Below, piece after piece: positions 1-64,000 of a stretch of DNA of 64,000 bases; positions within the stretch are counted from its first letter, which is position 1; each line of letters starts with the position of its first letter. The stretch is from the NCBI GenBank assembly GCA_019347945.1, contig JAHWKK010000014.1, positions 1 to 64,000 on the forward strand. Direction: 5' to 3'. The translations under genes and the position numbers were made by a program. Origin of the DNA: Acidobacteriota bacterium. GTDB lineage: Bacteria > Acidobacteriota > Thermoanaerobaculia > Gp7-AA8 > JAHWKK01. The notes under the pieces were generated by a model. That model worked only from the letters and a program-made list of their open reading frames with translations, did no database searches and was not told where the DNA came from.

Positions 1-190
1 TGTTGGACTTCGACCCACTTGCAGCGCTTCGCTTGGCCTGATGTCCCACCCTGCAAGGTCCCTCGCTTGCCCACCCGACCGCCCGCTCGGGACGACGTCG
101 GTTTGAGTATGGGGTGCAGAGTTTTGCGGGCTCCGGTTTTCATTCCCGCTTCACCGGCGCAACGCGCCGGTCAATTGCTCAGGATGACAA
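1..190 (+). repeat. dispersed intergenic repeat, copy A (left edge may be cut)
   Basis: About 190 bp that recurs as its reverse complement at 32687-32880 with few differences, and in shorter form at 3341-3510 and 28215-28387. It contains the core CGACCGCCCGCTCGGGACGA and ends with CAATTGCTCAGGATGAC. No credible gene lies between 1 and 319; the open frames through the repeat translate to arginine/proline-rich sequence with no recognisable domain. From 191 to 319 I see only GC-rich spacer, including the phrase TTTGGGCAACAACCC that reappears near 3555, which suggests a longer repeat unit. Confidence 0.8.
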
Positions 191-319
191 GGGGCGGACT
201 TTTCTCCGCCATCATCTCTACCCCGGGTTTGGGCAACAACCCGCTCGGTTTACCCTAAACCATGTCCTCGTTCCCTCATGACCGTCGGTGAGCGGTGATC
301 GTTGCGACGCCGAGTACGT

Positions 320-1066
320 TCAGAAAGGGGAGGTCGCCTCGTGGAGCGAAGTTCGATAGACCAGCCTCACGAGACCGTCGTGATTCCACGTCTCGAAGAG
401 CGTTTCGAGCTCCTCACGCAGTGTGGCCGCGAGAGGGCCGGTCTTCGGGAGATAGGAGATGCTGCGGGTCCGGCCGAGCAGATGCTCGAGGTCCATCGGC
501 TGCGCGGATTCGAAAATCGTCTGTTCGTAATTGGACAGGCGCCGATCCTTCTCCATGGCCGCCGCGGCTTCGACCCGCGCCTCGGCGGGATGATGATTGG
601 AGATTCTCCGGACGAGCTCGCCGTAAGCCCGGGTGAATTCGTCCCGCTCGTCCCGCTCGTTCCAGATCGCCGCGATCCGCCGGCCCGGCTGAAGAATGCG
701 GATCATCTCGCGAATGGCTGGTTCCGGATCGAACCAGTGGAAGGCCTGGAACGCCGTCACGAGCTCCATCGATCCTTCTTCGATTCCGGTCACTTCGGCC
801 GTCCCCTCGACCCACATCACGCTGGGATGAGGCTGAGCGGCATGGCGCATCGCCGCATTCGGTTCCACCGCCATCACGCGCACCCCCCGGTCCGCCATCG
901 CGCACGCCGAGATTCCCGTTCCTGCACCGAGGTCGGCCGCCGTTCGCGGCTCGTCGCGCAACAGTCGATCGAAGAGTTCATCGGGGTAGCCGGGGCGAAA
1001 CTTCTGATAGTCGTGGGCGAGCCCGTCGAATCGTGAGGTCGGATCCATCTGCCACAGCTCGTTCAT
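320..1066 (-). CDS. class I SAM-dependent methyltransferase (methyltransf_11 type)
   Basis: Probably a cytoplasmic SAM-dependent methyltransferase of unknown substrate. The N-terminus has FDGLAHDYQKFRPGYPDELF, typical of the UbiE/trans-aconitate methyltransferase-like group, followed by SAM motif I, ADLGAGTGISA, and the acidic loop VMAVEPNAAM. AFQAFHWFDPEPAIREMIRIL matches the post-motif region of this family. An earlier ATG at 1099 is in frame, but the ATG at 1066 forms a four-base ATGA overlap with the stop of the hydrolase upstream, so translational coupling favours 1066 (248 aa). It is the last gene of a three-gene operon (GT2, hydrolase, methyltransferase). The substrate cannot be read from sequence. 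Confidence 0.85.
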   Translation of the reverse strand: MNELWQMDPTSRFDGLAHDYQKFRPGYPDELFDRLLRDEPRTAADLGAGTGISACAMADRGVRVMAVEPNAAMRHAAQPHPSVMWVEGTAEVTGIEEGSMELVTAFQAFHWFDPEPAIREMIRILQPGRRIAAIWNERDERDEFTRAYGELVRRISNHHPAEARVEAAAAMEKDRRLSNYEQTIFESAQPMDLEHLLGRTRSISYLPKTGPLAATLREELETLFETWNHDGLVRLVYRTSLHEATSPF

Positions 1067-2067
1067 TGGCGCTTTTCCATCGCCCGGGTCGCGAGCCATT
1101 CGACGACGAGCCGCTCGGCCCAGAAATCGGGTCTCATGATACGCCCGCCGACGAACCCGAGATGACCCCCCCGATCGGTCACGCGGAGATCGAGCGAGGG
1201 GTACGCCTCGCGCCGGACGTCATCGATCACGTCGTGGGGGAGGAAAGGATCGTCTCTGGAGCTGATCGCCAGAACGGGGGTCCGGATCGCGCGGACGAAG
1301 CGGACCGAGCTGCACTCGTCCCAGTAGTGCTCGGCGTTCTCGAACCCGTGGATCGGTGCTGTGGCGGAGTCGTCGATCTCCCGGAACGTCCGTGCCCTTT
1401 CGAGCCGCTCGAGGTCGATCACGGCAGCTCGTTCGCCGAAACGGCTGACCTTCTCACGCGCCTTCGCTTTGAGCGAACGGACGAAGCCACGTACGTAGAG
1501 CGGACCTGCGCCACGCTCGAGCCAGAGGGCTCCCGCACGGAGATCGTACGGCACTGAAACGACCGAGGCGGCGCGGATGATCTCCTGTTCGGGGTTTTCT
1601 CCGAGCCATTTCAGCAGCGCATTGCCACCGAGAGACCCGCCGAACGCGACCATCGGGACGTCGGGAAGGCGATCGTGAAGAGCGCGAAGGATGAAGCCGA
1701 TGTCGGAGGTCTCGCCCGAGTGGTAGAGACGAAGCTGACGGTTCGGAATCGCGCGGAGAACGCTGTTCGGGTCGCGGGCGCACGACCGGAAGTTGACCGC
1801 CGAGGCACCGAAGCCCATATCCGCGATTCGCCGGAGGAGCCCCTGGATGTAGACGGAGTTGGAGCTTCCCTCGAGCCCGTGAAAGAGAACGAAATGGACC
1901 GGCCCTGTCGAGTGGAGATGATCGACGATGAGATCGTCGTCATCGGGGGTCTGAAAGACTTCCCGGTGGGTATCGACGAGCCGGCGCGGACGCGTCAGCC
2001 TTCCCCAGACCGTCTGGAGGTGGGGATTGCGGAGCAGTGTGGCGGACTGAAAGTCCTGGCCCTGCAT
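1063..2067 (-). CDS. YheT-family alpha/beta hydrolase
   Basis: A 334-residue hydrolase of the YheT/embryogenesis-associated EMB8 family. It opens with the family hallmark RNPHLQTVWGRL, has the oxyanion-strand region FHGLEGSSNS (about residues 80-89), the nucleophile elbow FGGSLGGNALLKW and a C-terminal DRGGHLGFVGG carrying the catalytic His. An acid residue is plausible at SSRDDPFLP. The family has been tied to acyl-ester or lipid hydrolysis, but the physiological substrate is unknown. It follows the GT2 gene by 7 bases and overlaps the methyltransferase start by ATGA, so all three are probably co-transcribed. Confidence 0.9.
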   Translation of the reverse strand: MQGQDFQSATLLRNPHLQTVWGRLTRPRRLVDTHREVFQTPDDDDLIVDHLHSTGPVHFVLFHGLEGSSNSVYIQGLLRRIADMGFGASAVNFRSCARDPNSVLRAIPNRQLRLYHSGETSDIGFILRALHDRLPDVPMVAFGGSLGGNALLKWLGENPEQEIIRAASVVSVPYDLRAGALWLERGAGPLYVRGFVRSLKAKAREKVSRFGERAAVIDLERLERARTFREIDDSATAPIHGFENAEHYWDECSSVRFVRAIRTPVLAISSRDDPFLPHDVIDDVRREAYPSLDLRVTDRGGHLGFVGGRIMRPDFWAERLVVEWLATRAMEKRQ

Positions 2068-2074
2068 CGAGTCG

Positions 2075-2776
2075 TCAGTGAATCTCGTAATCGGGGACGG
2101 GCTGATCGACGAACTCCGTCAGCTTCCAGCTTCCGAACAGGTAGAGATCGAGGAGAAGCAGCGTCACTTCGTAGCTCATCGCCCATCTCGCAGCCAGTCC
2201 GGTGGAGAATCCACGCTTGTTCTCCTTGATCACGTGCCCGAGTCCCCGGATGATCGTGTTGCGCTGGACGTAGCCCCCCAGGCGGCAGAAGTAGTTGAGC
2301 GCCGTTTCGATCTTGAAGCGTGACATGAACTGCAGGGGAACCGTCTCGAACAGATCGCGGTGCATGACGCGGATGCCGGAGAGGATCGGCCCGATACCCG
2401 CCCGGACGTGGAGAAAGTTCGAGATCGGGCCTCGATGGCGGATTCCCACATTCATGTGACACCGGCCGTCGAGCACCGGGTCGATGAGCGAGCCGATATG
2501 CTCCTCGGTGAGGTTCAGCATGTCGCCGTCGACGAAGAAGAGAATGTCGTTTTTCGCGTGCTGCACGCCGAGCCGCATGGCGTAACCCTTCCCGCAGTTG
2601 CTCGACAGGGCGAGGGTTCGGACTCCGGCGGCTCTCGAGATCTGGACCGTACGATCACTCGAGCCGTCGCTGACCACGATGACCTCGCCAATACGGGGGC
2701 TTTGCCGGAGGGCGTCGATGACTCCCTGAATGGTGTTTTCTTCGTTGTAAGCAGCAATGATTGCCGTAGCTTTCAA
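2075..2776 (-). CDS. family 2 glycosyltransferase
   Basis: A 233-residue soluble GT-A transferase. ATAIIAAYNEENTIQGVIDAL is the canonical N-terminus, EVIVVSDGSSDRT the nucleotide-binding acidic site, and NDILFFVDGDML the DxD-type metal site. The frame remains open far upstream through repeat DNA, but homology begins at KATAIIAAYNEE. I therefore take the TTG at 2776, which is preceded by GAGGTGG, as the start; no ATG is available at the right place. It is first in the operon with the hydrolase and methyltransferase, and divergent from the lipoprotein at 2852. It resembles polyprenyl-phosphate or glycerate glucosyl transferases, but the donor and acceptor are undetermined. Confidence 0.82.
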   Translation of the reverse strand: MKATAIIAAYNEENTIQGVIDALRQSPRIGEVIVVSDGSSDRTVQISRAAGVRTLALSSNCGKGYAMRLGVQHAKNDILFFVDGDMLNLTEEHIGSLIDPVLDGRCHMNVGIRHRGPISNFLHVRAGIGPILSGIRVMHRDLFETVPLQFMSRFKIETALNYFCRLGGYVQRNTIIRGLGHVIKENKRGFSTGLAARWAMSYEVTLLLLDLYLFGSWKLTEFVDQPVPDYEIH

Positions 2777-2851
2777 GCTCCACCTCGGTACCGGTTCTGC
2801 TCCGGGCGGAGGAAGCTTACCCGGGAACTGGAATTGCAGCAATGTGCTTCC

Positions 2852-3319
2852 ATGAAACGCGCCACACTCTCGATTTTTTCCGTAGCCGTACTGTCGCTCT
2901 CGCTTCTTTCCTGCCAGTCGTTGCTCAACATCGAGAATCCCGACTATTCGATCCAGCGGGTGACCCCCCGGGTGGCGATGGCCTTCCCGCTGTCCAACTC
3001 CTCGATCGATTTCGACTTCACGATCGCGGTCGACAACCCGAACTCGGTTGCGCTGAACCTCGACCAGATCGATTTCGACCTCTACGTCAACAACAACATG
3101 GTGGTTCGCGGCGTGAGCAACGAGCAGGTCCGGGTCCCAGCGAACGCGATTGGCCAGGTCCAGCTCACCACCAGAGTCGACTACGATTCGATCCGGACTT
3201 TGTTTCGCGAGATCGCCGACATCGTCCAGGGCGAGCGCGCCAACTACGAGCTGCGAGGAAAGGCCTACTATCGGACCCCCCTCGGAAGGGTCGGCTTCCC
3301 CTTCCGGATTTACGACTGA
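2852..3319 (+). CDS. LEA type 2 (WHy-domain) lipoprotein
   Basis: A 155-residue predicted lipoprotein: a hydrophobic signal ends in the lipobox LSLLSC (Cys about residue 22), followed by a single WHy/LEA14 beta-sandwich. FDFTIAVDNPNSVALNLDQIDFDLYVN is the typical 'ideas about N-P-N' portion, and the repeat of polar strands (VPANAIGQVQLTTRVDY) fits the fold. LEA14-like proteins bind or shield envelope components under stress in other organisms; the role here is not known. It faces the GT2 gene across a 75-bp divergent interval and is followed by dispersed repeat copy B. Confidence 0.85.
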   Translation: MKRATLSIFSVAVLSLSLLSCQSLLNIENPDYSIQRVTPRVAMAFPLSNSSIDFDFTIAVDNPNSVALNLDQIDFDLYVNNNMVVRGVSNEQVRVPANAIGQVQLTTRVDYDSIRTLFREIADIVQGERANYELRGKAYYRTPLGRVGFPFRIYD

Positions 3320-3340
3320 GGGCACTGCGTCGGGCAACCG

Positions 3341-3510
3341 CACTCGCATACTCAAAACGACGTCATCCTGAGCGGGCGGTCGGGCGGGCAGGCGAAGGAC
3401 CTCGCAGGTTGGGACATCAGACCAAGCGAAGCGCTGCAAAGGGTCGAAGTCCAGCAATTTCATGGTGGTTTCATTAGGAGCCGCCGAAGGACGGCGAAGG
3501 ATCTGGGGGT
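3341..3510 (-). repeat. dispersed intergenic repeat, copy B
   Basis: Reverse-orientation copy of the element at 1-190, carrying CATCCTGAGCGGGCGGTCGG, GGGACATCAGACCAAGCGAA and, beyond the part kept in copy A, TTTCATTAGGAGCCGCCGAA and GAAGGATCTGGGGG. It fills most of the 285-bp gap between the LEA lipoprotein and the DUF5996 gene. Confidence 0.8.
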
Positions 3511-3604
3511 GTCCTTTTCCCCGCTATCGTCTCTATCCCCGTCTCTCCCCGGTTTGGGCAACAACCCCAGACTCTGACCTGACCCGTCTCTGTCCCGGCG
3601 TACA

Positions 3605-4543
3605 ATGGCCCGACGCAGCTCCAGACACGTTCTCATGCCCCCACGATCCGCATGGCCAGCTCTCCCCGTCGATGCCTGGCGAACAACGCGGGACACGCTG
3701 CATCTCTGGACCCAGGTCGTCGGCAAGATACGGCTGGAGAAGGCGCCGCTGATCAATCACTGGTGGCAGGTTCCGCTGTATTTGAGCCCTCGCGGATTGA
3801 CCACGAGCACGATTCCCGACGGGAAGGAGACCTTCGAGATCGAGCTCGATCTGCTCGATCATCGTGCATTCGTCCGGACGAGCGGAGGCGTGGATCACTC
3901 CTTTCGGCTCGAACCGATGACGGTCGCGGCGTTCTACCGGAAAATGATGGATACGCTCGCCCAGGCGGGTGTCGCGGTCGAGATTTACACGACGCCCTCG
4001 GAAATCCCGGACCCGATTCCGTTCGAGAATGACGAGATCCACGCCTCCTACGATCCGGAGTGGGCGACGAAGTTCTGGCGCGTTCTCACGGCGACGGACC
4101 GCGTCTTCACACGGTTCCGTTCCGGATTCATCGGCAAGGCGAGTCCGGTCCATTTCTTCTGGGGGAGCTTCGATCACGCCGTCACGAGGTTCTCGGGCCG
4201 GCGGGCGCCGGATCATCCAGGAGCCGAAGGAGTACCCGACCGAATCACTCGCGAGGCCTACTCGCACGAGGTCTCCAGCGCCGAGTTCTGGCCTGGCGGC
4301 GAAGGCTCGGATGCGATCTACTATTCGTATGCCTATCCGGAGCCGGCGGGATTCAGCGATGCCCGCGTGCACCCCGAGGGGGCATTCTGGTCGAAGGACC
4401 TCGGTGAGTTCGTCCTTCCGTACGACGTCGTCCAATCGGCCGATGACCCGGAATCGACCCTGATGAGTTTTCTGATCTCGACCTATGAAGCAGCCGCGAG
4501 CCACGCAGGGTGGGATCGGGAAGCGCTGGAGAGACCCGCATGA
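3605..4543 (+). CDS. DUF5996 family protein
   Basis: A 312-residue soluble protein. The segment SAWPALPVDAWRTTRDTLHL followed by WTQVVGKIRLEK and NHWWQVPLYLSPRGLTTS is the signature start of the DUF5996 family, and the C-terminal half has FFWGSFDHAVTRFSGR and the acidic EGAFWSKDLGEFVLPYDVV, also conserved in the family. No catalytic motif is assigned to this family. The ATG at 3605 is used; a second in-frame ATG at 3635 lies closer to the conserved region and is a plausible alternative. It overlaps the next lipoprotein gene by ATGA (4540-4543), so the two are translationally coupled. Confidence 0.88.
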   Translation: MARRSSRHVLMPPRSAWPALPVDAWRTTRDTLHLWTQVVGKIRLEKAPLINHWWQVPLYLSPRGLTTSTIPDGKETFEIELDLLDHRAFVRTSGGVDHSFRLEPMTVAAFYRKMMDTLAQAGVAVEIYTTPSEIPDPIPFENDEIHASYDPEWATKFWRVLTATDRVFTRFRSGFIGKASPVHFFWGSFDHAVTRFSGRRAPDHPGAEGVPDRITREAYSHEVSSAEFWPGGEGSDAIYYSYAYPEPAGFSDARVHPEGAFWSKDLGEFVLPYDVVQSADDPESTLMSFLISTYEAAASHAGWDREALERPA

Positions 4544-4971
4544 AGAGGATCGCCGCGGTGATGACGATGGCAGCACTGTTGGGGTGCGGTACGACCGGGG
4601 ATCTGCCGGTCGACGCGCCTCCGGAGATCCGGATCAGTCCGGACGCCGGGATCGGCTATCTCATCGATCGCGGAGGCACCTTCCACTCGACGATCGAAGT
4701 GGAGATCACCAACCGTGCATCCGTCCCGATTCAGCTCGTGCGGCTCGAGATCCAGACCTTCGGAGCGCCGTACGGAATCCGGCAGCGAGCTCCCAACGTC
4801 GGGCTCAGCCTCGAATCCGGCGAGACGCGGACGATCAATGTCCCGGTGATCGTCACCTCTCCCGGGGGTATCGGTACGGCGGACGAGCCGACGATGCTTC
4901 GGACGCTCATGATCTTTCACTCGGATATGGGTAGCTTCCGCAGAATCACCCAGTTTCGAATCGGTCGGTGA
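4540..4971 (+). CDS. small hypothetical lipoprotein
   Basis: A 143-residue predicted lipoprotein beginning MKRIAAVMTMAALLGCGTTG, with the lipobox ALLGC. The mature part is a predicted beta-rich domain (FHSTIEVEITNRASVPIQLV; SGETRTINVPVIVTSPGG) resembling an immunoglobulin-like or DUF-type extracytoplasmic sandwich; I do not recognise a named family. A longer in-frame start exists at 4510, but the ATG at 4540 gives a signal peptide at the terminus and an ATGA overlap with the DUF5996 gene. Confidence 0.78.
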   Translation: MKRIAAVMTMAALLGCGTTGDLPVDAPPEIRISPDAGIGYLIDRGGTFHSTIEVEITNRASVPIQLVRLEIQTFGAPYGIRQRAPNVGLSLESGETRTINVPVIVTSPGGIGTADEPTMLRTLMIFHSDMGSFRRITQFRIGR

Positions 4972-4975
4972 CGAG

Positions 4976-5180
4976 GCAGGAGTCAGGAGCCAGGATTCAG
5001 GATCTAGGATCGCTGTTTCTCGGGGCTCGGGATGCCGGACGCGAAGTGATTCATTTTCAGATAGCAAGCGGACACAACTATCGGCGATCCCTGCTTTTTC
5101 AAGCCCGAATCCTGATTCCTGGGTACCTGGCTCCTGATTCCTGACTCCTGACTCCTGACTCCTGGCTTCTGACTCCTGCT
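4976..5180. repeat. iterated 7-bp CAGGAGT-type repeats in inverted orientation
   Basis: Between 4976 and 5012 the top strand reads runs of CAGGAGT/CAGGATT units; between 5109 and 5180 the complementary form (CTCCTGA, ATTCCTG) is repeated about eight times. The two blocks are inverted with roughly 95 bp between them and could fold into a long imperfect stem. The inner 95 bp show nothing recognisable. The array ends 12 bases before the TTG start of the nuclease gene. Confidence 0.75.
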
Positions 5181-5192
5181 ATCGTTGCAGGA

Positions 5193-8153
5193 TTGAAAGA
5201 GATTCTCGAGCAGCTCGCCGATGCATGTCGTCGCTTTCCGGCGGATGAGAAGGCTTTGGTCACGCCATCGTTCGCCGCGGGCAGGCACATCACTGATGCG
5301 CTCGCGCGATCCGGTTCGAGCTGGATCAATCTTCATGTTCATACGATCGATTCGCTCGCGGCGTCGATCGCGGGCGGGCGACTCGCGAGGAAGAGAATCG
5401 CACTCGCCTCACGGGCTCAGAGGCTCGCGCTCGTCGAGCAGGCGTGTCTCGAAGTCCTGCCACCGGATGGCTATTTCGGAGCTCTTCGCGCCCAGCCGGG
5501 TTTCCACCGTGCGATGGATGCGACGCTCGCCGATCTGCGCCGGGGAGGCGTGACCGCCAGCAGGATGAAGAAGGCCGGATCCGGCGCCAAGCCCACCGAG
5601 ATCGCCGAGGTGCTGGCGCGGTACTCGGAGATTCTGCGTCGGCACCGGCTGGGGGATCGTGCGGACCTCCTTCTCGAGGCGGTCGCGGCGCTGAAGGAGA
5701 AGGACCCCGGGGTGCCTTTTTTCGTTCTGGTGGCTGCGCTCGAGGGGGCTCGCGGGCTCGATCGGGAGCTCCTCGATTCGCTTCCCCGAGTCGAGCACCT
5801 CGCCGTTCGCGAAGGGGTGTCGGCGTCGTCGGTGAGCTTCTCGCGAGGCCTCGGGATCGATCACGAACTTCGCTCCATCCTCAGACGTCACGCCGCGGAG
5901 GGGCGGCCGCTCGATCAGATCGAGATCGTACTTACTGATCCGGTTCGACATTCGGCGATCGCGCACGAAGTTTTCGCCGAATTCGATCTGACGGCGACGT
6001 TCGAGACCGGGCTTCCGGTGATTTACAGCAGACCCGGGCGGGCCGTCTCCGGATTTCTCGAATGGGTCCGGCGGGATTGGGATGCCGTCTGGCTGCGACG
6101 GCTCGTCGCAACGGGAGTCATCGAGCTCGGGAGCGGAGTCGGTTATCGCCGGGCCGCCCGAATGATCCGCGATGCGGGGATCGGCTGGGGTCGCGACCGC
6201 TACGCCCCTCAGCTGAATGCGCTCGTCCGGAGGGCCGAGTATCGGGCGTCGCGGAATGGGCGGAGGACCGAAGCGGAGCGGGATGCTGCCCGCGCCGTTC
6301 GAGAGGTGGTGCTCGACGGGATGATCGCGCATACACCGGACGCCGGAATCGACGACCGCTTCTCGACCAGCGCGCTCGCGCGGCTCACCGCCGCCTTCGC
6401 GCGGACGAGACTCCGAGTGGCGTCCGAGAGAGATGGAGCGGCTCGTGAGGCAATCCTGCTGGTTCTCGATGAGCTCACCGGGCTGCCGAGCGACGACTCG
6501 ATCAGCCTCTCCGAGGCCTGCCTGCGCCTCGAAGGCGTCCTCGCGGATGTTCGGGTGGGCGCTTCTTCCGCAATGCCCGGCCTTCCTCATGTCAGCAGCG
6601 TCGCGACCGGAGGACTGACCGGGCGCCCGTCGCTCTGTATCGTCGGAGCGGCCGATTCGATCTTCCCGGGCTCCGGCGCTCAGGATCCGATTCTCCTCGA
6701 CGACGAGCGCTCATCGCTCAATCGAAGGACGACCCGGAGTCCGCTCGAGCTTCGTGGCAGCCGGCCCGAGCGACGGGAACGCGAGATGGTGGAACTGCTG
6801 AATCGATTCGAAGGCGATCTCCACGTCTCCTGGTCGCCCGAGGACGTTCTCGGAGGACAGCCCGATCTGGCCGCCGGCTTCGTTCTCGATCTGTTTCGCG
6901 AGTCGCGATCGAAGCCCGGCGCGACGCGCGAAGAGCTCGACTGCGAGGCGGGCGAGCCGACAGGGTTCGTTCCGGCGGCGGGCGAAGCCCCTCTGAGCGA
7001 AACCGAATGGTGGCTCGGCGAGTGGAATCGGTCGGCACCTTTACCCGCCAGATGGCTGGCGAAGTCGCTCGGCGAAGCCAGACCTCTGATCGAAGCTCGC
7101 GAGCGCGCGCGAGTGGCGAGAGCGAGCAGCGAACTGACCTCCTGGGACGGGAAGCTCGACGTCCCGGAGGGGGAGCTCGATCCCCGTGAAACCGGCGAGG
7201 TGATGTCGTCATCGCGGATCGAACGGCTGGCCACATGCCCGTTCTCTTACTTTCTCCGCTACGTGCTCGGCGTTCATCCCGTCGAAGAGGTCGTCCGCGA
7301 TGGGACGCGCTGGCTCGACCCTCGCGAGCGAGGTCTGATGCTCCACGAGATCTTCCGGGAGCTGATGGCGGGAGCGGAGGGGAAACTCTCGCCGGAGCGC
7401 GACCGGGTGCGGGCCAGGGAGATCGCGGAAAAGGGTCTGGCGGAGTGGCGTCGTCGGATTCCGCCGCCGAACGTTGAAACGTACGAGCTCGAGCGGGAGG
7501 ATGTGCTTCGAGCATGCGAGGTGCTTCTCGAGGTGGAGGCTCAGGCCCCACCGGAGCTCACTCCGTTCGCATTCGAGGTGGCCTTCGGTCGGGAGATCGC
7601 GGGAGAGCCCGGCCGGCTCGAGTCACCCGATCCGGTGGTCATCGAAGTCAAGGGGAGATCCTTCAACCTCCGCGGTCAGATCGATCGGATCGATCAGATC
7701 GGACCCGGCGAATTTGCCGTCCTCGACTACAAGACCGGCTCGGCGTACGCGTTCGACGACATCTCGTGGACTCGCGGAGGCCGGCAGCTTCAGCACGTCC
7801 TCTACGCGAGAGCCGTCGACGAGCTTCTCCGAAGGGGAGGGGTCGCGGGAACCGTTCGGGAGGCCGGCTACTATTTCCCCACGCGAAAGGGGCTCGGACG
7901 GAAGTTCATGAAAAGCGTGCACGCGCGTGACAGCCGCGTCGATGATCTTCTCTCCGATCTGCTCGACGTTGCCCGCCACGGATCGTTCGTTCACTCCGGG
8001 GACATCGATGAGGATTGCCGGTTCTGCGACTTCCGAGCAGCGTGCTTCTCCGATGAAGCGAGGACCTTTGCCGGACAGGTCGAGGAAAAAATCAAAAGCC
8101 CCGATCCGGATTCCGGAATCGAGGCCTGGCTCAGAGCGCGTGGGGTGGAGTGA
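5193..8153 (+). CDS. AddB-like PD-(D/E)XK nuclease
   Basis: A 986-residue protein whose C-terminus is a RecB-type nuclease: RGLMLHEIFRELM supplies the conserved His, LRGQIDRID the first Asp, and FAVLDYKTGSAY the D-x-K core. Four cysteines arranged as CPFSYF plus CRFCDFRAAC (C-x2-C-x5-C) match the iron-sulfur staple of AddB. The N-terminal two thirds resemble the inactivated helicase half of AddB, but no Walker A GKT is visible; the expected place reads TPSFAAGRHITDA. No AddA gene lies in the window. The start is a TTG, since no ATG precedes the conserved region; AGG immediately before it is too close to be a good ribosome site, so the start is uncertain. Likely role: double-strand-break end processing or a related nuclease activity. 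Confidence 0.82.
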   Translation: MKEILEQLADACRRFPADEKALVTPSFAAGRHITDALARSGSSWINLHVHTIDSLAASIAGGRLARKRIALASRAQRLALVEQACLEVLPPDGYFGALRAQPGFHRAMDATLADLRRGGVTASRMKKAGSGAKPTEIAEVLARYSEILRRHRLGDRADLLLEAVAALKEKDPGVPFFVLVAALEGARGLDRELLDSLPRVEHLAVREGVSASSVSFSRGLGIDHELRSILRRHAAEGRPLDQIEIVLTDPVRHSAIAHEVFAEFDLTATFETGLPVIYSRPGRAVSGFLEWVRRDWDAVWLRRLVATGVIELGSGVGYRRAARMIRDAGIGWGRDRYAPQLNALVRRAEYRASRNGRRTEAERDAARAVREVVLDGMIAHTPDAGIDDRFSTSALARLTAAFARTRLRVASERDGAAREAILLVLDELTGLPSDDSISLSEACLRLEGVLADVRVGASSAMPGLPHVSSVATGGLTGRPSLCIVGAADSIFPGSGAQDPILLDDERSSLNRRTTRSPLELRGSRPERREREMVELLNRFEGDLHVSWSPEDVLGGQPDLAAGFVLDLFRESRSKPGATREELDCEAGEPTGFVPAAGEAPLSETEWWLGEWNRSAPLPARWLAKSLGEARPLIEARERARVARASSELTSWDGKLDVPEGELDPRETGEVMSSSRIERLATCPFSYFLRYVLGVHPVEEVVRDGTRWLDPRERGLMLHEIFRELMAGAEGKLSPERDRVRAREIAEKGLAEWRRRIPPPNVETYELEREDVLRACEVLLEVEAQAPPELTPFAFEVAFGREIAGEPGRLESPDPVVIEVKGRSFNLRGQIDRIDQIGPGEFAVLDYKTGSAYAFDDISWTRGGRQLQHVLYARAVDELLRRGGVAGTVREAGYYFPTRKGLGRKFMKSVHARDSRVDDLLSDLLDVARHGSFVHSGDIDEDCRFCDFRAACFSDEARTFAGQVEEKIKSPDPDSGIEAWLRARGVE

Positions 8154-8156
8154 GCG

Positions 8157-8537
8157 TCAGCTGCCGACGGGGCGCCCGCGACGGCTCGGCTTGGAAATGT
8201 CGATGATCGCCATGTTCTCGGCATCGTCCCACCAGCATTTGAAGCGGCGGATTCCGGGCACGTCGATGTCGTAGTCGGCGAAAAAGTTCGGCACGTGGAT
8301 CGAGGTGGACTTCTCCGACTGCCGGACCTTTGCCGATTCGGCGTCCTTCCGATCCACCGGGCGGATGCCGATGACCTTCCGCTTCTTGTCGTAGAAGAGC
8401 TGAGCGCCCGATTTGCCTCTGAGATTCAGCATCGCGGCCACGGGCGAGGCGAGTCGGATCAGGCGTGACTGCACGATCGTCGCGGAGGCAGGCTGTCGCT
8501 TGAATTCTGAATTAGGAACCCATTTTTCGAAAGACAT
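8157..8537 (-). CDS. hypothetical protein, 126 aa
   Basis: I do not recognise this family. The protein starts MSFEKWVPNSEFKRQPASAT, has a central LFYDKKRKVIGIRPVD strand pair, WWDDAENMAIID near the end, and a basic tail SRRGRPVGS containing a GRP core like an AT-hook. An upstream TTG exists at 8624, but that codon is the first triplet of a -35 box; the ATG at 8537 is preceded by GGAGGAGG nine bases away. It converges on the nuclease gene with 3 bases between stops. DNA or RNA binding is only a guess from the tail. Confidence 0.7.
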   Translation of the reverse strand: MSFEKWVPNSEFKRQPASATIVQSRLIRLASPVAAMLNLRGKSGAQLFYDKKRKVIGIRPVDRKDAESAKVRQSEKSTSIHVPNFFADYDIDVPGIRRFKCWWDDAENMAIIDISKPSRRGRPVGS

Positions 8538-8594
8538 CGCGTGTTTCCTCCTCCCCATCTCGCCCGGAGCAGCGAAGCCGCTGATCCGGACACC

Positions 8595-8624
8595 ATTAAA
8601 GATAAACGGCACGGAAATTGTCAA
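8595..8624 (-). promoter_or_regulatory. sigma-70 type promoter for the 126-aa gene
   Basis: On the minus strand TTGACA (8624-8619) and TTTAAT (8600-8595) are separated by 18 bases. Transcription would start near 8588, giving a leader of about 50 bases before the ATG at 8537 with its GGAGGAGG ribosome site. Confidence 0.6.
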
Positions 8625-8860
8625 TCCATTGACCGCCAGATAGATACTAATAAACCGCAGAGAAGGTGAACAAAATCCGCATCAAAATGGAGTACAGCTG
8701 ACAGGAGGACGCTAAGATTTGATACGAAACGCGTATTTTAGCTAACGAATTGATCGTTTTAGTGGTCTATCAGGTTTTTCGCGGGGAGCGAGAAAAAAGA
8801 AAGTTTATCGATCCGGGACCCGACTTCGTCCGGCTTACCCGACCCGTCCGGCTCCCTCGA
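8625..8860. other. AT-rich intergenic region
   Basis: A 236-bp stretch clearly richer in A/T than its surroundings. It separates the divergent side of the 126-aa gene from the 3' end of the DUF5916 gene. The imperfect palindrome ATACGAAACGCGTAT lies near 8722-8736. No gene is supported here. Confidence 0.5.
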
Positions 8861-11509
8861 TCAGAGGGCCAGCCAGTAACTGAACTTGATCATGAAGACG
8901 TCGTCGGACGGAGCATCGATGAGTCCTTCGAGATCGTCACCCGGACGGAAGCGGCCGTGATTGACGGCGTTCGCGCGGTTCTCGTTCCAGACCAGATAGA
9001 CTGCCGAACCAGGTCTGAACTCCCATCGAACGATCGCGTTTCCGCGGAGGCTTCGGAAATTGAAGTCGGGATTCGCGAACGAGAAGGGAGAGGCGGATCC
9101 ATCCGCATCGGGATCAACGGTATAGACGCCACTCACCGGATCGAAGGCGATTGTCCCCCCGTCGGTGCCGTAGACCATGTAGTCGAGCGACCGCGGGCGC
9201 TCGAGCTCCTTGAAGTCGAGGTAGTCTCCGGAGGCGATGAATGGCTGGAGAAACATCTGAAGCGAGAGGTTCGGGGAGAAGGTCCAGTCGAGCCGGGTCT
9301 CGAGCTCGAGACTCTTCCGATCGATCTCGGCGAAGACATAACGCTGCCCAAAGGTCTCGATCGCCAGCGTGTCATCCACCGCCGTGACGTACTGAAGCCA
9401 GCTGTGCGAGTCCGAATAGGATGGCTGGAAGGTGAGCTGGACGTTCGAAGCGGGTTTGAAGCGAAGCCAGGCTCCGAGGGAATAGCCGTTGGAACCCTCG
9501 CCGCCGCGATAGGTTTCGCCGTAGATTTCCCAGTTGATCGGTTTCCGGCGATCGCCGCCGTAAGAGACGTTGATGCTCATTCCGGTCGGATCGGTCACCA
9601 CCGGGCCCCCGCGAGTGGCCCGGTCGTCATCGACGGCGAAATCGTATCCACCCCCGAACCCGACATACGAGTAGTTGTGAAATCGGGTCTGGAAGTTTCC
9701 GTAGAATCCGTTCTTGAGCTCGTCGCCATCGAAGTTCCAGCTGTTGTACTTTCCGATCCACCAGTTCCTGTCGCGCGTGAGCTTCCCGGGTTCCGGGTTG
9801 TTGTACAGCACCACGGCGTGAGAGCTGATCAGATCGGTCCGCGTGAGGAACCCGATGTCGTTGGTATCGAACCCGGGGGAGTAGGCGTGAGCCTTCAGGT
9901 TGAACTTCCAGTTTCCGGTTTGTTTCGCCGCCATCTGACTGGCGGTCCAGCCGCTCAGGCTGGTGCGGTCCGGATCGAAGTCGACATGTCCGGCGTCGGG
10001 ACGGTCGTAGTATCGCGCCGAGGAGCTCTGAACGAGTCGAATCGACTCGGGGCTCCCCTCGACGTGACTTCCGCCGAACGACCACTCCCAGATCCAGTCC
10101 TTCTCTCCGAAGAACTTGAAGCCGTCGATACCTCCGCTGTAAGCAGAAGATTTCATCCAACCGAGCTCGGAGGGAAGATCACGGTTGACCGCCGTGAAAA
10201 GACCGCCGATCCGTGACATTCCTCCGTCGAATTCCTTTGCGGGCCGTAGGACGAAGTAGTTGGTCGCGGGCTCGACGACGCTCGAAAAACGATCGCCGCG
10301 GAGATCGAAATTCGCCGTCTCCTCCTGAGTGTAGGCATCCAGGACGCCGATCGACCAGCCGTCTCCGAACTTGCCGGTGAGCTTGATCGCTCCGAGGATC
10401 GTCGACTCGCCCGGGGCATCATGGAAATCGTGAGCCTGTGAGAAGACGGCTTGCGGCGAGCGGCCGATGCGACGCGAGTAGAAGTACTGAGGCGTGTTGA
10501 AGCTGAATCCGAAGTTGTGATTGGAACCGCCCTGACCGAAATTGAAGAGACTCGAGCCTTCGATGAAGAACGGCCGCTTCTCCGGGAAGAAGAGCTCGAA
10601 CTGCGACAGGTTCACCTGGGCGGGGTCGACCTCGACCTGCCCGAAGTCGGGATTGATCGAGCCGGTCAGCGTGAGGTTCGAAGTGAGCCCGTACTTGAAG
10701 TCCACGCCCGCGGTGCCATCGGTCTCGGTGTCGGAACGAAACGGGTCGTCTCCGGATACGGTATTGAGAAAACCGGCGCGGCCGACGACGTAGGGGGTGA
10801 CCTCGAACGATCGGGGAGGCTCGATGTTCCGGATCCCCTCGAGATCAGCGAAGCGCGATACGAAGCCGGTCTCGGTCCTCGGAATGTGGATCAGCCGCGA
10901 GTCCTCGTTCTTTCGCTCGACGAACCTTCCGAAGTTGATCCCCCAGACATGCTCCTGGCGATCGGAGAATCGAAGCTGGGAGTAGGGGATGCGCATCTCC
11001 AGCGACCATCCGCCCTCGTCGATCTGCGTCGCGGAGTCCCAGACGCCGTCCCAGTTCCAGTCGTCCCAGCCGTCATTGAAGAGAACCATGTCGATTCTGA
11101 CGTTCGACGGATTGACCCAAAATCCGAATCCGGTCCGGCGGTCATGGTGCGGATCGACATAGAAGCGGAACCAGTCGGAGTTCAGAGAATTGTCGCGCCG
11201 TCCGAGCCGGGTGGTGACGGGCCCGGAGTCCTCGAGTCTCGCCGCGACGTAGAGAGCGGCGTCATCGTAGGCGATCCGGACGGTGGTCTTCTCGGTCGCC
11301 GGTTCTCCTTCCTCCGGTTCGCGTTGTGTGAATCCTTCGATCGGCTGGGCCTTTTCCCAGATCGGTTCGTCGATCCGGCCGTCGATGACGGGGGAGGTCT
11401 CCGCGCGAACCGCGGTGAACGTCGGGCGCTCGGTGCTCGCCAGTAATGGCGCGGCAACGAACGATGAGGCTATGGCCAGAATCAATCCGGGTTTGGTCAT
11501 GCGCTTCAT
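8861..11509 (-). CDS. DUF5916 outer-membrane protein with N-terminal CBM9-like domain
   Basis: An 882-residue exported protein. After the signal peptide (GLILAIASSFVAAPLLAS) comes a CBM9-like sugar-binding domain: SPVIDGRIDEPIWEKAQPI, TVRIAYDDAALYVAARLED and FRFYVDPHHDRRTG. The remaining ~650 residues are the DUF5916 beta-barrel, with NLTLTGSINPDFGQVEVDPA and ELFFPEKRPFFIEGSSLFN as family hallmarks and alternating strands to the C-terminus. The ATG at 11509 has AGGAGGA nine bases upstream. Proteins of this family are usually orphan outer-membrane receptors or channels. It lies 133 bases downstream of the M56 sensor gene on the same strand, so it may belong to that regulon. Confidence 0.9.
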   Translation of the reverse strand: MKRMTKPGLILAIASSFVAAPLLASTERPTFTAVRAETSPVIDGRIDEPIWEKAQPIEGFTQREPEEGEPATEKTTVRIAYDDAALYVAARLEDSGPVTTRLGRRDNSLNSDWFRFYVDPHHDRRTGFGFWVNPSNVRIDMVLFNDGWDDWNWDGVWDSATQIDEGGWSLEMRIPYSQLRFSDRQEHVWGINFGRFVERKNEDSRLIHIPRTETGFVSRFADLEGIRNIEPPRSFEVTPYVVGRAGFLNTVSGDDPFRSDTETDGTAGVDFKYGLTSNLTLTGSINPDFGQVEVDPAQVNLSQFELFFPEKRPFFIEGSSLFNFGQGGSNHNFGFSFNTPQYFYSRRIGRSPQAVFSQAHDFHDAPGESTILGAIKLTGKFGDGWSIGVLDAYTQEETANFDLRGDRFSSVVEPATNYFVLRPAKEFDGGMSRIGGLFTAVNRDLPSELGWMKSSAYSGGIDGFKFFGEKDWIWEWSFGGSHVEGSPESIRLVQSSSARYYDRPDAGHVDFDPDRTSLSGWTASQMAAKQTGNWKFNLKAHAYSPGFDTNDIGFLTRTDLISSHAVVLYNNPEPGKLTRDRNWWIGKYNSWNFDGDELKNGFYGNFQTRFHNYSYVGFGGGYDFAVDDDRATRGGPVVTDPTGMSINVSYGGDRRKPINWEIYGETYRGGEGSNGYSLGAWLRFKPASNVQLTFQPSYSDSHSWLQYVTAVDDTLAIETFGQRYVFAEIDRKSLELETRLDWTFSPNLSLQMFLQPFIASGDYLDFKELERPRSLDYMVYGTDGGTIAFDPVSGVYTVDPDADGSASPFSFANPDFNFRSLRGNAIVRWEFRPGSAVYLVWNENRANAVNHGRFRPGDDLEGLIDAPSDDVFMIKFSYWLAL

Positions 11510-11642
11510 CGGTGTCGATCCTCCTGATTTCCTCGACGGATTTTCGGCCGTCTGGTTGCTTTGCTCGTGGTGATTGCGGCTTGTTGTGACACACCTGGAA
11601 CAGACGAGACGAAGAGAACGGCAATTTTGGAACGGGGGCTTC

Positions 11643-14600
11643 CTAGTCCAGACGCCTGGCCTTTCGCTGCGCGATGGCGTACTCGAGAAGCGACCGGAGC
11701 TTCTCGTCGGCTTGCCGCGCTTCCTCCGCCTGACGCCCGCTGATCTCGCTCTGCAATGAGCCGATCTTTCCGTGTTTCTCTCCGAGCCTGCCCTGTTCGA
11801 GGGCGAGCCGTTCCAACTCATCGGCCAGTCTTCTGATCTCGGCGTTCAGCTGTTCGCTCGAGTATTGCGCCGCTCGCTGGGAGATTCTCGACTGCTGATC
11901 TGCGAGTCGCGCCTGTTGCCTGACGATCCGGGCCTGTTCACGACTGATCGCGGATTGCTCGCGACCGAGCTCACGCTGCTCGTGAGCGAGCTCGGATACC
12001 GGCTCGAGAATCTCCATTGCACGGTCCACGAGATCCTCGTCGGTGATCATCCAGAGGTTGCCCTGGTGTTCCATTGCGAAGACTGTTTCCTCGCCTCTGA
12101 CGACCCACTTCCTGTCGTCTTTCGAAATGACCAGCCGGTCGTCGTCACTGTTCCACGACCCGGAGATGTTGGCGTCGTCGGTGTTCTGGATCGTCATCGA
12201 GTCGCCGTCGAGCAGGATGAACGAGGTTTTCCCCGGATAGCCATAGGGTGCTCCGGGAGCTAGCGGGGCAACCGGTGGCAGGGGGACACCCACCATTGTC
12301 TGCGTTGTGCCCCCCGCCGAAGCCGAGGCGCTTACGGGGCCTGCGGATGTGATCTGCCACGCCTCAGGAGACTCCGGCGGTAGCGGTGGTAGCGGGGCGA
12401 GCTCTGCGCAGTCGTCGCAATGCGAGCTCTTCTGCCTCGACTTCGAGCTCCGGATCACTTCTCGATAGCGAGGGTCCGATCTGAGCGACCGAAGATCCTC
12501 GTCGCTCTCGAGCCTGTGACCGACGTCCATACCGTAGCTCTCCGCGCGATCGAGCCACTGGAAGGCGAGATCGGTGTGGCCGAGCCGGGCGTGTCCGCAG
12601 GCGATGTTGTAGGCGCTGTATGCGGTCTGATAACCGAGCTGGAGCGCGCGGCTGAAAGCGGCGATCGCCTGGTCGTAATTGCCGGTGTAGTGATAGGCGA
12701 AGCCGAGGTTGGACCATCCGCGACCGCTCTCCGGGTTCTCCTCGACATACTTCCGGTACTCGTCGATTGCTTCGCGGTAGCGGGCCGTCTTCTGATGGTC
12801 GTTGTCGAAATGGAAGCGATCCATCGAGAGCCGCCTGGCCCGCGCGAGCAGATCGCGAAAGCGCGGATTATCGCGGAGCGAATCGAGGTCGGCATCTTTC
12901 TCGATGAGATGGACACGGTCGAGCCCGCCGGAGACCGCACGCTCGAGCCAGTCGATCGCCGTCGACTCTCTGCCGGAGAGGGCGTACGCGCAGGCGAGGT
13001 TGTACATCGCACGGGTCGACTGCCCGTTGCTCAACTGGTGGGCCCTCTGAAGGGCATCGACACCGGCGTCGAGGCGGCGAAGCTTCAGCAGCTGATACCC
13101 GAGGTCGTTCCAGTCGTCGACGTCACCCGAGGATGTCTTTCTGAGGCTCTCGTACTCCGCCATGACCCTGGCCGAGTGGGACATCGCCTTCGCGCGTTTT
13201 CCTTCGACAGCCGCCGACTCGACTCGTTCGAGAAAAGCCTGGAACTTCGGGTTCGAGCGAATCGGGTCGAGGTCGTCGTCCTGGAAGAAATAGCTGATCT
13301 CGTCGAATCCGGCGCGGAGAGAAGCCTCGAGGTGAACCAGTGCCTGGTCAGCGTTACGGAGCCGGGCGTATCCGCACGCCGCGTTGTACTCCGAGGTTCC
13401 TGGGCGGTATCCGAGCCGCGCTGCCTTGGCGAAAAGGGCGGCCGCCTCGGCCCACTCTTCTTCGTTGTGGAGCTCCCAGGCGCGATCCCACGCCTCTTCT
13501 CCTTCCTCCTTGCTCTTCCTTCCGGAGTAAGTCCTCCCGGTGACATTGCCGTTGTTGTCGACGTTGATGTTGTAGTTGTAGTTCGAGTTGGTGTTTACGT
13601 TGTAGTTCTGATCCGAGGCGAATTTCTCGACGAAGTCGAAGAAGTCGGGATCGAAGTCCGACCATGCCCACGCCTCGGAGCTTTCTTCCTCGGTGATCAG
13701 CGGCTCTGCCTCGACGTCGATCGTGACTCCTGGAGTGCCGGATGTGGCCATCTGAGCCGCCGCGAGGTCCTCATCCGGGGCGGGAGCCGCCCCCAGTCTG
13801 AATGCGGCGAGCGTCGCGACTGCGACGAGTGCAACCGAGCTGACGGCGACGAGCTTTCTGAATGTCATCCCCGTTCTCTCCGCCAGAGGCTCGAGAATCG
13901 CAAGCAGGCGACCCTCGATCTCCGAGCGCCGCGACATCGCCAGCGCCACGCTCGAGTAGCGGTCGCGCTCGGGAAGCTGTCGGGCAATCTCGAGGATGTG
14001 GCTCGCGTAATCGGAAGCCGCTTCCCCCTTGCTGACGACGACGTCATCGCAGGCGCGCTCGGCGAGCCGCCGTGCCGTCTGCTCGAGCGTCCAGCTCAGT
14101 GGATGGAACCAGTAGAGGATCGTCGTGAGTTGCCCGACGAGCAGCGTCGTACAGTCGTGGCGCGCCACGTGGGCCATCTCGTGCGTCAGAACGGTTCTCA
14201 GTCGGTCGGTATCCCAAACTCTGCTGCTCTGAGGAAGAAGGATGACCGGATTGGCGAATCCCCAGACGAGTGGTACATCGACTCCGTCGCTCAGCCGCAC
14301 TTCCGGCTGGCGCGGCGTCTTCATCTCCCGGGAGAGCATCGACGCGATCTCCTGAGCCGATCGATCTGCCCGGGTCGCGTTCGAAGCAATCCAGGAGATC
14401 CGGAGGATTCCTGTGATGAATCGGACGAGGACGAACAGCGCGCCGATCAGCCAGACCCAGCGGAGAATCGGCCACCAGGCGATCGAGCCGGCGAAATCGC
14501 GGGCGAGCTCGCTGAGCGACATTCCTCGCACGGGTGCGGAAGGCTGGGTCGCAGTCGTCGGCGAAACGACGCCAGCTTCCTGAACGTCGCTCGTACCGGA

Positions 14601-14972
14601 CCGCTCGAGATACTCCGAGGTCGTCCAGCCGGTCACGAACTCTTCAGACGCACCTTCCTGGACGAGGATCTCGTCCGTTCGGACGGATTCCGAACCGACT
14701 CTCGGCCCCGCTTCCGGATCGGCTGTCGCTTCGAGCAGGGCGGGCAGAGTGGCGGTTTCTTCCGTGGCGTCTTCGACCGGCGGAGGAAGAACCTCGATCG
14801 TACGAGTCGGCATCGTCCGGCTCAGAATCGGGAGGATCAGCAGCGCTGCGAGAGCCGTGGCCGCGATCAGGTGCTTCGTGCTCGCCGAGTAACTTCGCAG
14901 AGCGAGGACGGCCAGATGACCGAGTGCCAGAATCAACGTCGCCTTGATGAATAGATCGATTGCAGTGGTCAT
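11643..14972 (-). CDS. M56 (BlaR1-like) membrane metalloprotease with TPR array and C-terminal coiled coil
   Basis: A 1109-residue membrane sensor. Residues 1-50 and about 160-195 form transmembrane helices; VLTHEMAHVARHD (HEMAH at 264-268) is the M56 zinc site, with the third ligand likely in LAERACDD. A further TM lies near 375-395. The periplasmic part has an Asn-rich linker (NYNVNTNSNYNYNINVD), then TPR-like units of the form NAACGYARLRNADQAL from about 480 to 840, and ends in a Gln/Glu-rich coiled coil (REQARIVRQQARLADQQSR). BlaR1 homologues cleave a cognate BlaI repressor; the penicillin-binding sensor domain of true BlaR1 is absent and replaced by TPRs, so the signal is probably a protein or peptide. 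It begins two bases after the repressor gene. Confidence 0.9.
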   Translation of the reverse strand: MTTAIDLFIKATLILALGHLAVLALRSYSASTKHLIAATALAALLILPILSRTMPTRTIEVLPPPVEDATEETATLPALLEATADPEAGPRVGSESVRTDEILVQEGASEEFVTGWTTSEYLERSGTSDVQEAGVVSPTTATQPSAPVRGMSLSELARDFAGSIAWWPILRWVWLIGALFVLVRFITGILRISWIASNATRADRSAQEIASMLSREMKTPRQPEVRLSDGVDVPLVWGFANPVILLPQSSRVWDTDRLRTVLTHEMAHVARHDCTTLLVGQLTTILYWFHPLSWTLEQTARRLAERACDDVVVSKGEAASDYASHILEIARQLPERDRYSSVALAMSRRSEIEGRLLAILEPLAERTGMTFRKLVAVSSVALVAVATLAAFRLGAAPAPDEDLAAAQMATSGTPGVTIDVEAEPLITEEESSEAWAWSDFDPDFFDFVEKFASDQNYNVNTNSNYNYNINVDNNGNVTGRTYSGRKSKEEGEEAWDRAWELHNEEEWAEAAALFAKAARLGYRPGTSEYNAACGYARLRNADQALVHLEASLRAGFDEISYFFQDDDLDPIRSNPKFQAFLERVESAAVEGKRAKAMSHSARVMAEYESLRKTSSGDVDDWNDLGYQLLKLRRLDAGVDALQRAHQLSNGQSTRAMYNLACAYALSGRESTAIDWLERAVSGGLDRVHLIEKDADLDSLRDNPRFRDLLARARRLSMDRFHFDNDHQKTARYREAIDEYRKYVEENPESGRGWSNLGFAYHYTGNYDQAIAAFSRALQLGYQTAYSAYNIACGHARLGHTDLAFQWLDRAESYGMDVGHRLESDEDLRSLRSDPRYREVIRSSKSRQKSSHCDDCAELAPLPPLPPESPEAWQITSAGPVSASASAGGTTQTMVGVPLPPVAPLAPGAPYGYPGKTSFILLDGDSMTIQNTDDANISGSWNSDDDRLVISKDDRKWVVRGEETVFAMEHQGNLWMITDEDLVDRAMEILEPVSELAHEQRELGREQSAISREQARIVRQQARLADQQSRISQRAAQYSSEQLNAEIRRLADELERLALEQGRLGEKHGKIGSLQSEISGRQAEEARQADEKLRSLLEYAIAQRKARRLD

Positions 14973-14974
14973 GA

Positions 14975-15364
14975 TCAGCGTCCTTCCCTGCGGGCCTCGG
15001 CGATCATCGCCTCGAGTTTTTCCAGATCTTCGTCACTCAGGTCGCGCTTCCGCGAGTCGAGAAGGGCTGCGACCACCTTCTCGGCGGAATCGTCGAAGAA
15101 GGTCGAGACGAGATGTTCCAGCGCGTTCTTCGACGCGCGGCTTCGCGTCATCGTTGGAGCGTAGACGTATCGCACCCCATCGTCTTCGTGTCGAAGGTGT
15201 CCCTTTTCCTCGAGGATCCGGAGCGTGGCCCTCACCGCGGAGTACGACGGTGGTTCGGCCATTTCCTCGTGGACTTCGGCGGCGGTCGCCGTCCCGCGCC
15301 GGTAGATCACGTCCATGATCTCTTTTTCTCTCTTTGAAAACTCTGCACGTCTCGGGGCCATCAA
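14975..15364 (-). CDS. BlaI/MecI/CopY-family transcriptional repressor
   Basis: A 129-residue winged-helix repressor: FSKREKEIMDVIYRRGTATA and PSYSAVRATLRILEEKGHL form the HTH, HEDDGVRYVYAPTM the wing, and the C-terminal half (ALEHLVSTFFDDSAEKVVAA) the dimerisation helices where the M56 partner normally cuts. Two Met codons open the frame; either could start. It is the first gene of the operon with the M56 protein and sits directly behind two 18-bp palindromes that overlap its promoter, so autorepression is expected. Confidence 0.92.
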   Translation of the reverse strand: MMAPRRAEFSKREKEIMDVIYRRGTATAAEVHEEMAEPPSYSAVRATLRILEEKGHLRHEDDGVRYVYAPTMTRSRASKNALEHLVSTFFDDSAEKVVAALLDSRKRDLSDEDLEKLEAMIAEARREGR

Positions 15365-15378
15365 CTGTTCCTTTCACG

Positions 15379-15432
15379 ATGCTAAAAACTTAGCATATGC
15401 AGAAAATTTAGCATCAAACTCGGGAAAGTCAA
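15379..15432 (-). promoter_or_regulatory. blaI-type operator pair overlapping the promoter
   Basis: ATGCTAAAAACTTAGCAT (15379-15396) is a perfect inverted repeat, 7-4-7. It is immediately followed by the degenerate copy ATGCAGAAAATTTAGCAT (15397-15414), so two 18-bp operators lie head to tail. On the minus strand a promoter, TTGACT (15432-15427) and TAAATT (15410-15405) with a 16-base spacer, has its -10 inside the second operator. Binding by the BlaI-like protein should block transcription of its own operon. Confidence 0.8.
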
Positions 15433-15522
15433 CCCTCGAGAGTGTTACGTCCTGGTGACTGTTGATGTTTCAGGGGCGGGTCCGGACTGGATTCGGAGCT
15501 TTAAAACCTCTCCCTTGAAGTT

Positions 15523-15616
15523 TCGGGGTCGGGTCTGAACATGGAACTTAACTCCCGAATCAGGCGAAAAGCAACGCACTTACGGAGTTAAGTTCCATGT
15601 TCAGACCCGACCCCGA
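15523..15616. repeat. 33-bp perfect inverted repeat
   Basis: Arms 15523-15555 and 15584-15616 are exact reverse complements, separated by a 28-base loop. Each arm contains TCTGAACATGGAACTTAACT (or its complement). The right arm runs into the lipB-NUDIX frame and provides its last codons and the TGA stop. No U-tract follows on either strand, so it is not an ordinary intrinsic terminator. The structure resembles REP/MITE-type elements mobilised by Y1 transposases, but no transposase is present. The interval 15433-15522 shows a looser echo of the same phrase (GGGGCGGGTCCGGA). Confidence 0.85.
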
Positions 15617-16671
15617 TTCCCGATGGCCTCGATCGCTTCCCGGTCGTCGGACCACCGGATCCGATCCGGCACGCGCTCCCGCGACACCCATTCGTACCGC
15701 TGGTGCTCGGGCCCGAGTCGGACGACTTCATTTCCCCGATGCTCGAGGTGGAACGTCCGTTCGTCGGCGAAGCTGATGGCTGAAGACCCGAGATACTCCG
15801 GATCGATCACGAAGGACTGTCGGAGCGGATGCTCGCGGAGACCGGAGGGGTCGAGTCCGGTCTCCTCGCGAAGCTCGCGCGCGGCGGCGTCCAGCGAAGA
15901 TTCTCCCGGCTCGATCCGCCCGGTGACGGGTTGCCAGAAGCCTCCTCGATCATTTTTCCGCTGCAGAAGGAGCACCGCGTCGTTCCGCGTGACGACGACC
16001 TTGACGATCTCGATGTCGTGGTCCCTCTCGACGATCTTCCGCTCGAAGACATCTCCGAAGTGCCCGACGACGCTGTCGCGGACCTCGTCGAGCGGCAGTT
16101 TCCGGCCAGTCAGACGCTCGAGCGAGCTCACCCCGCGCCCTTCGACCCCGCACGGGGTGATCAGCTCGAAATCGGCGAGCCTCGTCGAAACATTGAGCGC
16201 AAATCCGTGCGAGGTCGTCCATTTCGCGATCCGAACCCCGAGTGCGGCGATCTTTTCGCGGCCCACCCACACGCCGTGGTTGACCTCGTCCCGCCCGGCG
16301 GTAATCCCGTAATCGGCGGCGGTGCGAATGAGAACTTCCTCGAGCCGTTCGACGTACTTTCTGACATCGCGGCGACCTTCGCCCAGGTGAAGGATCGGGT
16401 AGCCGACGATCTGGCCGGGGCCATGGTAGGTGATGTCGCCCCCGCGTGTCGTCTCGTAGAACCGAATTCCTCGCTCGGCCAGGGTCTGCTCGTCGGCGAG
16501 GAGGTGCTCGCGTTTTCCGGTACGTCCGATCGTGACCACCGGGGGATGCTCGAGCAGCAGCAGCTGGTCGGGAATCTCGCGACGCTGTCTCAGTTCAGCG
16601 AGGCGCTGCTGCATTCCCATCCCGTTCTCATAGGTGACGAGATGGAGCCGCCGGAGCTCACAGGTTTCCAT
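15601..16671 (-). CDS. lipB: octanoyltransferase LipB fused to a NUDIX hydrolase
   Basis: A 356-residue two-domain protein. Residues 1-215 are LipB, which transfers octanoate from acyl carrier protein to lipoyl domains: LLLEHPPVVTIGRTGK, GGDITYHGPGQIVGYPI, the general-base Lys in REKIAALGVR (K140) and the thioester Cys in ITPCGVEGRGVSSL (C174). Residues about 220-356 are a NUDIX hydrolase with the complete box from G251 to 273 (GRIEPGESSLDAAARELREE then TGL); GGFWQPVTG before the box recalls the NudB-like group acting on dihydroneopterin triphosphate. LipB alone is normally about 210-230 aa. The ATG lies 14 bases inside the CPBP gene, in an operon with E2 and lpdA. The stop codon sits in the 33-bp inverted repeat. 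Confidence 0.93.
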   Translation of the reverse strand: METCELRRLHLVTYENGMGMQQRLAELRQRREIPDQLLLLEHPPVVTIGRTGKREHLLADEQTLAERGIRFYETTRGGDITYHGPGQIVGYPILHLGEGRRDVRKYVERLEEVLIRTAADYGITAGRDEVNHGVWVGREKIAALGVRIAKWTTSHGFALNVSTRLADFELITPCGVEGRGVSSLERLTGRKLPLDEVRDSVVGHFGDVFERKIVERDHDIEIVKVVVTRNDAVLLLQRKNDRGGFWQPVTGRIEPGESSLDAAARELREETGLDPSGLREHPLRQSFVIDPEYLGSSAISFADERTFHLEHRGNEVVRLGPEHQRYEWVSRERVPDRIRWSDDREAIEAIGNRGRV

Positions 16672-17341
16672 TGATCGGGCTTTCGGGCTTCGGAATTCGC
16701 CCCACGACGAGGCCGACGACGAGGTCGTAGAGAAAATGGAGAATCATGACGACGAGGAGCCCGCCGGTCACAGCGACGAGCGCCTGCAGAGCGAGCCCGA
16801 AGATCATGACGAGAAGGGCGCTCGTCACGCCCTGGGCGAGATGGGCGAGACCGAAGACGATCGCGGCCGCGATGGCAGCCGGCCACCAGCTCCCTCCTGC
16901 CACTCCTCGGAACAGTTCGAACAGAGCCCCTCGGAAGATGATCTCTTCACAAATCGCCGCGCAGATCGAAACGACGATCCAGAGCGAACGTTCCTGAGGC
17001 GTCCGCGGCGCGATTTTCAGCAGGCGTCTGCGGCGGCTGTCCGAGGTGAACCGCCATCCTGCAAACATCACGGCGAGCGCGAAGATCAGCGCGCCGAGCA
17101 TCAGGCCGACCGCGATGAACGTGACGTCTCCTCCGAGCGGTATCGCAATGTCACGCTCGTACATCATCCAGACGGCGAGAGCGAGAAGAGCGATCTGGAG
17201 GACGATCGCTTCGATGTAGAAGGCGCTTCGCGGAATCGCGATCGCGTCGTCGTCGAGAACCTTCCGGCTCATCCAGGCGAGCGCCGGAACGACGAAGACC
17301 AGAACCGTCAGGAAGATCGGCGTGGCGACGTCGACTGTCAC
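16658..17341 (-). CDS. CPBP-family intramembrane metalloprotease
   Basis: A 227-residue membrane protein with about seven predicted helices. EEIIFRGALFELF carries the EExxxR motif, FGLAHLAQG the second motif His, and HFLYDLVVG the third, the full active-site set of CAAX/bacteriocin-processing (CPBP) proteases. The frame extends upstream, but the GTG at 17341 makes a GTGA overlap with the E2 stop and puts the start just before the first helix. CPBP proteins serve in prenyl-protein processing, bacteriocin self-immunity or membrane-protein scaffolding; its job within a lipoate operon is unclear. Confidence 0.88.
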   Translation of the reverse strand: MTVDVATPIFLTVLVFVVPALAWMSRKVLDDDAIAIPRSAFYIEAIVLQIALLALAVWMMYERDIAIPLGGDVTFIAVGLMLGALIFALAVMFAGWRFTSDSRRRRLLKIAPRTPQERSLWIVVSICAAICEEIIFRGALFELFRGVAGGSWWPAAIAAAIVFGLAHLAQGVTSALLVMIFGLALQALVAVTGGLLVVMILHFLYDLVVGLVVGRIPKPESPINGNL

Positions 17342-18804
17342 ATCGAGTAGTTTCCGGCTTCGATGATCTCCCTGACCCGCGCCATGAACTGATCGGCAAC
17401 GGCACCGTCGATCAGACGATGGTCGAAGGTGAGTGCGAGAATGCACATCGACCGGATCGCGATCGCGTCTCCGGCTGGCGACTCGACGACCATCGGGCGC
17501 TTCTTCACCCCTCCGACTCCGAGGATGGCGACCTGGGGCTGATTGATGATCGGTGTGCCGAACAGTCCGCCGTAAACGCCGGGGTTCGTGATGGTGAAGG
17601 TCCCGCCCTGCACGTCGTCGGGGTTGAGCTTCTTCGCCCGCGCCCGGTCCCCGAGATCGTTGACCGCGCGCGCGAGTCCGAGAAGATTTTTCTCGTCCGC
17701 CCGTTTGAGAACAGGAACGATCAGACCCCAGTCGAGCGCGACCGCCACTCCGATGTTGAGGTCCCGGTGATAGTAGACCTTCTCATCATCCATCGATGCG
17801 TTCAGTACCGGAAACTCGCGAAGCGCGGTGATCACCGCCTGAATGATGAACGGGAGGTAGGTGAGTTTGGCGCCGCGTTCCTCATACTCTTCCTTGTAAC
17901 TGCGTCGCAATTTGTCGATCCGCGTGAAATCGATCTCGAACACCGTTGTCACATGAGCGGAAGTCTGTTTCGACTGGACCATGTGATGCGCGATCTTCCT
18001 ACGCATCTGGGAGAGCGGCTCGATGTGAATGCTCTCACCCGGCGCGAATACGGAGGGAGTTTGTGCGGGCTCGGAAGGGGCCTCAGCCGGCGCCTCCGCC
18101 TGGGGCCGTTGTGGCGCGGGAGCGGCCGGCTGGCTCGGCGCTGCGGGAGCTTCTGCCGCCGGTTTGCCGGACTCGATATAGCCGAGAATGTCGTCCTTGG
18201 TCACGCGGCCGGAAACCCCGGTCCCGTCGATGGCCGAAATGTCGACCTCGTTCTCCGCGGCGATCTTCCGCACGAGCGGAGACGACCTGGTCCTGCGACG
18301 TTCTTCGAGCGAAGCGTCCTCACCGGTGGTACCGCCTTTCGGTGTGGGCGCGCCCTGGCGATCCTCGACCGGGGCCTGGGATTCGGCAGCGGGAGCCTCC
18401 TTCGGCTGCTTCGGAGCTTCCCTGGACGGTTCTGGCGGCTCCGCTTTCTTCTCTTCTTTCTTCTCCTCCTTCTTCTCCTCCTTCTTCTCCTCTTTCTTCT
18501 CCTCTTTTTTCTCCTCCGGTTTTTTCTGTTCCGGAGCCGGCGCTGCTGCCGCGGAGGCGTCTTCCCCCTCGGCGGCGATCCGGGCGACGACGCTGTTGAC
18601 CTCGACGGTCTCCCCTTCCTGCGCGAGGATCTCGACCAGCGTTCCGGCCGATGGAGAGGGGATCTCCGCGTCGACCTTGTCGGTCGAGATCTCGAGTAGT
18701 GGCTCGTCGCGCTCGACCTTGTCGCCGACCTTCTTGAGCCACTGGCTCACGGTACCTTCGGCAATCGATTCCCCCATCTGGGGCATCAGGACGTCTGTTG
18801 GCAT
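17338..18804 (-). CDS. sucB: 2-oxoacid dehydrogenase E2 (dihydrolipoamide acyltransferase)
   Basis: A 488-residue E2. One lipoyl domain occupies residues 1-80 with the lipoylated Lys43 in EISTDKVDAEIPSP. A Lys/Glu linker follows, made of reiterated EEKK units, and then the peripheral-subunit-binding domain (RSSPLVRKIAAENEVDIS). The acyltransferase domain from about 260 ends with the catalytic DHRLIDGAVADQF. The single lipoyl domain and MPQMGESIAEGTV start suit a succinyl or branched-chain type, so the sucB symbol is provisional; no E1 gene is present to decide. It lies 43 bases after lpdA and is coupled to the CPBP gene by GTGA. Confidence 0.9.
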   Translation of the reverse strand: MPTDVLMPQMGESIAEGTVSQWLKKVGDKVERDEPLLEISTDKVDAEIPSPSAGTLVEILAQEGETVEVNSVVARIAAEGEDASAAAAPAPEQKKPEEKKEEKKEEKKEEKKEEKKEEKKAEPPEPSREAPKQPKEAPAAESQAPVEDRQGAPTPKGGTTGEDASLEERRRTRSSPLVRKIAAENEVDISAIDGTGVSGRVTKDDILGYIESGKPAAEAPAAPSQPAAPAPQRPQAEAPAEAPSEPAQTPSVFAPGESIHIEPLSQMRRKIAHHMVQSKQTSAHVTTVFEIDFTRIDKLRRSYKEEYEERGAKLTYLPFIIQAVITALREFPVLNASMDDEKVYYHRDLNIGVAVALDWGLIVPVLKRADEKNLLGLARAVNDLGDRARAKKLNPDDVQGGTFTITNPGVYGGLFGTPIINQPQVAILGVGGVKKRPMVVESPAGDAIAIRSMCILALTFDHRLIDGAVADQFMARVREIIEAGNYSM

Positions 18805-18847
18805 TTCGCTTTCCCTGCTCTTTCCGAAAAGATTCTGAAACGGTCTC

Positions 18848-20251
18848 TCACTGGTGAATGGAGTGGCCGGCGACGTCTTCGGCAGCTTCCATCATCGCTT
18901 CCGAGAGCGTCGGATGTGCATGAATGGTGCGGGCGATCGATTCGCTCGTAGCTTCGAGGGCCAGCGCTGCGCAGGCCTCCGCGATCAGCTCGGTCGCTTT
19001 GGGGCCGACGATGTGAACTCCGAGCAGCTCGTCGTATTTCGATTCGGAGACGTACTTGATCAGGCCGCCCGACTCGCCGACGATCTTCGCCTTCGAGTTT
19101 GCGGAGAAGGGGAACTTGCCGATCTTCACGTCGTAGCCCCGCTCCTTCGCCTTCTCCTCGGTCAGCCCGACCGATGCGACCTCCGGGTCGCTGTAGGTCG
19201 CGTTTGGAACGAGATCGTAGTTGATCGGTCGAACCTCGAGACCGGCGATGTGCTCGACCGCGAGAATCCCTTCGGCCGAGGCGCAGTGGGCGAGAGCGGG
19301 TGTCGGCACGATGTCTCCGATTGCATAGATCCCTTTCGCGGCCGTCTGCATCAACTCGTTGACCTGGACCATTCCCCGATCGACTTTGACCCCCGCTTCC
19401 TCGACGCCGACGCCTTCGAGGACGCCTCGCCGTCCGACGGCCGACAGGACGATCTCGGTCTCGATCTCCTTCGTGTCGCCCTTCTCGGTCGAGATCTTCG
19501 ACTTCACCCCCTTTTCGGTCGGCTCACAGCTTTCGACCTTGACGCCCGTCATCACCTCGATCCCCTTCTTCTTGAAAAGGCGGGTGAATTCCTTCGAGAT
19601 GTCGGCGTCCTCGATCGGCAGCAGCCGGGGGAGCACCTCGACGACGGTCACCTTCGTTCCGAAGTCCTTGAAGATCGATGCGAACTCGCAGCCGACCGCC
19701 CCGGCACCGATGACGAGCATCGATTCGGGAACCCGGTCGATCTGAAGAATGTGATCGGAGTTGATGATCTTCTTTCCGTCCGCTTTGATGTGAGGGAGAT
19801 CGCGGGGTACCGATCCCATGGCGAGGATCACGTTTTTCGTTTTCAGGTCGCGCGTCGAGCCGTCTTCCGCCTTCACGCGCACCTGGCCTGGTCCGGCGAG
19901 GCTTCCGAAGCCCTGGATCGACTCGACCTTGTTCTTCTTGAAGAGGAACTGGATTCCTTTCTCGTTCGCGTCGACGACTCCCTGTTTTCGCTCCTGCACC
20001 TTCGAAAAGTCGAGCGTGACGTCGCCGACGGTGATTCCAAAGTCCTTCGAATGAGCGACTTTCTTGTAGACGTAGGCGTTTTCGAGGAGCGACTTGGTAG
20101 GGATGCAGCCGCGATGGAGACAGGTCCCTCCGAGGAATGGATCCTTCTCGACGACCGCGACCCTGAGGCCGAGCTGTCCTGCCCGGATACCCGCCACATA
20201 GCCTCCCGGCCCGCTCCCGATGATCACGACGTCGTACTGTTGTTCTGCCAA
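18848..20251 (-). CDS. lpdA: dihydrolipoyl dehydrogenase (E3)
   Basis: A 467-residue FAD disulfide oxidoreductase that reoxidises dihydrolipoamide on E2 with NAD. IGSGPGGYVAGIRAGQLG is the FAD Rossmann site, GGTCLHRGCIPTKSLL the redox-active CxxxxC, VIGAGAVGCEFASIF the NAD-binding motif, IYAIGDIVPTPALAHCA the second FAD motif, and HAHPTLSEAMMEAA carries the C-terminal His-Glu pair. Length and order are normal. It is the first gene of the operon lpdA - E2 - CPBP - lipB. The 123 bases upstream hold only a pair of CATGTCC repeats and GC-rich spacer. Confidence 0.96.
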   Translation of the reverse strand: MAEQQYDVVIIGSGPGGYVAGIRAGQLGLRVAVVEKDPFLGGTCLHRGCIPTKSLLENAYVYKKVAHSKDFGITVGDVTLDFSKVQERKQGVVDANEKGIQFLFKKNKVESIQGFGSLAGPGQVRVKAEDGSTRDLKTKNVILAMGSVPRDLPHIKADGKKIINSDHILQIDRVPESMLVIGAGAVGCEFASIFKDFGTKVTVVEVLPRLLPIEDADISKEFTRLFKKKGIEVMTGVKVESCEPTEKGVKSKISTEKGDTKEIETEIVLSAVGRRGVLEGVGVEEAGVKVDRGMVQVNELMQTAAKGIYAIGDIVPTPALAHCASAEGILAVEHIAGLEVRPINYDLVPNATYSDPEVASVGLTEEKAKERGYDVKIGKFPFSANSKAKIVGESGGLIKYVSESKYDELLGVHIVGPKATELIAEACAALALEATSESIARTIHAHPTLSEAMMEAAEDVAGHSIHQ

Positions 20252-20374
20252 AAAGACACCTCCGAGGTTCGTTGATGAGGGATTATATCGGGAGCGGGGA
20301 AAAGCCTCCCGCCTGCTCGGGTCGAGCCTCCGGCATGTCCGACATGTCCACGAGCCCGACTTGCCCGGGTTCTT

Positions 20375-23245
20375 CTAGTCGAGGATCTTCAGGAAGACGA
20401 TGCTGGCGACGATTCCGTCCTGCGCGTTCGAGCCGAGGCTTCTTCCGACGTCGAGGCGGAGAATCGTTCCCCACGGACCGAGCGTCTGTCCGCCGACGCC
20501 GACGCCCTGAAATGCCTCGCCGTCCCAGCCGGCGGCGGTGTCGTCGAGCATCGCGTGATCGTAAAACGCCTCCAGCCTGAGCTGGTCGGAGATGACGAAG
20601 CCGTAGGAGAAGTGCGAGAAGATCGCGCTCTCCGCCTTGATCGACCCGGACGAGAATCCGCGCACGCGGTTCGATCCGAAGAAGCCGAGCTCATACTTCG
20701 AGAAGCGGTCGAGGTCTGTACCGTCGACGTACTCGGCGCCGAATCCGATCCTCTGAAAATTCGGGAGATGAATCGTCTTCGCCGCGCCGATCCCGTACTT
20801 GAAGAACGATTTCTGATCGTCGGAGTACTCGTCGGGATTTCCCCACGGTTCCCACTCGGTCCGCGTGTTGTACTCCGCGAAGGTCCGTAGCGAATAGCCC
20901 CAGCGATCGTAGCGGACGCTCAGCTGCGGGCTGATGACGATCGTGTCGGTCGGGATGATGAAATCATCGGCCGTCGAGTCCGCCTCTCCGAAGGAGACCG
21001 AGGTCATCCCGACCGAGAGGTCGACCTTTCCGAATCCCGCGAACGGATGTCCGACGCGGAACGTGAGTCCGACCGGAAGGGCTTCGACCGCTTCCTCCTC
21101 GATCTCGACGCCGTCTCTGTACGACGCGGTCTTGAACGGGATCGCGAGGCCGAAGAAATCGGCCGAAGCATTTGCGCGCGTGCCGAAGATCGAGGGGTTC
21201 GTCAGGTTCGCAGCGGTGAAGACGCCGGCAAAAAAGATGTTAGTCTGAAGGCCTCGATCGAAGAGGTTGAAGTCGAAGTAGTTGATCCCGGCGAGCGGAA
21301 GAACCCCGTACTCGAGCCCTTCATCGTGCTGAAGCCCTCCGACCAGAAAGAATCGCGACGAATCGACACCTTCCTTGACGACGCGCTCGCCGCTCGAGGT
21401 TCGCTCGAGATACCGAAGCCCGGCGTCGGTCTCCCGGATCATCCGGAAGTCCGAGTCGTTCGCTGCCGCGAGCCGCGCCTCGAAGTCGTCCGGTCCGATG
21501 TCGCGCGAAACAAAAAGGGTCTCCCGCTGAACGGGGATCGCGGCTCCGGCCGCTGAAAGGGTCTGCTGCGCATTCACGCGATCGAGCAGCCAGATGGTCT
21601 CCTCCGGCTCCCGCTCGGCGACCTCTTCTGCCGAAAGCGGCTCTTCGGTCGTTCGATCGAAGGGGGCGTAGGTGAGACGCTCCTCGTTCGAGAGGACTTC
21701 TCCCTCCCCGAGATTGAGCTGGATCATCGAAATTGCGATCCGTGCAAACGACTTCATGTCGATCCACACGCGCCCCTTGTAGAGGGGAAGCTCCTCGGGG
21801 GCGCTGATCGGGGGCTCGAACTGGATCTCCCAGACGTCGTATCCGGCGAGCGTCGTCTCCCGGACGAGCCGGTAGCGGTAATCCCGCCCGAGGTTGAGCT
21901 CGAGCGGAAGCTCGGTGACCTTTTCCGGCTGGACCAGCGGAAGCTCGGGGACCCTGCCGTACTTCCAGCGCACCCCATTGATGAAGAGGCTCTCCCATAC
22001 CCAGTCGGCGGTCCGCGGAGCGTCGAAGAAGTAGGGACCGTTGATCGTGGCTTCCACCAGATCGCCGGTGGCTCCGATCGGAAATCTGAGGCTGGTCTGA
22101 TTGGTCGCGATCCATCGCGGCTGATTCGCGATCTGATAATCCCAGTATGCCTGGTGGTTCCTGATGATCTCTTCGACCGGAATCTCTCTTCGCGTCGCGA
22201 CCTCGATCGCTTCGCGAGTCACAGAGGGGTCCTCAGCGATCGTCCGATTCCAGATGACCGCATGCGGGAGATTCGGCCGGGCGATTCCGACGTAGGTTCG
22301 TCCCCGCTCGGTTGCGGAATCGGACGATGGCGTCGTACCGGAAGCCGAGAGTATACGAGGCGACGAGAGGTCGTCGGCGCTCGCCGACATGATTGCCGCG
22401 CCCGTCTCCCGTCCCCGCGGGACGACGACGGTCGAAAGGTCCTCTCCGCGGATGAAGGTCACGACCGGGATTTCCACGACGGTTCCGCGCTCGTCCAGAA
22501 ACGAGACCGGAGACGATGGAGAGGCGATCATGTCGCCGCTCAGAGCCGAATTGAGCTCGCGAAGCGCGCTCACCAGAGTCTCGTCGCTCGAAAGCGACCA
22601 CGCCCGGCGTGCGCCGCGGGAGAACGCGATCGCGATGTCGTACAGAGGATTCGGGCTCGATGGAAGAGTCGTGACCTCGAGCTCTTTGGCGGGGTCATTG
22701 CGCTCGATCCAGTCGTGCGCGGCCCCGGCGAGCTCTGCAGGAACGATGATCGAATCGAAGTAGGGGAGTGCTCCCTCCGAGACGAGAGCGTCGAGCTTCT
22801 CGATGGTGTCCGTTTCGACGACGAATCTGTGCGCCGCGCCGGCGCCCTGCATCGCCACCGAGAGCCTTCGAAGCAGCAGAGCCTCGAACGCCCCGGGGGT
22901 CGACTCCAGGCGTAGCCCTGTTCCGCCGAAGACTCCCTGCCGCGTCGTAAAAGCGACCAGATCCCTGATGCGTGTCTCGATCTGTTCCGCCGGATAGTCG
23001 GGATCAGGTGCGAAATCAAATACGAGCACCGAATTTGCTCTCGTTTCGGCGGGGATCGCGTCGCCGGGCTCGGGAAGATCGGATTCCTCGAGATGAATCA
23101 GGACCGGCAGGCCGGTCGATGGGATGTCGACCGATCCGCTGCACAACGTGCAATCGGAGGCCGGATCCGGTGCCGCGAGCAGCGGCAGAGAGAGCATCGG
23201 AAAGAGGAGGATGGAGCCGATTCCGAGAATGGCTGATCTGAACAC
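20375..23245 (-). CDS. outer-membrane protein with Omp85-like C-terminal barrel
   Basis: A 956-residue exported protein. A signal peptide (AILGIGSILLFPMLSLPLLA) precedes about 400 residues I cannot assign and a middle region with WIDMKSFARIAISMIQLNLG, reminiscent of outer-membrane lipoprotein-sorting folds. The last ~350 residues look like an Omp85-type barrel: NRVRGFSSGSIKAE has the VRGF loop-6 motif, and VGVGGQTLGPWGTILRLDVG recalls the penultimate strands of BamA/ShlB. No POTRA repeats are evident. The TTG at 23275 is a longer option; the GTG at 23245 has AGAGGG at a workable distance and starts directly at the signal peptide. Transcribed away from the lipid-kinase gene. Confidence 0.75.
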   Translation of the reverse strand: MFRSAILGIGSILLFPMLSLPLLAAPDPASDCTLCSGSVDIPSTGLPVLIHLEESDLPEPGDAIPAETRANSVLVFDFAPDPDYPAEQIETRIRDLVAFTTRQGVFGGTGLRLESTPGAFEALLLRRLSVAMQGAGAAHRFVVETDTIEKLDALVSEGALPYFDSIIVPAELAGAAHDWIERNDPAKELEVTTLPSSPNPLYDIAIAFSRGARRAWSLSSDETLVSALRELNSALSGDMIASPSSPVSFLDERGTVVEIPVVTFIRGEDLSTVVVPRGRETGAAIMSASADDLSSPRILSASGTTPSSDSATERGRTYVGIARPNLPHAVIWNRTIAEDPSVTREAIEVATRREIPVEEIIRNHQAYWDYQIANQPRWIATNQTSLRFPIGATGDLVEATINGPYFFDAPRTADWVWESLFINGVRWKYGRVPELPLVQPEKVTELPLELNLGRDYRYRLVRETTLAGYDVWEIQFEPPISAPEELPLYKGRVWIDMKSFARIAISMIQLNLGEGEVLSNEERLTYAPFDRTTEEPLSAEEVAEREPEETIWLLDRVNAQQTLSAAGAAIPVQRETLFVSRDIGPDDFEARLAAANDSDFRMIRETDAGLRYLERTSSGERVVKEGVDSSRFFLVGGLQHDEGLEYGVLPLAGINYFDFNLFDRGLQTNIFFAGVFTAANLTNPSIFGTRANASADFFGLAIPFKTASYRDGVEIEEEAVEALPVGLTFRVGHPFAGFGKVDLSVGMTSVSFGEADSTADDFIIPTDTIVISPQLSVRYDRWGYSLRTFAEYNTRTEWEPWGNPDEYSDDQKSFFKYGIGAAKTIHLPNFQRIGFGAEYVDGTDLDRFSKYELGFFGSNRVRGFSSGSIKAESAIFSHFSYGFVISDQLRLEAFYDHAMLDDTAAGWDGEAFQGVGVGGQTLGPWGTILRLDVGRSLGSNAQDGIVASIVFLKILD

Positions 23246-23305
23246 GACGAGAAGAACCCTCTGTGAAAACGTCAATATTCTTGATGCGAGGCGGGGTTCA
23301 CCGAA

Positions 23306-24211
23306 ATGACCGCCGCCAGGGGTGCGATCTACTTCAACCGGTCATCCGGCGCCGGACTCGAAAAGGAACTTGCGGAGCTCGAGAAGCGGGCAGGTGAGGA
23401 GCGCCTCGATATGGTGGAGCTCGACGAGGAGGTCGATGTTCAGGCGGACATCCGGAACCGGCAGAACGAAGGACAGCGGCTCTTCGTCGCTGCCGGCGGG
23501 GACGGGACGATCCACACGGTGGCCCAGCCGCTCGTGCGATCGAGCTCGGTTCTCGGTGTACTTCCGCTCGGCACCTTCAATCACTTCGCGCGTGACATCG
23601 AGATGCCGCAGGACTGGAGAGAGGCCCTCGACGTCGTGTTTGGCGACGAAGTCCGGCAGGTCGACGTCGGCGAGGTCAACCGGATTTTCTTCATGAACAG
23701 CATCGCGCTCGGGATCTATCCGAAGGTGATGAAGCAGCGCGAGCGCCTTCGCCCGAATCATGGGAAGTGGATGGCGTACGCTCTCGCGGTCAACGGCACG
23801 TTGCGCCGGATGCCACACGTTTCGATGACGCTCGAGTCTCCACCGCACCTCGAAGTGGTGAGCAGTCACATGTTCTTCGTCTCGGTCAGTTCGTACAATC
23901 TGAGCGAGGCGGGCATTCTTGCACCGCGTGAGACGCTCGAGTCGGGAAGGCTCGGCGTCTACTGGCTGCCGCACGGCAGCAGGTGGCAGCTGATCCGAGC
24001 CGTGGCGCGCTATCTGCGCGGCCGCGCCTCCGATATCGACGGCTTCCGACAGATGTATGTGCCGGGGCTGCGGATCAACGTCCCTTCGAAGCGGAGACTC
24101 AGAGTCGGTATAGACGGCGAGCTCTACAAACTGAAAGCGCCGCTGGACGTCCGCGTCGTTCCGAGCGGTCTCCAGGTGAAAGTTCCGAGGCAGGTACTCA
24201 ACGAGAAGTAG
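23306..24211 (+). CDS. diacylglycerol/lipid kinase family protein
   Basis: A 301-residue DAGK-catalytic-domain protein. AAGGDGTIHTVAQPL is the nucleotide-binding GGDGT motif, LGVLPLGTFNHFARDIEMP the following glycine-rich segment, and MNSIALGIYPKVMKQRE and LRVGIDGEL the conserved C-terminal region of YegS/BmrU relatives. These enzymes phosphorylate diacylglycerol or related lipids at the cytoplasmic membrane face. GAGGCGGGG precedes the ATG. It is divergent from the Omp85-like gene across about 60 bases. Confidence 0.9.
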   Translation: MTAARGAIYFNRSSGAGLEKELAELEKRAGEERLDMVELDEEVDVQADIRNRQNEGQRLFVAAGGDGTIHTVAQPLVRSSSVLGVLPLGTFNHFARDIEMPQDWREALDVVFGDEVRQVDVGEVNRIFFMNSIALGIYPKVMKQRERLRPNHGKWMAYALAVNGTLRRMPHVSMTLESPPHLEVVSSHMFFVSVSSYNLSEAGILAPRETLESGRLGVYWLPHGSRWQLIRAVARYLRGRASDIDGFRQMYVPGLRINVPSKRRLRVGIDGELYKLKAPLDVRVVPSGLQVKVPRQVLNEK

Positions 24212-24390
24212 TGGTCCTGCAACCATGTAGAATCTCTCGGTTTCGTTTTAACTTTCGAAGTCTGTTGCGCAAACGATTTCAGTGAGCTTCGGTCACGTAG
24301 ACAGAGCCGGGTAGGGGTCATGTGGCAGCGCTCAACGGTCACTCGAACCTCATCGCTACTTGATCGCTAGAGCGCCGGTGAAATCAATTT

Positions 24391-25170
24391 ATGAAAGTGA
24401 GGTTCGAAGTGGCGTTGGATCTAGCGGCTTATTTCGACGAAAGCTATTGCCCACCGAACGAGCCAGTTGATTCAAGGCCGTACATCATCGCAGGATGCAT
24501 CGCAAGGAATAACGTATGGAAAAAACTTTCTAAGGATTGGAAAAGAGTCGAAAAGCTGAATCTGGAAGATGGCGTCGTTTTCCACGCAGCTGCCCTAGAG
24601 GGGGGGTACGCTGATTTTTCGGGCTTGGGGCAGGATGAGCGTCATCGCCTTCAGCGTCTATTTATCAAAGTGATTCTAAAGCATGAAGTTTACCCGTTCT
24701 GCGCTGGAGCGCCACATGATTGGCTGGTAGAATATCAGCGGACATTCGAACAGAACGTCAAACCACTGAAGGGCCACGCTAAAGCCTTGGTCGACCCCTA
24801 CATGGTCGCCTTCAATTTTGCTCTAAAGACGGTTTCCTCGATGCTCGTGAATCTAGACTCAAGCGACCGGGTGGACCTAGTTTTCGACATGGAATGTCAC
24901 GAAAACAGGGCGATGGCCGCATTAGCGCATTTGCAACAAAGCCACCCTGAGACTCACAGTCATTGGTCTACGCTTTCCTATAAGCGGAGCCGAGACTTCG
25001 CGCCGCTCCGGGTAGCAGACTTGGTAGCCTATGAATCCTTCAGAAAGCACCGTGATGGCGTAGAACGTTGGCAACTCGAGAAGCTCGAAAGCAGGCATCC
25101 AATTCGCTGTCGCTATATGGAAGCCGAAAACATGGAAGAGTTCATGAAGGTTTTTCGGGTTGAGTCGTAG
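24391..25170 (+). CDS. DUF3800 domain-containing protein (probably acquired)
   Basis: A 259-residue protein with the DUF3800 pattern: AAYFDESYCPPNEP at the N-terminus, LVFDMECHENRA mid-chain and PLRVADLVAYESFRKHR at the C-terminus, a set of acidic residues consistent with an RNase-H-like fold. No function is established for the family, which is often found on mobile DNA. The gene and its flanks (24212-25320) are visibly lower in GC and use AT-ending codons that the neighbours avoid, a sign of transfer. The ATG at 24391 has no clear ribosome site; GTG at 24409 has GAGG six bases upstream and may be the true start. Confidence 0.85.
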   Translation: MKVRFEVALDLAAYFDESYCPPNEPVDSRPYIIAGCIARNNVWKKLSKDWKRVEKLNLEDGVVFHAAALEGGYADFSGLGQDERHRLQRLFIKVILKHEVYPFCAGAPHDWLVEYQRTFEQNVKPLKGHAKALVDPYMVAFNFALKTVSSMLVNLDSSDRVDLVFDMECHENRAMAALAHLQQSHPETHSHWSTLSYKRSRDFAPLRVADLVAYESFRKHRDGVERWQLEKLESRHPIRCRYMEAENMEEFMKVFRVES

Positions 25171-25323
25171 GGTACAGGCAAGCCCCGTCCTGAGCCCGAC
25201 GAAGAAAGGGGTGGCTTGCTCGCAGGTAACCTTCGAAGGTCGCTCGGCGTTACGACGCTCCTTTTCGACTTGATGAGCGGCGCTACGCACCGATAGTCGC
25301 CGCACCACCTATTGAAACAAACC

Positions 25324-25698
25324 TCAGAGAACGTGGCTCGCGAGGAATTGCTGGACGTCGTAGATGTCGATCTTCTTGTCGAACTGTCTCCGGATCGGCT
25401 CGCTCGCTCCCCGAACCCAGATTTTCAGCTCCGCGTCGAGGTCGAACGTCCCCGAGCTTTCGACCGCGAACCGAACGATGCTGGGCCACGGGATCGACTG
25501 GTACTCGACCTTGTTTCCGGTCATCCCCTGCTTGTCGATGAGGATCAGGCGCTTGTCGGTGAATACGAACCCGTCCCGGATCAACTGAAAGGCACGCCTG
25601 ACCTTCTCCCCCTTCACCAGAATCCGCTCGAACTCCTGCTGCGCCTCCGCCGGGTCGACCTCGGAGGCGTTCCCCATCAATCCGCTGAGCAATCCCAT
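25324..25698 (-). CDS. bacterial PH-domain protein
   Basis: A 124-residue cytoplasmic protein that is essentially one bacterial pleckstrin-homology domain (bPH_1 type): AFQLIRDGFVFTDKRLILID, QGMTGNKVEYQSIPWPSI and SGTFDLDAELKIWVRG are all family blocks. The frame runs open to 25953, but homology and a GGGAG ribosome site seven bases away mark the ATG at 25698. Such domains are thought to bind membranes or partner proteins. It converges on the DUF3800 gene; the 150 bp between them hold a weak hairpin (GCAAGCC...GGCTTGC, 25179-25219). Confidence 0.88.
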   Translation of the reverse strand: MGLLSGLMGNASEVDPAEAQQEFERILVKGEKVRRAFQLIRDGFVFTDKRLILIDKQGMTGNKVEYQSIPWPSIVRFAVESSGTFDLDAELKIWVRGASEPIRRQFDKKIDIYDVQQFLASHVL

Positions 25699-25761
25699 CT
25701 CTGCGCTCCCTTCGGATTCGATGCGAAGCAATTCCCCGGCCGCCCGGAGTCGAACGCAATC

Positions 25762-26154
25762 TGTCGCCCGCTGAAGCGGGCTCGACATTCTCTGCGAAGG
25801 CTCTCCAGCCCCCCGGCTGAAGCCGGGGGCTAAGTTCTTTCGCCCGCGCGGTGCGGGCTGATCCGAAGTCGAGATCTCGCGAGATTCAACGTCTGTTGAG
25901 GGCTGTCGACGTTCTGTCGCCCGCGGACCGCGGGCTGGCGAAGACTCGAACATCGCGCGACCGCGGACCGGGCGACAGAATCGAACACGACCGGCTGATC
26001 GCTTCAGGTGCGCTCGAATCGGACGCCGGTGACGAGCCGCCGAAAGGCGGCGCCAGATCCTGTCCCCCGGCTTCAGCCGGGGGACAGGAACGCGGCACGC
26101 TCAATTGTCGAGCCCGCTTCAGCGGGCGACAGAATCGAACACGACCGGCTGATC
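25762..26154. repeat. array of GC-rich hairpins with a 32-bp direct repeat
   Basis: At least five short perfect hairpins occur in 400 bp: 25766-25781 (GCCCGCTGAAGCGGGC), 25808-25830 (CCCCGGCTGAAGCCGGGG core), 25919-25935 (GCCCGCGGACCGCGGGC), 26059-26088 (GTCCCCC/GGGGGAC arms with TTCA loop) and 26110-26130. Loops are GAA/TGAA or TTCA in either orientation, so the units are inserted in both directions. A 32-bp direct repeat ending GAACACGACCGGCTGATC is exact at 25969-26000 and 26123-26154. The second copy supplies two bases of the stop codon of the hydrolase gene. No gene is seen in this gap. Confidence 0.85.
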
Positions 26155-27163
26155 ATCGCTGCTCGTGAATCCAGTCTCCGAGGAGATCGAGAAATTCGTC
26201 GCGGAGATTCGTCGTGCCGGGGGCGTAGATCGCGTGTCCGCTTCCCTCGTAGACCACGATCCGGATCGGTTCGGATCTCACGCTGTTTGCTTCGCGCAGT
26301 CGGCGGACACTCTCCATCACCGGCACGTTGTCGCTCTCGTCGTCCTCCCCGTAGACGACCAGCGCCGGCTGCTCGATACTCCGCCAGTATTCGATCGGAT
26401 CGTAGTCACCGATTCCGCGCCACCAGTCCCACACCCACGAGTCTTCGGTCTGCGGAAATTCGGCGGCGAGCGGTGCGAGAGGAGTGTCGCGCAGCGCCGA
26501 AAGCATCGCTGCATACGGTTCCCACTCACCGGTCCGAACGTACTGCTCCGCCAGCGATTGCAGCGCCATTCCGGCCTCGATCCCCTCCGGCGGGAGTCCT
26601 GCCTGCCGGAACGTGTTCCTCATCTCGTGGTTCACCTGGTCGACCGGCGTCGTCGCCGAGCCGGAGACGTCGATGACGAACGCGATCTCGTCCGAGAGGT
26701 GGGCCGCCAGAGGTGCGACGTGCCCGCCCTGGCTCAGGCCGATGACGCCGACCCGCCCGGGATCGACCTCGCGCCTCCGCTGCAGAAATTCGACGCCCGC
26801 GATCGTATCCCGCGCGTAGTCCTCGAAGCCGGCTTCCCTCCAGTCGCCCTCCGAGGCACCCGTGCCCCGTTTGTCTGGAAGGAGAACGACGATTCCGCGA
26901 CGCACCAGCGCCTCTGCGATCCCGCGAGCCCAGAGGTTGTTGCGGTCGCTGTCACCCGATCCCTGGATGAACATCGCTGCCGGGTATGGCCCGGCCGAGC
27001 CGGGAGAGAGAAGCAGTCCCGCGAGCTCGAGTCCTTCCGAGCGGAAACGAACGTCCTCTTCCTGAAACGCGTCGGGATCGGAAACGACCGGAACGGGCGT
27101 GAGGGGTTGGGACGCACAGGCGATCGAGATGACCGGCAACAGGATCAGCGACGAGATCTTCAT
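26153..27163 (-). CDS. alpha/beta hydrolase lipoprotein
   Basis: A 336-residue secreted esterase-like hydrolase. MKISSLILLPVISIACASQP is a lipoprotein signal (Cys about residue 16). FIQGSGDSDRNNLWA is the oxyanion strand, LLPDKRGTGASEG a conserved turn, VIGLSQGGHVAPLAA the nucleophile elbow (Ser in GLSQG), YGEDDESDNVP the acid and YEGSGHAIYAP the catalytic His. The frame is open to 27268, but the ATG at 27163 has GGAGGA eight bases upstream. It is divergent from an AraC regulator, which may control it. Confidence 0.9.
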   Translation of the reverse strand: MKISSLILLPVISIACASQPLTPVPVVSDPDAFQEEDVRFRSEGLELAGLLLSPGSAGPYPAAMFIQGSGDSDRNNLWARGIAEALVRRGIVVLLPDKRGTGASEGDWREAGFEDYARDTIAGVEFLQRRREVDPGRVGVIGLSQGGHVAPLAAHLSDEIAFVIDVSGSATTPVDQVNHEMRNTFRQAGLPPEGIEAGMALQSLAEQYVRTGEWEPYAAMLSALRDTPLAPLAAEFPQTEDSWVWDWWRGIGDYDPIEYWRSIEQPALVVYGEDDESDNVPVMESVRRLREANSVRSEPIRIVVYEGSGHAIYAPGTTNLRDEFLDLLGDWIHEQR

Positions 27164-27284
27164 ATATGGGTTCCTCCACACAGCGATCCTCTCACGAGCC
27201 GGGCGGGGTATCTTGAACGAGCGATGCATCGATGGAATGGTTTTGATGAAACAGAGCGGAATTGGCAACGTACATGGAGGAAAG

Positions 27285-28058
27285 ATGGCCTATTTCGGGA
27301 TCACCGTTGCGGAAAAGAGTCTCGCCGGGGCGCGGATACTGCTGAAGGAGCACGTTCGGAGTGAAACGATCCCGGTTCACGAGCACGAGCACTCCTATGT
27401 GAGTCTCGTTCTTCGGGGTCGCTACACCGAGCTGCTGAAGAGCGGAAAGGTCGAGCTCGCGGCCGGTTTTGCCGCGATGCATCCGGCAGGGGAGCGACAC
27501 GAGGATCGTTTCTACGAGGATGCGAACCTCCTCGTCCTCGAGCTTCCGCCTCGCCTCTCGTCTCATCGCGCGTTCGCCGACTCCGGAGTCGTCGAAGGTC
27601 CGGCGATCGCGAGAATCGGTGCGATTCTCCGCCGTGAGCTGCAGCAGGGAGACGACGTGTCGGAGATGATCGTCGAGGGAGTCATTCACGAGCTGGGAGC
27701 GCTGCTCGTCCGATCCCGGCAACCTTCACGAACCGACGGAACGGTCGCAATCCGTGCCGACGCGATCATCCGTGAACGCTTCAGCGAATCGATCAGTCTC
27801 GCGACGATCGCCGGTGCGCTGGCGACGCATCCCGCGCATCTCTCGCGTACGTTTCATCAGCAGATCGGCTGCACCGTCGGTGACAGAATCCGGGAGCGTC
27901 GCGTCGAGCACGTCTGTTCGCGACTCGCTTCCGATGCGTCTCTCGTCGAGATCGCTCACGAAGCGGGGTTTGCGGATCAGAGCCACATGACGAGAACTTT
28001 CCGACGTTTCATCGGGATGACCCCAGGCGCATACCGCCAGAGGCTGCTCGGAGTCTGA
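27285..28058 (+). CDS. AraC-family transcriptional regulator
   Basis: A 257-residue regulator with an N-terminal cupin sensor (VHEHEHSYVSLVLRGRYTEL; FAAMHPAGERHED) and a C-terminal double helix-turn-helix: ISLATIAGALATHPAHLSRT and ASLVEIAHEAGFADQSHMTR, ending FRRFIGMTPGAYRQ. The ATG at 27285 is preceded by GGAGGAAAG; upstream in-frame ATGs at 27237 and 27246 lack a site and would only add residues outside the cupin. The ligand is unknown. The divergent hydrolase is the obvious candidate target, though the 120-bp interval shows no clear operator. Confidence 0.88.
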   Translation: MAYFGITVAEKSLAGARILLKEHVRSETIPVHEHEHSYVSLVLRGRYTELLKSGKVELAAGFAAMHPAGERHEDRFYEDANLLVLELPPRLSSHRAFADSGVVEGPAIARIGAILRRELQQGDDVSEMIVEGVIHELGALLVRSRQPSRTDGTVAIRADAIIRERFSESISLATIAGALATHPAHLSRTFHQQIGCTVGDRIRERRVEHVCSRLASDASLVEIAHEAGFADQSHMTRTFRRFIGMTPGAYRQRLLGV

Positions 28059-28060
28059 GG

Positions 28061-28112
28061 TGCCAGTTGCCAGTTGCCGGTTGCCGGTTGCCGGTTGTCA
28101 GTTTTCAGTTTG
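28061..28112 (+). repeat. iterated GCCGGTT heptamer repeat
   Basis: Seven-base units CCAGTTG/CCGGTTG are repeated about six times directly after the AraC stop codon. A short relative of the dispersed repeat (GTCATTCTGAGCCCGGCGAA onward) follows at 28121-28160. Confidence 0.7.
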
Positions 28113-28214
28113 TAAACCCACGTCATTCTGAGCCCGGCGAAGCGCGGGCGAAGAATCTGGGCGGAGGCTCGTGATCAAACGCTGCAGGGTGCTGGTCTTG
28201 TCGCCTCACGACCT

Positions 28215-28387
28215 ACCCCCAGATCTACGCCGTCCTTGCGGCGGCTTCTAATGAAACGACCACGAAATTGTTGGACTTCGACCTCTTGCAGCGCTTCGCT
28301 TGGGCTGATGTCCCAACCTGCGAGGTCCTTCGCCTGCCCGCCCGACCGCCCGCTCAGGATGACGTCGGTTTGAGTACGCGAGTGCGG
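28215..28387 (+). repeat. dispersed intergenic repeat, copy C
   Basis: Forward copy of the element at 1-190, extended leftward by CCCCCAGATCTACGCCGTCC and CGGCTTCTAATGAAACGACC as in copy B. It fills the middle of the 570-bp gap 28059-28630. The stretch 28388-28597 is GC-rich with iterated GGGCACGGGC units near 28417-28445 and no gene. Confidence 0.8.
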
Positions 28388-28597
28388 TTGTTTCTGCACC
28401 CACGGATGTCATTTCCGGGCACGGGCGCGGGCGCGGGCACGGGAAAGACCTCGCGAACAGGATGACGAGTGTTCGGAGGTGGCGAGACCAAAACGATCTT
28501 ACTCGGCATCAAGGGCTGCCCCCCTACGGTCAGCGGCCAAACACGAGCCGGGCGCAGAATGACGTAGGTTGAAATTGCGCGCGATCATTTGCCGATA

Positions 28598-28634
28598 AAC
28601 CTCAAACCTCCAACCTCAAACCTCAAACCCTCAC
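28598..28634 (+). repeat. iterated AACCTCAA repeat at a gene end
   Basis: Seven- to eight-base units CCTCAAA/CCTCCAA are repeated five times; the last unit runs into the TGA stop (28633-28631) of the sterol-desaturase-like gene on the minus strand. Confidence 0.65.
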
Positions 28635-29494
28635 GGTGCGAGAGTCCAGCGATCCTGCGGGTCGTGCTCCCGAATGGCGGGACGTTCCGACGCGTCTCTC
28701 CAGTCGTCGCGCTGCTTCCGGAACGGGTTCAACTGAAGCTTCATGAATGACACCGACTCTTCGTCGCGATAAGCCGGGACACCGATCTCGATCTGATCGT
28801 GCGGGACATTGAGCAGGAGTGTTCGATGGAGAAAGTCCCAGATCGTGAAGATGCTCGACCAGTTGCTGTCCGTCTCATTCCTGTAATTGGAGTGATGGAT
28901 TCCATGCATTCGAGGCGTGACGATGACCGGCACGATCCATCGTTCGAGCCGGACCGGAAGGCGAAGGTTCGAGTGATGAAAGAGGATGCAGACGAAGAGC
29001 ACCGCCTGCCAGACGGCGACGGCGACCGGGCCGGCTCCTATCAGTGTGATCTGCAGTGCGCGGACGAAAACAGAGAGGCCGAGCTCACCGAAGTGAAATC
29101 GAAGCGCGGTGGAGGAATCGAGATCGAGGTCGACATGGTGGATCAGGTGGAACCGCCAGAGGAATGGGACGATGTGATTCAGTCGATGCCACCACCAGAG
29201 CGTGTAATCGAGAAAGAGAAAAGCAACTGCGAATTCGACCCACGACGGCCAGGAGACGAGACCTAGAAAACCGACTTCGTTGTCGCCTACCCAGATGGAG
29301 ACGGGGATCAGAATCAGTGCTTGCAGCGGAACGACCATCGCGGCCGCCACGCCCCCGGTCGCAAGGTTGCGCACCGTCCTCCGCAGGCGCGACTCTTTTC
29401 GAGGCCTGAGCGCCCGGATGGTTTCGGCGAGAGCAAATAGCGCAAAGGCCGTGATCACGATCACCGGAGTCAGCCATGAAGGGAGGCTTGGCAC
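28631..29494 (-). CDS. sterol desaturase / fatty acid hydroxylase family protein
   Basis: A 287-residue integral membrane di-iron enzyme of the FA_hydroxylase superfamily. Four histidine clusters are present in order: WWWHRLNHIVPFLW, FHLIHHVDLDLD, LFHHSNLRLP and MHGIHHSNYRNETDSN. Several helices precede and interrupt them (VIVITAFALFALAE; LILIPVSIWVGD). The family hydroxylates or desaturates sterols, carotenoids or acyl chains; the substrate here is unknown. The start is a GTG, since no earlier or nearby ATG fits, and it lies only eight bases from a TATAAT box, so the mRNA may be leaderless. Confidence 0.9.
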   Translation of the reverse strand: MPSLPSWLTPVIVITAFALFALAETIRALRPRKESRLRRTVRNLATGGVAAAMVVPLQALILIPVSIWVGDNEVGFLGLVSWPSWVEFAVAFLFLDYTLWWWHRLNHIVPFLWRFHLIHHVDLDLDSSTALRFHFGELGLSVFVRALQITLIGAGPVAVAVWQAVLFVCILFHHSNLRLPVRLERWIVPVIVTPRMHGIHHSNYRNETDSNWSSIFTIWDFLHRTLLLNVPHDQIEIGVPAYRDEESVSFMKLQLNPFRKQRDDWRDASERPAIREHDPQDRWTLAP

Positions 29495-29502
29495 GGTTGC
29501 AA

Positions 29503-29529
29503 ATTATAGAGGTCGTCCCGTCATCTCAA
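29503..29529 (-). promoter_or_regulatory. promoter giving a probable leaderless transcript
   Basis: On the minus strand TTGAGA (29529-29524) and a perfect TATAAT (29508-29503) are separated by 15 bases. Initiation about seven bases downstream falls at 29496-29494, on or next to the GTG start of the sterol-desaturase-like gene. Confidence 0.5.
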
Positions 29530-29637
29530 CGCCGAGACCGAGCTCGAGGAGGGGCCGCAGGGATGTGCCTGCGAACGTTCACGCTGCGGCGCGAATCAAC
29601 GTGGCGAGTTGATGCAAGGATGACTCACGATCCCCCG

Positions 29638-29712
29638 TCCGGATTCTTCGCCCGCGCTGCGCCGGGCTCAGAATGACGAATGTTGCGTTTGCGCGAAGCG
29701 AGGGTCATCGGC
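29638..29712 (+). repeat. short dispersed repeat related to 32610-32652
   Basis: GGATTCTTCGCCCGCGCTGC, then CAGAATGACGAATGTTGCGT and TTGCGCGAAGCGAGGGTCAT; the latter part recurs at 32610-32652 with few changes, and the first part is the inverse of 28121-28160. The rest of the gap 29530-29788 is GC-rich and shows nothing else. Confidence 0.65.
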
Positions 29713-29788
29713 GCGCCGCAGGAGCGACGCGTCAACCGGCCGCGTGGACGGCGGCGGTCCCTCCGGTCCTCGTCCCTCTCGGATCGAC

Positions 29789-31158
29789 CTACTGATCTCC
29801 ATCCTTTCCGCCGGTCTTCTTCGGAAAGGTTGTCTCTTTGCACTCGGGGCAGATCGAGTGGGTGACTTCGGCGTCGGTGTGCCGCTGAACGAAAGTCTCG
29901 AGCCGGGTCCAGTTTCCCTCATCGTCGCGTACTTTCCTGTGACACCAGGCGCATAGGGGCAGCAGGCCGCGCAGGGTTTTCACCTGCCCGAGAGCGAGCG
30001 AGAGCTCCTCGGCCTGGCGACGAAAGCGTTGCTCGGACTCTCGCTTGAGGCGGAAGCGGTTGATGGCGATCCCCGCGATGACGAGCAGCAGCACCGCCGC
30101 GATCAGCGCCATGTTGCGTTCAGCGGCGCGTCGCCCGAGCGCTTCCTCTCGCAGAGCGGCCTCGTGCTCCAGCCGCTCCGCATGACGTTCGGCCTCATGC
30201 GCCTCGAGTGTTGCGCGCATCTCCGAGCGGAGCCGCGCTCGTTCCTGTTCGCGCATGCGTCGCTGCAGCGCCAGCTGCTTTTCGAGCAGACTGCCCGCGG
30301 CGGGTACGTTTCCGCTCGCGGCCTCGGCCGCGGCCAACCCCGCGAGGGCGTCGCCGATGATCGTCGTCTGGTCGAGACTTTCGGCGATCGAGAGCGCGCT
30401 GCTGCAATTCTCCACGGCCTCTCCCGAACGTCCCAGGAGGAGCTGGACACGACAGAGAATCAGTAATGTCTCCGCCTTGCCGTGCGGGTTCGGAGGATCG
30501 TCGCGAAGAGTCAGGGAGGCGTTCAACTTCCGGATTGACTGGTCGGGGCGGCCGAGCGATGCGAGCGCCTGCCCCTGAGACTTGAGCGCTGCGGCAAGCG
30601 CACGGCGGTTGTCGACCGCCCGCCACGCCGCTTCGGCCCGGATGAACGACTCGAGCGCCTCCTCATGCTTCCCCTGATCCGCGAGAACCTCGCCGATGTT
30701 GTGGTGCGAGAACCCGGCGCCGTCCCGGTCGCCGAGCTCGAGCTTCATCGCGAGCGAGCGGCGGTGATACTCGAGAGCCTGCTCGTACTCACCGAGGCGG
30801 CGGTAGCTGTTACCGACATTGTTGAGGCTCTGTGACAGGCCATGGCGGTCGCCCAGCTCTTCGTAGATCCGCAGCTCCTCGAGCCCGTGACGCAGCGCGG
30901 CGGCCGGCTTTGGTCCCGGCTGTTCTCGATCAGCCCGAGGATGTTGTGTGCGTCCGCCGCGAGCTGTCGGTTCCCCGTGGCGCGAGCGAGGCGAAGGGCC
31001 TCGCTACCGGCCTCGAGCGCGAGGGCATACTCCCCGCGCGCCCGCCTCTCCTCGGCCAGTTTGATGAGCGCCTCGCCTTCCGTGGCCGCCTGGGCGATCG
31101 CCGGCACCGGCAAACAGAGGGTTACCGCAACGATCAGACAAGCCAGAAGGTCGCGCAT
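29789..31158 (-). pseudogene. TPR protein gene interrupted by a one-base frameshift
   Basis: A signal peptide (LLACLIVAVTLCLPVPAIA) and first TPR (EYALALEAGSEALRLARATG) read in one frame until the three-T run at 30909-30911. Beyond it the protein continues one frame over: GLEELRIYEELGDRHGLSQS, then SLNNVGNSYRRLGEYEQALE and further TPRs, a transmembrane helix (MALIAAVLLLVIAGIAINRF), a coiled coil, and a cysteine tail LLPLCAWCHRKVRDDEG...ICPEC. That tail occurs at the end of many bacterial sensor proteins and probably binds zinc. Inserting one base at the run restores about 456 codons. It may be a real pseudogene, programmed slippage, or a sequencing error; the downstream part shows no other damage, which favours recent loss or error. 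Confidence 0.8.
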
Positions 31159-31356
31159 CAAGGGATGCTATCACCGGCAAACGAGGGAAGTGAGGATCAC
31201 GGTGATACCGATGGAAAACGCTGAGCGGAACGATTCGACAGGTGAAAATCGCCGACTGCACTCCCGGGTCGGCTTCCATCTCCGCCTTTCCACCATAATG
31301 TTCCGAGCGGTGAGGGAGCCTGAGACCCAACGATAGATTCGAGCGAACGACATGCG

Positions 31357-32598
31357 ATGAACAGACGAACCTTTCTCGGATATCTCTCTGCTGTTCCGCT
31401 GGTAGCGCGTCTCGACGGCTCGAGGTTGTTCGCCGAGCCGCCTCCCCGGATCGTGGTCATCGGTGCCGGCTCTTTCGGTTCATGGACGGCACTCCACCTC
31501 CACCGGATGGGCGCGCATGTGACGCTGGTCGATGCATGGGGTCCCGGGAACCCCCGCTCGAGCTCGGGCGGCGAGAGCCGCGTGATCCGCGCAATCTACG
31601 GACGGGATCGCATCTATGTCGAAATGGTGAAGCGAGCGTATGAACTATGGGAAGAGCTCGAACGGTCCGTCGATGAACGGCTCTACGTGGAGACCGGAGC
31701 GCTCTGGATGCATCGAGGCGACGACGGTTACGTTCGGTCGTCGCTTCCGATCGTCGAGGAGCTCGGATTCCCTGTCGACGAGATGACGCTCGCTGAGGCT
31801 ACCCGGCGATATCCGCAGATCCGGTTCGAAGGGATCGAGTCGATCTGGCTCGAGCGACGGGCCGGGGCTCTCTTCGCACGCGAAGGGTGTATCGCTGTTC
31901 GCGATCTGTTCGTGAAGAGTGGCGGCACCTACCGCACGGCGGAGGTCGAGCCGGACTCGACATCGTCGAGCTCGATGACCTCGGTGCGTCTGTCGGACGG
32001 ATCCACTCTCGAAGCCGACGTCTTCGTTTTCGCTTGCGGTCCCTGGCTCGGGAAGATCTTTCCGGCGGTTCTCGGAGATCTGATCCGGCCGACCCGGCAG
32101 GAGGTCCACTACTTCGGTGTGCCCGGCGGTTCTCCGCGATATGGTCCGGGTCAGCTGCCGATCTGGATCGACTTCGGGGAGCGGATCATTTACGGAGTCC
32201 CCGACGTGGATGGTCGCGGATTTAAGGTGGCGGACGACACGCGAGGGGAGCCGATCGACCCGACCTCCGCCGATCGGATGCCGAGCTCCGAGAGCATTGC
32301 GCGTGCACGACGGCTGCTGGCCGAGCGATTCCCGGAGCTCGCGGATGCTCCGCTCGTCGAATCGCGCGTCTGCCAATACGAAAACAGCCCCGATGGCCAT
32401 CTCATCATCGACCGTCATCCGGATGCGAGCAACGTCTGGCTCGTCGGCGGAGGCTCGGGTCACGGATTCAAGCTCGCTCCGGCGGTCGGTGAGATCACCG
32501 CGGAGCGGATCGTGTCGGCGACGGCGGTCCCTGAGCTGTTTCGCCTAGAACGGCTCCGCGACACGAAGAAAACATCCACACAATTCGAGTCGCGCTAG
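31357..32598 (+). CDS. Tat-exported FAD-dependent oxidoreductase (sarcosine oxidase-like DAO family)
   Basis: A 413-residue flavoenzyme. IVVIGAGSFGSWTALHLHRM is the dinucleotide-binding site, NPRSSSGGESRVIRAIYG the conserved flavin segment of monomeric sarcosine oxidase/N-methyl amino acid oxidases, and VCQYENSPDGHLIIDRHP plus VGGGSGHGFKLAPAVGE the C-terminal FAD contacts. The Cys in VCQYENSPD aligns with the residue that links covalently to FAD in MSOX. The N-terminus MNRRTFLGYLSAVPLVARL has a twin-arginine pattern, which most cytoplasmic relatives lack, so export after cofactor loading is likely. Substrate: a secondary or N-methylated amine or amino acid, by family. Confidence 0.9.
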   Translation: MNRRTFLGYLSAVPLVARLDGSRLFAEPPPRIVVIGAGSFGSWTALHLHRMGAHVTLVDAWGPGNPRSSSGGESRVIRAIYGRDRIYVEMVKRAYELWEELERSVDERLYVETGALWMHRGDDGYVRSSLPIVEELGFPVDEMTLAEATRRYPQIRFEGIESIWLERRAGALFAREGCIAVRDLFVKSGGTYRTAEVEPDSTSSSSMTSVRLSDGSTLEADVFVFACGPWLGKIFPAVLGDLIRPTRQEVHYFGVPGGSPRYGPGQLPIWIDFGERIIYGVPDVDGRGFKVADDTRGEPIDPTSADRMPSSESIARARRLLAERFPELADAPLVESRVCQYENSPDGHLIIDRHPDASNVWLVGGGSGHGFKLAPAVGEITAERIVSATAVPELFRLERLRDTKKTSTQFESR

Positions 32599-32609
32599 CG
32601 GACGGACGG

Positions 32610-32935
32610 TCAGGATGACGAACGTTGTATTTGCGCGAAGCGATGATCATGGACGAATATTTGCTCTCTCGAAACCCACCTACTCGTCATCCTGAGCAAT
32701 TGACCGGCGCCTTGCGCCGGTGAAGCGGGAATGAAAACCGGAGCCCGCAAAACTCCGCACCCCATACTCAAACCGGCGTCGTCCCGAGCGGGCGGTCGGT
32801 GGGCAAGCGAGGGACCTTGCAGGGTGGGACATCGGGCCAAGCGAAGCGCTGTAAAAGGTCGAAGTTCACGCAATTTCGTGGTCGTTTCATTAGAAGCCAT
32901 TTGAAGGACGGCGAAGGATCTGGGGGCAGGTTCGT
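32610..32935 (-). repeat. dispersed intergenic repeat, copy D (longest)
   Basis: Begins with a unit shared with 29671-29710 and continues from 32687 as a nearly exact reverse complement of 1-190 (CATCCTGAGCAATTGACCGG, GAAAACCGGAGCCCGCAAAA, CGAGCGGGCGGTCGG), ending with TTTCATTAGAAGCC and GAAGGATCTGGGGGC. It occupies almost the whole 380-bp gap between the flavoenzyme and the ArsR gene; no gene is present. Confidence 0.85.
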
Positions 32936-32979
32936 GAAAGAAGCTGACGAGTGAGCGGCAACGGTGAGTCACGTGCTCT

Positions 32980-33315
32980 TCATTTCTCCACGAGTGCGCG
33001 CAGCCGGTCGAGGGCCTCGTCCCATCTCTCGGAGATGAGATCGAGAACGCGGTGCGCCTCGTCGAGACGCCTCGTCTCCAGTTTCCAGCATCGCTCCCGC
33101 CCGCGCCTGAAGTCGCGAACTAGCCCGGCAATGCGCAGCACTCGGAGATGCTTGGTCACCGCCTGTCGGGTCACGTCGGCTCCCTCGGTCAGCTGAGTGA
33201 TCGACATCGGTCCTCCGGCCGAAAGGCGCGCGACGACGTGGAGCCGGGTGGGATCACCGAGGGCTGCGAACAGCGGAGCCGCGCGCGCGACCGCGGCGCT
33301 ACGTCGCTGTGACAT
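32980..33315 (-). CDS. ArsR-family winged-helix regulator
   Basis: A 111-residue HTH_20/ArsR protein: FAALGDPTRLHVVARLSAGG, MSITQLTEGADVTRQAVTKH and LRVLRIAGLVRDFRRGRER define the winged helix. There are no ArsR-type metal-binding cysteines. The ATG at 33315 lies 17 bases inside the upstream SRPBCC gene; a longer frame to 33363 would overlap more and adds no homology. ArsR/SRPBCC pairs are a standard arrangement in which the regulator likely controls the pair. Confidence 0.92.
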   Translation of the reverse strand: MSQRRSAAVARAAPLFAALGDPTRLHVVARLSAGGPMSITQLTEGADVTRQAVTKHLRVLRIAGLVRDFRRGRERCWKLETRRLDEAHRVLDLISERWDEALDRLRALVEK

Positions 33316-33736
33316 GGCGCTCGATGTTCTGCATCTGCTCAGCCCATCCGCCCTCGTTCTCACGGTATGTTTTCTCGCGGATGTCCGGCGGCAACTGATC
33401 GAAGCCGGATTCCACGAGGGTGAGGCGTGTCCCCCCCGGCGCGTCCTCGAGCGTGAATGTCACGAGCGTCTGCGTATCGATCGAGTCGTCAATGCCAGGC
33501 AGCCAGCGGAATGACAATCGTTCCTCCGGCGTGACCTCGACCACATCCACCTCCATCACGAGGTGCTCGTAGCCGGGATACGTGATCTGCCCCTTCACGT
33601 TTTCCCCGGCGGTGAATCTGCCCGGAGGAAAGTCGACACGGAACCATGTACCGAACTCGGTTCTGTCGACGACCGCCCGCCAGACGCGAGATCGCGGCGC
33701 CCGGATGAAGACTTCCTTTTCGATTCGGTCCTTCAT
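33299..33736 (-). CDS. SRPBCC (AHSA1-like) domain protein
   Basis: A 145-residue START-like protein: KDRIEKEVFIRAPRSRVWRA at the N-terminus, FGTWFRVDFPPGRFTAGE, and EGGWAEQMQNIERHV at the C-terminal helix. These proteins have a deep hydrophobic pocket; the ligand is unknown. A TTG two codons earlier exists, but the ATG at 33736 has AGGAGG six bases upstream. Overlaps the ArsR gene. Confidence 0.92.
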   Translation of the reverse strand: MKDRIEKEVFIRAPRSRVWRAVVDRTEFGTWFRVDFPPGRFTAGENVKGQITYPGYEHLVMEVDVVEVTPEERLSFRWLPGIDDSIDTQTLVTFTLEDAPGGTRLTLVESGFDQLPPDIREKTYRENEGGWAEQMQNIERHVTAT

Positions 33737-33829
33737 ATGCAACCTCCTGGTTGCAGGATATCAGGCAACTTCTCGTTCCCGCCGGCTTGTTGATCCGCCC
33801 TGTTACGATGTCGGCATTCGGAGGGAGCC

Positions 33830-34624
33830 ATGAAAAGCATCATCACCGTCACCGGATCGATCCTGATTTCACTGATTTTTCTCGCAGCACCGTCGGAGGT
33901 TCGAGCGGATGAAACGAACGCGGCGTCCGATTCGCCTCCGGTCGTCGCCACCTACTCGATCCTCGGGTTCGATCCGGCTACCGGTGAGGTCGGCGGCGCC
34001 GTGCAGTCGCGCGTCTTCTCGGTCGGCAACGGGGTGCTGTGGGGTGAGGCTGGGGGGGGCGTCGTTGCGACCCAGGCGATCGTCGACGTCAGCTACGGCC
34101 CGCGAGGAATCGAGCTGCTGAAGAGCGGGCTCACTCCGGAGGCGGCGATCGAAGCGCTCGTGGCCAGCGATCCCGACCCGCAACCGAAGAACTGGAGCAG
34201 AGAGGGGCGGCAGGTCGCGATCATGGATGCCGAAGGGATCTACGCCGTCCATACCGGGCCAAAGGCATCGGCATGGGCAGGCAGCCGCGGAGGACGATTC
34301 TGTACCGCGCAGGGAAACATTCTCGCCGGAGAAGAGGTCGTCGCGAAGATGGTCGAGGCATTCGAATCGACCGAAGGACACCTGTCGCTTCGTCTGATGG
34401 CGGCGCTCGAAGCGGGGCAGGCAGCTGGCGGCGACACGCGCGGAATGCAGTCGGCGGCGATGCTGATCGTCGATGAAGGCGGCGGTGTCTGGCTCAACCA
34501 CGATGTCGTTCTCCGGCTTCAGGTGGACGATCACGAAGAACCCCTCACCGAGCTGCGTCGGCTTGTCGAGATGGCTGCCCGGCAAAGGGAGCGAGTGGCG
34601 AAATGGCGCGCCGAAAACTGGTGA
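33830..34624 (+). CDS. exported DUF1028 protein
   Basis: A 264-residue secreted protein: signal SIITVTGSILISLIFLAAPS, then the DUF1028 Ntn-hydrolase-like domain with ATYSILGFDPATGEVGGAVQ, WGEAGGGVVATQAIVDVSYG, NWSREGRQVAIMDAEG, FCTAQGNILAGEEVVAKM and the C-terminal MQSAAMLIVDEGGGVWLN. GGAGGG precedes the ATG. Some DUF1028 members occur with peptidases or peptidoglycan-binding domains; no such fusion is seen here. It is transcribed toward the exopolysaccharide locus. Confidence 0.93.
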   Translation: MKSIITVTGSILISLIFLAAPSEVRADETNAASDSPPVVATYSILGFDPATGEVGGAVQSRVFSVGNGVLWGEAGGGVVATQAIVDVSYGPRGIELLKSGLTPEAAIEALVASDPDPQPKNWSREGRQVAIMDAEGIYAVHTGPKASAWAGSRGGRFCTAQGNILAGEEVVAKMVEAFESTEGHLSLRLMAALEAGQAAGGDTRGMQSAAMLIVDEGGGVWLNHDVVLRLQVDDHEEPLTELRRLVEMAARQRERVAKWRAENW

Positions 34625-34711
34625 AACAGGACCTGGAGATTTTGACGAGGATTGTCGGATCCTCGAGCGTTGACCGAAAATGAGCGAGCGGTCCGTACGT
34701 GTCCTGAAGAC

Positions 34712-35653
34712 TCAGAAGTGCAGCGTGAGCCCGACCAGCAGCATCGACGTATCGAAGTCGCGTCCCTCCAGATTCGAGTCGACGTCCTCGAACGATCCGT
34801 AGAGATTCAGCGTCAGGTAATCGAGCAATTCGTAATCGGCGTAGCCGGAAAGCTGCTGGCGATCGTCCGAGCGGCCAAAGTTCGAGCTCGCTGTGGCGCT
34901 CGTCGAATAGTCCCGTTCCCGCAATCGGAGGCGAACGCTCGCGTAGAGACGGGGAGAGACGGCTGAACGGATCTGAAGGTATACCTCGCTCTGGTCATAC
35001 GAGAGGGTCGGATCATCCACGTCGCGTTCACCGGCAGCGAAACCGATCTCGGGCGAGAACTGCCGCCAGCCGCGGTACCGTACGGCACCCATGATCTCGC
35101 TGTAGTCATTGTCTCGGACGGGAGTCAGATCGAATTCCTGGTTCTGGAGCTCTCCGCCCGCCTTCAGCTCCCAGTCGCGCGTCACGCGGTAGCCGTATTG
35201 CCCGCTGAACGTTCGGACGTCCGCCCGGTCGAATACATCCCCGACGTCGAAAGTGGGACGGTCCATCTGCTGATCGAAATAGACGTCGAAAGCGTGTGGC
35301 CGGCCATCGCCGCGAGCTCCAATCCGGAAACCATCCGCCGAGTCGAGCAGGTCGTCGTTGTACTGGACCGTGTTGGCGCTCGCATATGCCCGCACCGGCA
35401 GGCTGCGACTCAGTCGATAGGACGCGCCGGCCTCGCCGTAGAACGCGTGGACGTCTTCCTCTGCTCGTCCTTCCGTGGCCTGGAAGAAATTCTGGAAAAA
35501 CAGTCCTTGCCCCTTGACCCACGCCTGGAGACGCTGCTCTGCAGGCGGCGGTGGCTGTACTTCTTTCGGATCGTCGACTCTCTCCTGCGCTGCAAGCGGA
35601 ACCGACAACGACAGCGTCAGCAATCCCGCCAGGCGGGTTCTTCCGTTTGTCAT
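34712..35653 (-). CDS. outer-membrane beta-barrel protein
   Basis: A 313-residue protein with a signal peptide (RLAGLLTLSLSVPLAAQ), a proline-rich spacer, and about a dozen amphipathic strands ending in the aromatic terminus LVGLTLHF, as expected for Bam-inserted barrels. I cannot place it in a named family. The ATG at 35653 has GGAGGG upstream. It follows the membrane GT2 gene by 24 bases and is the last gene of the exopolysaccharide operon, so a role as secretion or surface-anchoring porin for the polymer is possible. Confidence 0.78.
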   Translation of the reverse strand: MTNGRTRLAGLLTLSLSVPLAAQERVDDPKEVQPPPPAEQRLQAWVKGQGLFFQNFFQATEGRAEEDVHAFYGEAGASYRLSRSLPVRAYASANTVQYNDDLLDSADGFRIGARGDGRPHAFDVYFDQQMDRPTFDVGDVFDRADVRTFSGQYGYRVTRDWELKAGGELQNQEFDLTPVRDNDYSEIMGAVRYRGWRQFSPEIGFAAGERDVDDPTLSYDQSEVYLQIRSAVSPRLYASVRLRLRERDYSTSATASSNFGRSDDRQQLSGYADYELLDYLTLNLYGSFEDVDSNLEGRDFDTSMLLVGLTLHF

Positions 35654-35677
35654 GAGCCCTCCGGATTCAGACATCGT

Positions 35678-36832
35678 TCAGGTGCCTCGTGGCGACCATT
35701 CTCGCACGCGTCTCCCTCTTGCGATCGAAAGGACGCCGAGAAACGCCGCTGCATTCACGAGACAGAAGTAATAAGGAATCGAGAAAACCTTCCATTCTCC
35801 ACCTCGAGTCTTCCTGAGAAGCGCACCCGCAATTGCGAGCCCATAGAAGGTGATCTGGAACAGCAACAGGACCAGAAACCAGGGACCCGCGATCGACAAC
35901 ATCGCGGTGGAAAGCAATAGAAGCACCAGAAAGAATGGTACGAAGTGACGAATCAGCTTGTGTGAGAGCAGCTCCACCGAGTAGAAGCCCGACGTCCAGA
36001 GCGCGCTCCCGAGCTTCAGCAGAGCCAGGACGCTGTGATTGGTCACCCGGATTTTGCGGCGAAATTCATTACTACCCTCGGCGGGTGCCTCCTCCAATGC
36101 CACCGCCTCGGGATCGAAGATGAGCCGGAAGCCCTGCAGAACGACTCGCGTGGAGATGGCGATGTCGTCCGCCTGGGCCGGATCGGCAATCGGTACGTAG
36201 AGGCTTTTCCTGACGGCATAAAGACTGCCGTCGGCCGCAAACATGCTTCCGATCGTGCTCTCCAGCTCCTTCTGCCACTGATCCCAGCGCCAGTAGAGAT
36301 TTTCTCCCTGCTCGGTCGTGTCTGTCCCCGACCGGACGATGTATTTCTTCTTTCCCGAAACGCCTCCGACCGCATCGTCCGCAAACGCTCGCACGAGCAA
36401 CCTCACCGCATCGGGACGCAGCTCGACATTGGCGTCGGTGAAGATGATAATTTCGCTCTCTGCTGCCGCGACACCGCTGTTCAGGGCACCCGCCTTCCCG
36501 CTTCGAGGAAGCGAAAGAAGTCGGACACCATTCTGATCATGACGACGGATGATCTCCTCGGTCGAATCCGTCGAGCCGTCCGAGACGAACAGCACTTCGA
36601 GGCGATCCCGTGGATAGTCCAGATCGTGGCAGTTCCGAATCTTCCGCTCGACCACATTCTCTTCGTTGAATACCGGAATGATGATCGTCACCGACGGAGT
36701 GACGTCAACACGCGACACCGGATGTGGTCGCAGCCGTGCCATCAGAAAGATCAACAGGGGATAGCCGGCGTACACGTAGGCGACGACCAGGGCCGATCCG
36801 AAAAAGAGCGTCAGCAGAACGATCTCGATCAC
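35678..36832 (-). CDS. membrane-anchored family 2 glycosyltransferase
   Basis: A 384-residue polytopic GT2. An N-terminal helix (VLLTLFFGSALVVAYVYAGY) precedes the catalytic domain: VTIIIPVFNEENVVERKIRN, VLFVSDGSTDSTEE, EIIIFTDANVELRPD and the acidic PAQADDIAISTRVVLQGFRL. Three to four helices close the C-terminus. The usual QxxRW of processive synthases is replaced by FRRKIRVTNHS, as in several EPS transferases. Its GTG start overlaps the preceding stop by GTGA. It likely adds sugars to a polyprenyl-linked intermediate. Confidence 0.88.
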   Translation of the reverse strand: MIEIVLLTLFFGSALVVAYVYAGYPLLIFLMARLRPHPVSRVDVTPSVTIIIPVFNEENVVERKIRNCHDLDYPRDRLEVLFVSDGSTDSTEEIIRRHDQNGVRLLSLPRSGKAGALNSGVAAAESEIIIFTDANVELRPDAVRLLVRAFADDAVGGVSGKKKYIVRSGTDTTEQGENLYWRWDQWQKELESTIGSMFAADGSLYAVRKSLYVPIADPAQADDIAISTRVVLQGFRLIFDPEAVALEEAPAEGSNEFRRKIRVTNHSVLALLKLGSALWTSGFYSVELLSHKLIRHFVPFFLVLLLLSTAMLSIAGPWFLVLLLFQITFYGLAIAGALLRKTRGGEWKVFSIPYYFCLVNAAAFLGVLSIARGRRVREWSPRGT

Positions 36833-38058
36833 GATCGTCTCCGCTCCATCAGGTCTTCGTAAGTCTGGAGGATCGTTCGTGCCACGTTCGACCAGGAAAA
36901 CCGTTCTTTCGCTTCCTTTCGCGCTGCCGAGCCGAGCCTTCGCGCCAGATCGTCGTCATTGAGCAGAGCCGTGATCGCGTCCGACAAGGAATCCGGCTCG
37001 TCCGGTTCTACCAGAAGGCCGGTTTCCCCGTCCCGGATGACCTCGGGCATAGCACCGACGCGTGTCGCCACGATCGGCACGCCGAACGTCTGAGCGAGTT
37101 GCAGCGCACCGCTCTGATAGATGGAGCGATAGGGGAAGACCGCAACGTCCGCCAGGTCCATCCATGCTCGAACATCCTCGGACGCGACGTACCGCGCGAC
37201 GACTCGAAGATGCTCTTTCAATCCGCGCCGGTTTGCCTCTTCGAGGTAGGCATCGGTATCGAAACTCGCCGTCGGATAACCCGCGAGAACGAGGATCGCA
37301 CCCTCCGTTCGAGCCTTCACCTTCGCGAATGCCTCGAGGAGAAGGTCGAGTCCTTTGTATAGAGAAAGAGTGCCGAAGAAGAGGACGACGCGCTGCGTGG
37401 GGTGGAGTGCGAGCTCTTCCCGAAGGCGTTCCGGGGTCGACTCGGGGGAGGCCAGGTCGTGAAAAATCCGTTCATTGCCATGAACGATTCGTACGACGCT
37501 CTCGGCGCTCGCGGGAAACGTGCGGGAAAACTCGTCGGCGTTGACGTCATAGTGAACGAAGATCGCGTCGAACTGCCGATACGTTCTGGAGTAGAACGAC
37601 CGCTCGAAACGGGAGATCTCGAACGTTCCGGTCGAGCCGGCGCCTCCGGAGAAGGGATTGATATTGTGGCAGATGTCCGCGAGCAACGGCGCCTGCCTCC
37701 GGAGCATCCGGACCGGCAGGAGATCCATTGCGAACCGGATGTCGCCGAGCTGAACGACGTCGGGGCGAAGGCGGCGGATGATGAGAAAGATCCGCAGCCA
37801 CTCCCGATAATGGATCACCGCACGAACGACACGCCGGAGACGACGGACTAGCAGTGAGTGGCGTTCCCGAGCGGGTTTCGGATCCCACAGATGGAGAGAT
37901 CGCTTCAGGGTGAACGGGTGCTCGAGGGCTTCGAGCTCGTAGTGGCGATCCGTGAGGAGGGTGACCGATGCGCCCAGCTCGTGCATCGCCCGGCAGAGCT
38001 GCCAGGAGTAATGAATCATCCCCCCTTTCCCAGCAGGCTCGATCACCACGATTTTCAT
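36829..38058 (-). CDS. family 4 glycosyltransferase
   Basis: A 409-residue GT-B transferase. The N-terminal domain starts MKIVVIEPAGKGGMIHYSWQ; the C-terminal domain has VVLFFGTLSLYKGLDLLLEA and the nucleotide-sugar region VFPYRSIYQSGALQLAQTFG with GAMPEVIRDGETGLLVEPDE. The first Glu of the usual E-x7-E motif is replaced by Ser/Tyr in YQSGALQLA. The start overlaps the previous gene's stop by ATGA. Confidence 0.9.
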   Translation of the reverse strand: MKIVVIEPAGKGGMIHYSWQLCRAMHELGASVTLLTDRHYELEALEHPFTLKRSLHLWDPKPARERHSLLVRRLRRVVRAVIHYREWLRIFLIIRRLRPDVVQLGDIRFAMDLLPVRMLRRQAPLLADICHNINPFSGGAGSTGTFEISRFERSFYSRTYRQFDAIFVHYDVNADEFSRTFPASAESVVRIVHGNERIFHDLASPESTPERLREELALHPTQRVVLFFGTLSLYKGLDLLLEAFAKVKARTEGAILVLAGYPTASFDTDAYLEEANRRGLKEHLRVVARYVASEDVRAWMDLADVAVFPYRSIYQSGALQLAQTFGVPIVATRVGAMPEVIRDGETGLLVEPDEPDSLSDAITALLNDDDLARRLGSAARKEAKERFSWSNVARTILQTYEDLMERRRS

Positions 38059-39257
38059 CGATCTCCCTCGTGCCTTCCGCTCGATTCACGAAGAACGGCG
38101 GAGTAGAGGTTCTCGAGTCGATTGAACCACGCATCGATTGAAAAATCCCGTTCGACTTTCGTACGGGCAGCCTCTGCGGTCCGGTCTCTCCATGATGAGT
38201 CCCCGAGAGCTCGGTCGATTGCGTCAGCGAGAGCTTTCTCATCGCCCGGAGGTACGAGCAGTCCGGTCCGTTCATCCTCGACGATCTCCGGGACCCCACC
38301 GACCTCACTCGCGATGACGGGCACACCGGCAGCGAAGGCTTCGAGGAGAACCGTCGGAAACGCGTCCCGTAGTGTCGGCAGAACGAAAAGATCCGCTTCG
38401 GCGAGAATTGCGGCGACATCGCGGCGGAACCCCGTCCAGCGGACCGATCGGCTAATCCCCAGATCGTTTGCCATTCTCTTCCACTCGTCGGACATCGGAC
38501 CGTCTCCGACGACGACCAGAATGCAATCGCCTCGTCGATCGAGCACCTCTCGTGCCGCGCGAAGCAGAGTGTCGATCCCCTTGTCGCGGCGCAGCACCGC
38601 CACGGTCGCGATCACCGAGGCCTGGCTCCCGATTCCGAGCTCCTGCCGGATCGAACCGTCAGTTTCCATGGGGCCCGGCTCGAGATCGATGCCGTTGTGA
38701 ACGATGGCGATTTTCGAGCCGTCGAGCGACGTGCTCCTCTCCCATTCGTGGCCGAGGGCATGGGAAACGACGACAACTCTGGCGGAGAACCGGTTGAGGA
38801 GGAAGACCATCAGACGCTGCCGAATGGATTCGCGGAGTCCGCCGGCGTGGGAGGGTGGGATGTGCAGCGAGGCGACGAAAGGGACGCGATGGCGCCGAGC
38901 GATGAGCGATCCCCAGATCGCGGCATAGGCGAGATGCGCATGAATGAGCTCCGGCCGGAGATTGCGGACGAGGCGCGACAGACGTCGCATCGCCCCTGCG
39001 TCGCGGAGGTTCCGCGCGTCGAGATTCACGACGTTGACCGACGCCGAGCGCAGCTCCTGCTCGAGCGGATTCCCGCCGATCGTCGTACGCGCACAGATCG
39101 TGAGCTCGACTGCCCGTTTCCGGGCAGCTCTCGCGAATGGAAGGACGAGGGCCTCCGCTCCTCCCATCGTCAGCGAATCGATCAGCCAGAGAAGACGGTA
39201 CGGACCGCCGCGCGGAACCGCGCCTGCATCGCCGTCCATGGCATTTGGCTGCGCCAT
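38055..39257 (-). CDS. family 4 glycosyltransferase
   Basis: A 400-residue GT-B transferase: LLWLIDSLTMGGAEALVLPF is the typical GT4 N-terminus, followed by LIHAHLAYAAIWGSLIARR, IAIVHNGIDLEPG, ATVAVLRRDKGIDTLL and LFVLPTLRDAFPTVLLEAFA with VGGVPEIVEDERTGLLVPPG. The ATG at 39257 with AGGAGG lies 76 bases inside the phosphotransferase gene, a larger overlap than at other junctions here. It is coupled downstream by ATGA. Confidence 0.9.
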   Translation of the reverse strand: MAQPNAMDGDAGAVPRGGPYRLLWLIDSLTMGGAEALVLPFARAARKRAVELTICARTTIGGNPLEQELRSASVNVVNLDARNLRDAGAMRRLSRLVRNLRPELIHAHLAYAAIWGSLIARRHRVPFVASLHIPPSHAGGLRESIRQRLMVFLLNRFSARVVVVSHALGHEWERSTSLDGSKIAIVHNGIDLEPGPMETDGSIRQELGIGSQASVIATVAVLRRDKGIDTLLRAAREVLDRRGDCILVVVGDGPMSDEWKRMANDLGISRSVRWTGFRRDVAAILAEADLFVLPTLRDAFPTVLLEAFAAGVPVIASEVGGVPEIVEDERTGLLVPPGDEKALADAIDRALGDSSWRDRTAEAARTKVERDFSIDAWFNRLENLYSAVLRESSGRHEGDR

Positions 39258-40279
39258 CCGTGCTCCTCCTTTCCGGCATCTTTCTCTCCCCCCGCGAGAA
39301 ATGCCTCGAACATCGGCCGAAGCAGTGCGCGGTCGATACCCGCCTCTCGGATGTACGCCTCCAGATACGTTCCGACCACCGACGAAGCCCTCGAGTCGCG
39401 AGCAAACGCATTCTCGAATCGATCCAGCGGGTTTTCCGGGAACCATGAGGGGGCGTTCATCGCGAAGAGCAGCGGCAGCGTGAAGAGATCGTGCCAGAGG
39501 GGACCGCTGAGCGAGGCCCGCTCCCAGTCGACGACCCCGGAGAGCTCGCCGTCATTGCCAAAAAGAAGGTTTCTGGCCCAGAGATCACCGTGAACGACGA
39601 CCCCCCGCTCGGTGGGCGGTTTCTCGAGCGCCATCGCCTCTTCCGTCGCATCCGAAAGGGTTCCTCGAGATGTTCCGACCGTCTCGCGGTGCAACCGACC
39701 GAGCCACGCTCCAGCTCGGACCAGATGTTTCCGATGCGACCGCAACGGCCGCAGGGATCGTTGCATGGAGATCCAGAGAGGCTGGCCTTCGAGCGGGGAG
39801 AGTACCAGGATCTCGTGCTCGCCCGATTCGCCGTACTCGACCACTCGAGGAATCTTCGACGCGACAGCATCGTCCGAGCTCTGCAGCCGCCCGAGCACGC
39901 GTGCTTCGTTGGCGAGAGGAACGCCAGCGGAGGAGCGCTTCCGGAGCTTCACGACGCTCGACAGACGACCATCCCGGAATGTGAAAATCGTGCTCCGGGC
40001 ACGTTCACCTCCCTCGTAGTCGCGCAGAAGAAGCCATTCCGTATCCTCAGGGGGAAGCGTTGCATCGGCGAGATCCGGAATGTCCGACTCGTCTGCGATC
40101 AGCGAGAGCGGCGAAGAATGAGCGATCTCCCTCGACTCTCCCTTCAGCGTGATGTTGCCCCCGATCGCCGCAAGACGACGTCCGCGAGAGTGAATCGACG
40201 TCAGATTTCGCTTCGCGAACTCCCTCGCAGCTTTCGCATCGGCGGGGAAGACTATCCGTCCGGTCTCCACGACTCTCAT
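39182..40279 (-). CDS. APH-fold phosphotransferase in the exopolysaccharide operon
   Basis: A 365-residue protein whose residues ~100-330 form an aminoglycoside/choline-kinase-like domain: SVVKLRKRSSAG (probable ATP-binding Lys111), ANEARVLGRL (Glu126), VVVHGDLWARNLLFG (catalytic loop, His230-Asp232) and GVVDWERASLSGPLWHDLF (metal Asp251). About 90 residues at the N-terminus (VVETGRIVFPADAKAAREFA) are unassigned. The ATG at 40279 forms ATGA with the flippase stop; longer frames are antisense-like sequence. Antibiotic resistance is unlikely in this setting; phosphorylation of a sugar, lipid carrier or polymer end fits better. Confidence 0.85.
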   Translation of the reverse strand: MRVVETGRIVFPADAKAAREFAKRNLTSIHSRGRRLAAIGGNITLKGESREIAHSSPLSLIADESDIPDLADATLPPEDTEWLLLRDYEGGERARSTIFTFRDGRLSSVVKLRKRSSAGVPLANEARVLGRLQSSDDAVASKIPRVVEYGESGEHEILVLSPLEGQPLWISMQRSLRPLRSHRKHLVRAGAWLGRLHRETVGTSRGTLSDATEEAMALEKPPTERGVVVHGDLWARNLLFGNDGELSGVVDWERASLSGPLWHDLFTLPLLFAMNAPSWFPENPLDRFENAFARDSRASSVVGTYLEAYIREAGIDRALLRPMFEAFLAGGEKDAGKEEHGWRSQMPWTAMQARFRAAVRTVFSG

Positions 40280-41751
40280 CCCTGCTCCCCTTCGCGGACA
40301 TCGGTCTCCGTTGATCGGTTTCGCTTCAGCGGAAGCGCCGCGATCAGCTCGGTGAAGAGATATCTGTCGACGAGCCATGTGACGATCCCGTATGCCGCGC
40401 CGCACAGAACGATGAGCAGGAGGAGGGTGATGACCGGGCTCGGTTGCCCGATGAATCGAAGAAGCAGGAGGCCGGTGGAGACCAGCGCGAGACCGCCGGC
40501 AAGAGACGTTCGCAGCGATCGGAGCAGCTCCTCCCATCGGAACCCGAGCAGCCGCTTCACCACCACGAGGTTGAGCGTCGCGGTGCCTGCGGTTACCAGT
40601 GCCATGGTCATTGCGACTTCTTCGACTCCTGAAGAGCCCGCGAGAATCAGCGCAGGGAGCAGAATTGCGGCCTTGACGAGACCCAGAACCGCGAGCAAGC
40701 CTGACCGGCCCGTAGCCTTCAGGACGTCGCCCGCATGAGTTCCGAGCGATCGAAGTCCGGCGTAAATCGCGAGCCACTGCAGGAGCGGTACAGCGTCTGC
40801 CCACTTCGCACCAAAGAAGACCGTGACGAGAGGCCCGGCGGAGACGAATAGTCCGGCCGCCATCGGAACCGTCACGAACGACACGTAACGCAACGCTTTC
40901 AGATAGGCGTGACGCAGTCCTTCACCGGAGTGCTGCATTTTCGAAAACGCCGGGAAAAGCACCTTGCTCGCGACCCACAGAATCACGCTGACCGAAGCCT
41001 CGGGGATTTTGTAGGCGATCTGGTAGAGACCGAGGGCGCGGGCGCCGATCATCCGGCCCACGATCAGGAGGTCCGAGTGATGAACGACTGCCGCGATGAC
41101 ATTCACCCCGATGATTCCCCTCCCGTATCGCAGCATCGGGAGGAGAAGATCGCGAGGGAAGCCGAGCGTCGGCCGCCATGGAACGATCATCCACGCTCCG
41201 ATGGTCCACACGGTCAGCCCGGCGAGGTGTCCCCAGACGAGACTCCAGGCCCCCAGACCTGCAAACGCGAGGACGATCGAGATCACCGCTTTGGTCGACG
41301 TGAGGCCGAGCTCGGGAATCATGCGAGCCTTGAAACGAAGGTCTTTCTGGGCGAGAGCGTCGTGCGTATTGCCCGCGAACTTCACCAGAAAGGCCAGCGC
41401 GAGCACGCGAATGATCGCTTCCGCCTCCGGACTATTGAAAAAGTCGGCAATGAGAGGGGCGAGGGCGATCGTACCGCCACACCACAGCATTCCCATCACG
41501 ATGTTGATCACGAAGGTGACCTGCGCGGCGTCATCGCGCCGCTCCGGCCAGTAGATCAGCGCCACCGTGGTCCCGAGATCGCCGATGGTCTCGGCGTACG
41601 TGATGTAGACCAGCGCGAATGCGAGCAGCCCGAAGTCAGTCGGAGCGAGGAGTCTGGCGAGAACCGCGAGACTCAGCAGCGAGATGATCCTCGTGCCGGC
41701 AGTCGATGCAAACGCCCAGAGTGCCGCCCGGAGAGTGACGGCGGTTCTCAA
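40276..41751 (-). CDS. oligosaccharide flippase (Wzx/MOP superfamily)
   Basis: A 491-residue membrane protein with about 14 predicted helices, starting ALWAFASTAGTRIISLLSLA and carrying the WzxC/RfbX-type blocks LLAPTDFGLLAFALVYITYA and GARALGLYQIAYKIPEASVS. It would flip lipid-linked repeat units to the periplasm. The TTG at 41751 makes a TTGA overlap with the upstream stop and has GGGAG at good distance; the ATG at 41802 (17 residues longer) lacks a ribosome site. Confidence 0.9.
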   Translation of the reverse strand: MRTAVTLRAALWAFASTAGTRIISLLSLAVLARLLAPTDFGLLAFALVYITYAETIGDLGTTVALIYWPERRDDAAQVTFVINIVMGMLWCGGTIALAPLIADFFNSPEAEAIIRVLALAFLVKFAGNTHDALAQKDLRFKARMIPELGLTSTKAVISIVLAFAGLGAWSLVWGHLAGLTVWTIGAWMIVPWRPTLGFPRDLLLPMLRYGRGIIGVNVIAAVVHHSDLLIVGRMIGARALGLYQIAYKIPEASVSVILWVASKVLFPAFSKMQHSGEGLRHAYLKALRYVSFVTVPMAAGLFVSAGPLVTVFFGAKWADAVPLLQWLAIYAGLRSLGTHAGDVLKATGRSGLLAVLGLVKAAILLPALILAGSSGVEEVAMTMALVTAGTATLNLVVVKRLLGFRWEELLRSLRTSLAGGLALVSTGLLLLRFIGQPSPVITLLLLIVLCGAAYGIVTWLVDRYLFTELIAALPLKRNRSTETDVREGEQG

Positions 41752-43976
41752 CGCATCAGCTCCCTTCGAAGAAAGCTCATGCGAGCTCGCCTCTGCAGCC
41801 ATGAGAGTGCGGTGTCATCCTTGTCGAGCATCTGGAGGGCCGCGGTGATGCGTGAAAGCTCGAGCTCGCCCGGATCGATCGCATGCCGGTATCCCTCGAG
41901 AAATCGGCTTCGGGACATCTCGTACATCCGCGGTGCCCGAAACGCCAGATAGAGTCCGGTGTGCAGCAGGAACCAGACGACATCACGTGACGGGAGTGCA
42001 AACCCGTATCCCTCGAAATCGATGACTCGGACAGCATCCCCGGAAAAGAAGACGTTCCCTGGCCAGAAGTCTCCATGATGCGACACTGCGACTCGACCGG
42101 TTTTCGTGAGCTGCGTGTCGAGCGAATCGATTCGCTCCTCGAGCCTCCACTGCTGCCTCCTGGAAAGCGATCTTCTGCCGACCCGACCGAGCAGGTCGCG
42201 CGCTTCTCGTATCTGATGTTCCAGCGCTGCGTTTCCGTCAGCCGTCTCGAAAGTCTGAAAATGTGCGAGCCACCGGCCGACTGCTTCCATCTGCTTCCCG
42301 AGAGCATTGACCGCGCCGGGCTCGCGACGCCGGGCGCTTCTGATCGAGTCCTCGACCGTCTGTTCTCCGGCGCGCTCCATTGCGAGGGTCACCGAGGCAG
42401 CGTGGGATCCGATGACTTTCGGAACCCCGGGACGGAAGTCATCCTCTTGTATCGGTTCGAAGTGACGAGCGAGATCCTGAAGGACCCGCAGCTCGTGAAG
42501 AAATCGCGCTTCGGCGGGTCGCGATTCACCGGGACGAGTGACGTGGCGTTTCAGAATGATCTCCTCCACGCCCGAGCCGTCGCCTGCCATCGCCTCGAAG
42601 ACATGCGAATCGTGTCGGCCGAGCCCTCTCCGCAGTCCCCATGAGACGCTTCTTCCGACGTCCGGAACGGAACGGATCTCGTCGACGGGTGGATTGACGC
42701 TGTCGAGTTTCGGGATCAGTCTGCTCACGACGTCGCGGAGATCGAATTCGGCCACGACCTTCTCGCGCCCCTTTTCAGAAAGACGTCGACGTAGCTCGGG
42801 ATCAGCGATCAGCCGGCGTAAAGCGTTCGCGAGCTGCCGGGAGTTCGCGGGGTCGACGAGAAGGCCGCTCGTTTCATGTTCGACGAGCTCGGGGATCCCC
42901 GATATGGAGGTCGCGACGACGGGCTTACCCGCGGCCATCGCTTCCATCAGCGCGACCGGAATGCCCTCCATCTGTCCGTCAGCAGCAATGACGCTGGGTA
43001 GCACGAAAAGGTCGGCCTCACGAATCTTCTCGGTGACCTCGTGTTGGGGAAGGGCGCCGAGAAGAATGACCCGGTCGTCCAGTTCGCGCTGCTTCACCGC
43101 ATGAGCCATCTCGTTCATCAGCGGGCCGGTTCCGATGATCTCCAGCCGGAAATCGACATTCTCCGCCCGGAGGATGCCGGCAGCTTCGATCAGGAAACCG
43201 ACTCCCTTGTACGGCTTCATGGCCGCAATGCAGAGGATCCGTGGTTCCGCTCCCAGGCTTTGGGCCTTTGACTCGGCTCCGCGATAACGCTCCGGCTCGA
43301 TTCCCACATGGACCACGTGAATCTTTCCCGCGCTGGCCCTGGGGAAGAGGTTCTCCAGGAAAGTCTTGTTGAAGCGGGAGATCGACCGGATGAAGCTCGC
43401 TTTCCGGATCTTCTCCCGCAGAAGTGTTCTGTCGACGAAGATGTCGTGCGCATGAACCGTGAAGCTGAACGAGACGTCCGTCAACGTCGCGATGATGAAC
43501 GCCATGGTCGTCGGATGTGTTGCGAAATGAGCGTGAAGGTGGCGAATGTCGCGCCCCGTGACGAGGGAAGCGAGGTGAACCGACTTCGGAAAGAGGGCGA
43601 GCGACCGGAAGAGGACCCCCGGGCGAAAGAGCGCTTTCCCTGTCATCCAGAACAGGAGGCGGAACATCGGAGCCGGTTTGCGGATCCACGCTGCGAGGAA
43701 CGACCGGAGAACCTTCGATGAAATGAAAGGGACTCCGACCACGCGGTCCAGCCACCGTCGTGCTTCTTCGTGGACGACTTCCGGATGTTCGAGAATCATC
43801 GGAATGAGCACGACCGGTTGTCCCTGCCGTTCGAGCTCATCGATCTCTCGGAGAATGAATGTTTCGGTGATCAGAGGAAAACGCGAGAGGAGGACGCCCA
43901 CCGGTCGCCGGATGCGAGGCGTCCCGGTGTCGCACATCGATTTCTTCAGCGGAGCGTCCGCGGACTCCATCGTCAT
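41748..43976 (-). CDS. family 4 glycosyltransferase fused to an APH-fold kinase domain
   Basis: A 742-residue two-domain protein. Residues ~22-420 are a complete GT4: GVLLSRFPLITETFILREID, HLHAHFATHPTTMAFIIAT, FTVHAHDIFVDRTLL, RILCIAAMKPYKGVGFLIEA and the donor motif EGIPVALMEAMAAGKPVVAT (E337-x7-E345), then SGIPELVEHETSGLLVDPAN. Residues ~445-742 form an APH/choline-kinase-like domain with EEIILKRHV (candidate Lys477), VAVSHHGDFWPGNVFFSG (catalytic loop near 633-641) and VRVIDFEGYGFALPSRDVVW (metal Asp near 653). The ATG at 43976 overlaps the ligase stop by ATGA. One chain that both transfers a sugar and phosphorylates something is unusual; the kinase may modify the sugar just added. Confidence 0.88.
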   Translation of the reverse strand: MTMESADAPLKKSMCDTGTPRIRRPVGVLLSRFPLITETFILREIDELERQGQPVVLIPMILEHPEVVHEEARRWLDRVVGVPFISSKVLRSFLAAWIRKPAPMFRLLFWMTGKALFRPGVLFRSLALFPKSVHLASLVTGRDIRHLHAHFATHPTTMAFIIATLTDVSFSFTVHAHDIFVDRTLLREKIRKASFIRSISRFNKTFLENLFPRASAGKIHVVHVGIEPERYRGAESKAQSLGAEPRILCIAAMKPYKGVGFLIEAAGILRAENVDFRLEIIGTGPLMNEMAHAVKQRELDDRVILLGALPQHEVTEKIREADLFVLPSVIAADGQMEGIPVALMEAMAAGKPVVATSISGIPELVEHETSGLLVDPANSRQLANALRRLIADPELRRRLSEKGREKVVAEFDLRDVVSRLIPKLDSVNPPVDEIRSVPDVGRSVSWGLRRGLGRHDSHVFEAMAGDGSGVEEIILKRHVTRPGESRPAEARFLHELRVLQDLARHFEPIQEDDFRPGVPKVIGSHAASVTLAMERAGEQTVEDSIRSARRREPGAVNALGKQMEAVGRWLAHFQTFETADGNAALEHQIREARDLLGRVGRRSLSRRQQWRLEERIDSLDTQLTKTGRVAVSHHGDFWPGNVFFSGDAVRVIDFEGYGFALPSRDVVWFLLHTGLYLAFRAPRMYEMSRSRFLEGYRHAIDPGELELSRITAALQMLDKDDTALSWLQRRARMSFLRRELMR

Positions 43977-45442
43977 GCCTCGGCTCGACGACTCAGGCGC
44001 TGCAGCGTTGCAGCGAACGCCAGCAAGAGAAAGAAATAGCGGGGAAAAGCGAAGTGGAGAAATATCCCGGAGACGAGATAGCCGATCAGCGCGATTCGGA
44101 ACGCCATGGCCGCGGTCCTGAGCCGCGGATCGAGTCCAGGGCGCATCGCATCGCCTGAAGCGCCCCAGGCCGCAACCAGGATCGCGATGAGCATGACGAG
44201 TCCGACGAGTCCAGTCTCTGCCGCAACTTCGAGGTAAATGTTGTGCGGGTAGTAGAGATCCGGTTGATCCTCGTACTGTCTCGCTGCAGAGGCGGTCAGA
44301 TCGACATAGTCGTCGTACCGCGCGGTGTAGTTGGCCGCACCGACTCCCATGATCGGATTCGCACCGAACATGACCCACGCCACCCGCATGAAAAGCTTCC
44401 GTTCCTCGAATGAGCTGTCGAGGCGAAGCGGAGCGTCGCGACTCGGAAGAATCTGCTCGATCGTCAGGAAGCGTTTCGTCACGCTGTCCGGTAAGAAGAG
44501 GAGAGCTACTCCGAGCGCACTCAGGACGATCACAGTGGTGCGCCAGCGGATGTGAAGCACCTTCAGCATAATCAGGCCCATAGCGGCCACAGCTACCATC
44601 GCGCCCCGCGAATAGGTGAGCCCGATCGCGATCAGAATCACGACTGCACTCGAGAACCACATGAAGCGGGCAACCCGGCTGGAGGTTCTGGCGCCGAACA
44701 GGACGGCGATCGGAAGAACGAGGAGGAGGATCTGCGCGAAGAAGTTCGGATCACCGAGGGGTCCCGCGATCCGCGGCTGAAAAACGGAGCCGTAAATGTG
44801 AGCCTGCTTGATCCGCGCGAGGCCAGCGAACTCGTTCGAGAAGTCTCCGGTCAGCACCTGAATGATCGTCAGTATGCCCAGGAAAGTGGCGGCGCCGGCG
44901 AATGCAATCAGTCCCTGCATCATGCGATCACGATTTCGCATCAGAAGTGTCGCGAGGGCGAAGATGACGAACGATTTAGCGATCTCGACGAATCGTTCGT
45001 CCGCCAGCGCCTGATCGGTAGCGAGGCTGGTCGTGACCAGCAACAGGAGAAGGTAGGCGAGAAGACAGGTGGTGAGCGGCTGCCTCGCCACTTCCGATAC
45101 GTCATCGGTATCACGCTTCAGCCATGCGGCGAACACCAGCCCCACCACCAGAATCTGGAGAAGAGAAGGAAAGTCGTGAAATCGAACCAGAGTCTGCGAA
45201 AGGTTCAGATAGACGAATGCAACCAGAAGAGGGAGGCCGAGCGATGAAAAGCGAACGGCAAGCCCGCCGAACGCGACGGCGATCAGGATGAGCAACGGAT
45301 CTGCCCTTCCGATCGTCGAAGCCATCAGCTCCCGATTGCCGAGGATCGCAGCCGTCATCGCGAGCGCCGCCAGCGATCCGATGATCGCGACTGCCGCGCC
45401 CGTCAGTCGCTCTGTTCGATCCTGATGATCGAGCGCAGGCAC
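43973..45442 (-). CDS. O-antigen ligase / polymerase family membrane protein
   Basis: A 489-residue protein with about 12 helices. The large periplasmic loop contains FGANPIMGVGAANYTARYDD and DLYYPHNIYLEVAAETGLVG, the Wzy_C/WaaL signature with the conserved His. It serves as ligase or Wzy-type polymerase for the repeat unit; sequence alone does not separate these. Starts with GTG one base after the Wzz stop. Confidence 0.9.
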   Translation of the reverse strand: MPALDHQDRTERLTGAAVAIIGSLAALAMTAAILGNRELMASTIGRADPLLILIAVAFGGLAVRFSSLGLPLLVAFVYLNLSQTLVRFHDFPSLLQILVVGLVFAAWLKRDTDDVSEVARQPLTTCLLAYLLLLLVTTSLATDQALADERFVEIAKSFVIFALATLLMRNRDRMMQGLIAFAGAATFLGILTIIQVLTGDFSNEFAGLARIKQAHIYGSVFQPRIAGPLGDPNFFAQILLLVLPIAVLFGARTSSRVARFMWFSSAVVILIAIGLTYSRGAMVAVAAMGLIMLKVLHIRWRTTVIVLSALGVALLFLPDSVTKRFLTIEQILPSRDAPLRLDSSFEERKLFMRVAWVMFGANPIMGVGAANYTARYDDYVDLTASAARQYEDQPDLYYPHNIYLEVAAETGLVGLVMLIAILVAAWGASGDAMRPGLDPRLRTAAMAFRIALIGYLVSGIFLHFAFPRYFFLLLAFAATLQRLSRRAEA

Positions 45443-45443
45443 T

Positions 45444-46082
45444 TCAGGACTCTCCAGGAGTCCTTCCGGAGCCCTTCAGTCGATCGAGGGCCAGTGCCGC
45501 AGCGAGCCCGAGAACCAGCCCGAGGATTGCTCCGACGACCAGGTTCCGCTGAGGATCCGGGTAGCGGGGACTTCGCGGCACCGAGGCGGTCTCGAGAGAA
45601 TGAAGCGAGTAGATACGGTAGAGAGTGCCGGCTTCCCGCATGGTCAGCTCGGCTGCTCCGTTCGCCGCCGCCGCCGCGACCTCGGCGCTCGGTCCCTCGG
45701 CCGAGATTCGGATGATGTTGGTGTTGGGAACGACTGAACCATTGATCCTGACTCCTCGCAACTCCAGCCCGAGACTTTCGGCGAGCGCCTCGCGCGCCTC
45801 TCGTGTCGTCGAGATCCGGGCGAATGTCGCGATGACGGTTCGTCTTTCGAGCGTATCGAGACTCCGCACGATTTCGTCCGGTTCGGTCGTCTCCGGGCTC
45901 GGTGCAACGACGAGCATTGCCGAGGTTTCGTAAACCGGCTGCTGCCGCGAGGTGAACCAGACGGTTGCCCCGAGTGTGACCGCGATCAGGAGCAGGATGA
46001 GCCACCACCCGCGCCGGATGGCTCCGCGATAGTCGATCTCTCTTTTCAAAAGCGGCCTCCTCGTTTCCACGTCACTGTACAT
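45444..46082 (-). CDS. Wzz-type chain-length determinant protein
   Basis: A 212-residue PCP protein: N-terminal TM (GWWLILLLIAVTLGATVWFT), periplasmic domain with PVYETSAMLVVAPSPETTEP, and a second TM (LVVGAILGLVLGLAAALALD) preceded by the Pro-rich SVPRSPRYPDPQRN. It has no cytoplasmic tyrosine-kinase domain, so it is a PCP-1-like/short PCP-2 regulator; no separate BY-kinase or Wza exporter is found in the window. Confidence 0.88.
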   Translation of the reverse strand: MYSDVETRRPLLKREIDYRGAIRRGWWLILLLIAVTLGATVWFTSRQQPVYETSAMLVVAPSPETTEPDEIVRSLDTLERRTVIATFARISTTREAREALAESLGLELRGVRINGSVVPNTNIIRISAEGPSAEVAAAAANGAAELTMREAGTLYRIYSLHSLETASVPRSPRYPDPQRNLVVGAILGLVLGLAAALALDRLKGSGRTPGES

Positions 46083-46106
46083 CGTGAAAGCTTTGTCGGC
46101 GCCCGT

Positions 46107-46832
46107 CTAGGTCGCTCCTCGACCTGTCAGTACCACCCACAACGTGCGGAAGAGGATTCGGACGTCGAGCCAGAGGCTCCAGCGGTTCACGTACTCCCGG
46201 TCGAGTCTCATCCGCTCCTCCTCGGAAGTGAGGCTTCGGCCGCTCACCTGCCACAGACCCGTGATCCCCGGCTTTACCGAGAACCGGCGCATCTGCCCCC
46301 TCAGGGGAAATCTGCTCAGGTCCGACAGGAGGAGGGGGCGCGGCCCCACCAAGCTCATTGTTCCCTCGAGGACATTGAAAAGCTGGGGGAGCTCGTCGAG
46401 GCTGGTCCGCCGCAACAGCCGGCCGATCGGAGTGATGCGCGGGTCTGATTCCATCTTGAAGAACTGGGAATCGCGCTCGGATTCCAGTTCGGCCTGCATC
46501 GCTTCGGCACCGACGACCATTGTCCGGAACTTGTACATATCGAACTCGATGCAGCGGAAACCGATCCGTCGCTGTCGAAATACGACGGGGCCTTCAGACG
46601 TAAGCCGGATCAGAAGAGCCAGGATGATGAAAAGCGGCGCGGAAAAAACGATCAGGATTACGGAAGCGATGATGTCGATCAGCCTCTTGGCGTGCGCGCC
46701 CCATGGCCGCCGCGCTCTCAGATCGTGCCAGTAAACGCCGTAACTGGTTTCATCCCCCTCGTCCAGAGGTTCGCTCTCGTTTCCGATTGTACGGATCCCG
46801 AGGGGTCGCTCCTCTTTCGATTTGTCGGTCAT
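46107..46832 (-). CDS. initiating sugar transferase (polyprenyl-phosphate glycosyl-1-phosphate transferase)
   Basis: A 241-residue monotopic phosphoglycosyl transferase that starts repeat-unit synthesis on undecaprenyl phosphate. KRLIDIIASVILIVFSAPLF is the re-entrant membrane helix, EGPVVFRQRRIGF, MYKFRTMVVGAEAM, DPRITPIGRLLRRTSLDELP (catalytic Asp-Glu pair) and GTMSLVGPRPLL complete the family core, and KPGITGLWQVSGRS the C-terminus. It has the short, PglC-like single-helix architecture plus a ~45-residue N-terminal extension. The ATG at 46832 is chosen; upstream frame lacks homology. It is the first gene of the operon. Confidence 0.92.
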   Translation of the reverse strand: MTDKSKEERPLGIRTIGNESEPLDEGDETSYGVYWHDLRARRPWGAHAKRLIDIIASVILIVFSAPLFIILALLIRLTSEGPVVFRQRRIGFRCIEFDMYKFRTMVVGAEAMQAELESERDSQFFKMESDPRITPIGRLLRRTSLDELPQLFNVLEGTMSLVGPRPLLLSDLSRFPLRGQMRRFSVKPGITGLWQVSGRSLTSEEERMRLDREYVNRWSLWLDVRILFRTLWVVLTGRGAT

Positions 46833-46981
46833 GGACACTCGAGTCGTAGACAATCCCGGTGCGACGCAGCCACTGCGCCCCGGGCAAACAGAGTCAGTCC
46901 AGCAATCGCCGTGCAAGGCTCTCGCGCCGTCTCTCTGCGCAGATCGTCCCGAGGTCGGTTTCTTGCAGCCGGAAAAGCTAC

Positions 46982-48043
46982 ATGGCGCCACGCGAGGAAG
47001 TAGCTCGGAACAACGACGCTGACCTCAGCGTCATCATCGTAAGCTATCGAAGCGCGGACGATCTCGAGAACTGTCTCGCATCGCTCCGATACGTGCTCGA
47101 CTCGGACCGGCCATTCGCGGAGATCATCGTCGTCGACAACGGTTCCGGTACGGGGCGAACGGCCGCACTCGCCGCAAAGTACCCTGAGGTCCGATTCATC
47201 GAGAACTCCGGCAACCATGGTTACGCTCACGCGTGCAACGTCGGCGCGCGTGTCGCGCGTGGAAGCGAGCTTCTGTTTCTCAATCCCGACATTCTGGACC
47301 CGGGGGATTCGGTTCACCGAATCGTCGCCATCAAGCGCTCCGAGCCCGGGCTCTCGATTCTCACCGTGCGCCAGATCGACCGGCGTGGGCGACCTCAAAG
47401 GGTCTTCGGCCGGTTTCCGACGGTTCTCACAATTCTCAGTCCCATCCGGTTCCTTCTGCGGCTATTGCGGCCGGCAGCGTTCCCCGATCCGCGGCGGACG
47501 AGCGCACGCCGGCTCATCGTCGACTGGGTCTCGGGATCGGCTCTCATGATCTCGCGCAGCGATCTCGAGCAGCTCGGGGGCTGGTGCGAGGATTACTGGA
47601 TGTACTCCGAGGATGTCGACCTCTGCCGCCGGGCCAGAAGTCACGGATTGGTCGTCGCCTACTCCGGGGAGGTCGTGCTCGAGCACCGGCACGGTGGATC
47701 GAGCCGTCTGGACCGCGACATTTCGGCGCTGGCGCGATCCGAGGTCGTGATCTCGAAACACCTCTACGCGCATCGTCATCTGAACGGCCTCCACGCTGCG
47801 ATCTATCACGCCATCCTCTTTCTTTCGCGGTTCCCTCCGCTCGTGCTTGCCACACTGCTCGCGCGGATCTGGCCTGACGCTCCGGATGCTGTGGCGGTGA
47901 GAGCCGCGATGTACAAGCACCTCGAGAACCATTACCGAAGAGTGATCAGTGACCGAAACTGGATCAGCCCCCGTTCGGTCAACTTCCGCTCCGGCGGCGA
48001 ACAGGGCTCGGACCGGCCATTCCAGCGATCAGGAGCAGGATAA
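46982..48043 (+). CDS. family 2 glycosyltransferase (rhamnosyltransferase-like)
   Basis: A 353-residue GT2: LSVIIVSYRSADDLENCLAS, EIIVVDNGSGTGRTAALAAK, ENSGNHGYAHACNVGARVAR, ELLFLNPDILDPG and WVSGSALMISRSDLEQLGGW with EDYWMYSEDVDLCRRARSHG, the pattern of rhamnosyl/N-acetylglucosaminyl EPS transferases. The ATG at 46982 is used; the upstream frame is not conserved. It is divergent from the initiating sugar transferase across 149 bp and completes the exopolysaccharide locus. Confidence 0.9.
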   Translation: MAPREEVARNNDADLSVIIVSYRSADDLENCLASLRYVLDSDRPFAEIIVVDNGSGTGRTAALAAKYPEVRFIENSGNHGYAHACNVGARVARGSELLFLNPDILDPGDSVHRIVAIKRSEPGLSILTVRQIDRRGRPQRVFGRFPTVLTILSPIRFLLRLLRPAAFPDPRRTSARRLIVDWVSGSALMISRSDLEQLGGWCEDYWMYSEDVDLCRRARSHGLVVAYSGEVVLEHRHGGSSRLDRDISALARSEVVISKHLYAHRHLNGLHAAIYHAILFLSRFPPLVLATLLARIWPDAPDAVAVRAAMYKHLENHYRRVISDRNWISPRSVNFRSGGEQGSDRPFQRSGAG

Positions 48044-48048
48044 GTGAG

Positions 48049-48183
48049 GATATGAGGATGTTAAGGATGAGGATATGAGGATTTTGAAGATGAAAGGAGG
48101 AGGGGAAGGAGATGAGGATCTAATGAAATGAGTGGCTAGCGCCGACTGACGCTCGAGTCCTCAAATCCTCATATCCTGATACT
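48049..48183 (+). repeat. GGATATGAGGA repeat block, left copy
   Basis: Iterated GGATATGA/GGATGTTA/GGATGAG units from 48049 to 48120, then the unit CGACTGACGCTCGAGTCCTC followed by AAATCCTCATATCCT. GGATATGAGGATTT near 48087-48100 and AAATCCTCATATCC near 48162-48175 are inverted, so the block can fold as a hairpin. A second copy lies at 48576-48660, so the small membrane gene is bracketed. Confidence 0.75.
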
Positions 48184-48197
48184 CTCAATCCATTCGA

Positions 48198-48575
48198 ATG
48201 GGGATCTGGCTGTACATCGCTGCTCTTCTGACCTTCGCCGTCGGCCTGGCGCACTCGATTCTCGGTGAGCGGTACATTCTGGTTCGGCTCTTTCGTCGCG
48301 CCGATCTTCCCCATCTGTTCGGCGGGCCGGAGTTCACGGTCAGGACGCTTCGGTTCGCCTGGCACATCACGACAATCGCATGGTGGGGGCTCGCCGCGAT
48401 CATCGTGCTCGTCGCGGAAGATGCAGCGTCCCGGCCGTCGCTGCTTTATGTGCTGGCCGCAGTGTTTCTTCTTTCCGCCGCCCTTGCGGCCACGATATCG
48501 CGTCTGCTGCACCTCGCGTGGCTGGTTCTGGCAGTGACCGGCCTGATCGTCCTCGTGGCGGCCGGCAGTCAGTAG
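48198..48575 (+). CDS. small four-helix membrane protein
   Basis: A 125-residue hydrophobic protein with four predicted helices: GIWLYIAALLTFAVGLAHSI, FAWHITTIAWWGLAAIIVLV, PSLLYVLAAVFLLSAALAAT and HLAWLVLAVTGLIVLVAAGS. I do not recognise a named family. Conserved-looking polar residues are GLAHSILGERYI and RFAWHITT. It stands alone between two copies of the GGATATGAGGA repeat block and has no clear ribosome site. Confidence 0.75.
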   Translation: MGIWLYIAALLTFAVGLAHSILGERYILVRLFRRADLPHLFGGPEFTVRTLRFAWHITTIAWWGLAAIIVLVAEDAASRPSLLYVLAAVFLLSAALAATISRLLHLAWLVLAVTGLIVLVAAGSQ

Positions 48576-48660
48576 AGGATGTGAGGATGTGAGATGTAAG
48601 GATATGAGGTGGGTGACGACGACTGACGCTCGAACCCTCAAATCCTCATATCCTTCTTCA
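48576..48660 (+). repeat. GGATATGAGGA repeat block, right copy
   Basis: GGATGTGAGGATGTGAGATG units, then AAGGATATGAGG, the shared unit CGACTGACGCTCGAACCCTC, and CCTCATATCCTT, which is the exact inverse of AAGGATATGAGG. Same order as at 48049-48183. Confidence 0.75.
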
Positions 48661-48663
48661 CTC

Positions 48664-49101
48664 TCAGTTGTCGACGTAACCGTCCGACCATGTGCAGCGG
48701 GGATCGTGATTTCGGAGATCGATCGAATGGTCGGATTGCGCCTTCAGATTCAACAGCACCGATACCCAGCCGGCCCGGTTCTCGTGAAGACCGTCGAGAG
48801 AGAGATTCGACTCACGAAAGATGAGGTCCGTTCCTCCCGAATCAGTGCTGCGGAGCTCGAAAACGACAGTGCTTTCATCGAAGTAGGTGAGTGAGAAGCG
48901 GTCGGGCCGCGTCGAGTCGAGGATCCGACTCTCGAGAACCTCTCCGTTGGAAAAGTGAAAGGTCAGCCGGTCGCCATGCTGCTCGGTACGCTCCGCCCAG
49001 AACGATGCCCGTCCCTCATCGGTCGAGAGAAGATCGAATACCGCTCGCGGCCCGGCGTTCAGCCGAAGCCGCCATACGATCTCTGCAGCCCGTTCCTGCA
49101 T
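48664..49101 (-). CDS. SRPBCC/AHSA1-like protein
   Basis: A 145-residue START-like domain: EIVWRLRLNAGPRAVFDLLS, STDEGRASFWAERTEQHGDR, FSLTYFDESTVVFELRSTDS and the C-terminal ENRAGWVSVLLNLKAQSDHS helix. Ligand unknown. It is the last of three genes (OCD-family enzyme, hydrolase, SRPBCC) and starts 6 bases after the hydrolase stop. Confidence 0.88.
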   Translation of the reverse strand: MQERAAEIVWRLRLNAGPRAVFDLLSTDEGRASFWAERTEQHGDRLTFHFSNGEVLESRILDSTRPDRFSLTYFDESTVVFELRSTDSGGTDLIFRESNLSLDGLHENRAGWVSVLLNLKAQSDHSIDLRNHDPRCTWSDGYVDN

Positions 49102-49107
49102 GCGATC

Positions 49108-49980
49108 TCAGACGTTACCGCCATGCTTTTCGATGAACGACAGCACCGCGGCATTGTAGTCTGCGGCGTTGTCCTCGTTCATCGCATGCGATGCCTCCGA
49201 GACTTCGATCCGCTCGGTCCGGGGCAGAAGCTCTTCCAGACGGTCCGTGACGCGATGAAAGAGTGCGACGCTGTTCTCGCCCGTGATGAGCAGCGTCGGT
49301 TTCGCCACGGTGCGCAGCGCTTCCGGATCGAGCGGCAGAAAACCCGAACCGAGGAGCTCTGCTTTTGCGTTTCCGAGGTTGTCGCGTACCTGAGCTTTTT
49401 GGGCGTCAGATAATCGATCGTACCCTCCGCGGCCGAACGTTGCATCGCCGAATGCGCGGACTCCTCCTTCGAGGTCACCCTTCCTGAATGCGTTCTTCGC
49501 AGGAAGGATCCCGGTGAGTCCGAATCTGATGATCGCGATCGCGGTGCGTGGCCGGGTGACCAGCAGCCGGAGAATTTCGAGCGGCTTCGGGTCGGCGCTG
49601 ACGAACAGCGTGATCGCGGGCGGCTCGGCGAGCGCGAGGGTACGGATGAGCGAGGGTTTATTCATGGCGACAAGCAGGCAGAGAAAAGCTCCGTAGGAAT
49701 GTCCGACGAGGTGGGCCGGAGCGGCATCGAGCGATCGGAGGAGCGCCTCGAGGTCCGATACCTGTTCAGCCATCGAGTAATCGCGCCCTTCTTCAATTGG
49801 CTGATTCGGCCAGTGGAAACGCCGGCTGTAGTCGATGACGCGATGATGTTCGGCGAAGGCCTCCCGCTGGAGATCCCACGTTCGATAATCGGTGGCCGAG
49901 CCGTGGACGAGGACGACAGGTTCACCTCTCCCCAGCTCGTGGTACTCGAGTCGCGTGCCGTTGAACTCTGCAGATGCCAT
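49108..49980 (-). CDS. alpha/beta hydrolase
   Basis: A 290-residue hydrolase: LGRGEPVVLVHGSATDYRTW (oxyanion HG), HLVGHSYGAFLCLLVAMNKP (Ser in GHSYG), LLITGENSVALFHRV (acid region) and VSEASHAMNEDNAADYNAAV (His). The helical cap lies between. The ATG at 49980 puts FNGTRLEYHELGRGEP at the terminus, typical of the family. It lies 22 bases after the OCD-family gene stop, so co-transcription is likely. Confidence 0.9.
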   Translation of the reverse strand: MASAEFNGTRLEYHELGRGEPVVLVHGSATDYRTWDLQREAFAEHHRVIDYSRRFHWPNQPIEEGRDYSMAEQVSDLEALLRSLDAAPAHLVGHSYGAFLCLLVAMNKPSLIRTLALAEPPAITLFVSADPKPLEILRLLVTRPRTAIAIIRFGLTGILPAKNAFRKGDLEGGVRAFGDATFGRGGYDRLSDAQKAQVRDNLGNAKAELLGSGFLPLDPEALRTVAKPTLLITGENSVALFHRVTDRLEELLPRTERIEVSEASHAMNEDNAADYNAAVLSFIEKHGGNV

Positions 49981-50002
49981 CAGGAAGAGCAGAGTGTACA
50001 GC

Positions 50003-50992
50003 TCAGAAGTCGACCCAGTTGCCGCGGGCCGAAGCGTTAGCCCTTTCATACAGCCAGGCTGTGGCGGCGAGATCCTCGATCGCGAGGCCGAGCGATTTGA
50101 AGATCGTGATCTCGTCTCGGGTTCGACGCCCGAGATTGGAATCGAGCAGGACCTCGCCGATCTCCGCCTGAATGTGGCTCTGGTCGATCACAGCTTCCTC
50201 GAGAGCGAAGAGGTAGTCTCCCGATTCGTTGATGGTCGACTCGCGGCGGTCGACGTAGAGCCGCCCGGCCGCGATCGTCGCGCCGTCGGCCTCTCTCGCG
50301 GTTCGGACGCTCGCCCCTACCAGGTTGAGATGAGCACCTCCGGAAACCCATGGACGATTGAGGATGGGTGTTTTCGAGCTCGTAGCCGTCACGACGATGT
50401 CGGCGTCCCGCACCGCCTCCTCGACGGTTCCGACAGGCGTGAGGGCGCAGTCGACCCGCCGGCGCATCTCCTGGCAGAACGCCGCCGACGCTTCAGGCGT
50501 GCGCCCCGCCACTCGAATCTCGCTCACCTCCCGGATGAGCGGGATTGCCTGGGCGTGCGCGCGAGCCTGAGCACCGGTGCCGGCGATCGCAACGACGGAA
50601 GCGTCCCGTCGCGCGAGCAGATCGGTGGCCAGCGCGGTCACGGCCGCGGTTCGAATCGACGTCACCGCGGAAGCCTCCGCGATGGCGAGAAGCTCACCGG
50701 TCGATCCATCGTGCAGCAGAACGGCTCCGAGATGGCTGTCGAGGCCCCGAGCGGGGTTTCCGGGAAAGACGCAGACCTCCTTCAGGCCCCAGAATGAACG
50801 ATTGCCTCCGCGGAACGCCGGCATCAGGCCGAGAAAGCCCGATGGATCCGATGACCGGACGAGTGAGCGAAGCGGCTGGTGGACTTCCCCACGGGCGAGG
50901 GCCGAGAACGCCTCCCGCATGACGCCGATGCATTCGCGCATCGGGAGGAGATCGATCACGTCGTCGTGTCCGAGGATGACCGTGCGGGTCAC
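50003..50992 (-). CDS. ornithine cyclodeaminase / mu-crystallin family protein
   Basis: A 329-residue NAD(P)-dependent enzyme. The N-terminal domain contains SFWGLKEVCVFPGNPARGLD and LLHDGSTGELLAIAEASAVT; the Rossmann domain has SIRTAAVTALATDLLARRDA and VVAIAGTGAQARAHAQAIPL. Members include ornithine cyclodeaminase, alanine dehydrogenase and ketimine reductases. The active-site Lys (LKEVCVF) and Asp (VDRRESTIN) positions are kept. The precise substrate is uncertain. First gene of the three-gene set. Confidence 0.9.
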   Translation of the reverse strand: MTRTVILGHDDVIDLLPMRECIGVMREAFSALARGEVHQPLRSLVRSSDPSGFLGLMPAFRGGNRSFWGLKEVCVFPGNPARGLDSHLGAVLLHDGSTGELLAIAEASAVTSIRTAAVTALATDLLARRDASVVAIAGTGAQARAHAQAIPLIREVSEIRVAGRTPEASAAFCQEMRRRVDCALTPVGTVEEAVRDADIVVTATSSKTPILNRPWVSGGAHLNLVGASVRTAREADGATIAAGRLYVDRRESTINESGDYLFALEEAVIDQSHIQAEIGEVLLDSNLGRRTRDEITIFKSLGLAIEDLAATAWLYERANASARGNWVDF

Positions 50993-51023
50993 GTCTCGAT
51001 TGTACAGTCACTGGGTCGGACGA

Positions 51024-51485
51024 TCAGAGACGATGCGAGGCATCTAGGTTCGTCCGGCTGGACTCCGCGCCTGCATTCCTGCCGATCAGGAACCAGAGAA
51101 AGAGGGCGGTTCCGACTCCCCAGGCGGCATTCACGGCCAGGCCCATCAGAATGATCGAGGGATCTCCACCGCCGGCAACGGGCAAACCTTTCAATGGTGC
51201 GACCACGAGTCCTGCCACCAGAGTCGGCGCGATCGCGCCGAACAGAAGCGCCCCGAGCCAGTATTTGCCTCCTGCCCATCGCCGGATCAGAAGCCACAAC
51301 GGGATGCCCCAGATGCCACCCCAGAAGGCGAGCGAGATGACTGCCGGGACACCGAATGGGGGAGTGCCCTCCATTGCGTACGGAGCGCGGCTGATGATCC
51401 CAGCGAGATTGAAGAGCCATAGAACCGGCTGATGGAACAGGAGCGTCGCGAGAAAGCCGGAAAGAAAAGATAGAAAGATGCGCAT
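51024..51485 (-). CDS. hypothetical membrane protein, 153 aa
   Basis: Four predicted helices: IFLSFLSGFLATLLFHQPVL, FGVPAVISLAFWGGIWGIPL, LGALLFGAIAPTLVAGLVVA and ILMGLAVNAAWGVGTALFLW. MRIFLSFLSGFLATLLFHQP with the FHQ motif is shared by a widespread small proteobacterial/acidobacterial membrane family without known function. The ATG at 51485 has GGAGG six bases upstream; the longer frame to 51575 lacks support. Confidence 0.82.
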   Translation of the reverse strand: MRIFLSFLSGFLATLLFHQPVLWLFNLAGIISRAPYAMEGTPPFGVPAVISLAFWGGIWGIPLWLLIRRWAGGKYWLGALLFGAIAPTLVAGLVVAPLKGLPVAGGGDPSIILMGLAVNAAWGVGTALFLWFLIGRNAGAESSRTNLDASHRL

Positions 51486-51585
51486 GACGGCCTCCGTGGC
51501 ACCTTCGGTCCGATGCAACGACGCGACCACGCGGATGGAGGAAGCCCGTTCTCGCTTCCCAACGAGTGGCCCCAAAGGTAACGAG

Positions 51586-52173
51586 CTACATCAGTTCGAC
51601 GCGCACCGTCTGGACACCGTCCGCGATCGCGATGTCGAGGATCCTCGGCTGAGGCTTCTGATCCGGAGTCTGATCACGCTCGTGCGAGACGAAACTGATC
51701 TCGCCGCTCCGTTCGAGACGAATTTCATCGGCCTCGTCCGGATCGGACCCCGCGCGCCGTCGCGCCGCTTCCTCGAGGTCGCGTTCTGTGATGTGAGCCC
51801 TGGCGAAGTTCTTTTCGATCCGCTCGCCGTCCGAGACGAGTTTCAACGGGCGCCCCTTGACCAGCCGTCCGAACCATGGGTGATGGTAGGACAGTGACGC
51901 GAAGGACCAGTGCAACACGATCAGCATGAAGCCGGCGAAGATTGTCGGCATCAGGCTGGCGTTGCCGTTGATCGCGCGACTCAGGGACGATCCGAGCACG
52001 ACGCCGAGAATTACGTCGAACGCGGTGTTCTTGCCCAGCACCCGGCGCTCTCCGATCCGGATCATGGCGATCGTGGCGACGTAGACGATCGTGGCGCGCA
52101 GGATCATTTGTGTCGCGTCGAGATCCGGATCGTCGATTCCGAGCAGGTAGTTCCAGAAGTTGAATTCGGACAT
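51586..52173 (-). CDS. DUF421 (YetF-like) membrane protein
   Basis: A 195-residue protein with three N-terminal helices (ILRATIVYVATIAMIRIGER; FDVILGVVLGSSLSRAINGN; IFAGFMLIVLHWSFASLSYH) and a cytoplasmic domain carrying GRPLKLVSDGERIEKNFARA, ITERDLEEAARRRAG and IRLERSGEISFV, the YetF/DUF421 pattern. Members occur in spore-forming and other bacteria; the function is not settled. Confidence 0.9.
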   Translation of the reverse strand: MSEFNFWNYLLGIDDPDLDATQMILRATIVYVATIAMIRIGERRVLGKNTAFDVILGVVLGSSLSRAINGNASLMPTIFAGFMLIVLHWSFASLSYHHPWFGRLVKGRPLKLVSDGERIEKNFARAHITERDLEEAARRRAGSDPDEADEIRLERSGEISFVSHERDQTPDQKPQPRILDIAIADGVQTVRVELM

Positions 52174-52221
52174 CCTCTTCCTCCTCAGATTCCGGGCTTG
52201 CCGGGGTCGTGCCGGACTCTG

Positions 52222-52260
52222 GGTTGGAGGTTCGAGGTTGGAGGTTGGAGGTTGGAGGAG
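52222..52260 (+). repeat. iterated GGTTGGA heptamer repeat
   Basis: Five consecutive seven-base units GGTTGGA/GGTTCGA between the DUF421 gene and the DUF4407 stop. Same style as the arrays at 4976, 5109, 28061 and 28598 but a different unit. Confidence 0.7.
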
Positions 52261-52299
52261 TCAGTCAGACCCGGGCGCCGAAACCTCCTCCGACGTCGC

Positions 52300-53928
52300 T
52301 CAGGCGTCCCCGGGCGGACGTTGCCTCCCGACCGTCTCGGCACAGGCCAGCCGAGCGTCCCGGATGCGGCGGCCAGCATCCTCCAGAACCGGTGCGCTCG
52401 CCGAGATCTGCTCTTCGAGCCGTGAGAGCGCCAGCCGCAGCTCGCCGAGTCTGCCGCTGGCGGAAGCGACGACGTCCTCCTGATTGCGGAGATTTCCGGA
52501 CACCGCGTCCCTGCGGCCGGAGAGTGCGGCGAGCGCTTCCATCGCACGCTCGAACGCCGGACCCTCTGCTTTCCCCTCCGTCACGATTGCCTGCAGCGAC
52601 CTCGACCGTCGCTCGATCTCTTCCATCTCGCCGGAAGCATCGCGAGCTGATTGCGTGGCATGTCGCAGCTCTCGCTCGAGCTCCGCGATCGTCGCCGCGG
52701 TCCTCGACCGCGTCGTTTCGAGCTGTTCGATCTCGTCTCGGGTGATCGTTTCGATCCGCCGCCACTGGTCGATCATCACCTCGTGACCGCGCACCTCGGA
52801 GGTCATGCGCCGGTGGCGATCTTCTTCCTGACGGATCGTGAGCCACGTGGTGCGGCACCATTCCTCGAAGCGGAGAGGATCGATCGGCCGGCCGTTGTCC
52901 GAGCGCTCGGCCGCGGGCAGGTAAGCATCGAAAAGGCCGCGCTCCCACTCGTCGTGGAGGCTGTGCAGCTCTTCGGAGTAGTAGACCGCGACGCTTCTCG
53001 GCTGAAAGAGCTTGAGGATGAGGAGCCCCAGGAAGAGAAAGGCGAGAAAGGCGCGGACCGCAATCTCGGCTCTGTTGAACTGCGGATTCGAGAGGAGCCC
53101 TTCGAGTACGATGCCGCTGGAGTTGATCCCGGGGGAGAGGAGTTGGATACCGTAACGGTTTCCGAGCTCGGCCGGGGAGAGAGCGTCGAACCGTTCGAGT
53201 GCGGCGGCTCGCGCAGTCTCCGCGGCGGCGAGCTGTTCGCGCGTTTCTGCGAGTTGGCGCTCGATGGTTTCGAGAGCGGGTCCGCGGCCGTAGCGGCCCG
53301 AGGGACCGACGCCGGCTGCCTCGGCGACGCGCTCTCGTTCGAGTGTCGCCACGTTCCGGCGGAGCTCGGCGATGCGGGCGGCGTGGGTCTGGTCGAGCCC
53401 GGCTCTCGTCGACGCAATCATCGCCGAGTTGCGCCTCGTCATCTCGTCACGGACGTCGCCCGCGAAGATGGCCTGCGCCAGAAAGGGTGCCGTAATGAGG
53501 AGAGATGCGGTGACGATGGCGATCCTTCCGGCCACGCCTCCAGCGAGCTTCAGCCGTTCGCGCCGCTGGTCGATCGCCGGATCTTCGTCAGCTCGCGTGT
53601 AGCGGCCTCTCGCGGTGTCGAGCGTCATGAAACTCACGTCGACGATCCAGATCAGCACGAAGATGAATGCTCCCGCCACCGCGGCAGTCAGCCATGGTTG
53701 CCTTGCCGAGATCAGCCATCCCATGTATCCCCACGCGAGGCCCTCGGCCGTTGCCATCGCGAGAATCAGCAGTCGCGCACAGAAGATCCAGAAATCCGCG
53801 CTTCGCGTCAGCAGCTCGTCGCCGAACGGCTTGAGCGACAGGATGCGCGCGAGGCCGCTCGAGGGACGCGGCGATACGGCGAGCTCGGAGGAGGAGAGGG
53901 CGGAAACACCTTCGGCATAGTCGGTCAT
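52300..53928 (-). CDS. DUF4407 membrane protein with coiled coil
   Basis: A 542-residue protein: four helices (FWIFCARLLILAMATAEGLA; LTAAVAGAFIFVLIWIVDVS; GRIAIVTASLLITAPFLAQA; IAVRAFLAFLFLGLLILKLF) with SADFWIFCARL and WIVDVSFMTLD typical of DUF4407, a long coiled coil between helices three and four, and a second coiled coil through the C-terminus. The ATG at 53928 is preferred to a TTG at 53961. The family is uncharacterised; the topology suggests a membrane-anchored scaffold. Confidence 0.88.
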   Translation of the reverse strand: MTDYAEGVSALSSSELAVSPRPSSGLARILSLKPFGDELLTRSADFWIFCARLLILAMATAEGLAWGYMGWLISARQPWLTAAVAGAFIFVLIWIVDVSFMTLDTARGRYTRADEDPAIDQRRERLKLAGGVAGRIAIVTASLLITAPFLAQAIFAGDVRDEMTRRNSAMIASTRAGLDQTHAARIAELRRNVATLERERVAEAAGVGPSGRYGRGPALETIERQLAETREQLAAAETARAAALERFDALSPAELGNRYGIQLLSPGINSSGIVLEGLLSNPQFNRAEIAVRAFLAFLFLGLLILKLFQPRSVAVYYSEELHSLHDEWERGLFDAYLPAAERSDNGRPIDPLRFEEWCRTTWLTIRQEEDRHRRMTSEVRGHEVMIDQWRRIETITRDEIEQLETTRSRTAATIAELERELRHATQSARDASGEMEEIERRSRSLQAIVTEGKAEGPAFERAMEALAALSGRRDAVSGNLRNQEDVVASASGRLGELRLALSRLEEQISASAPVLEDAGRRIRDARLACAETVGRQRPPGDA

Positions 53929-54043
53929 CGCGGCTGGCACGAGTGGAGTGCCTTCCACCAATTACGCGCACGGCGGAAAGATGTTTACAAAGGGGGGCGC
54001 GGAGGCGGGGTCGAGAGGGCCTGTACCGCGGGGCGGTTTCCCG

Positions 54044-55279
54044 TTACTCGTATCGGAGCGCTTCGATCGGGTCGAGCTTCGCGGCCCGGTTCGCCGGATA
54101 GATGCCGGAGATGACACCGACCGAGATGGAGACGCCGGTCGAGAGAAGGATGGAGGCCGGAGTGATCACGGTAGGCCAGCCGGCCGAGGCGGCGACCAGT
54201 TGCGCGATGATGATGCCGGCGAGGATTCCGGTCAGTCCGCCGAGCAGACTGATCGAGAAGGACTCGATGACGAACTGGCGCTGGATGTCCTTCCGCGTCG
54301 CGCCGATCGCGCGCCGCACACCGATCTCGCGCGTCCGCTCGAGCACGGTCGCGAGCATGATGTTCATGATCCCGATGCCGCCGACCAGCAGCGAGATCCC
54401 TGCGATCGATCCCATGACGATGTTGAAGATCCGCTGGGTGCTCCGGCTCTGCTCGAGCAGAGCCTCCGGGACGACGATCTCGAAATCGTCGACGCCTCCG
54501 TGGAGCCGCGAAATGAGCGGCTGCATTGCGGCGGCGGCGCGAGTCGCCGACGAGCCCGGCTCGAGCCGGACGATGATCTCGTCGACAGGCGCTTCGAGAG
54601 GATCGCGCGCGAATTTGCGAAGCGCGGTCGAGGCCGGGATCAGAATCTCCCGTGAGGGGGAGGCGATGGCGACTCCTTCGATCTCTTCACTCGTTCCCGC
54701 GGGAGGTGCGAGCACGCCGATCACCTGGAACCAGATGTCATTGACCTTGACGAGCTTTCCGACGGGCGGGGCGTCGCCGAAGAGGTCGCGTGCGATCTCC
54801 GCTCCGACGACGGCGACCTGAGCGTGTGATTCTTCATCGCGCCGGTCGATGAAGCGTCCCGCGGCGAGGTCGACTGTCGAAGTCTCCGGCTGACGCCACG
54901 AGACTCCGAAGACCTTCCCCTGCGCCCGGCCGTTTTCCGATCCGATTCGCCAGGTCTCGACACCGACTCTCGGCAGAACGCCGGAGACTTCTTCGAGTGC
55001 CTGACTGATGGCCTCGGCGTCCCGCATCGAGACGCCGAGCGAATTCTTCCGGATCTCGTCCCTCATCTCGGGTTCGATCTGTTTCGCCCGGATGATCACG
55101 TTGTCGAGTCCGAGCCGGCTGATCATCTCGAGCGCTTCACGCTCGCCACCGGCGCCGATCGAAAGCATGGCGATGACCGCGCCGACGCCGAAGATCATTC
55201 CGAGCATCGTGAGGATCGTGCGGAGCTTGTGGCGGTTGAGGTTGGCGAGCGACTCGCGGAACGATTCGAGAAAGTTCAA
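54044..55279 (-). CDS. FtsX/MacB-type ABC transporter permease
   Basis: A 411-residue permease: N-terminal NLNRHKLRTILTMLGMIFGV with the first helix, a periplasmic MacB core domain (residues ~50-280), then IAGISLLVGGIGIMNIMLAT, RTREIGVRRAIGATRKDIQR (the coupling segment) and two more helices ending PANRAAKLDPIEALRYE. There is no ATPase domain, so a separate MacB-like nucleotide-binding protein is needed; none is in the operon. The TTG start overlaps the adaptor stop by TTGA and has GGAGGA five bases upstream. Confidence 0.93.
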   Translation of the reverse strand: MNFLESFRESLANLNRHKLRTILTMLGMIFGVGAVIAMLSIGAGGEREALEMISRLGLDNVIIRAKQIEPEMRDEIRKNSLGVSMRDAEAISQALEEVSGVLPRVGVETWRIGSENGRAQGKVFGVSWRQPETSTVDLAAGRFIDRRDEESHAQVAVVGAEIARDLFGDAPPVGKLVKVNDIWFQVIGVLAPPAGTSEEIEGVAIASPSREILIPASTALRKFARDPLEAPVDEIIVRLEPGSSATRAAAAMQPLISRLHGGVDDFEIVVPEALLEQSRSTQRIFNIVMGSIAGISLLVGGIGIMNIMLATVLERTREIGVRRAIGATRKDIQRQFVIESFSISLLGGLTGILAGIIIAQLVAASAGWPTVITPASILLSTGVSISVGVISGIYPANRAAKLDPIEALRYE

Positions 55280-56532
55280 CTCGTTCCTCCGTCACCTGCT
55301 GCTTCATCTCCCTCGATCTCCCGCTCCTCGATTCCGCTGAGCACGACGAGATCGCCTTCGTCGAGTCCCGAGGTGACGACCACGCGGCCGAGAGAAGCGG
55401 CGCCGGTCTGGATCTCGGCAGGGACGAATTTCCCGCCGCGTTCGACGTGGACGAATCTCCGGCCATCCCGGTCCCAGACGGCCTGGCGGGGAACGGTGAC
55501 CACGTCGTCGAGCTCTTCGATGGTGATCTTCGCAGAGACGCGGGCGCCGGGCTTCATCGCCTCGGGCTCGGTCGCGGCGAACGACACGATCACTCCGAAG
55601 TACTGGACGGGGACGCCGCGCACTCTGGGGCGAGCGACTGAATCGACGCGCTTGACCTCGCCCCTGAACGTCCGGTTCGGGACCGAGTCGATCCGCACCT
55701 CCGCGGTCTGCCCCACGGAGACGCCGCCGGCATCGGCTTCGAGGATGAAGATCTCGGCCTCCATCGAATCGATGTCGGGGATCTCGGCGATCGGACGTCC
55801 CGGGAAGACGGAGGAGCCGACCGTCGGGAGCTCACCTCGCCAGTCGCGCTGAAAGATGACGATGCCGGGATGCGGCGCGATGATCTCGAGCGCTTCGAGG
55901 CCCCGTCTTGCGCGATCGAGCTTCGTGTCCGCGGTTCGCTGCTCGATTCGGAGCATCTCCCGTTCCGCTTCCGTGATCGAGCCGCGGACGCCGAGCATGT
56001 CTTCTGCGTACTCCCGCCTTTCGAGCGCGAGATCGCTGTCGATCATCGATTCGATCACCTCATGACGGGAGAAGATGTCTGCGTCGGTCACTTCGAACTT
56101 CTGAGCCGCGTCGTACTCCCGCTGTGCCTGGGAGGCGTCACGACGAAGGTTGCTGCTGGTTGCGCCGGAGCTCTCGAGTGCCGCTGAAAAGCGGTTGTCG
56201 ATCGACTGGCGGTCGACACCGGCGGCTGCGAGCTCGTTCTCGAAGTCGGTTGGATCGAAGCGCACGATGACGTCGCCCTCCCGGACGTAGGAGCCATCCT
56301 TTTCGAGCCACGCGATCTTCAGACCCCCCGGAGCGTCTCGCGGAGCAGCCAGCGGTGTGGAGGCACTCGCCTTGAGATACCCCTCCGCGGTGACCGTCCT
56401 GATGAACTTTCCCTTCTGGACCCGGAGAGTCGAGACTTCGTCCTGTTGCGCTCCGGCGGCGCCGATGAGGATCACGACGGCGATCGCGATTGCAACCGCA
56501 GCGGCCGCTATCCAGTTCTTTCTTCTCGACAT
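55276..56532 (-). CDS. HlyD/MacA-type periplasmic adaptor (third of three)
   Basis: A 418-residue membrane-fusion protein: TM anchor (WIAAAAVAIAIAVVILIGAA), RTVTAEGYLKASASTPLAAP barrel-sandwich half, coiled-coil hairpin (residues ~115-215), and beta-barrel domain with VSVGQTAEVRIDSVPNRTFR and DDVVTVPRQAVWDRDGRRFV. The ATG at 56532 overlaps the previous stop as TGATG. It sits directly before the permease, as MacA does. Confidence 0.9.
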   Translation of the reverse strand: MSRRKNWIAAAAVAIAIAVVILIGAAGAQQDEVSTLRVQKGKFIRTVTAEGYLKASASTPLAAPRDAPGGLKIAWLEKDGSYVREGDVIVRFDPTDFENELAAAGVDRQSIDNRFSAALESSGATSSNLRRDASQAQREYDAAQKFEVTDADIFSRHEVIESMIDSDLALERREYAEDMLGVRGSITEAEREMLRIEQRTADTKLDRARRGLEALEIIAPHPGIVIFQRDWRGELPTVGSSVFPGRPIAEIPDIDSMEAEIFILEADAGGVSVGQTAEVRIDSVPNRTFRGEVKRVDSVARPRVRGVPVQYFGVIVSFAATEPEAMKPGARVSAKITIEELDDVVTVPRQAVWDRDGRRFVHVERGGKFVPAEIQTGAASLGRVVVTSGLDEGDLVVLSGIEEREIEGDEAAGDGGTS

Positions 56533-57764
56533 CAATCCTCTTCCGATTCCCCGGCCACGAGGACTTCATCGTTGAGCGAGAGTCCCGAAATGATCTCGAC
56601 CCGGGTGTCGTTCGACCGGCCGATCTCGACCGGGGTCTCCTCGATCGATAACATTGTTCTCCGGGTGACGACCGGACCATCCTCGCGAATGGTCACCGCG
56701 GACACCGGGATGGTCAGAACGTTCTCCGCGCGGCCCAGCTCGATCAGACCGCGGAACCGCATGCCGGGCCGCATCGTCTCCCGGTCGATCTCGGGGAGCT
56801 CGATCTCGACGTCGAGCACCTTGAGCGGGCTGACATCGGAGACCCTGATCGCGTTACCGATACTGCGGACGACGCCGATGATCTCGTTTTCCGGATGGGC
56901 GTCGAGGCGGAACCGCACCTGCTGTCCGATCTCCACCTTTCCGCTGTCGGCCTCGTCGATCTCTCCCTCGGCGTGAAGCGAGTCGAGGTCGGGAAGCTCG
57001 AGGATCTTGTCCATTCGCCAAACCTGATCGCCGACTTTCTTCTTCTCGTTACGGCGATCGGCGAGATAGACGACAGTGCCCGCGCGCGGCGCGCGGATCG
57101 TCAATCGCTGAAGGTTCTCTTCAATCTCTCTGACGCTGGCCAGATCCTGATCACGCTTGCTCTCGAGAGAGCGGATCTGGGATATGGCGGCCCTTTCGAG
57201 CGCCGCGTTTTTCGTCCTGATGTACTCGATCTCCTTCTTCGCGATCGCGAAATCGACCTGGTATTGTTCGCGCTCCCGGACTCCGATGAGCTCGTCGGGT
57301 GCCTCGAGCTTCAGCTCCGCCTTTCTCGCTCGCGATTCCGCCTCGGCAAGCTTCAGCTCGTTGTCCTCCTTGCGAAGTCTGAGATCCGCCGTGGTCTTGT
57401 CGATCTCCGCCTGCGCCGAATCGGCCCGGGACTGACGGTCGCGCAACATGTCCTGAAGCCTTTGCGTATCGAAGGCGAGGATCGGCTGACCCTTTGTGAC
57501 CTCCGACCCTTCGGGCGCCATCATTGCGATCTTGAAATCCCAGAAGTTCGTCAGTGGCGGGGGCCCGATCGTGACCGACGACGTCGAGACCAGCGAGCCG
57601 GTGATCTCGACTCCGGTCACGAGATCGCCCCGCGTCACCCTGACCCATTCGCCGGCGTTGCGGGCGGCGATCCGGTTCTGGGCGAATGCGACACCGAAGC
57701 CGAGAACGGCGATGATCGCGATCACTAGCAGAGCGTTGCGCGCGAGGGGTTTTTTGATCGTCAC
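56532..57764 (-). CDS. HlyD/MacA-type periplasmic adaptor (second of three)
   Basis: A 410-residue membrane-fusion protein: TM (ARNALLVIAIIAVLGFGVAF), RVTRGDLVTGVEITGSLVST, a long hairpin with AQAEIDKTTADLRLRKEDNE, LTIRAPRAGTVVYLADRRNE, and the barrel segment VEIGQQVRFRLDAHPENEII. The GTG at 57764 overlaps the upstream stop by GTGA; earlier ATGs in frame are within the upstream gene and unconserved. Paralogous to its two neighbours but clearly divergent in sequence. Confidence 0.9.
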   Translation of the reverse strand: MTIKKPLARNALLVIAIIAVLGFGVAFAQNRIAARNAGEWVRVTRGDLVTGVEITGSLVSTSSVTIGPPPLTNFWDFKIAMMAPEGSEVTKGQPILAFDTQRLQDMLRDRQSRADSAQAEIDKTTADLRLRKEDNELKLAEAESRARKAELKLEAPDELIGVREREQYQVDFAIAKKEIEYIRTKNAALERAAISQIRSLESKRDQDLASVREIEENLQRLTIRAPRAGTVVYLADRRNEKKKVGDQVWRMDKILELPDLDSLHAEGEIDEADSGKVEIGQQVRFRLDAHPENEIIGVVRSIGNAIRVSDVSPLKVLDVEIELPEIDRETMRPGMRFRGLIELGRAENVLTIPVSAVTIREDGPVVTRRTMLSIEETPVEIGRSNDTRVEIISGLSLNDEVLVAGESEED

Positions 57765-58981
57765 GATCCGGTTTCCTCGATCAGAGACTTCGCCATCGCG
57801 ACGCGCGTTCCCTCCTCGAGCGACCCCTCGACTGCGCATTCGGTCGCATTGCATGCGACCACCGAGGTGGGTTCGCTCGTACCGTCGGTGAGGCGAACCG
57901 CGGGGGTATCACCGCTGAAGTCGAGCGCGTAGCGGGGAACGATCAGGGTGTTCTCGATCCTCGCGGTCTCGACATCGACCCGCGCGCTCAGTCCGGGCCG
58001 GATTCCCTCAGGCAGCTCTTCGTCGAGAGTGACCACGACCTGGAAGAAGCGGCGGAGCGAAGTTCCCCCCTCTTCCTCGGCCACCGGGCTTACCCGGCTG
58101 ATCCGCCCCGGCATCCGCCGATCCGGCCAGGCATCCAGGGTCACCAGCGCCGGCATCCCCTGAACGACTTTGCGATCGTCGACATCTGCCAGCCGCGCGT
58201 GGATCTCGAGAGTCGAAAGGTCCGGGATCCGTGCGATCACGAATCCTACCCACGCCATGTCACCGACCTCGATTTTCTTGCCATGCCACGGATGGTTGTT
58301 GATCACGAACAGACCGTCGGCGGGGGCGGTCAGAGTCATCGTCTCGACCGCCTGATGCGCGATTCCCACCTGGCGACGGGCTTCGGCGAGCTCGAGTCTG
58401 ATGTTGTCGATCTCGGTTCTCTGTGCGTGCCTGGTCGCCTCCAGCAGAGTCTTCGCTTTCTCGAACTCCGTCCTCGCTCTGTCGAGCGCGAGCTGGCGCT
58501 CGTCGTACTCCTTGACCGAGATGATCTCGGGTGGGATCTCGGCATCGAGCTTCGCCTTGTCGAGGTCCGCCTTCTTTTTCAGGTAGTCGAGCTCTTTGTC
58601 TGCGATCTCGGCCCGAGCCTCCTCGGTCTTCTGGAGGAGCTGCTCCCCCTTTTCGAGCTCGGTCCGCTCGATCTCATCGAGCCGGCTCGCGAATGAGGAG
58701 GTATCAAGCTCGACGAGCCGCGCTCCTTTCATGACTCTGGCCCCATCCTGTTCGATCCACTGGATCGTCGTTCGCCATTCGGGTAGCGGAGGAACCACGA
58801 TTGGCTCGGCAATCTCGGCATCGACCTCCCCGGTGAGGACCATCCGCTCGACGAACGTCCCCTTCCTGACGACCGGCTCGTTCCGAAGGTCGACATGAGT
58901 CGCTCGCTCACTGGTACAGCCGAAGGCGGCGAGCAATAGGGCGAAGATGTGTCCGAGGTTTGCTTTTCTCATCGGTTTCAT
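57761..58981 (-). CDS. HlyD-type adaptor lipoprotein (first of three)
   Basis: A 406-residue membrane-fusion protein that is a predicted lipoprotein: IFALLLAAFGCTSERATHVD has the lipobox AAFGC. It has ERMVLTGEVDAEIAEPIVVP, the hairpin with LEKGEQLLQKTEEARAEIAD, LTAPADGLFVINNHPWHGKK and barrel VVQGMPALVTLDAWPDRRMP. Unlike the next two adaptors it is lipid-anchored rather than TM-anchored. An ATG three codons later (58972) could also start it. First gene of the four-gene operon. Confidence 0.9.
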   Translation of the reverse strand: MKPMRKANLGHIFALLLAAFGCTSERATHVDLRNEPVVRKGTFVERMVLTGEVDAEIAEPIVVPPLPEWRTTIQWIEQDGARVMKGARLVELDTSSFASRLDEIERTELEKGEQLLQKTEEARAEIADKELDYLKKKADLDKAKLDAEIPPEIISVKEYDERQLALDRARTEFEKAKTLLEATRHAQRTEIDNIRLELAEARRQVGIAHQAVETMTLTAPADGLFVINNHPWHGKKIEVGDMAWVGFVIARIPDLSTLEIHARLADVDDRKVVQGMPALVTLDAWPDRRMPGRISRVSPVAEEEGGTSLRRFFQVVVTLDEELPEGIRPGLSARVDVETARIENTLIVPRYALDFSGDTPAVRLTDGTSEPTSVVACNATECAVEGSLEEGTRVAMAKSLIEETGS

Positions 58982-59184
58982 TCAAATAGACGACGACGGC
59001 CCTCGCAATGTTCCGATCGAAAAAATAATTCAACTGATGGAGACGAATCTGGGTCAATCCGATTACGATGAGCCGGGCCGGGCCTGAAAACCGGGAGTTC
59101 GGCTCCGAAATCGTCGGAACGCCGTCTGCTTCCGGCGCTGAGCTCCAGGCTCGAGGGCGGCCCCGTCCGTTAGGCTGAGAGACG

Positions 59185-59928
59185 ATGGCTCGACGAATCG
59201 CCAGCAGGAAGGCTCGGGAATCATTCGACAGGATCCGGCAGCTGGATCGCTCCGCGCTGAGGTCTTTCGTCGATGAGACCATGGCCACGATGATCGAGGA
59301 AGAGGCACTCGCCGTCCTCGACAATCCCTGGTGCGACTCGAGTATCGCTTCGCGAATCGCCCAGTCCGATCTGACGTCCCGTCGCGCAATCCGCTACGCG
59401 CTGGTCAGTCACCGGCAGACGCCGCAGGGGCACGCGATGAAGTTCGTTCATCATCTCGACTGGCAGGAGCTGCTCCGCCTCTCCACCAACGTTCGTGTGA
59501 ACCCATCGATCCGCCGATCCATCGACGAGCAGATGCGAATCCGGCTGAGAAAGATCACTGCCGGGGAGAAGGTTGCGGCGTCGAAATTCTGTTCGCAGGC
59601 GATCATCCTGGAGCTCTGCCACGACCCGGACATCAGAATCTTCCGGGGCCTGCTGATCAATCAGAGAATGACCGAGGACATCCTGCTGCAGACGATCCTT
59701 TCCGAGATTTTGACCGGAGAGCAGATGGCGGAGATTCTGAACAACGACCGGTGGAAATTCCGGCTGCCGCTGTTGCGGGCGCTGGTGAAAAGTCCCAGCG
59801 CGCCCCGCGCAGTGGCGGCGTCCTGTCTGCCCAGGCTGCCGCGGGCTGACATCGAGGAGATCGCCGGGAACCCTGGCACGCCCGTCTATCTTCGCCGTTG
59901 CATCGAGCGGCTGGAACTGCTCGACTGA
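59185..59928 (+). CDS. helical-repeat protein of unknown function
   Basis: A 247-residue, probably all-alpha protein; the spacing of Leu/Ile-rich helices (EEEALAVLDNPWCDSSIASR; RGLLINQRMTEDILLQTILS) suggests HEAT-like repeats. Its C-terminus, NDRWKFRLPLLRALVKSPSA then PRAVAASCLPRLPRADIEEI, is similar to the end of the protein at 60816-61916 (NREWMRKYPIMMSLIKNPKA; PPGVVLPLVNRLTLRDLKGL). The two appear to share a domain. It is 73 bp from the RodZ-like gene and likely in the same operon. Confidence 0.75.
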   Translation: MARRIASRKARESFDRIRQLDRSALRSFVDETMATMIEEEALAVLDNPWCDSSIASRIAQSDLTSRRAIRYALVSHRQTPQGHAMKFVHHLDWQELLRLSTNVRVNPSIRRSIDEQMRIRLRKITAGEKVAASKFCSQAIILELCHDPDIRIFRGLLINQRMTEDILLQTILSEILTGEQMAEILNNDRWKFRLPLLRALVKSPSAPRAVAASCLPRLPRADIEEIAGNPGTPVYLRRCIERLELLD

Positions 59929-60001
59929 ACGGTTTTCGGATTGGTGAATCCGAATACCGAGCCTTTTCCCTGGTGTTGTGAAACGGCTAGAATCGACTCA
60001 G

Positions 60002-60823
60002 ATGCCGGACGATGCCGTGAATGTCAGCGACGAAAGAGAGCCCCTGGCCGAGCTCGGGGCGGATTTCCAGCGGGAGAGAGAGGCCAGAGGTGTCACCCTG
60101 CGGGAAATCGCGGATACCACGAAGATCAGCTCCCGTTTCCTGGAAGCAATCGAGCGGGGGGATGCAACGGTCCTCCCGGCGCCGGTGTTCACGCGAGGGT
60201 TCATCCGGGAGTACGCCCAATATCTGGGGCTCGACGTGGAAGCAATGGTCGAACGGTACATGGCGCAGGTTCAGCTCGACGAACGGCGCGAGGCGGAATC
60301 GGAGGCAGAGCTCCAGGAGCGAATTCGCGGGGGACTGCCTCTGATCGGTGGCAAGGGCCTGGTCCGGACGGTGATCATCGTGATCGTGATCGGACTCATC
60401 CTCGGGGTGATCGCCTGGATGGCCTCGAGCCGAGTTGAAGATTCGCCGGCGGAGGCGACCGGGGCCCCTCCGGCGCCGGTCGTGCCGCCGGCCAGGACGG
60501 CAACCGCCGAGCCCGAGCCGGTGGTAATCGATTCGGTGGAGGTCACGGTTCGCGCGACGGAGCCGACCTGGATGCTGGTTGCTGTCGACGGGAACGCCAC
60601 AGAGGAGATGACGCTGGGACCAGGAGAGACCCGCACCTTTCGCGGCTCGGAGAACGTGACCTTCGAGCGGCTCGGAAACGCAGGAGGCATCCAGGTCTCG
60701 CTCAATGGCGTCGAGCTCGATCCGCTCGGGCGGTCGGGTCAGATCGTCAATGACGTCAGTTTTGGCATCGAGGATGCGAGGCGTACAGTTGAGCGAGGAG
60801 GCTCTGACCTGGACGATGAGTGA
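60002..60823 (+). CDS. rodZ: RodZ-like helix-turn-helix membrane protein
   Basis: A 273-residue protein with the RodZ plan: N-terminal HTH_25 (ADFQREREARGVTLREIADT; SSRFLEAIERGDATVLPAPV; FTRGFIREYAQYLGLDVEAM), one TM helix (VRTVIIVIVIGLILGVIAWM), a Pro-rich linker and a C-terminal DUF4115 domain (VEVTVRATEPTWMLVAVDGN; LGPGETRTFRGSENVTF; VSLNGVELDPLG). RodZ couples MreB to the cell-wall machinery. The gene symbol is by architecture. A GTG eight codons earlier (59978) is an alternative start. The stop overlaps the next gene by 8 bases. Confidence 0.85.
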   Translation: MPDDAVNVSDEREPLAELGADFQREREARGVTLREIADTTKISSRFLEAIERGDATVLPAPVFTRGFIREYAQYLGLDVEAMVERYMAQVQLDERREAESEAELQERIRGGLPLIGGKGLVRTVIIVIVIGLILGVIAWMASSRVEDSPAEATGAPPAPVVPPARTATAEPEPVVIDSVEVTVRATEPTWMLVAVDGNATEEMTLGPGETRTFRGSENVTFERLGNAGGIQVSLNGVELDPLGRSGQIVNDVSFGIEDARRTVERGGSDLDDE

Positions 60824-61916
60824 ACTTCTCGGTTCCTCACCTGAACAACTGAAAGCGCGCATTCTGAGTGACGAGGCACCGGAGGACTTCCAGATGCTCG
60901 TCGCGCGGGGATTTCTTCCTGTGGCGCAGGAAGACATGATCCCGATTCTCATCCACCTGGGACGGAGTCCGAACGAATCGATTGCGAAGCAGGCGCGCTC
61001 TTCACTGGGGGAAGCGCCACGAGGGTCGATTCAGTCATTCGCCGAAGATGAGTCCTCGCCTCCCGCGGTGCTCGGGGATCTCGCCGTGGTCACAGAGGAT
61101 CGGGCGGTACTGGAGAAACTCGTCCGGAACCGTGCGACGCCGGCGGAAGCGATTTCCTCGCTGGCCCGAAAGGCGGACGCGAGACTTCAGGAAGCAATCG
61201 TGACCAACCAGAGGAGGATTCTCGAGCAGCCGGAAATTCTGGAAAGCCTCGAAGCGAATCCGAGTCTGACCGGCGACACGAAACGGAGGATCCGGGAGTT
61301 CCGGGAAGAGTTTTTCGAGAAAGAGCAGGCTCGCCGGGATGCGCGCGAGAGGCGTGCGGCCGAGGAGGCGGAGCTCGCTGCCGAAGCCCAGAGGGAGCTC
61401 GACGAGATTCTCGCAAAGGTCGAGGATGATCGCCCGAAGGAGGAGACGCTCCAGGGGGCTCCGCCGGGAGTTTCCGAGGCCACCGAAGATGATCCGGACG
61501 AGAACCTTTCCGCCTGGGTTCGTATCCTGAAAATGAGCGTCTCGGAACGAGTTCGGACGGCGTTCAAAGCGGGCAAAACCGAAAGGACCATTCTGATCCG
61601 CGATCGGAACCGGCTCGTCTGCACGGCCGTGATCAGGAGCCCCCGCATCACCGAGACGGAGGTCGAGGCCTACGCAGCAATGCGGAACATCGATGGTGAG
61701 GTTCTGCGGCTGATCGGGATGAACCGGGAATGGATGAGAAAGTATCCGATTATGATGTCGCTGATCAAGAATCCGAAGGCTCCGCCCGGAGTTGTGTTGC
61801 CTCTCGTCAATCGCTTAACCTTAAGAGACCTGAAGGGTCTCAGTACCGATAAGGGCGTGCCCGACGTGATTCGTGTGAGTGCGCGACGTCTGTTCAATCA
61901 GAAAACGAGAAAATGA
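60816..61916 (+). CDS. helical-repeat protein with charged coiled coil
   Basis: A 366-residue cytoplasmic protein: N-terminal helical repeats (FQMLVARGFLPVAQEDMIPI; LEKLVRNRATPAEAISSLAR; EQPEILESLEANPSLTGDTK), a highly charged coiled coil (KEQARRDARERRAAEEAELA), an acidic linker, and a second helical block whose end matches the protein at 59185-59928. Unknown family, though similar proteins occur beside RodZ and PP2C genes in related genomes in my recollection. Coupled at both ends (8-base overlap in, ATGA out). Confidence 0.78.
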   Translation: MSELLGSSPEQLKARILSDEAPEDFQMLVARGFLPVAQEDMIPILIHLGRSPNESIAKQARSSLGEAPRGSIQSFAEDESSPPAVLGDLAVVTEDRAVLEKLVRNRATPAEAISSLARKADARLQEAIVTNQRRILEQPEILESLEANPSLTGDTKRRIREFREEFFEKEQARRDARERRAAEEAELAAEAQRELDEILAKVEDDRPKEETLQGAPPGVSEATEDDPDENLSAWVRILKMSVSERVRTAFKAGKTERTILIRDRNRLVCTAVIRSPRITETEVEAYAAMRNIDGEVLRLIGMNREWMRKYPIMMSLIKNPKAPPGVVLPLVNRLTLRDLKGLSTDKGVPDVIRVSARRLFNQKTRK

Positions 61917-62569
61917 GCACCGTCAACTACTACGACGTTCTGAAGGTTCCGAAAAAGGCGAGCGCCGAAGAGATTCGAAACAAGTTTCGTCAGCTCGCAC
62001 GCGAGAACCATCCCGACCGGTTCGCCGGAGCCGAGCGGGAGAAGGCGGAGGTCCGATTTCAGGAGCTGACCGCCGCGATGAACGTGCTCACCAACCCCGC
62101 TCGCCGCAAGCAGCACGACGCCGATCTCCAGCGGGGTACCGCCGCGTCCCAGGACCCGAAACAGCTCGCCAAGGTCTACATGTCCCACGGCGTCAAAGCC
62201 TGGCAATCCGGCGACTACGAGACGGCGCGCGCAAACTTCGACATGGCCGTCAAACACGACGCGACCGATGCGAAAGCGTGGCACAATCTGGCACTTGCCA
62301 GCGCCAAGGTTCCCTCCGCCGCGCGTGAAGCGGTCGTCGCCGCCGAGAAGGCCGTGGAGCTCGAGCCGATGAATCCGACCTATCTGAAGGATGCCGGGCT
62401 GCTGATCATGCGCGCGGGTCTCCGGATCAAGGCGCAGAAATATCTGGAGAAGGCGTTAGAATGGAGCCCGGACGATCCGGAGCTCCTGCGGGCGCTCGGG
62501 AGAACGGGCCAGACCTCGGGCGATCAGGGCAGCAAGGGGATCCTCGATTCGCTCTTCAGGAAGGGTTGA
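61913..62569 (+). CDS. J-domain protein with TPR repeats
   Basis: A 218-residue protein: residues 1-70 are a J-domain with helix II and the HPD motif (NKFRQLARENHPDRFAGAER), FQELTAAMNVLTNPARRKQH closing it, and residues ~85-200 two to three TPRs (VKAWQSGDYETARANFDMAV; AEKAVELEPMNPTYLKDAGL; AQKYLEKALEWSPDDPELLR). It should stimulate a DnaK and present a TPR-bound client. ATGA overlap with the helical-repeat gene. Confidence 0.9.
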   Translation: MSTVNYYDVLKVPKKASAEEIRNKFRQLARENHPDRFAGAEREKAEVRFQELTAAMNVLTNPARRKQHDADLQRGTAASQDPKQLAKVYMSHGVKAWQSGDYETARANFDMAVKHDATDAKAWHNLALASAKVPSAAREAVVAAEKAVELEPMNPTYLKDAGLLIMRAGLRIKAQKYLEKALEWSPDDPELLRALGRTGQTSGDQGSKGILDSLFRKG

Positions 62570-62573
62570 CGGG

Positions 62574-63329
62574 GTGCAATTGGAAGCATACGGACTGTCG
62601 GACGTCGGACGTCAGAGGACCATCAACGAGGATTGCTATCTCGTCGACTCCGAAAACCGGCTGTTCCTCGTCGCCGACGGCATGGGCGGACACGCCGCCG
62701 GGGAGGTGGCTTCGCGAATCGCCGCCGACACGATCAAGGACTTCATCGTCCATACGGAAGAGGACGATGGAACATGGCCCCACGCCTATGATGAGAACTT
62801 CAGTCGCACGACCAATCGGCTGATCTCGGCGATGAAAATCGCCAACTCCCGCGTTGTCGAGGCGATGAAAAAGGATCAGCGGTTGCAAGGGATGGGAACC
62901 ACGGTAGTGGCGGGGCTGGTCGAAAACGGTCACATGTCCATCGCTCATGTCGGTGATTCCCGCGCCTACATCGTCAGAGAGTCGCAGATGTCGAGGCTGA
63001 CTCACGACCATTCATGGGTCTTCGAGCAGGTCCGAGCGGGGATGATGACCGAGGCGGAAGCCGAAAAGCATCCGCTTCGCAATGTGATTACCCGTGCACT
63101 CGGCGGTGCCAGCTCGGTGGTACCCGAGGCAGCGGAGCTCGACTGGCGGGAAGGCGACGTCCTGCTCCTCTGCTCGGATGGGCTCACCGGAATGGTCGAA
63201 GAGGACGACATCCTCCGGATCATCAGCGAGGCCGACAACGTCGAGGTCGCCTGCAAAGAGCTGATCGATCATGCAAACGAGCGGGGCGGAGTCGACAACA
63301 TCACCGCCGTGTTGGTCCGTTTCGCCTGA
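62574..63329 (+). CDS. PP2C-family serine/threonine phosphatase
   Basis: A 251-residue metal-dependent phosphatase of the PppA/Stp1 type: YGLSDVGRQRTINEDCYLVD, RLFLVADGMGGHAAGEVASR, GMGTTVVAGLVENGHMSIAH, VGDSRAYIVRESQMSRLTHD, LLLCSDGLTGMVEEDDILRI and ERGGVDNITAVLVRF cover all the metal-binding motifs. The start is a GTG four bases after the J-domain gene stop; no ATG is near. The partner kinase is not in the window. Confidence 0.94.
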   Translation: MQLEAYGLSDVGRQRTINEDCYLVDSENRLFLVADGMGGHAAGEVASRIAADTIKDFIVHTEEDDGTWPHAYDENFSRTTNRLISAMKIANSRVVEAMKKDQRLQGMGTTVVAGLVENGHMSIAHVGDSRAYIVRESQMSRLTHDHSWVFEQVRAGMMTEAEAEKHPLRNVITRALGGASSVVPEAAELDWREGDVLLLCSDGLTGMVEEDDILRIISEADNVEVACKELIDHANERGGVDNITAVLVRFA

Positions 63330-63443
63330 GATCCGCTCCACCCGGTCGACTCCGAATGCTGTTGGAAGCGGGGCGGGCGCGAGCCTGCTTCGCGACTCGA
63401 TCCATCACCGCCGTCTTCCCGGCTCGATCGCACTCCGAACGTG

Positions 63444-63621
63444 ACCCGGATGATTCATGAGACGTCTGCTGCGGAGGCGGAAAGCAGCGCGGCTACGGCG
63501 TTGCGCTCGAATCGGCTCCTCGACATACTCCAAGTATGCCTGCGTCGCCGAATTCATCGCGCGCCTTGTATCCGCACCACTTTGCGCCTCCTCGCGGCGA
63601 CATCTCATGAATCATCCGGGT
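63444..63621. repeat. 178-bp imperfect palindrome with 19-bp perfect ends
   Basis: ACCCGGATGATTCATGAGA (63444-63462) is exactly inverted at 63603-63621, and the interior pairs imperfectly down to the centre CATACTCCAAGTATG (63524-63538). It fills the gap between the phosphatase and leuS. The rest of the gap, 63330-63443 and 63622-63646, shows nothing else recognisable. Confidence 0.85.
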
Positions 63622-63646
63622 TAAACTTCGCAACTTTCGAGGCTGA

Positions 63647-64000
63647 ATGTCATACGACCACAAACAGATTGAAAACAAATGGCAGCGGCGCTGGGCCGAT
63701 GCCCGCGTCGCGCACGTCGACGTCACGACCGAGGGAGACGAGCTCTACATGCTCAACATGTTTCCGTACCCCTCGGGGGACCTCCATGTCGGGCACGGTC
63801 GCAACTACATTCTCGGAGATGCCCTCTATCGCCACCTCCGGATGACCGGAAAGAAAGCGCTCAATCCGATGGGATGGGACGCATTCGGTCTGCCGGCGGA
63901 GAACGCCGCGATCAAGCGAGGCGTCCATCCGGGTGAATGGACGCGAAGCAACATCGATCGCGAGAAGAAGCAGTTCGAGCGTTGGGGAATCCTTTACGAC
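63647..64000 (+). CDS. leuS: leucyl-tRNA synthetase, N-terminal part (cut by window end)
   Basis: The first 118 codons are present and open to the last base. MSYDHKQIENKWQRRWADAR, then LYMLNMFPYPSGDLHVGHGR with the class I HIGH motif (HVGH), then MGWDAFGLPAENAAIKRGVH and FERWGILYD, match LeuS. It charges tRNA-Leu in the cytoplasm. Translation begins at the ATG 25 bases after the palindromic element. Confidence 0.96.
   Translation, partial: MSYDHKQIENKWQRRWADARVAHVDVTTEGDELYMLNMFPYPSGDLHVGHGRNYILGDALYRHLRMTGKKALNPMGWDAFGLPAENAAIKRGVHPGEWTRSNIDREKKQFERWGILYD

Follow-up and report, generated by a model that had tools for sequence, protein, structure and literature searches.

WbdD of E. coli O9a, a eukaryotic-type kinase fused to a methyltransferase, phosphorylates the terminal mannose of a polyprenol-linked polysaccharide and, within an ABC-transporter pathway, terminates the chain (PMC3482155). 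ORF6 of Klebsiella pneumoniae O7 has the same role of chain terminator, again in a pathway that uses an ABC transporter; its single polypeptide comprises a methyltransferase, a kinase, a coiled coil and a pair of GT2 modules (PMC11231755). Its kinase phosphorylates an O-polysaccharide sugar, with an activity demonstrated in vitro that the D441A substitution abolishes, and has the APH-type amicoumacin kinase AmiN as its closest fold match, albeit it is not recognisable by sequence (PMC11231755). EpsE is one of the five glycosyltransferases of the M. xanthus EPS pathway, which is Wzx/Wzy-dependent (PMC7484181).

The DNA analysed here (the window) is a 64,000-nucleotide stretch of an Acidobacteriota genome, for which the original prediction proposed a glycosyltransferase fused to a kinase-fold domain in an exopolysaccharide operon. 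The Acidobacteriota are abundant in soil, and their exopolysaccharides have received little characterisation.

Genomic context

Judged by its gene content, the operon is a polysaccharide locus of the Wzx/Wzy type: the initiating transferase, Wzx, Wzy and Wzz are all encoded in it on the minus strand. It begins with an initiating polyprenyl glycosylphosphotransferase (46107..46833; PF02397, E 3.4e-67; start inferred, the frame being open to 46991), followed by a Wzz-like chain-length protein (45444..46082; PF02706, E 9.8e-7), a Wzy_C/O-antigen-ligase-type polymerase (43973..45442; PF04932, E 7.2e-25), the GT4-APH fusion, a Wzx-type flippase (40276..41802; PF13440, E 3.3e-76), a free-standing APH-fold kinase, two GT4 glycosyltransferases (38055..39263; PF00534, E 1.5e-42; start inferred, frame open to 39446; and 36829..38058; PF00534, E 2.8e-29), a GT2 glycosyltransferase (35678..36832; PF00535, E 6.7e-26) and an EpsL-like outer-membrane beta-barrel (34712..35674; PF10082, E 1.2e-6; TIGR03014 below cut-off). 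Nearly all of these genes overlap or abut, with overlaps of 4–82 bases, in agreement with the predicted overlapping gene chain. Another GT2 glycosyltransferase adjoins the operon divergently on the plus strand (46859..48043; PF00535, E 1.7e-18). Neither an ABC exporter (by Pfam) nor a nucleotidyltransferase, LicC/LicD or an acyltransferase was found in the operon, the two kinases being the only tailoring enzymes seen there.

The genome of the window gave 37 matches to the APH model, four of them strong and two of these four located in the operon. About 30 weak matches in G000 (contigs 3, 4, 20 and others) fell in open frames of roughly 650–1,200 aa, as a genome rich in Ser/Thr protein kinases would be expected to give.

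The fusion gene and its product

The fusion gene lies exactly where it had been placed, at 41748..43976, on the minus strand (the strand had been left unstated), which is open for 742 aa, while the plus strand of the same interval has many stops. Its ATG at 43976 shares a 4-base overlap with the stop of the Wzy gene, and the 742 aa reading rests on translation, Pfam matches and full-length relatives without internal stops. The product consists of a GT4 glycosyltransferase domain (42747..43976, minus; about aa 1–410; PF00534/PF13692 and GT4 fold matches), a linker of about 35 residues, whose sequence and length vary among relatives (42645..42746, minus), and an APH-fold kinase domain (41751..42644, minus; aa 445–742; PF01636). 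The codon-position GC bias is even across all three parts. The Pfam model Glycos_transf_1 matched aa 242–405 (E 2.6e-38; 131.7 bits against a cut-off of 26.4) and APH matched aa 472–672 (E 9.5e-14; 52 bits against 23.2).

Both halves have the intact motifs that had been claimed for them: the donor motif E-x7-E of the GT4 half is EGIPVALME (five of the other eight copies have D-x7-E, with Asp for the first Glu), and the kinase half has HGD634-636 (HHGDFWPGN) and IDFE652-655 (VIDFEG), together with Lys476 (IILK), the helix-C Glu495 and Asn641. A methyltransferase domain had no Pfam match in the window fusion, and no hydrophobic membrane segment was evident in the kinase half. The nearest NCBIfam model of the GT half was EpsE (NF041876), with 211.2 bits against an equivalog cut-off of 400.

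Structure prediction gave an APH fold for the kinase domain (pLDDT 76, pTM 0.73, with low confidence in the metal-binding-loop stretch); the PDB matches listed were APH-fold kinases (best E 1.6e-7; TM by query about 0.43–0.62), including the soluble small-molecule kinases APH(3'), methylthioribose kinase and glucosamine kinase. The full-length model was of low confidence (pLDDT 63), the matches listed for it being confined to the GT half and to GT4 enzymes. By sequence, the solved proteins nearest to the kinase profile were antibiotic and tryptamine kinases with weak scores, amicoumacin kinase being a weak match to the fused-kinase profile (E 0.002), and no substrate-defined APH subfamily matched the fused kinase, the best NCBIfam hits being weak. 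An antibiotic resistance gene was rejected as the main reading, since the gene is operon-bound and no resistance model came near its cut-off.

Distribution of the fusion

Full-length fusions were found in nine copies in eight genomes, the window's included, belonging to four classes of Acidobacteriota. The eight further copies, in seven genomes, occupy the same operon position, a recurrence well above what chance would give, so the fusion is not a peculiarity of a single genome absent from its relatives, which the original prediction had regarded as refuting. The common gene order is initiating transferase, Wzz, Wzy and GT4-APH, usually followed by Wzx. Within the window's order the fusion occurred in 5 of 19 genomes (six copies); the relatives named there are metagenome-assembled genomes, one of them labelled Thermoanaerobaculia. 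The 149 genomes of the window's class yielded no additional full-length fusion, while a phylum sample of 396 genomes produced three more (G166, G492 and G393), all outside the class and with the gene order kept. Searching the classes of these three (162, 38 and 41 genomes, respectively) added only G509. When 84,980 named species genomes were scanned with two strict peptide patterns, four loci came back, all from Acidobacteriota; the patterns failed to pick up G166, G492 and G393, provided that the collection includes them, and the scan thus says little against other phyla. The plasmid search with the fusion matched 1,725 records, none over 80% of the query. The sporadic distribution combined with the conserved gene order suggests that the cluster may have spread by transfer as a whole.

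In G509 this operon position is taken by two genes, one for the GT4 and one for the kinase, which overlap by the 4 bases GTGA. In the trees each half grouped as sister to the fused protein of G492 (support 96/89 and 96/92), which looks as if the gene had split in G509 or a fusion had arisen separately in G492; a frameshift error in the G509 assembly is a possible source of the split as well. Whichever holds, the two functions belong together, and the split kinase keeps the Lys, the catalytic Asp, the Asn and DFE. A functional link between the GT4 and the kinase is likely from the recurrence of the fusion at one operon position and from this split version. The proposed physical coupling of the kinase to glycosyl transfer is thus found in eight genomes, with overlapping genes in a ninth. 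A missed stop or an assembly error as the source of the fusion was ruled out by the independent genomes, the split version and the even codon bias at the joint.

Conservation of the kinase domain

All but one of the nine fused domains retain the catalytic Lys, Glu, Asp and Asn and the metal-binding Asp. These eight intact domains are diverse (down to 24% identity to that of the window), all match PF01636 and share 22 invariant columns, which include the Lys, the helix-C Glu and the HGD, Asn and DFE residues. The ninth, in G008 (L042 12876-15119, minus), has HGS and VDLG in place of the catalytic motifs and Arg instead of the N-lobe Lys; the copy nevertheless retains its full length and reading frame, and is located in the same kind of operon. 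Its kinase half should be an inactive pseudokinase, which would make the kinase activity dispensable in some lineage. Loss of the ATP-site residues, which had been considered fatal to the prediction, is therefore confined to this relative and does not affect the window copy.

The second, free-standing kinase of the window (39182..40279, minus; 365 aa; PF01636, E 6e-17), correctly predicted as an APH-fold protein, has a conserved N-terminal extension and carries Lys, HGD and DWE. Its co-occurrence with the fusion is partial: it is present in six of the nine readable loci (window, G012 contig 168, G008, G492, G393 and G509, where an in-frame TAG interrupts it) and missing from those of G012 contig 32, G004 and G166, showing that the fusion is independent of the second kinase. 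The contig of G016 ends before the corresponding place and was left out of the nine. The readable copies keep the Lys, the catalytic Asp and DWE, while the His of HGD is replaced by Gln in G492 and G509. The free kinases formed their own clade apart from the fused domains in the kinase tree (support 100/100), which gives no support to the idea that the fused kinase arose from its free neighbour within these operons.

Related glycosyltransferases and other clusters

Four genomes of the sister family also have GT-only copies with about 50% identity to the GT half of the fusion, nested among the fusions in the tree (support 89/94). In members of a related, neighbouring GT4 clade the kinase is replaced by a C-terminal SAM methyltransferase (L086 6376-8613, L087 12594-15035 and L088 5429-7906). 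The long open frames in the GT relatives of G080, G081 and G083 were fusions with a methyltransferase, not with a kinase. Methylation and phosphorylation are both standard decorations of glycans, and the C-terminal slot of this GT group thus appears to hold decorating enzymes, which would have been taken up more than once.

APH-like proteins were also seen in other settings. A different Acidobacteriota polysaccharide cluster (L103 1484-11731; similar in L101 and L102) encodes GT4s, a heparinase II/III-like protein, APH kinases and an ABC exporter. G318 (L083 1-1440, also G318:C727) has tandem APH-like proteins, possibly several pseudokinases, with HGQ/HGR for HGD, adjoining an ABC exporter, while in G465 (L082 1-3630) a GT4 is followed by two successive, unfused APH-like kinases.

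Proposed function

APH-fold kinases act on many small-molecule substrates, and the acceptor is not readable from sequence. We consider, with a probability of about 0.5, that the fusion is a bifunctional enzyme which adds a sugar to a lipid-linked repeat unit and phosphorylates the glycan, as a tailoring step of a Wzx/Wzy pathway. The GT4 half would work on the cytoplasmic side, using a nucleotide sugar as donor and adding one sugar to the undecaprenyl-linked repeat unit, and the APH-fold half would then place a phosphate from ATP on a hydroxyl of the glycan, most simply of the sugar just added. The phosphorylated unit would be flipped by Wzx and polymerised by Wzy, and a Wzz-controlled pathway would be expected to give a phosphate per repeat unit, not per chain. 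For the free-standing APH kinase, phosphorylation of a different site or some related modification is the probable role.

The bifunctional tailoring enzyme is supported by the conserved operon place of the nine copies, the split version in G509, the invariant catalytic columns, the APH-fold model and the fact that no tailoring enzyme besides the two kinases was seen in the operon. The main argument for action on the glycan is the presence of decorating enzymes in the C-terminal slot of the GT group, and the precedents of WbdD and O7 ORF6, which phosphorylate O-polysaccharide sugars, point the same way. The proposal is weakened by the G008 pseudokinase, by the GT-only copies in four genomes and by the fact that the characterised fused glycan kinases are chain terminators of ABC pathways, not of Wzx/Wzy ones.

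Since the best fold matches include glucosamine kinase and methylthioribose kinase, the kinase might instead phosphorylate a free monosaccharide or small alcohol to supply the GT donor, either as a sugar-1-kinase like AmgK/NahK or as a choline/ethanolamine-like kinase. This is rather unlikely, however: a sugar-1-phosphate requires a nucleotidyltransferase before a GT4 can use it, and none is encoded in the operon; a direct kinase-GT fusion would skip that very step, and the choline route lacks LicC/LicD in the operon. The full-length, in-frame pseudokinase of G008 and the GT-only relatives would fit a kinase domain that is mainly structural or regulatory, binding ATP or the acceptor or controlling the GT with no need for phosphotransfer, but the retention of catalytic residues in eight of nine fused domains despite low identity, and in the split kinase of G509, makes this unlikely. 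Phosphorylation of the lipid carrier undecaprenol, supplying carrier to the pathway, was one of the two targets in the original prediction (sugar or lipid carrier) and would suit a GT expected to act on carrier-linked glycans; it is highly improbable for a kinase half with no evident membrane segment, whose fold matches are soluble small-molecule kinases, and a carrier kinase would hardly need fusion to one non-initiating GT. Among the phosphorylation targets, the repeat-unit glycan fits best.

Tentatively, these loci may represent an undescribed class of glycan tailoring, in which a chain of GT4 and APH kinase, often accompanied by a second APH kinase, would decorate Wzx/Wzy repeat units with phosphate, so that the polymer charge is set in the cytoplasm. 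If so, the gene order would be a signature predicting a phosphorylated polymer, and some APH-annotated genes of polysaccharide clusters, easily mistaken for antibiotic resistance genes, would be glycan kinases. The fused, split, pseudokinase and methyltransferase versions provide ready-made natural controls.

Comparison with known systems

The fused kinase has the fold and catalytic motifs in common with the PF01636 APH family (APH(3'), methylthioribose kinase, glucosamine kinase), while the EpsE family is the nearest model for the GT half only, and the window protein, being below its cut-off, is not a member. The claim that no characterised enzyme has this form holds narrowly, nothing direct on a GT4-APH enzyme having been found in the literature searched, but O7 ORF6 already joins a glycan kinase to GT modules. 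Like O7 ORF6, the window fusion combines a kinase and a glycosyltransferase in one chain; unlike it, the fusion has a GT4 instead of GT2 modules, no methyltransferase, and a Wzx/Wzy pathway. With WbdD it shares a kinase fused to a second enzyme, which is a methyltransferase in WbdD and a GT4 here. Membership of the chain terminators was ruled out by the Wzx/Wzy/Wzz operon, in line with the lack of a methyltransferase and an ABC exporter, while the mechanistic parallel was kept: by analogy, the window fusion would resemble WbdD and O7 ORF6 in coupling phosphorylation to polysaccharide synthesis.

Follow-up and report, generated by a model that had tools for sequence, protein, structure and literature searches.

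The operon analyzed here encodes three divergent MacA-type adaptors (A1, A2 and A3) and one MacB-type permease (PM) that has no ATPase of its own, and its adaptor trio is ancient. It lies on the minus strand of the window, a stretch of 64,000 nucleotides from an Acidobacteriota bacterium. Comparison of genomes makes it somewhat probable that the adaptors form a mixed (A1A2A3)2 ring on PM, with a separate ATPase and TolC provided in trans from a TolC-Yip1 locus.

Operon layout and encoded proteins

The minus-strand gene order is A1, A2, A3 and PM. A1 (57761..58981, 406 aa) is a putative lipoprotein, A2 (56532..57764, 410 aa from a GTG start) and A3 (55276..56532, 418 aa) both have an N-terminal transmembrane (TM) anchor, and PM (54044..55279, 411 aa) begins with TTG. 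For A2, a longer ATG frame from 57854 would overlap A1. Consecutive genes overlap through GTGA at 57764-57761 (A1/A2), TGATG at 56534-56530 (A2/A3) and TTGA at 55279-55276 (A3/PM). Neither an ATPase gene beside the trio nor an OEP gene adjoining the operon was found in the window. Open reading frames, Pfam matches and overlap positions thus bear out the original prediction of three adaptors coupled by overlaps to one FtsX-type permease without ATPase. For the stretch that separates A1 from the divergent gene at 59185 (58982..59184), which the original prediction proposed to check for a promoter, a simple consensus scan, which is weak evidence, returned no sigma-70-like site, nor did it return any such promoter or intrinsic terminator in 53850-59300. 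Trio loci have variable flanks (M16 peptidases, His-tRNA synthetase-like, glycosyltransferase, sulfatase, radical SAM and others), and we dropped a guess of the substrate from flanking genes because the neighbors are inconsistent between loci.

Each adaptor matches both HlyD_3 and HlyD_D23 in Pfam above cut-off, and the three score 22, 72 and 46 bits against the MacA equivalog model (cut-off 342). The domains of MacA-type adaptors (alpha-hairpin, lipoyl, beta-barrel and membrane-proximal) are present, in A1 by model and in A2 and A3 by sequence. In the AlphaFold2 model of A1 (mean pLDDT 87.5) the hairpin helices span residues 95-147 and 156-213. When this model was compared to the PDB with Foldseek, the best match was MacA of MacAB-TolC (9qgy_G) and the third was 5nik_D. 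The A1 lipobox, AAFGC, is atypical; several A1 orthologues have an N-terminal cysteine following small residues. In the orthologue alignment the C-x4-C pair C377/C382 (codons at 57836..57853, minus strand) is invariant in 20 out of 20 A1 orthologues and could possibly form a disulfide in the membrane-proximal domain. The hairpin tips are specific to the position in the operon, with P150 in A1, P156 in A2 and F146, D150, S155 and E161 in A3, the last four being invariant in all 24 orthologues.

PM matches MacB_PCD (PF12704, 134.6 bits, cut-off 27) and FtsX (PF02687, 86.6 bits, cut-off 25.5). No ABC_tran match was found along the protein, and no ATPase domain is fused to its N-terminus. It reaches 184 bits against the MacB equivalog model (cut-off 966) and 46.9 bits against the lolCE model (cut-off 362), and its best sequence match in the PDB is MacB (5gko/5lil). 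The coupling helices of a MacB-type permease are described in PMC5985334. The corresponding region of PM lies between TM2 and TM3, as assigned by homology; here E314-G320, R322-A324, G326 and A327 are invariant in 24 out of 24 loci, while positions 321 and 325 vary. At the C-terminal end, R398, A399, P404 and L408 are equally invariant (24 out of 24). An ATPase gene adjoins PM in only one of these 24 loci. On the basis of these residues, we propose that PM retains its ATPase-coupling surface.

Age and constraint of the adaptor trio

In a tree of 166 adaptor sequences, the window-type A1, A2 and A3 form clades with SH-aLRT values of 97, 99 and 100, each with members from Acidobacteriota, Aminicenantes and Pseudomonadota. 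All four genes occur in the fixed order A1-A2-A3-PM in 39 out of 40 further Acidobacteriota loci, and the 40th meets the end of its contig. Orthologues at the same position are 30-48% identical, compared with 26-29% among the three adaptors of the window. When adaptors were compared within the same genus, dN was 0.07-0.11 and dS 0.54-0.73 in genus g5, and 0.27-0.29 and 0.93-1.00, respectively, in genus g2. The adaptors are under purifying selection. The identities, the position-specific clades and a dN well below dS exclude recent tandem duplication of the adaptors, and hence the unconstrained recent copies against which the original prediction had to be held. The mutual divergence that it noted is real, and the trio that it proposed to look for elsewhere exists in all three phyla, with an orthology by position that leaves no room for recent redundant copies.

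Three-adaptor sets arose separately, more than once. A second set occurs in Bryobacterales and other Acidobacteriota, with TolC/OEP confirmed downstream in both of the loci that were tested (2 out of 4), and a third in Bacteroidota, with an ATPase, and with an OEP confirmed in the one locus that was tested (1 out of 2). An OEP gene adjoins related trios in L072, L079 and L081 and lies near that of L399. Two-adaptor and many one-adaptor operons are found within the same permease family. Non-MAG carriers include Shewanella colwelliana, S. hanedai, Duganella sp. 1411 and Proteiniphilum sp. X52.

Fusion of A1 with A2 into a single protein is found in three lineages that are not related to each other (five genomes from family f4; Duganella and Lysobacterales; and G101). 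No fusion of A2 with A3 was found among the trio loci examined. The A1+A2 fusion, in which two of the three lineages have also lost the C-terminal end of A1, would prevent a normal A1 homohexamer. The model of fused A1A2 (pTM 0.55, six sequences) consists of two hairpin units that are almost the same length and leaves the packing of the halves unfixed.

Source of the ATPase

A separate MacB-type ATPase gene lies beside the trio in 1 of the 27 trio genomes of the first set from the host's class and in 12 of the 40 further Acidobacteriota loci, as well as in Aminicenantes, Shewanella, Psychrobium, Duganella and a Lysobacterales MAG. Because relatives have an ATPase adjoining their trios, the lack of one holds for the window's operon and not as a defining property of the system. 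These loci come close to the adjacent MacB-type fusion that would speak against the prediction, with the ATPase next to the permease but not fused to it. A nearby ATPase or TolC gene is likewise present in part of the relatives and not beside the window's operon.

Within the class, a separate TolC-Yip1-ATPase locus is present in 30 out of 30 genomes in which the trio shows no ATPase and in 0 out of 5 in which it comes with one (also 0 out of 5 by Yip1 profile), these being counts of non-independent genomes, in which the ATPase-less ones come mostly from two families and three of the 30 (G010, G013 and G015) reach the contig end before the region downstream of PM can be read. Beyond the class, only 10 of 22 genomes with an ATPase-less trio showed the locus and the remaining 12 did not, so that another ATPase must serve there. 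Yip1 was counted only with an OEP, adaptor or ATPase alongside. Searched with a single Yip1 query, several genomes beyond the class yielded matches that were weak or unlinked; the profile recovered real loci in the apparent exceptions G108 and G117 and unlinked Yip1 genes in others. Two genomes were left out of the Yip1 counts, G307 (locus at a contig end) and G125.

The window's genome carries the TolC-Yip1-ATPase locus (C24) on another contig; this locus includes one of the genome's two OEP genes, and there are other MacB/LolD-like ATPases at C7, C2, C12 and C5. Its host is described as a soil-type bacterium. In family f4 the locus is composed of TolC-Yip1-ATPase without adaptor or permease in all eight readable genomes, a form also present in the trio-less G023, G053, G032 and G041. 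Across nine f4 genomes, six have the trio and the other three an ATPase-less permease-adaptor pair, with no overlap (Fisher p 0.012), in a survey that is complete for permease matches of about 195 bits or more. We do not rely on this pattern as proof of partnership, since the pair is not the original permease of the locus and the genomes are related.

Recruitment of the ATPase from elsewhere, as originally predicted, is most likely given the adjacent ATPases of relatives and the class-level complementarity with the TolC-Yip1-ATPase locus. A phylogenetically traceable dedicated ATPase was not found: trio-adjacent ATPases do not form one clade (three changes are needed on the tree), which leaves no such ATPase to be identified in the window's genome, and C24, its nearest ATPase, groups with canonical operons. 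This polyphyly, the 12 genomes without the locus and the additional ATPases of the host would also suit a mixed ring driven from another source, for example by interchangeable MacB/LolD-type ATPases. The sharp division within the class and the f4 locus without a permease of its own argue against such a source, which we regard as unlikely though deserving serious consideration.

A proposed mixed adaptor ring and its relation to known systems

The arrangement described for MacA-type adaptors, a homohexamer seated on a dimer of MacB, has a six-on-two mismatch. The operon probably supplies the periplasmic and membrane components of a Type VII ABC exporter that resembles MacAB-TolC, in which A1, A2 and A3 would co-assemble into one six-membered ring with two copies of each and A1 beside A2. 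Such a ring would fit the two-fold symmetry of the PM dimer, and its hairpin tips would dock onto a TolC-type outer-membrane channel. PM would be driven by a separate MacB/LolD-type ATPase, with ATPase and TolC coming in trans from a TolC-Yip1-(adaptor)-ATPase-(permease) locus, here and in most relatives of the class. We infer the ring, its stoichiometry, the partnership in trans and the direction of export from genomes. Between the mixed ring and the successive adaptors that the original prediction had left side by side, the former is favored, over separate as well as stacked rings, because the adaptors are orthologous by position, keep a fixed order, evolve under purifying selection and show A1+A2 fusions more than once.

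Three alternative homohexamers could instead share PM and differ in substrate or outer-membrane partner, as the distinct hairpin tips and the existence of single-adaptor relatives might suggest. This is improbable in view of the A1+A2 fusions in three lineages, two of them without the A1 C-terminal end, and of the presence of all three adaptors in one order at every uncut trio locus. Even less probable is a stacked arrangement with one adaptor on PM and the others lengthening the conduit or acting as chaperones or assembly factors. Although anchors and tips differ and the two TriABC adaptors are described as having unequal roles (PMC13328181), the model of A1 shows a full-length adaptor whose single hairpin is normal, that of fused A1A2 shows two near-equal units, and neither has an extended hairpin. 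That PM acts as a scaffold, passive or gated mechanically, without any ATPase would agree with most Acidobacteriota trio operons and many single-adaptor Bacteroidota operons lacking an ATPase within the flanks examined, but is very improbable given the invariant coupling residues, the ATPase genes adjoining many orthologous operons and the complementary distribution of own ATPase and TolC-Yip1-ATPase locus.

The mixed ring may exemplify a symmetry rule. The adaptor ring has six places, and dividing six by the transporter's rotational symmetry would give the number of distinct adaptors that can specialize. An RND pump, being three-fold, would allow two (TriA/TriB), and a MacB-type permease, being two-fold, would allow three. 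The adaptor-permease cartridge would have a detachable motor, carrying its own ATPase or borrowing ATPase and TolC from a shared TolC-Yip1-ATPase locus. Taken jointly, this rule, the trio as ABC counterpart of TriAB, at least three origins and the detachable motor fall just short of an even chance. The natural trio and the A1A2 fusions would offer defined ring positions, where each contact with permease or TolC can be labeled and mutated separately, and the complementarity between own ATPase and TolC-Yip1-ATPase locus would make ATPase sharing between exporters directly testable.

The open-access papers that we searched include two-adaptor RND pumps but no three-adaptor ABC pump. MacAB-TolC, described as one MacB dimer, a MacA hexamer and a TolC trimer (PMC5985334), has in common with the trio operon a MacB-type permease, with periplasmic core and FtsX domain, and MacA-type adaptors. 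It differs in having one adaptor that forms a homohexamer, whereas three divergent adaptors are encoded together here; moreover, the ATPase is neither fused to PM nor in the window's operon, and trio proteins and PM score far under the MacA and MacB equivalog cut-offs. Unlike LolCDE, which has no adaptor, the operon has three, and PM misses the LolC/LolE cut-off. VarACDEF of Vibrio cholerae pairs a MacB-like permease with an ATPase that is a subunit of its own, as would be the case here, and with a TolC-type channel (PMC5595328), but it has two permease subunits and only a single adaptor (plus VarB, a 40-aa adaptor remnant). The Spr0693-0695 type of MacB homologue (5xu1) also has the permease as a separate polypeptide with an adaptor, but is Gram-positive and has a single adaptor. 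TriABC-OpmH of Pseudomonas aeruginosa, for which consensus is described as shifting toward a 3:(3+3):3 stoichiometry (PMC13328181), resembles the trio in using more than one adaptor per transporter, both being essential there; it is an RND trimer with two adaptors, unlike PM, a MacB/FtsX permease of the ABC type for which a dimer is expected, with three. Finally, the natural A1A2 fusions place two adaptor units in one chain, as DSY0927 and the engineered AcrA-AcrA do (PMC4446572), but their two units come from a set of three, and the pairing has recurred, each time between A1 and A2.

The operon and its recurrence

The operon occupies minus-strand positions 58981-54044 and encodes, in this order, three MacA/HlyD-type adaptors, A1 (406 aa), A2 (410 aa, GTG start at 57764) and A3 (418 aa), and a MacB-type permease, PM (411 aa, TTG start), with successive overlaps of 4, 1 and 4 bases. 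In family searches, A1-A3 matched HlyD/adaptor families and PM matched MacB_PCD and FtsX, and no ATPase domain was found in any of the four. Overlaps and family matches thus agree with the original prediction of a coupled operon of three adaptors and an FtsX-type permease without an ATPase. Only A3 among the adaptors exceeded the general adaptor cut-off of NCBIfam (RND_mfp, 114 bits vs 94.9), and the operon proteins fell far below the cut-offs of the NCBIfam MacA/MacB equivalog models. The closest named relative of PM, from the Acidobacteria MAG 'gp7 AA10', shows 72% identity across its last 200 residues, which makes Acidobacteriota the most likely source of the window.

We found the three adaptors (the trio), whose presence in other genomes the original prediction had raised, in 27 genomes among 60 relatives. 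G002 has only an A1 fragment, and G050 and G056 are split across contigs. An A3 profile matched 77 of 395 Acidobacteriota genomes at E 1e-72 or better, 64 of them new; the order A1-A2-A3-PM was present in 39 of the 40 new loci fetched, the remaining one being interrupted by a contig end. Same-position adaptor orthologues share 30-48% identity with their counterpart in the window, and PM orthologues 53-66%. In a tree of 166 adaptors, window-type A1, A2 and A3 form three clades (SH-aLRT 97, 99 and 100), each including Acidobacteriota, Aminicenantes, Shewanella/Psychrobium and Duganella/Lysobacterales sequences; the same genomes cluster in the permease tree (SH-aLRT 87). The trio is ancient.

The surroundings vary. 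In the window, a gene for a DUF4407 protein follows PM on the minus strand, and a divergent plus-strand gene without any family match starts at 59185, upstream of A1. Its product (59185-59928; no match in Pfam or NCBIfam) and the plus-strand protein at 60705-61916 seem, by eye, to have a repeat in common, its motif resembling K(S/N)P(S/K)AP. Three genomes from a single genus encode, upstream of the trio and divergent from it, a pentapeptide-repeat and TIR-domain protein (L036:12735-13733, L037:5549-6163, L044:8105-8725; domains read in L036 only). The A1 relative of G002 (275 aa, L055:8230-9057, query residues 26-310), around which no A2, A3 or permease was found, is possibly a remnant.

Other adaptor numbers and A1+A2 fusions

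Two further three-adaptor sets fall outside the window-type clades. One, in Bryobacterales and other Acidobacteriota (L072, L075, L079, L080), has three adaptors and then PM, followed by a TolC-type channel gene (OEP) in L072 and L079, the two loci tested; the other, in Bacteroidota (L078, L081), has three adaptors, PM and an ATPase, with an additional OEP gene in L081. A nearby TolC gene, which the original prediction suggested looking for, occurs at L072, L079 and L081, and also near L399. Three-adaptor sets evolved more than once. One relative (L082) has two adaptors and many Bacteroidota relatives have a single one. Many single-adaptor and permease operons in Bacteroidota (L084-L138) carry no ATPase in the flanking sequence retrieved (at most 8 kb, less on some short contigs), so that permeases of this family may commonly have a detached ATPase.

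A1 and A2 share one open frame in five genomes of family f4 (two read only partly), in Duganella plus a Lysobacterales MAG, and also in G101; A2 was never observed fused to A3. The f4 junction lacks the A1 end and the A2 membrane anchor, and the G101 protein retains almost all of A1 and of A2. Since another f4 genome, G047, keeps A1 and A2 separate, the f4 fusion is independent of that in Pseudomonadota. The fused A1A2 model contains both hairpins in full (helices 102-154/163-220 and 432-484/493-551), with a pTM of 0.55 at which overall packing is not reliable.

The ATPase and the Yip1 locus

The original prediction had also suggested looking for a conserved nearby ATPase. The trio has a MacB-type ATPase gene beside it in 1 of the 27 genomes (G040), in 12 of the 40 further loci (four after PM, within the class of the window's genome; seven before A1; G101 after PM) and, before A1, in six named Aminicenantes/Pseudomonadota loci. 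In L076 and L086 it precedes fused A1A2. At the expected major coupling helix and at the C-terminus, PM residues do not vary (24/24), which argues that some ATPase still acts on PM.

In the window's genome, which has only two OEP genes in total, contig C24 carries the nearest ATPase, within an OEP-Yip1-adaptor-ATPase-permease locus (Yip1 locus). Searches for a Yip1 protein gave a match in 52 of the 60 relatives. Within the class, the Yip1 locus occurs in 26/26 trio-bearing first-set genomes with no visible ATPase of their own (G010 shows only OEP-Yip1, at a contig end, and the region downstream of PM is unreadable in G010, G013 and G015), and in four further genomes (G257, G312, G399, G410). 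Neither the single query nor the profile detected Yip1 in the five genomes of the class with a trio-adjacent ATPase (G040, G318, G345, G360, G393). The difference (30:0 vs 0:5) gives P = 3e-6 in a Fisher test, a statistic that ignores kinship; the clearest contrast, G257 versus G318 and G345, lies within family f12. Outside the class, the locus is found in 0/8 genomes with their own ATPase and 10/22 without.

In f4, the Yip1 locus has no adaptor and permease in 8/8 readable genomes, either through loss or because they were never present; the same form is seen in two trio-less f10 genomes (G032, G041). A Yip1-domain membrane protein between TolC and adaptor/ATPase marks a conserved exporter locus (L031:2810-8459 on C24, and relatives); in G365, G242 and G398 (L444, L449, L452), the gene preceding Yip1 encodes a MacB-like permease rather than TolC. 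A permease gene followed by an adaptor gene, with no ATPase (L295, L317, L314, L280), is present in the three trio-less f4 genomes and in G032; these pairs form a separate clade in the permease tree.

A proposed adaptor ring and known systems

The A1 model (mean pLDDT 87.5) has one hairpin with helices of 53 and 58 residues; its top PDB match is MacA in MacAB-TolC (9qgy_G), and its third is 5nik_D. A1 residues C377 and C382 are invariant in 20/20 orthologues. Hairpin-tip residues are position-specific among A1, A2 and A3, with the strongest constraint at the A3 tip (S155 and E161 in 24/24).

MacAB-TolC is assembled from two MacB, six MacA and three TolC subunits (PMC5985334), TriABC places two adaptors on an RND trimer as 3:(3+3):3 (PMC13328181), and fused dimeric adaptors are already known (PMC4446572). 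On the basis of these stoichiometries, the known fusions and the A1A2 fusion, we propose that adaptor number may follow transporter symmetry. The three adaptors would each occur twice in a ring A1-A2-A3-A1-A2-A3, offering identical surfaces to both permease halves; export would be towards TolC. A1 and A2 would be neighbours, with which fused A1A2 is compatible. The open-access literature, as far as covered, yielded multi-adaptor RND pumps and no three-adaptor ABC system. As described there, TriABC combines two adaptors with an RND trimer, whereas the window operon combines three with a MacB-type permease.
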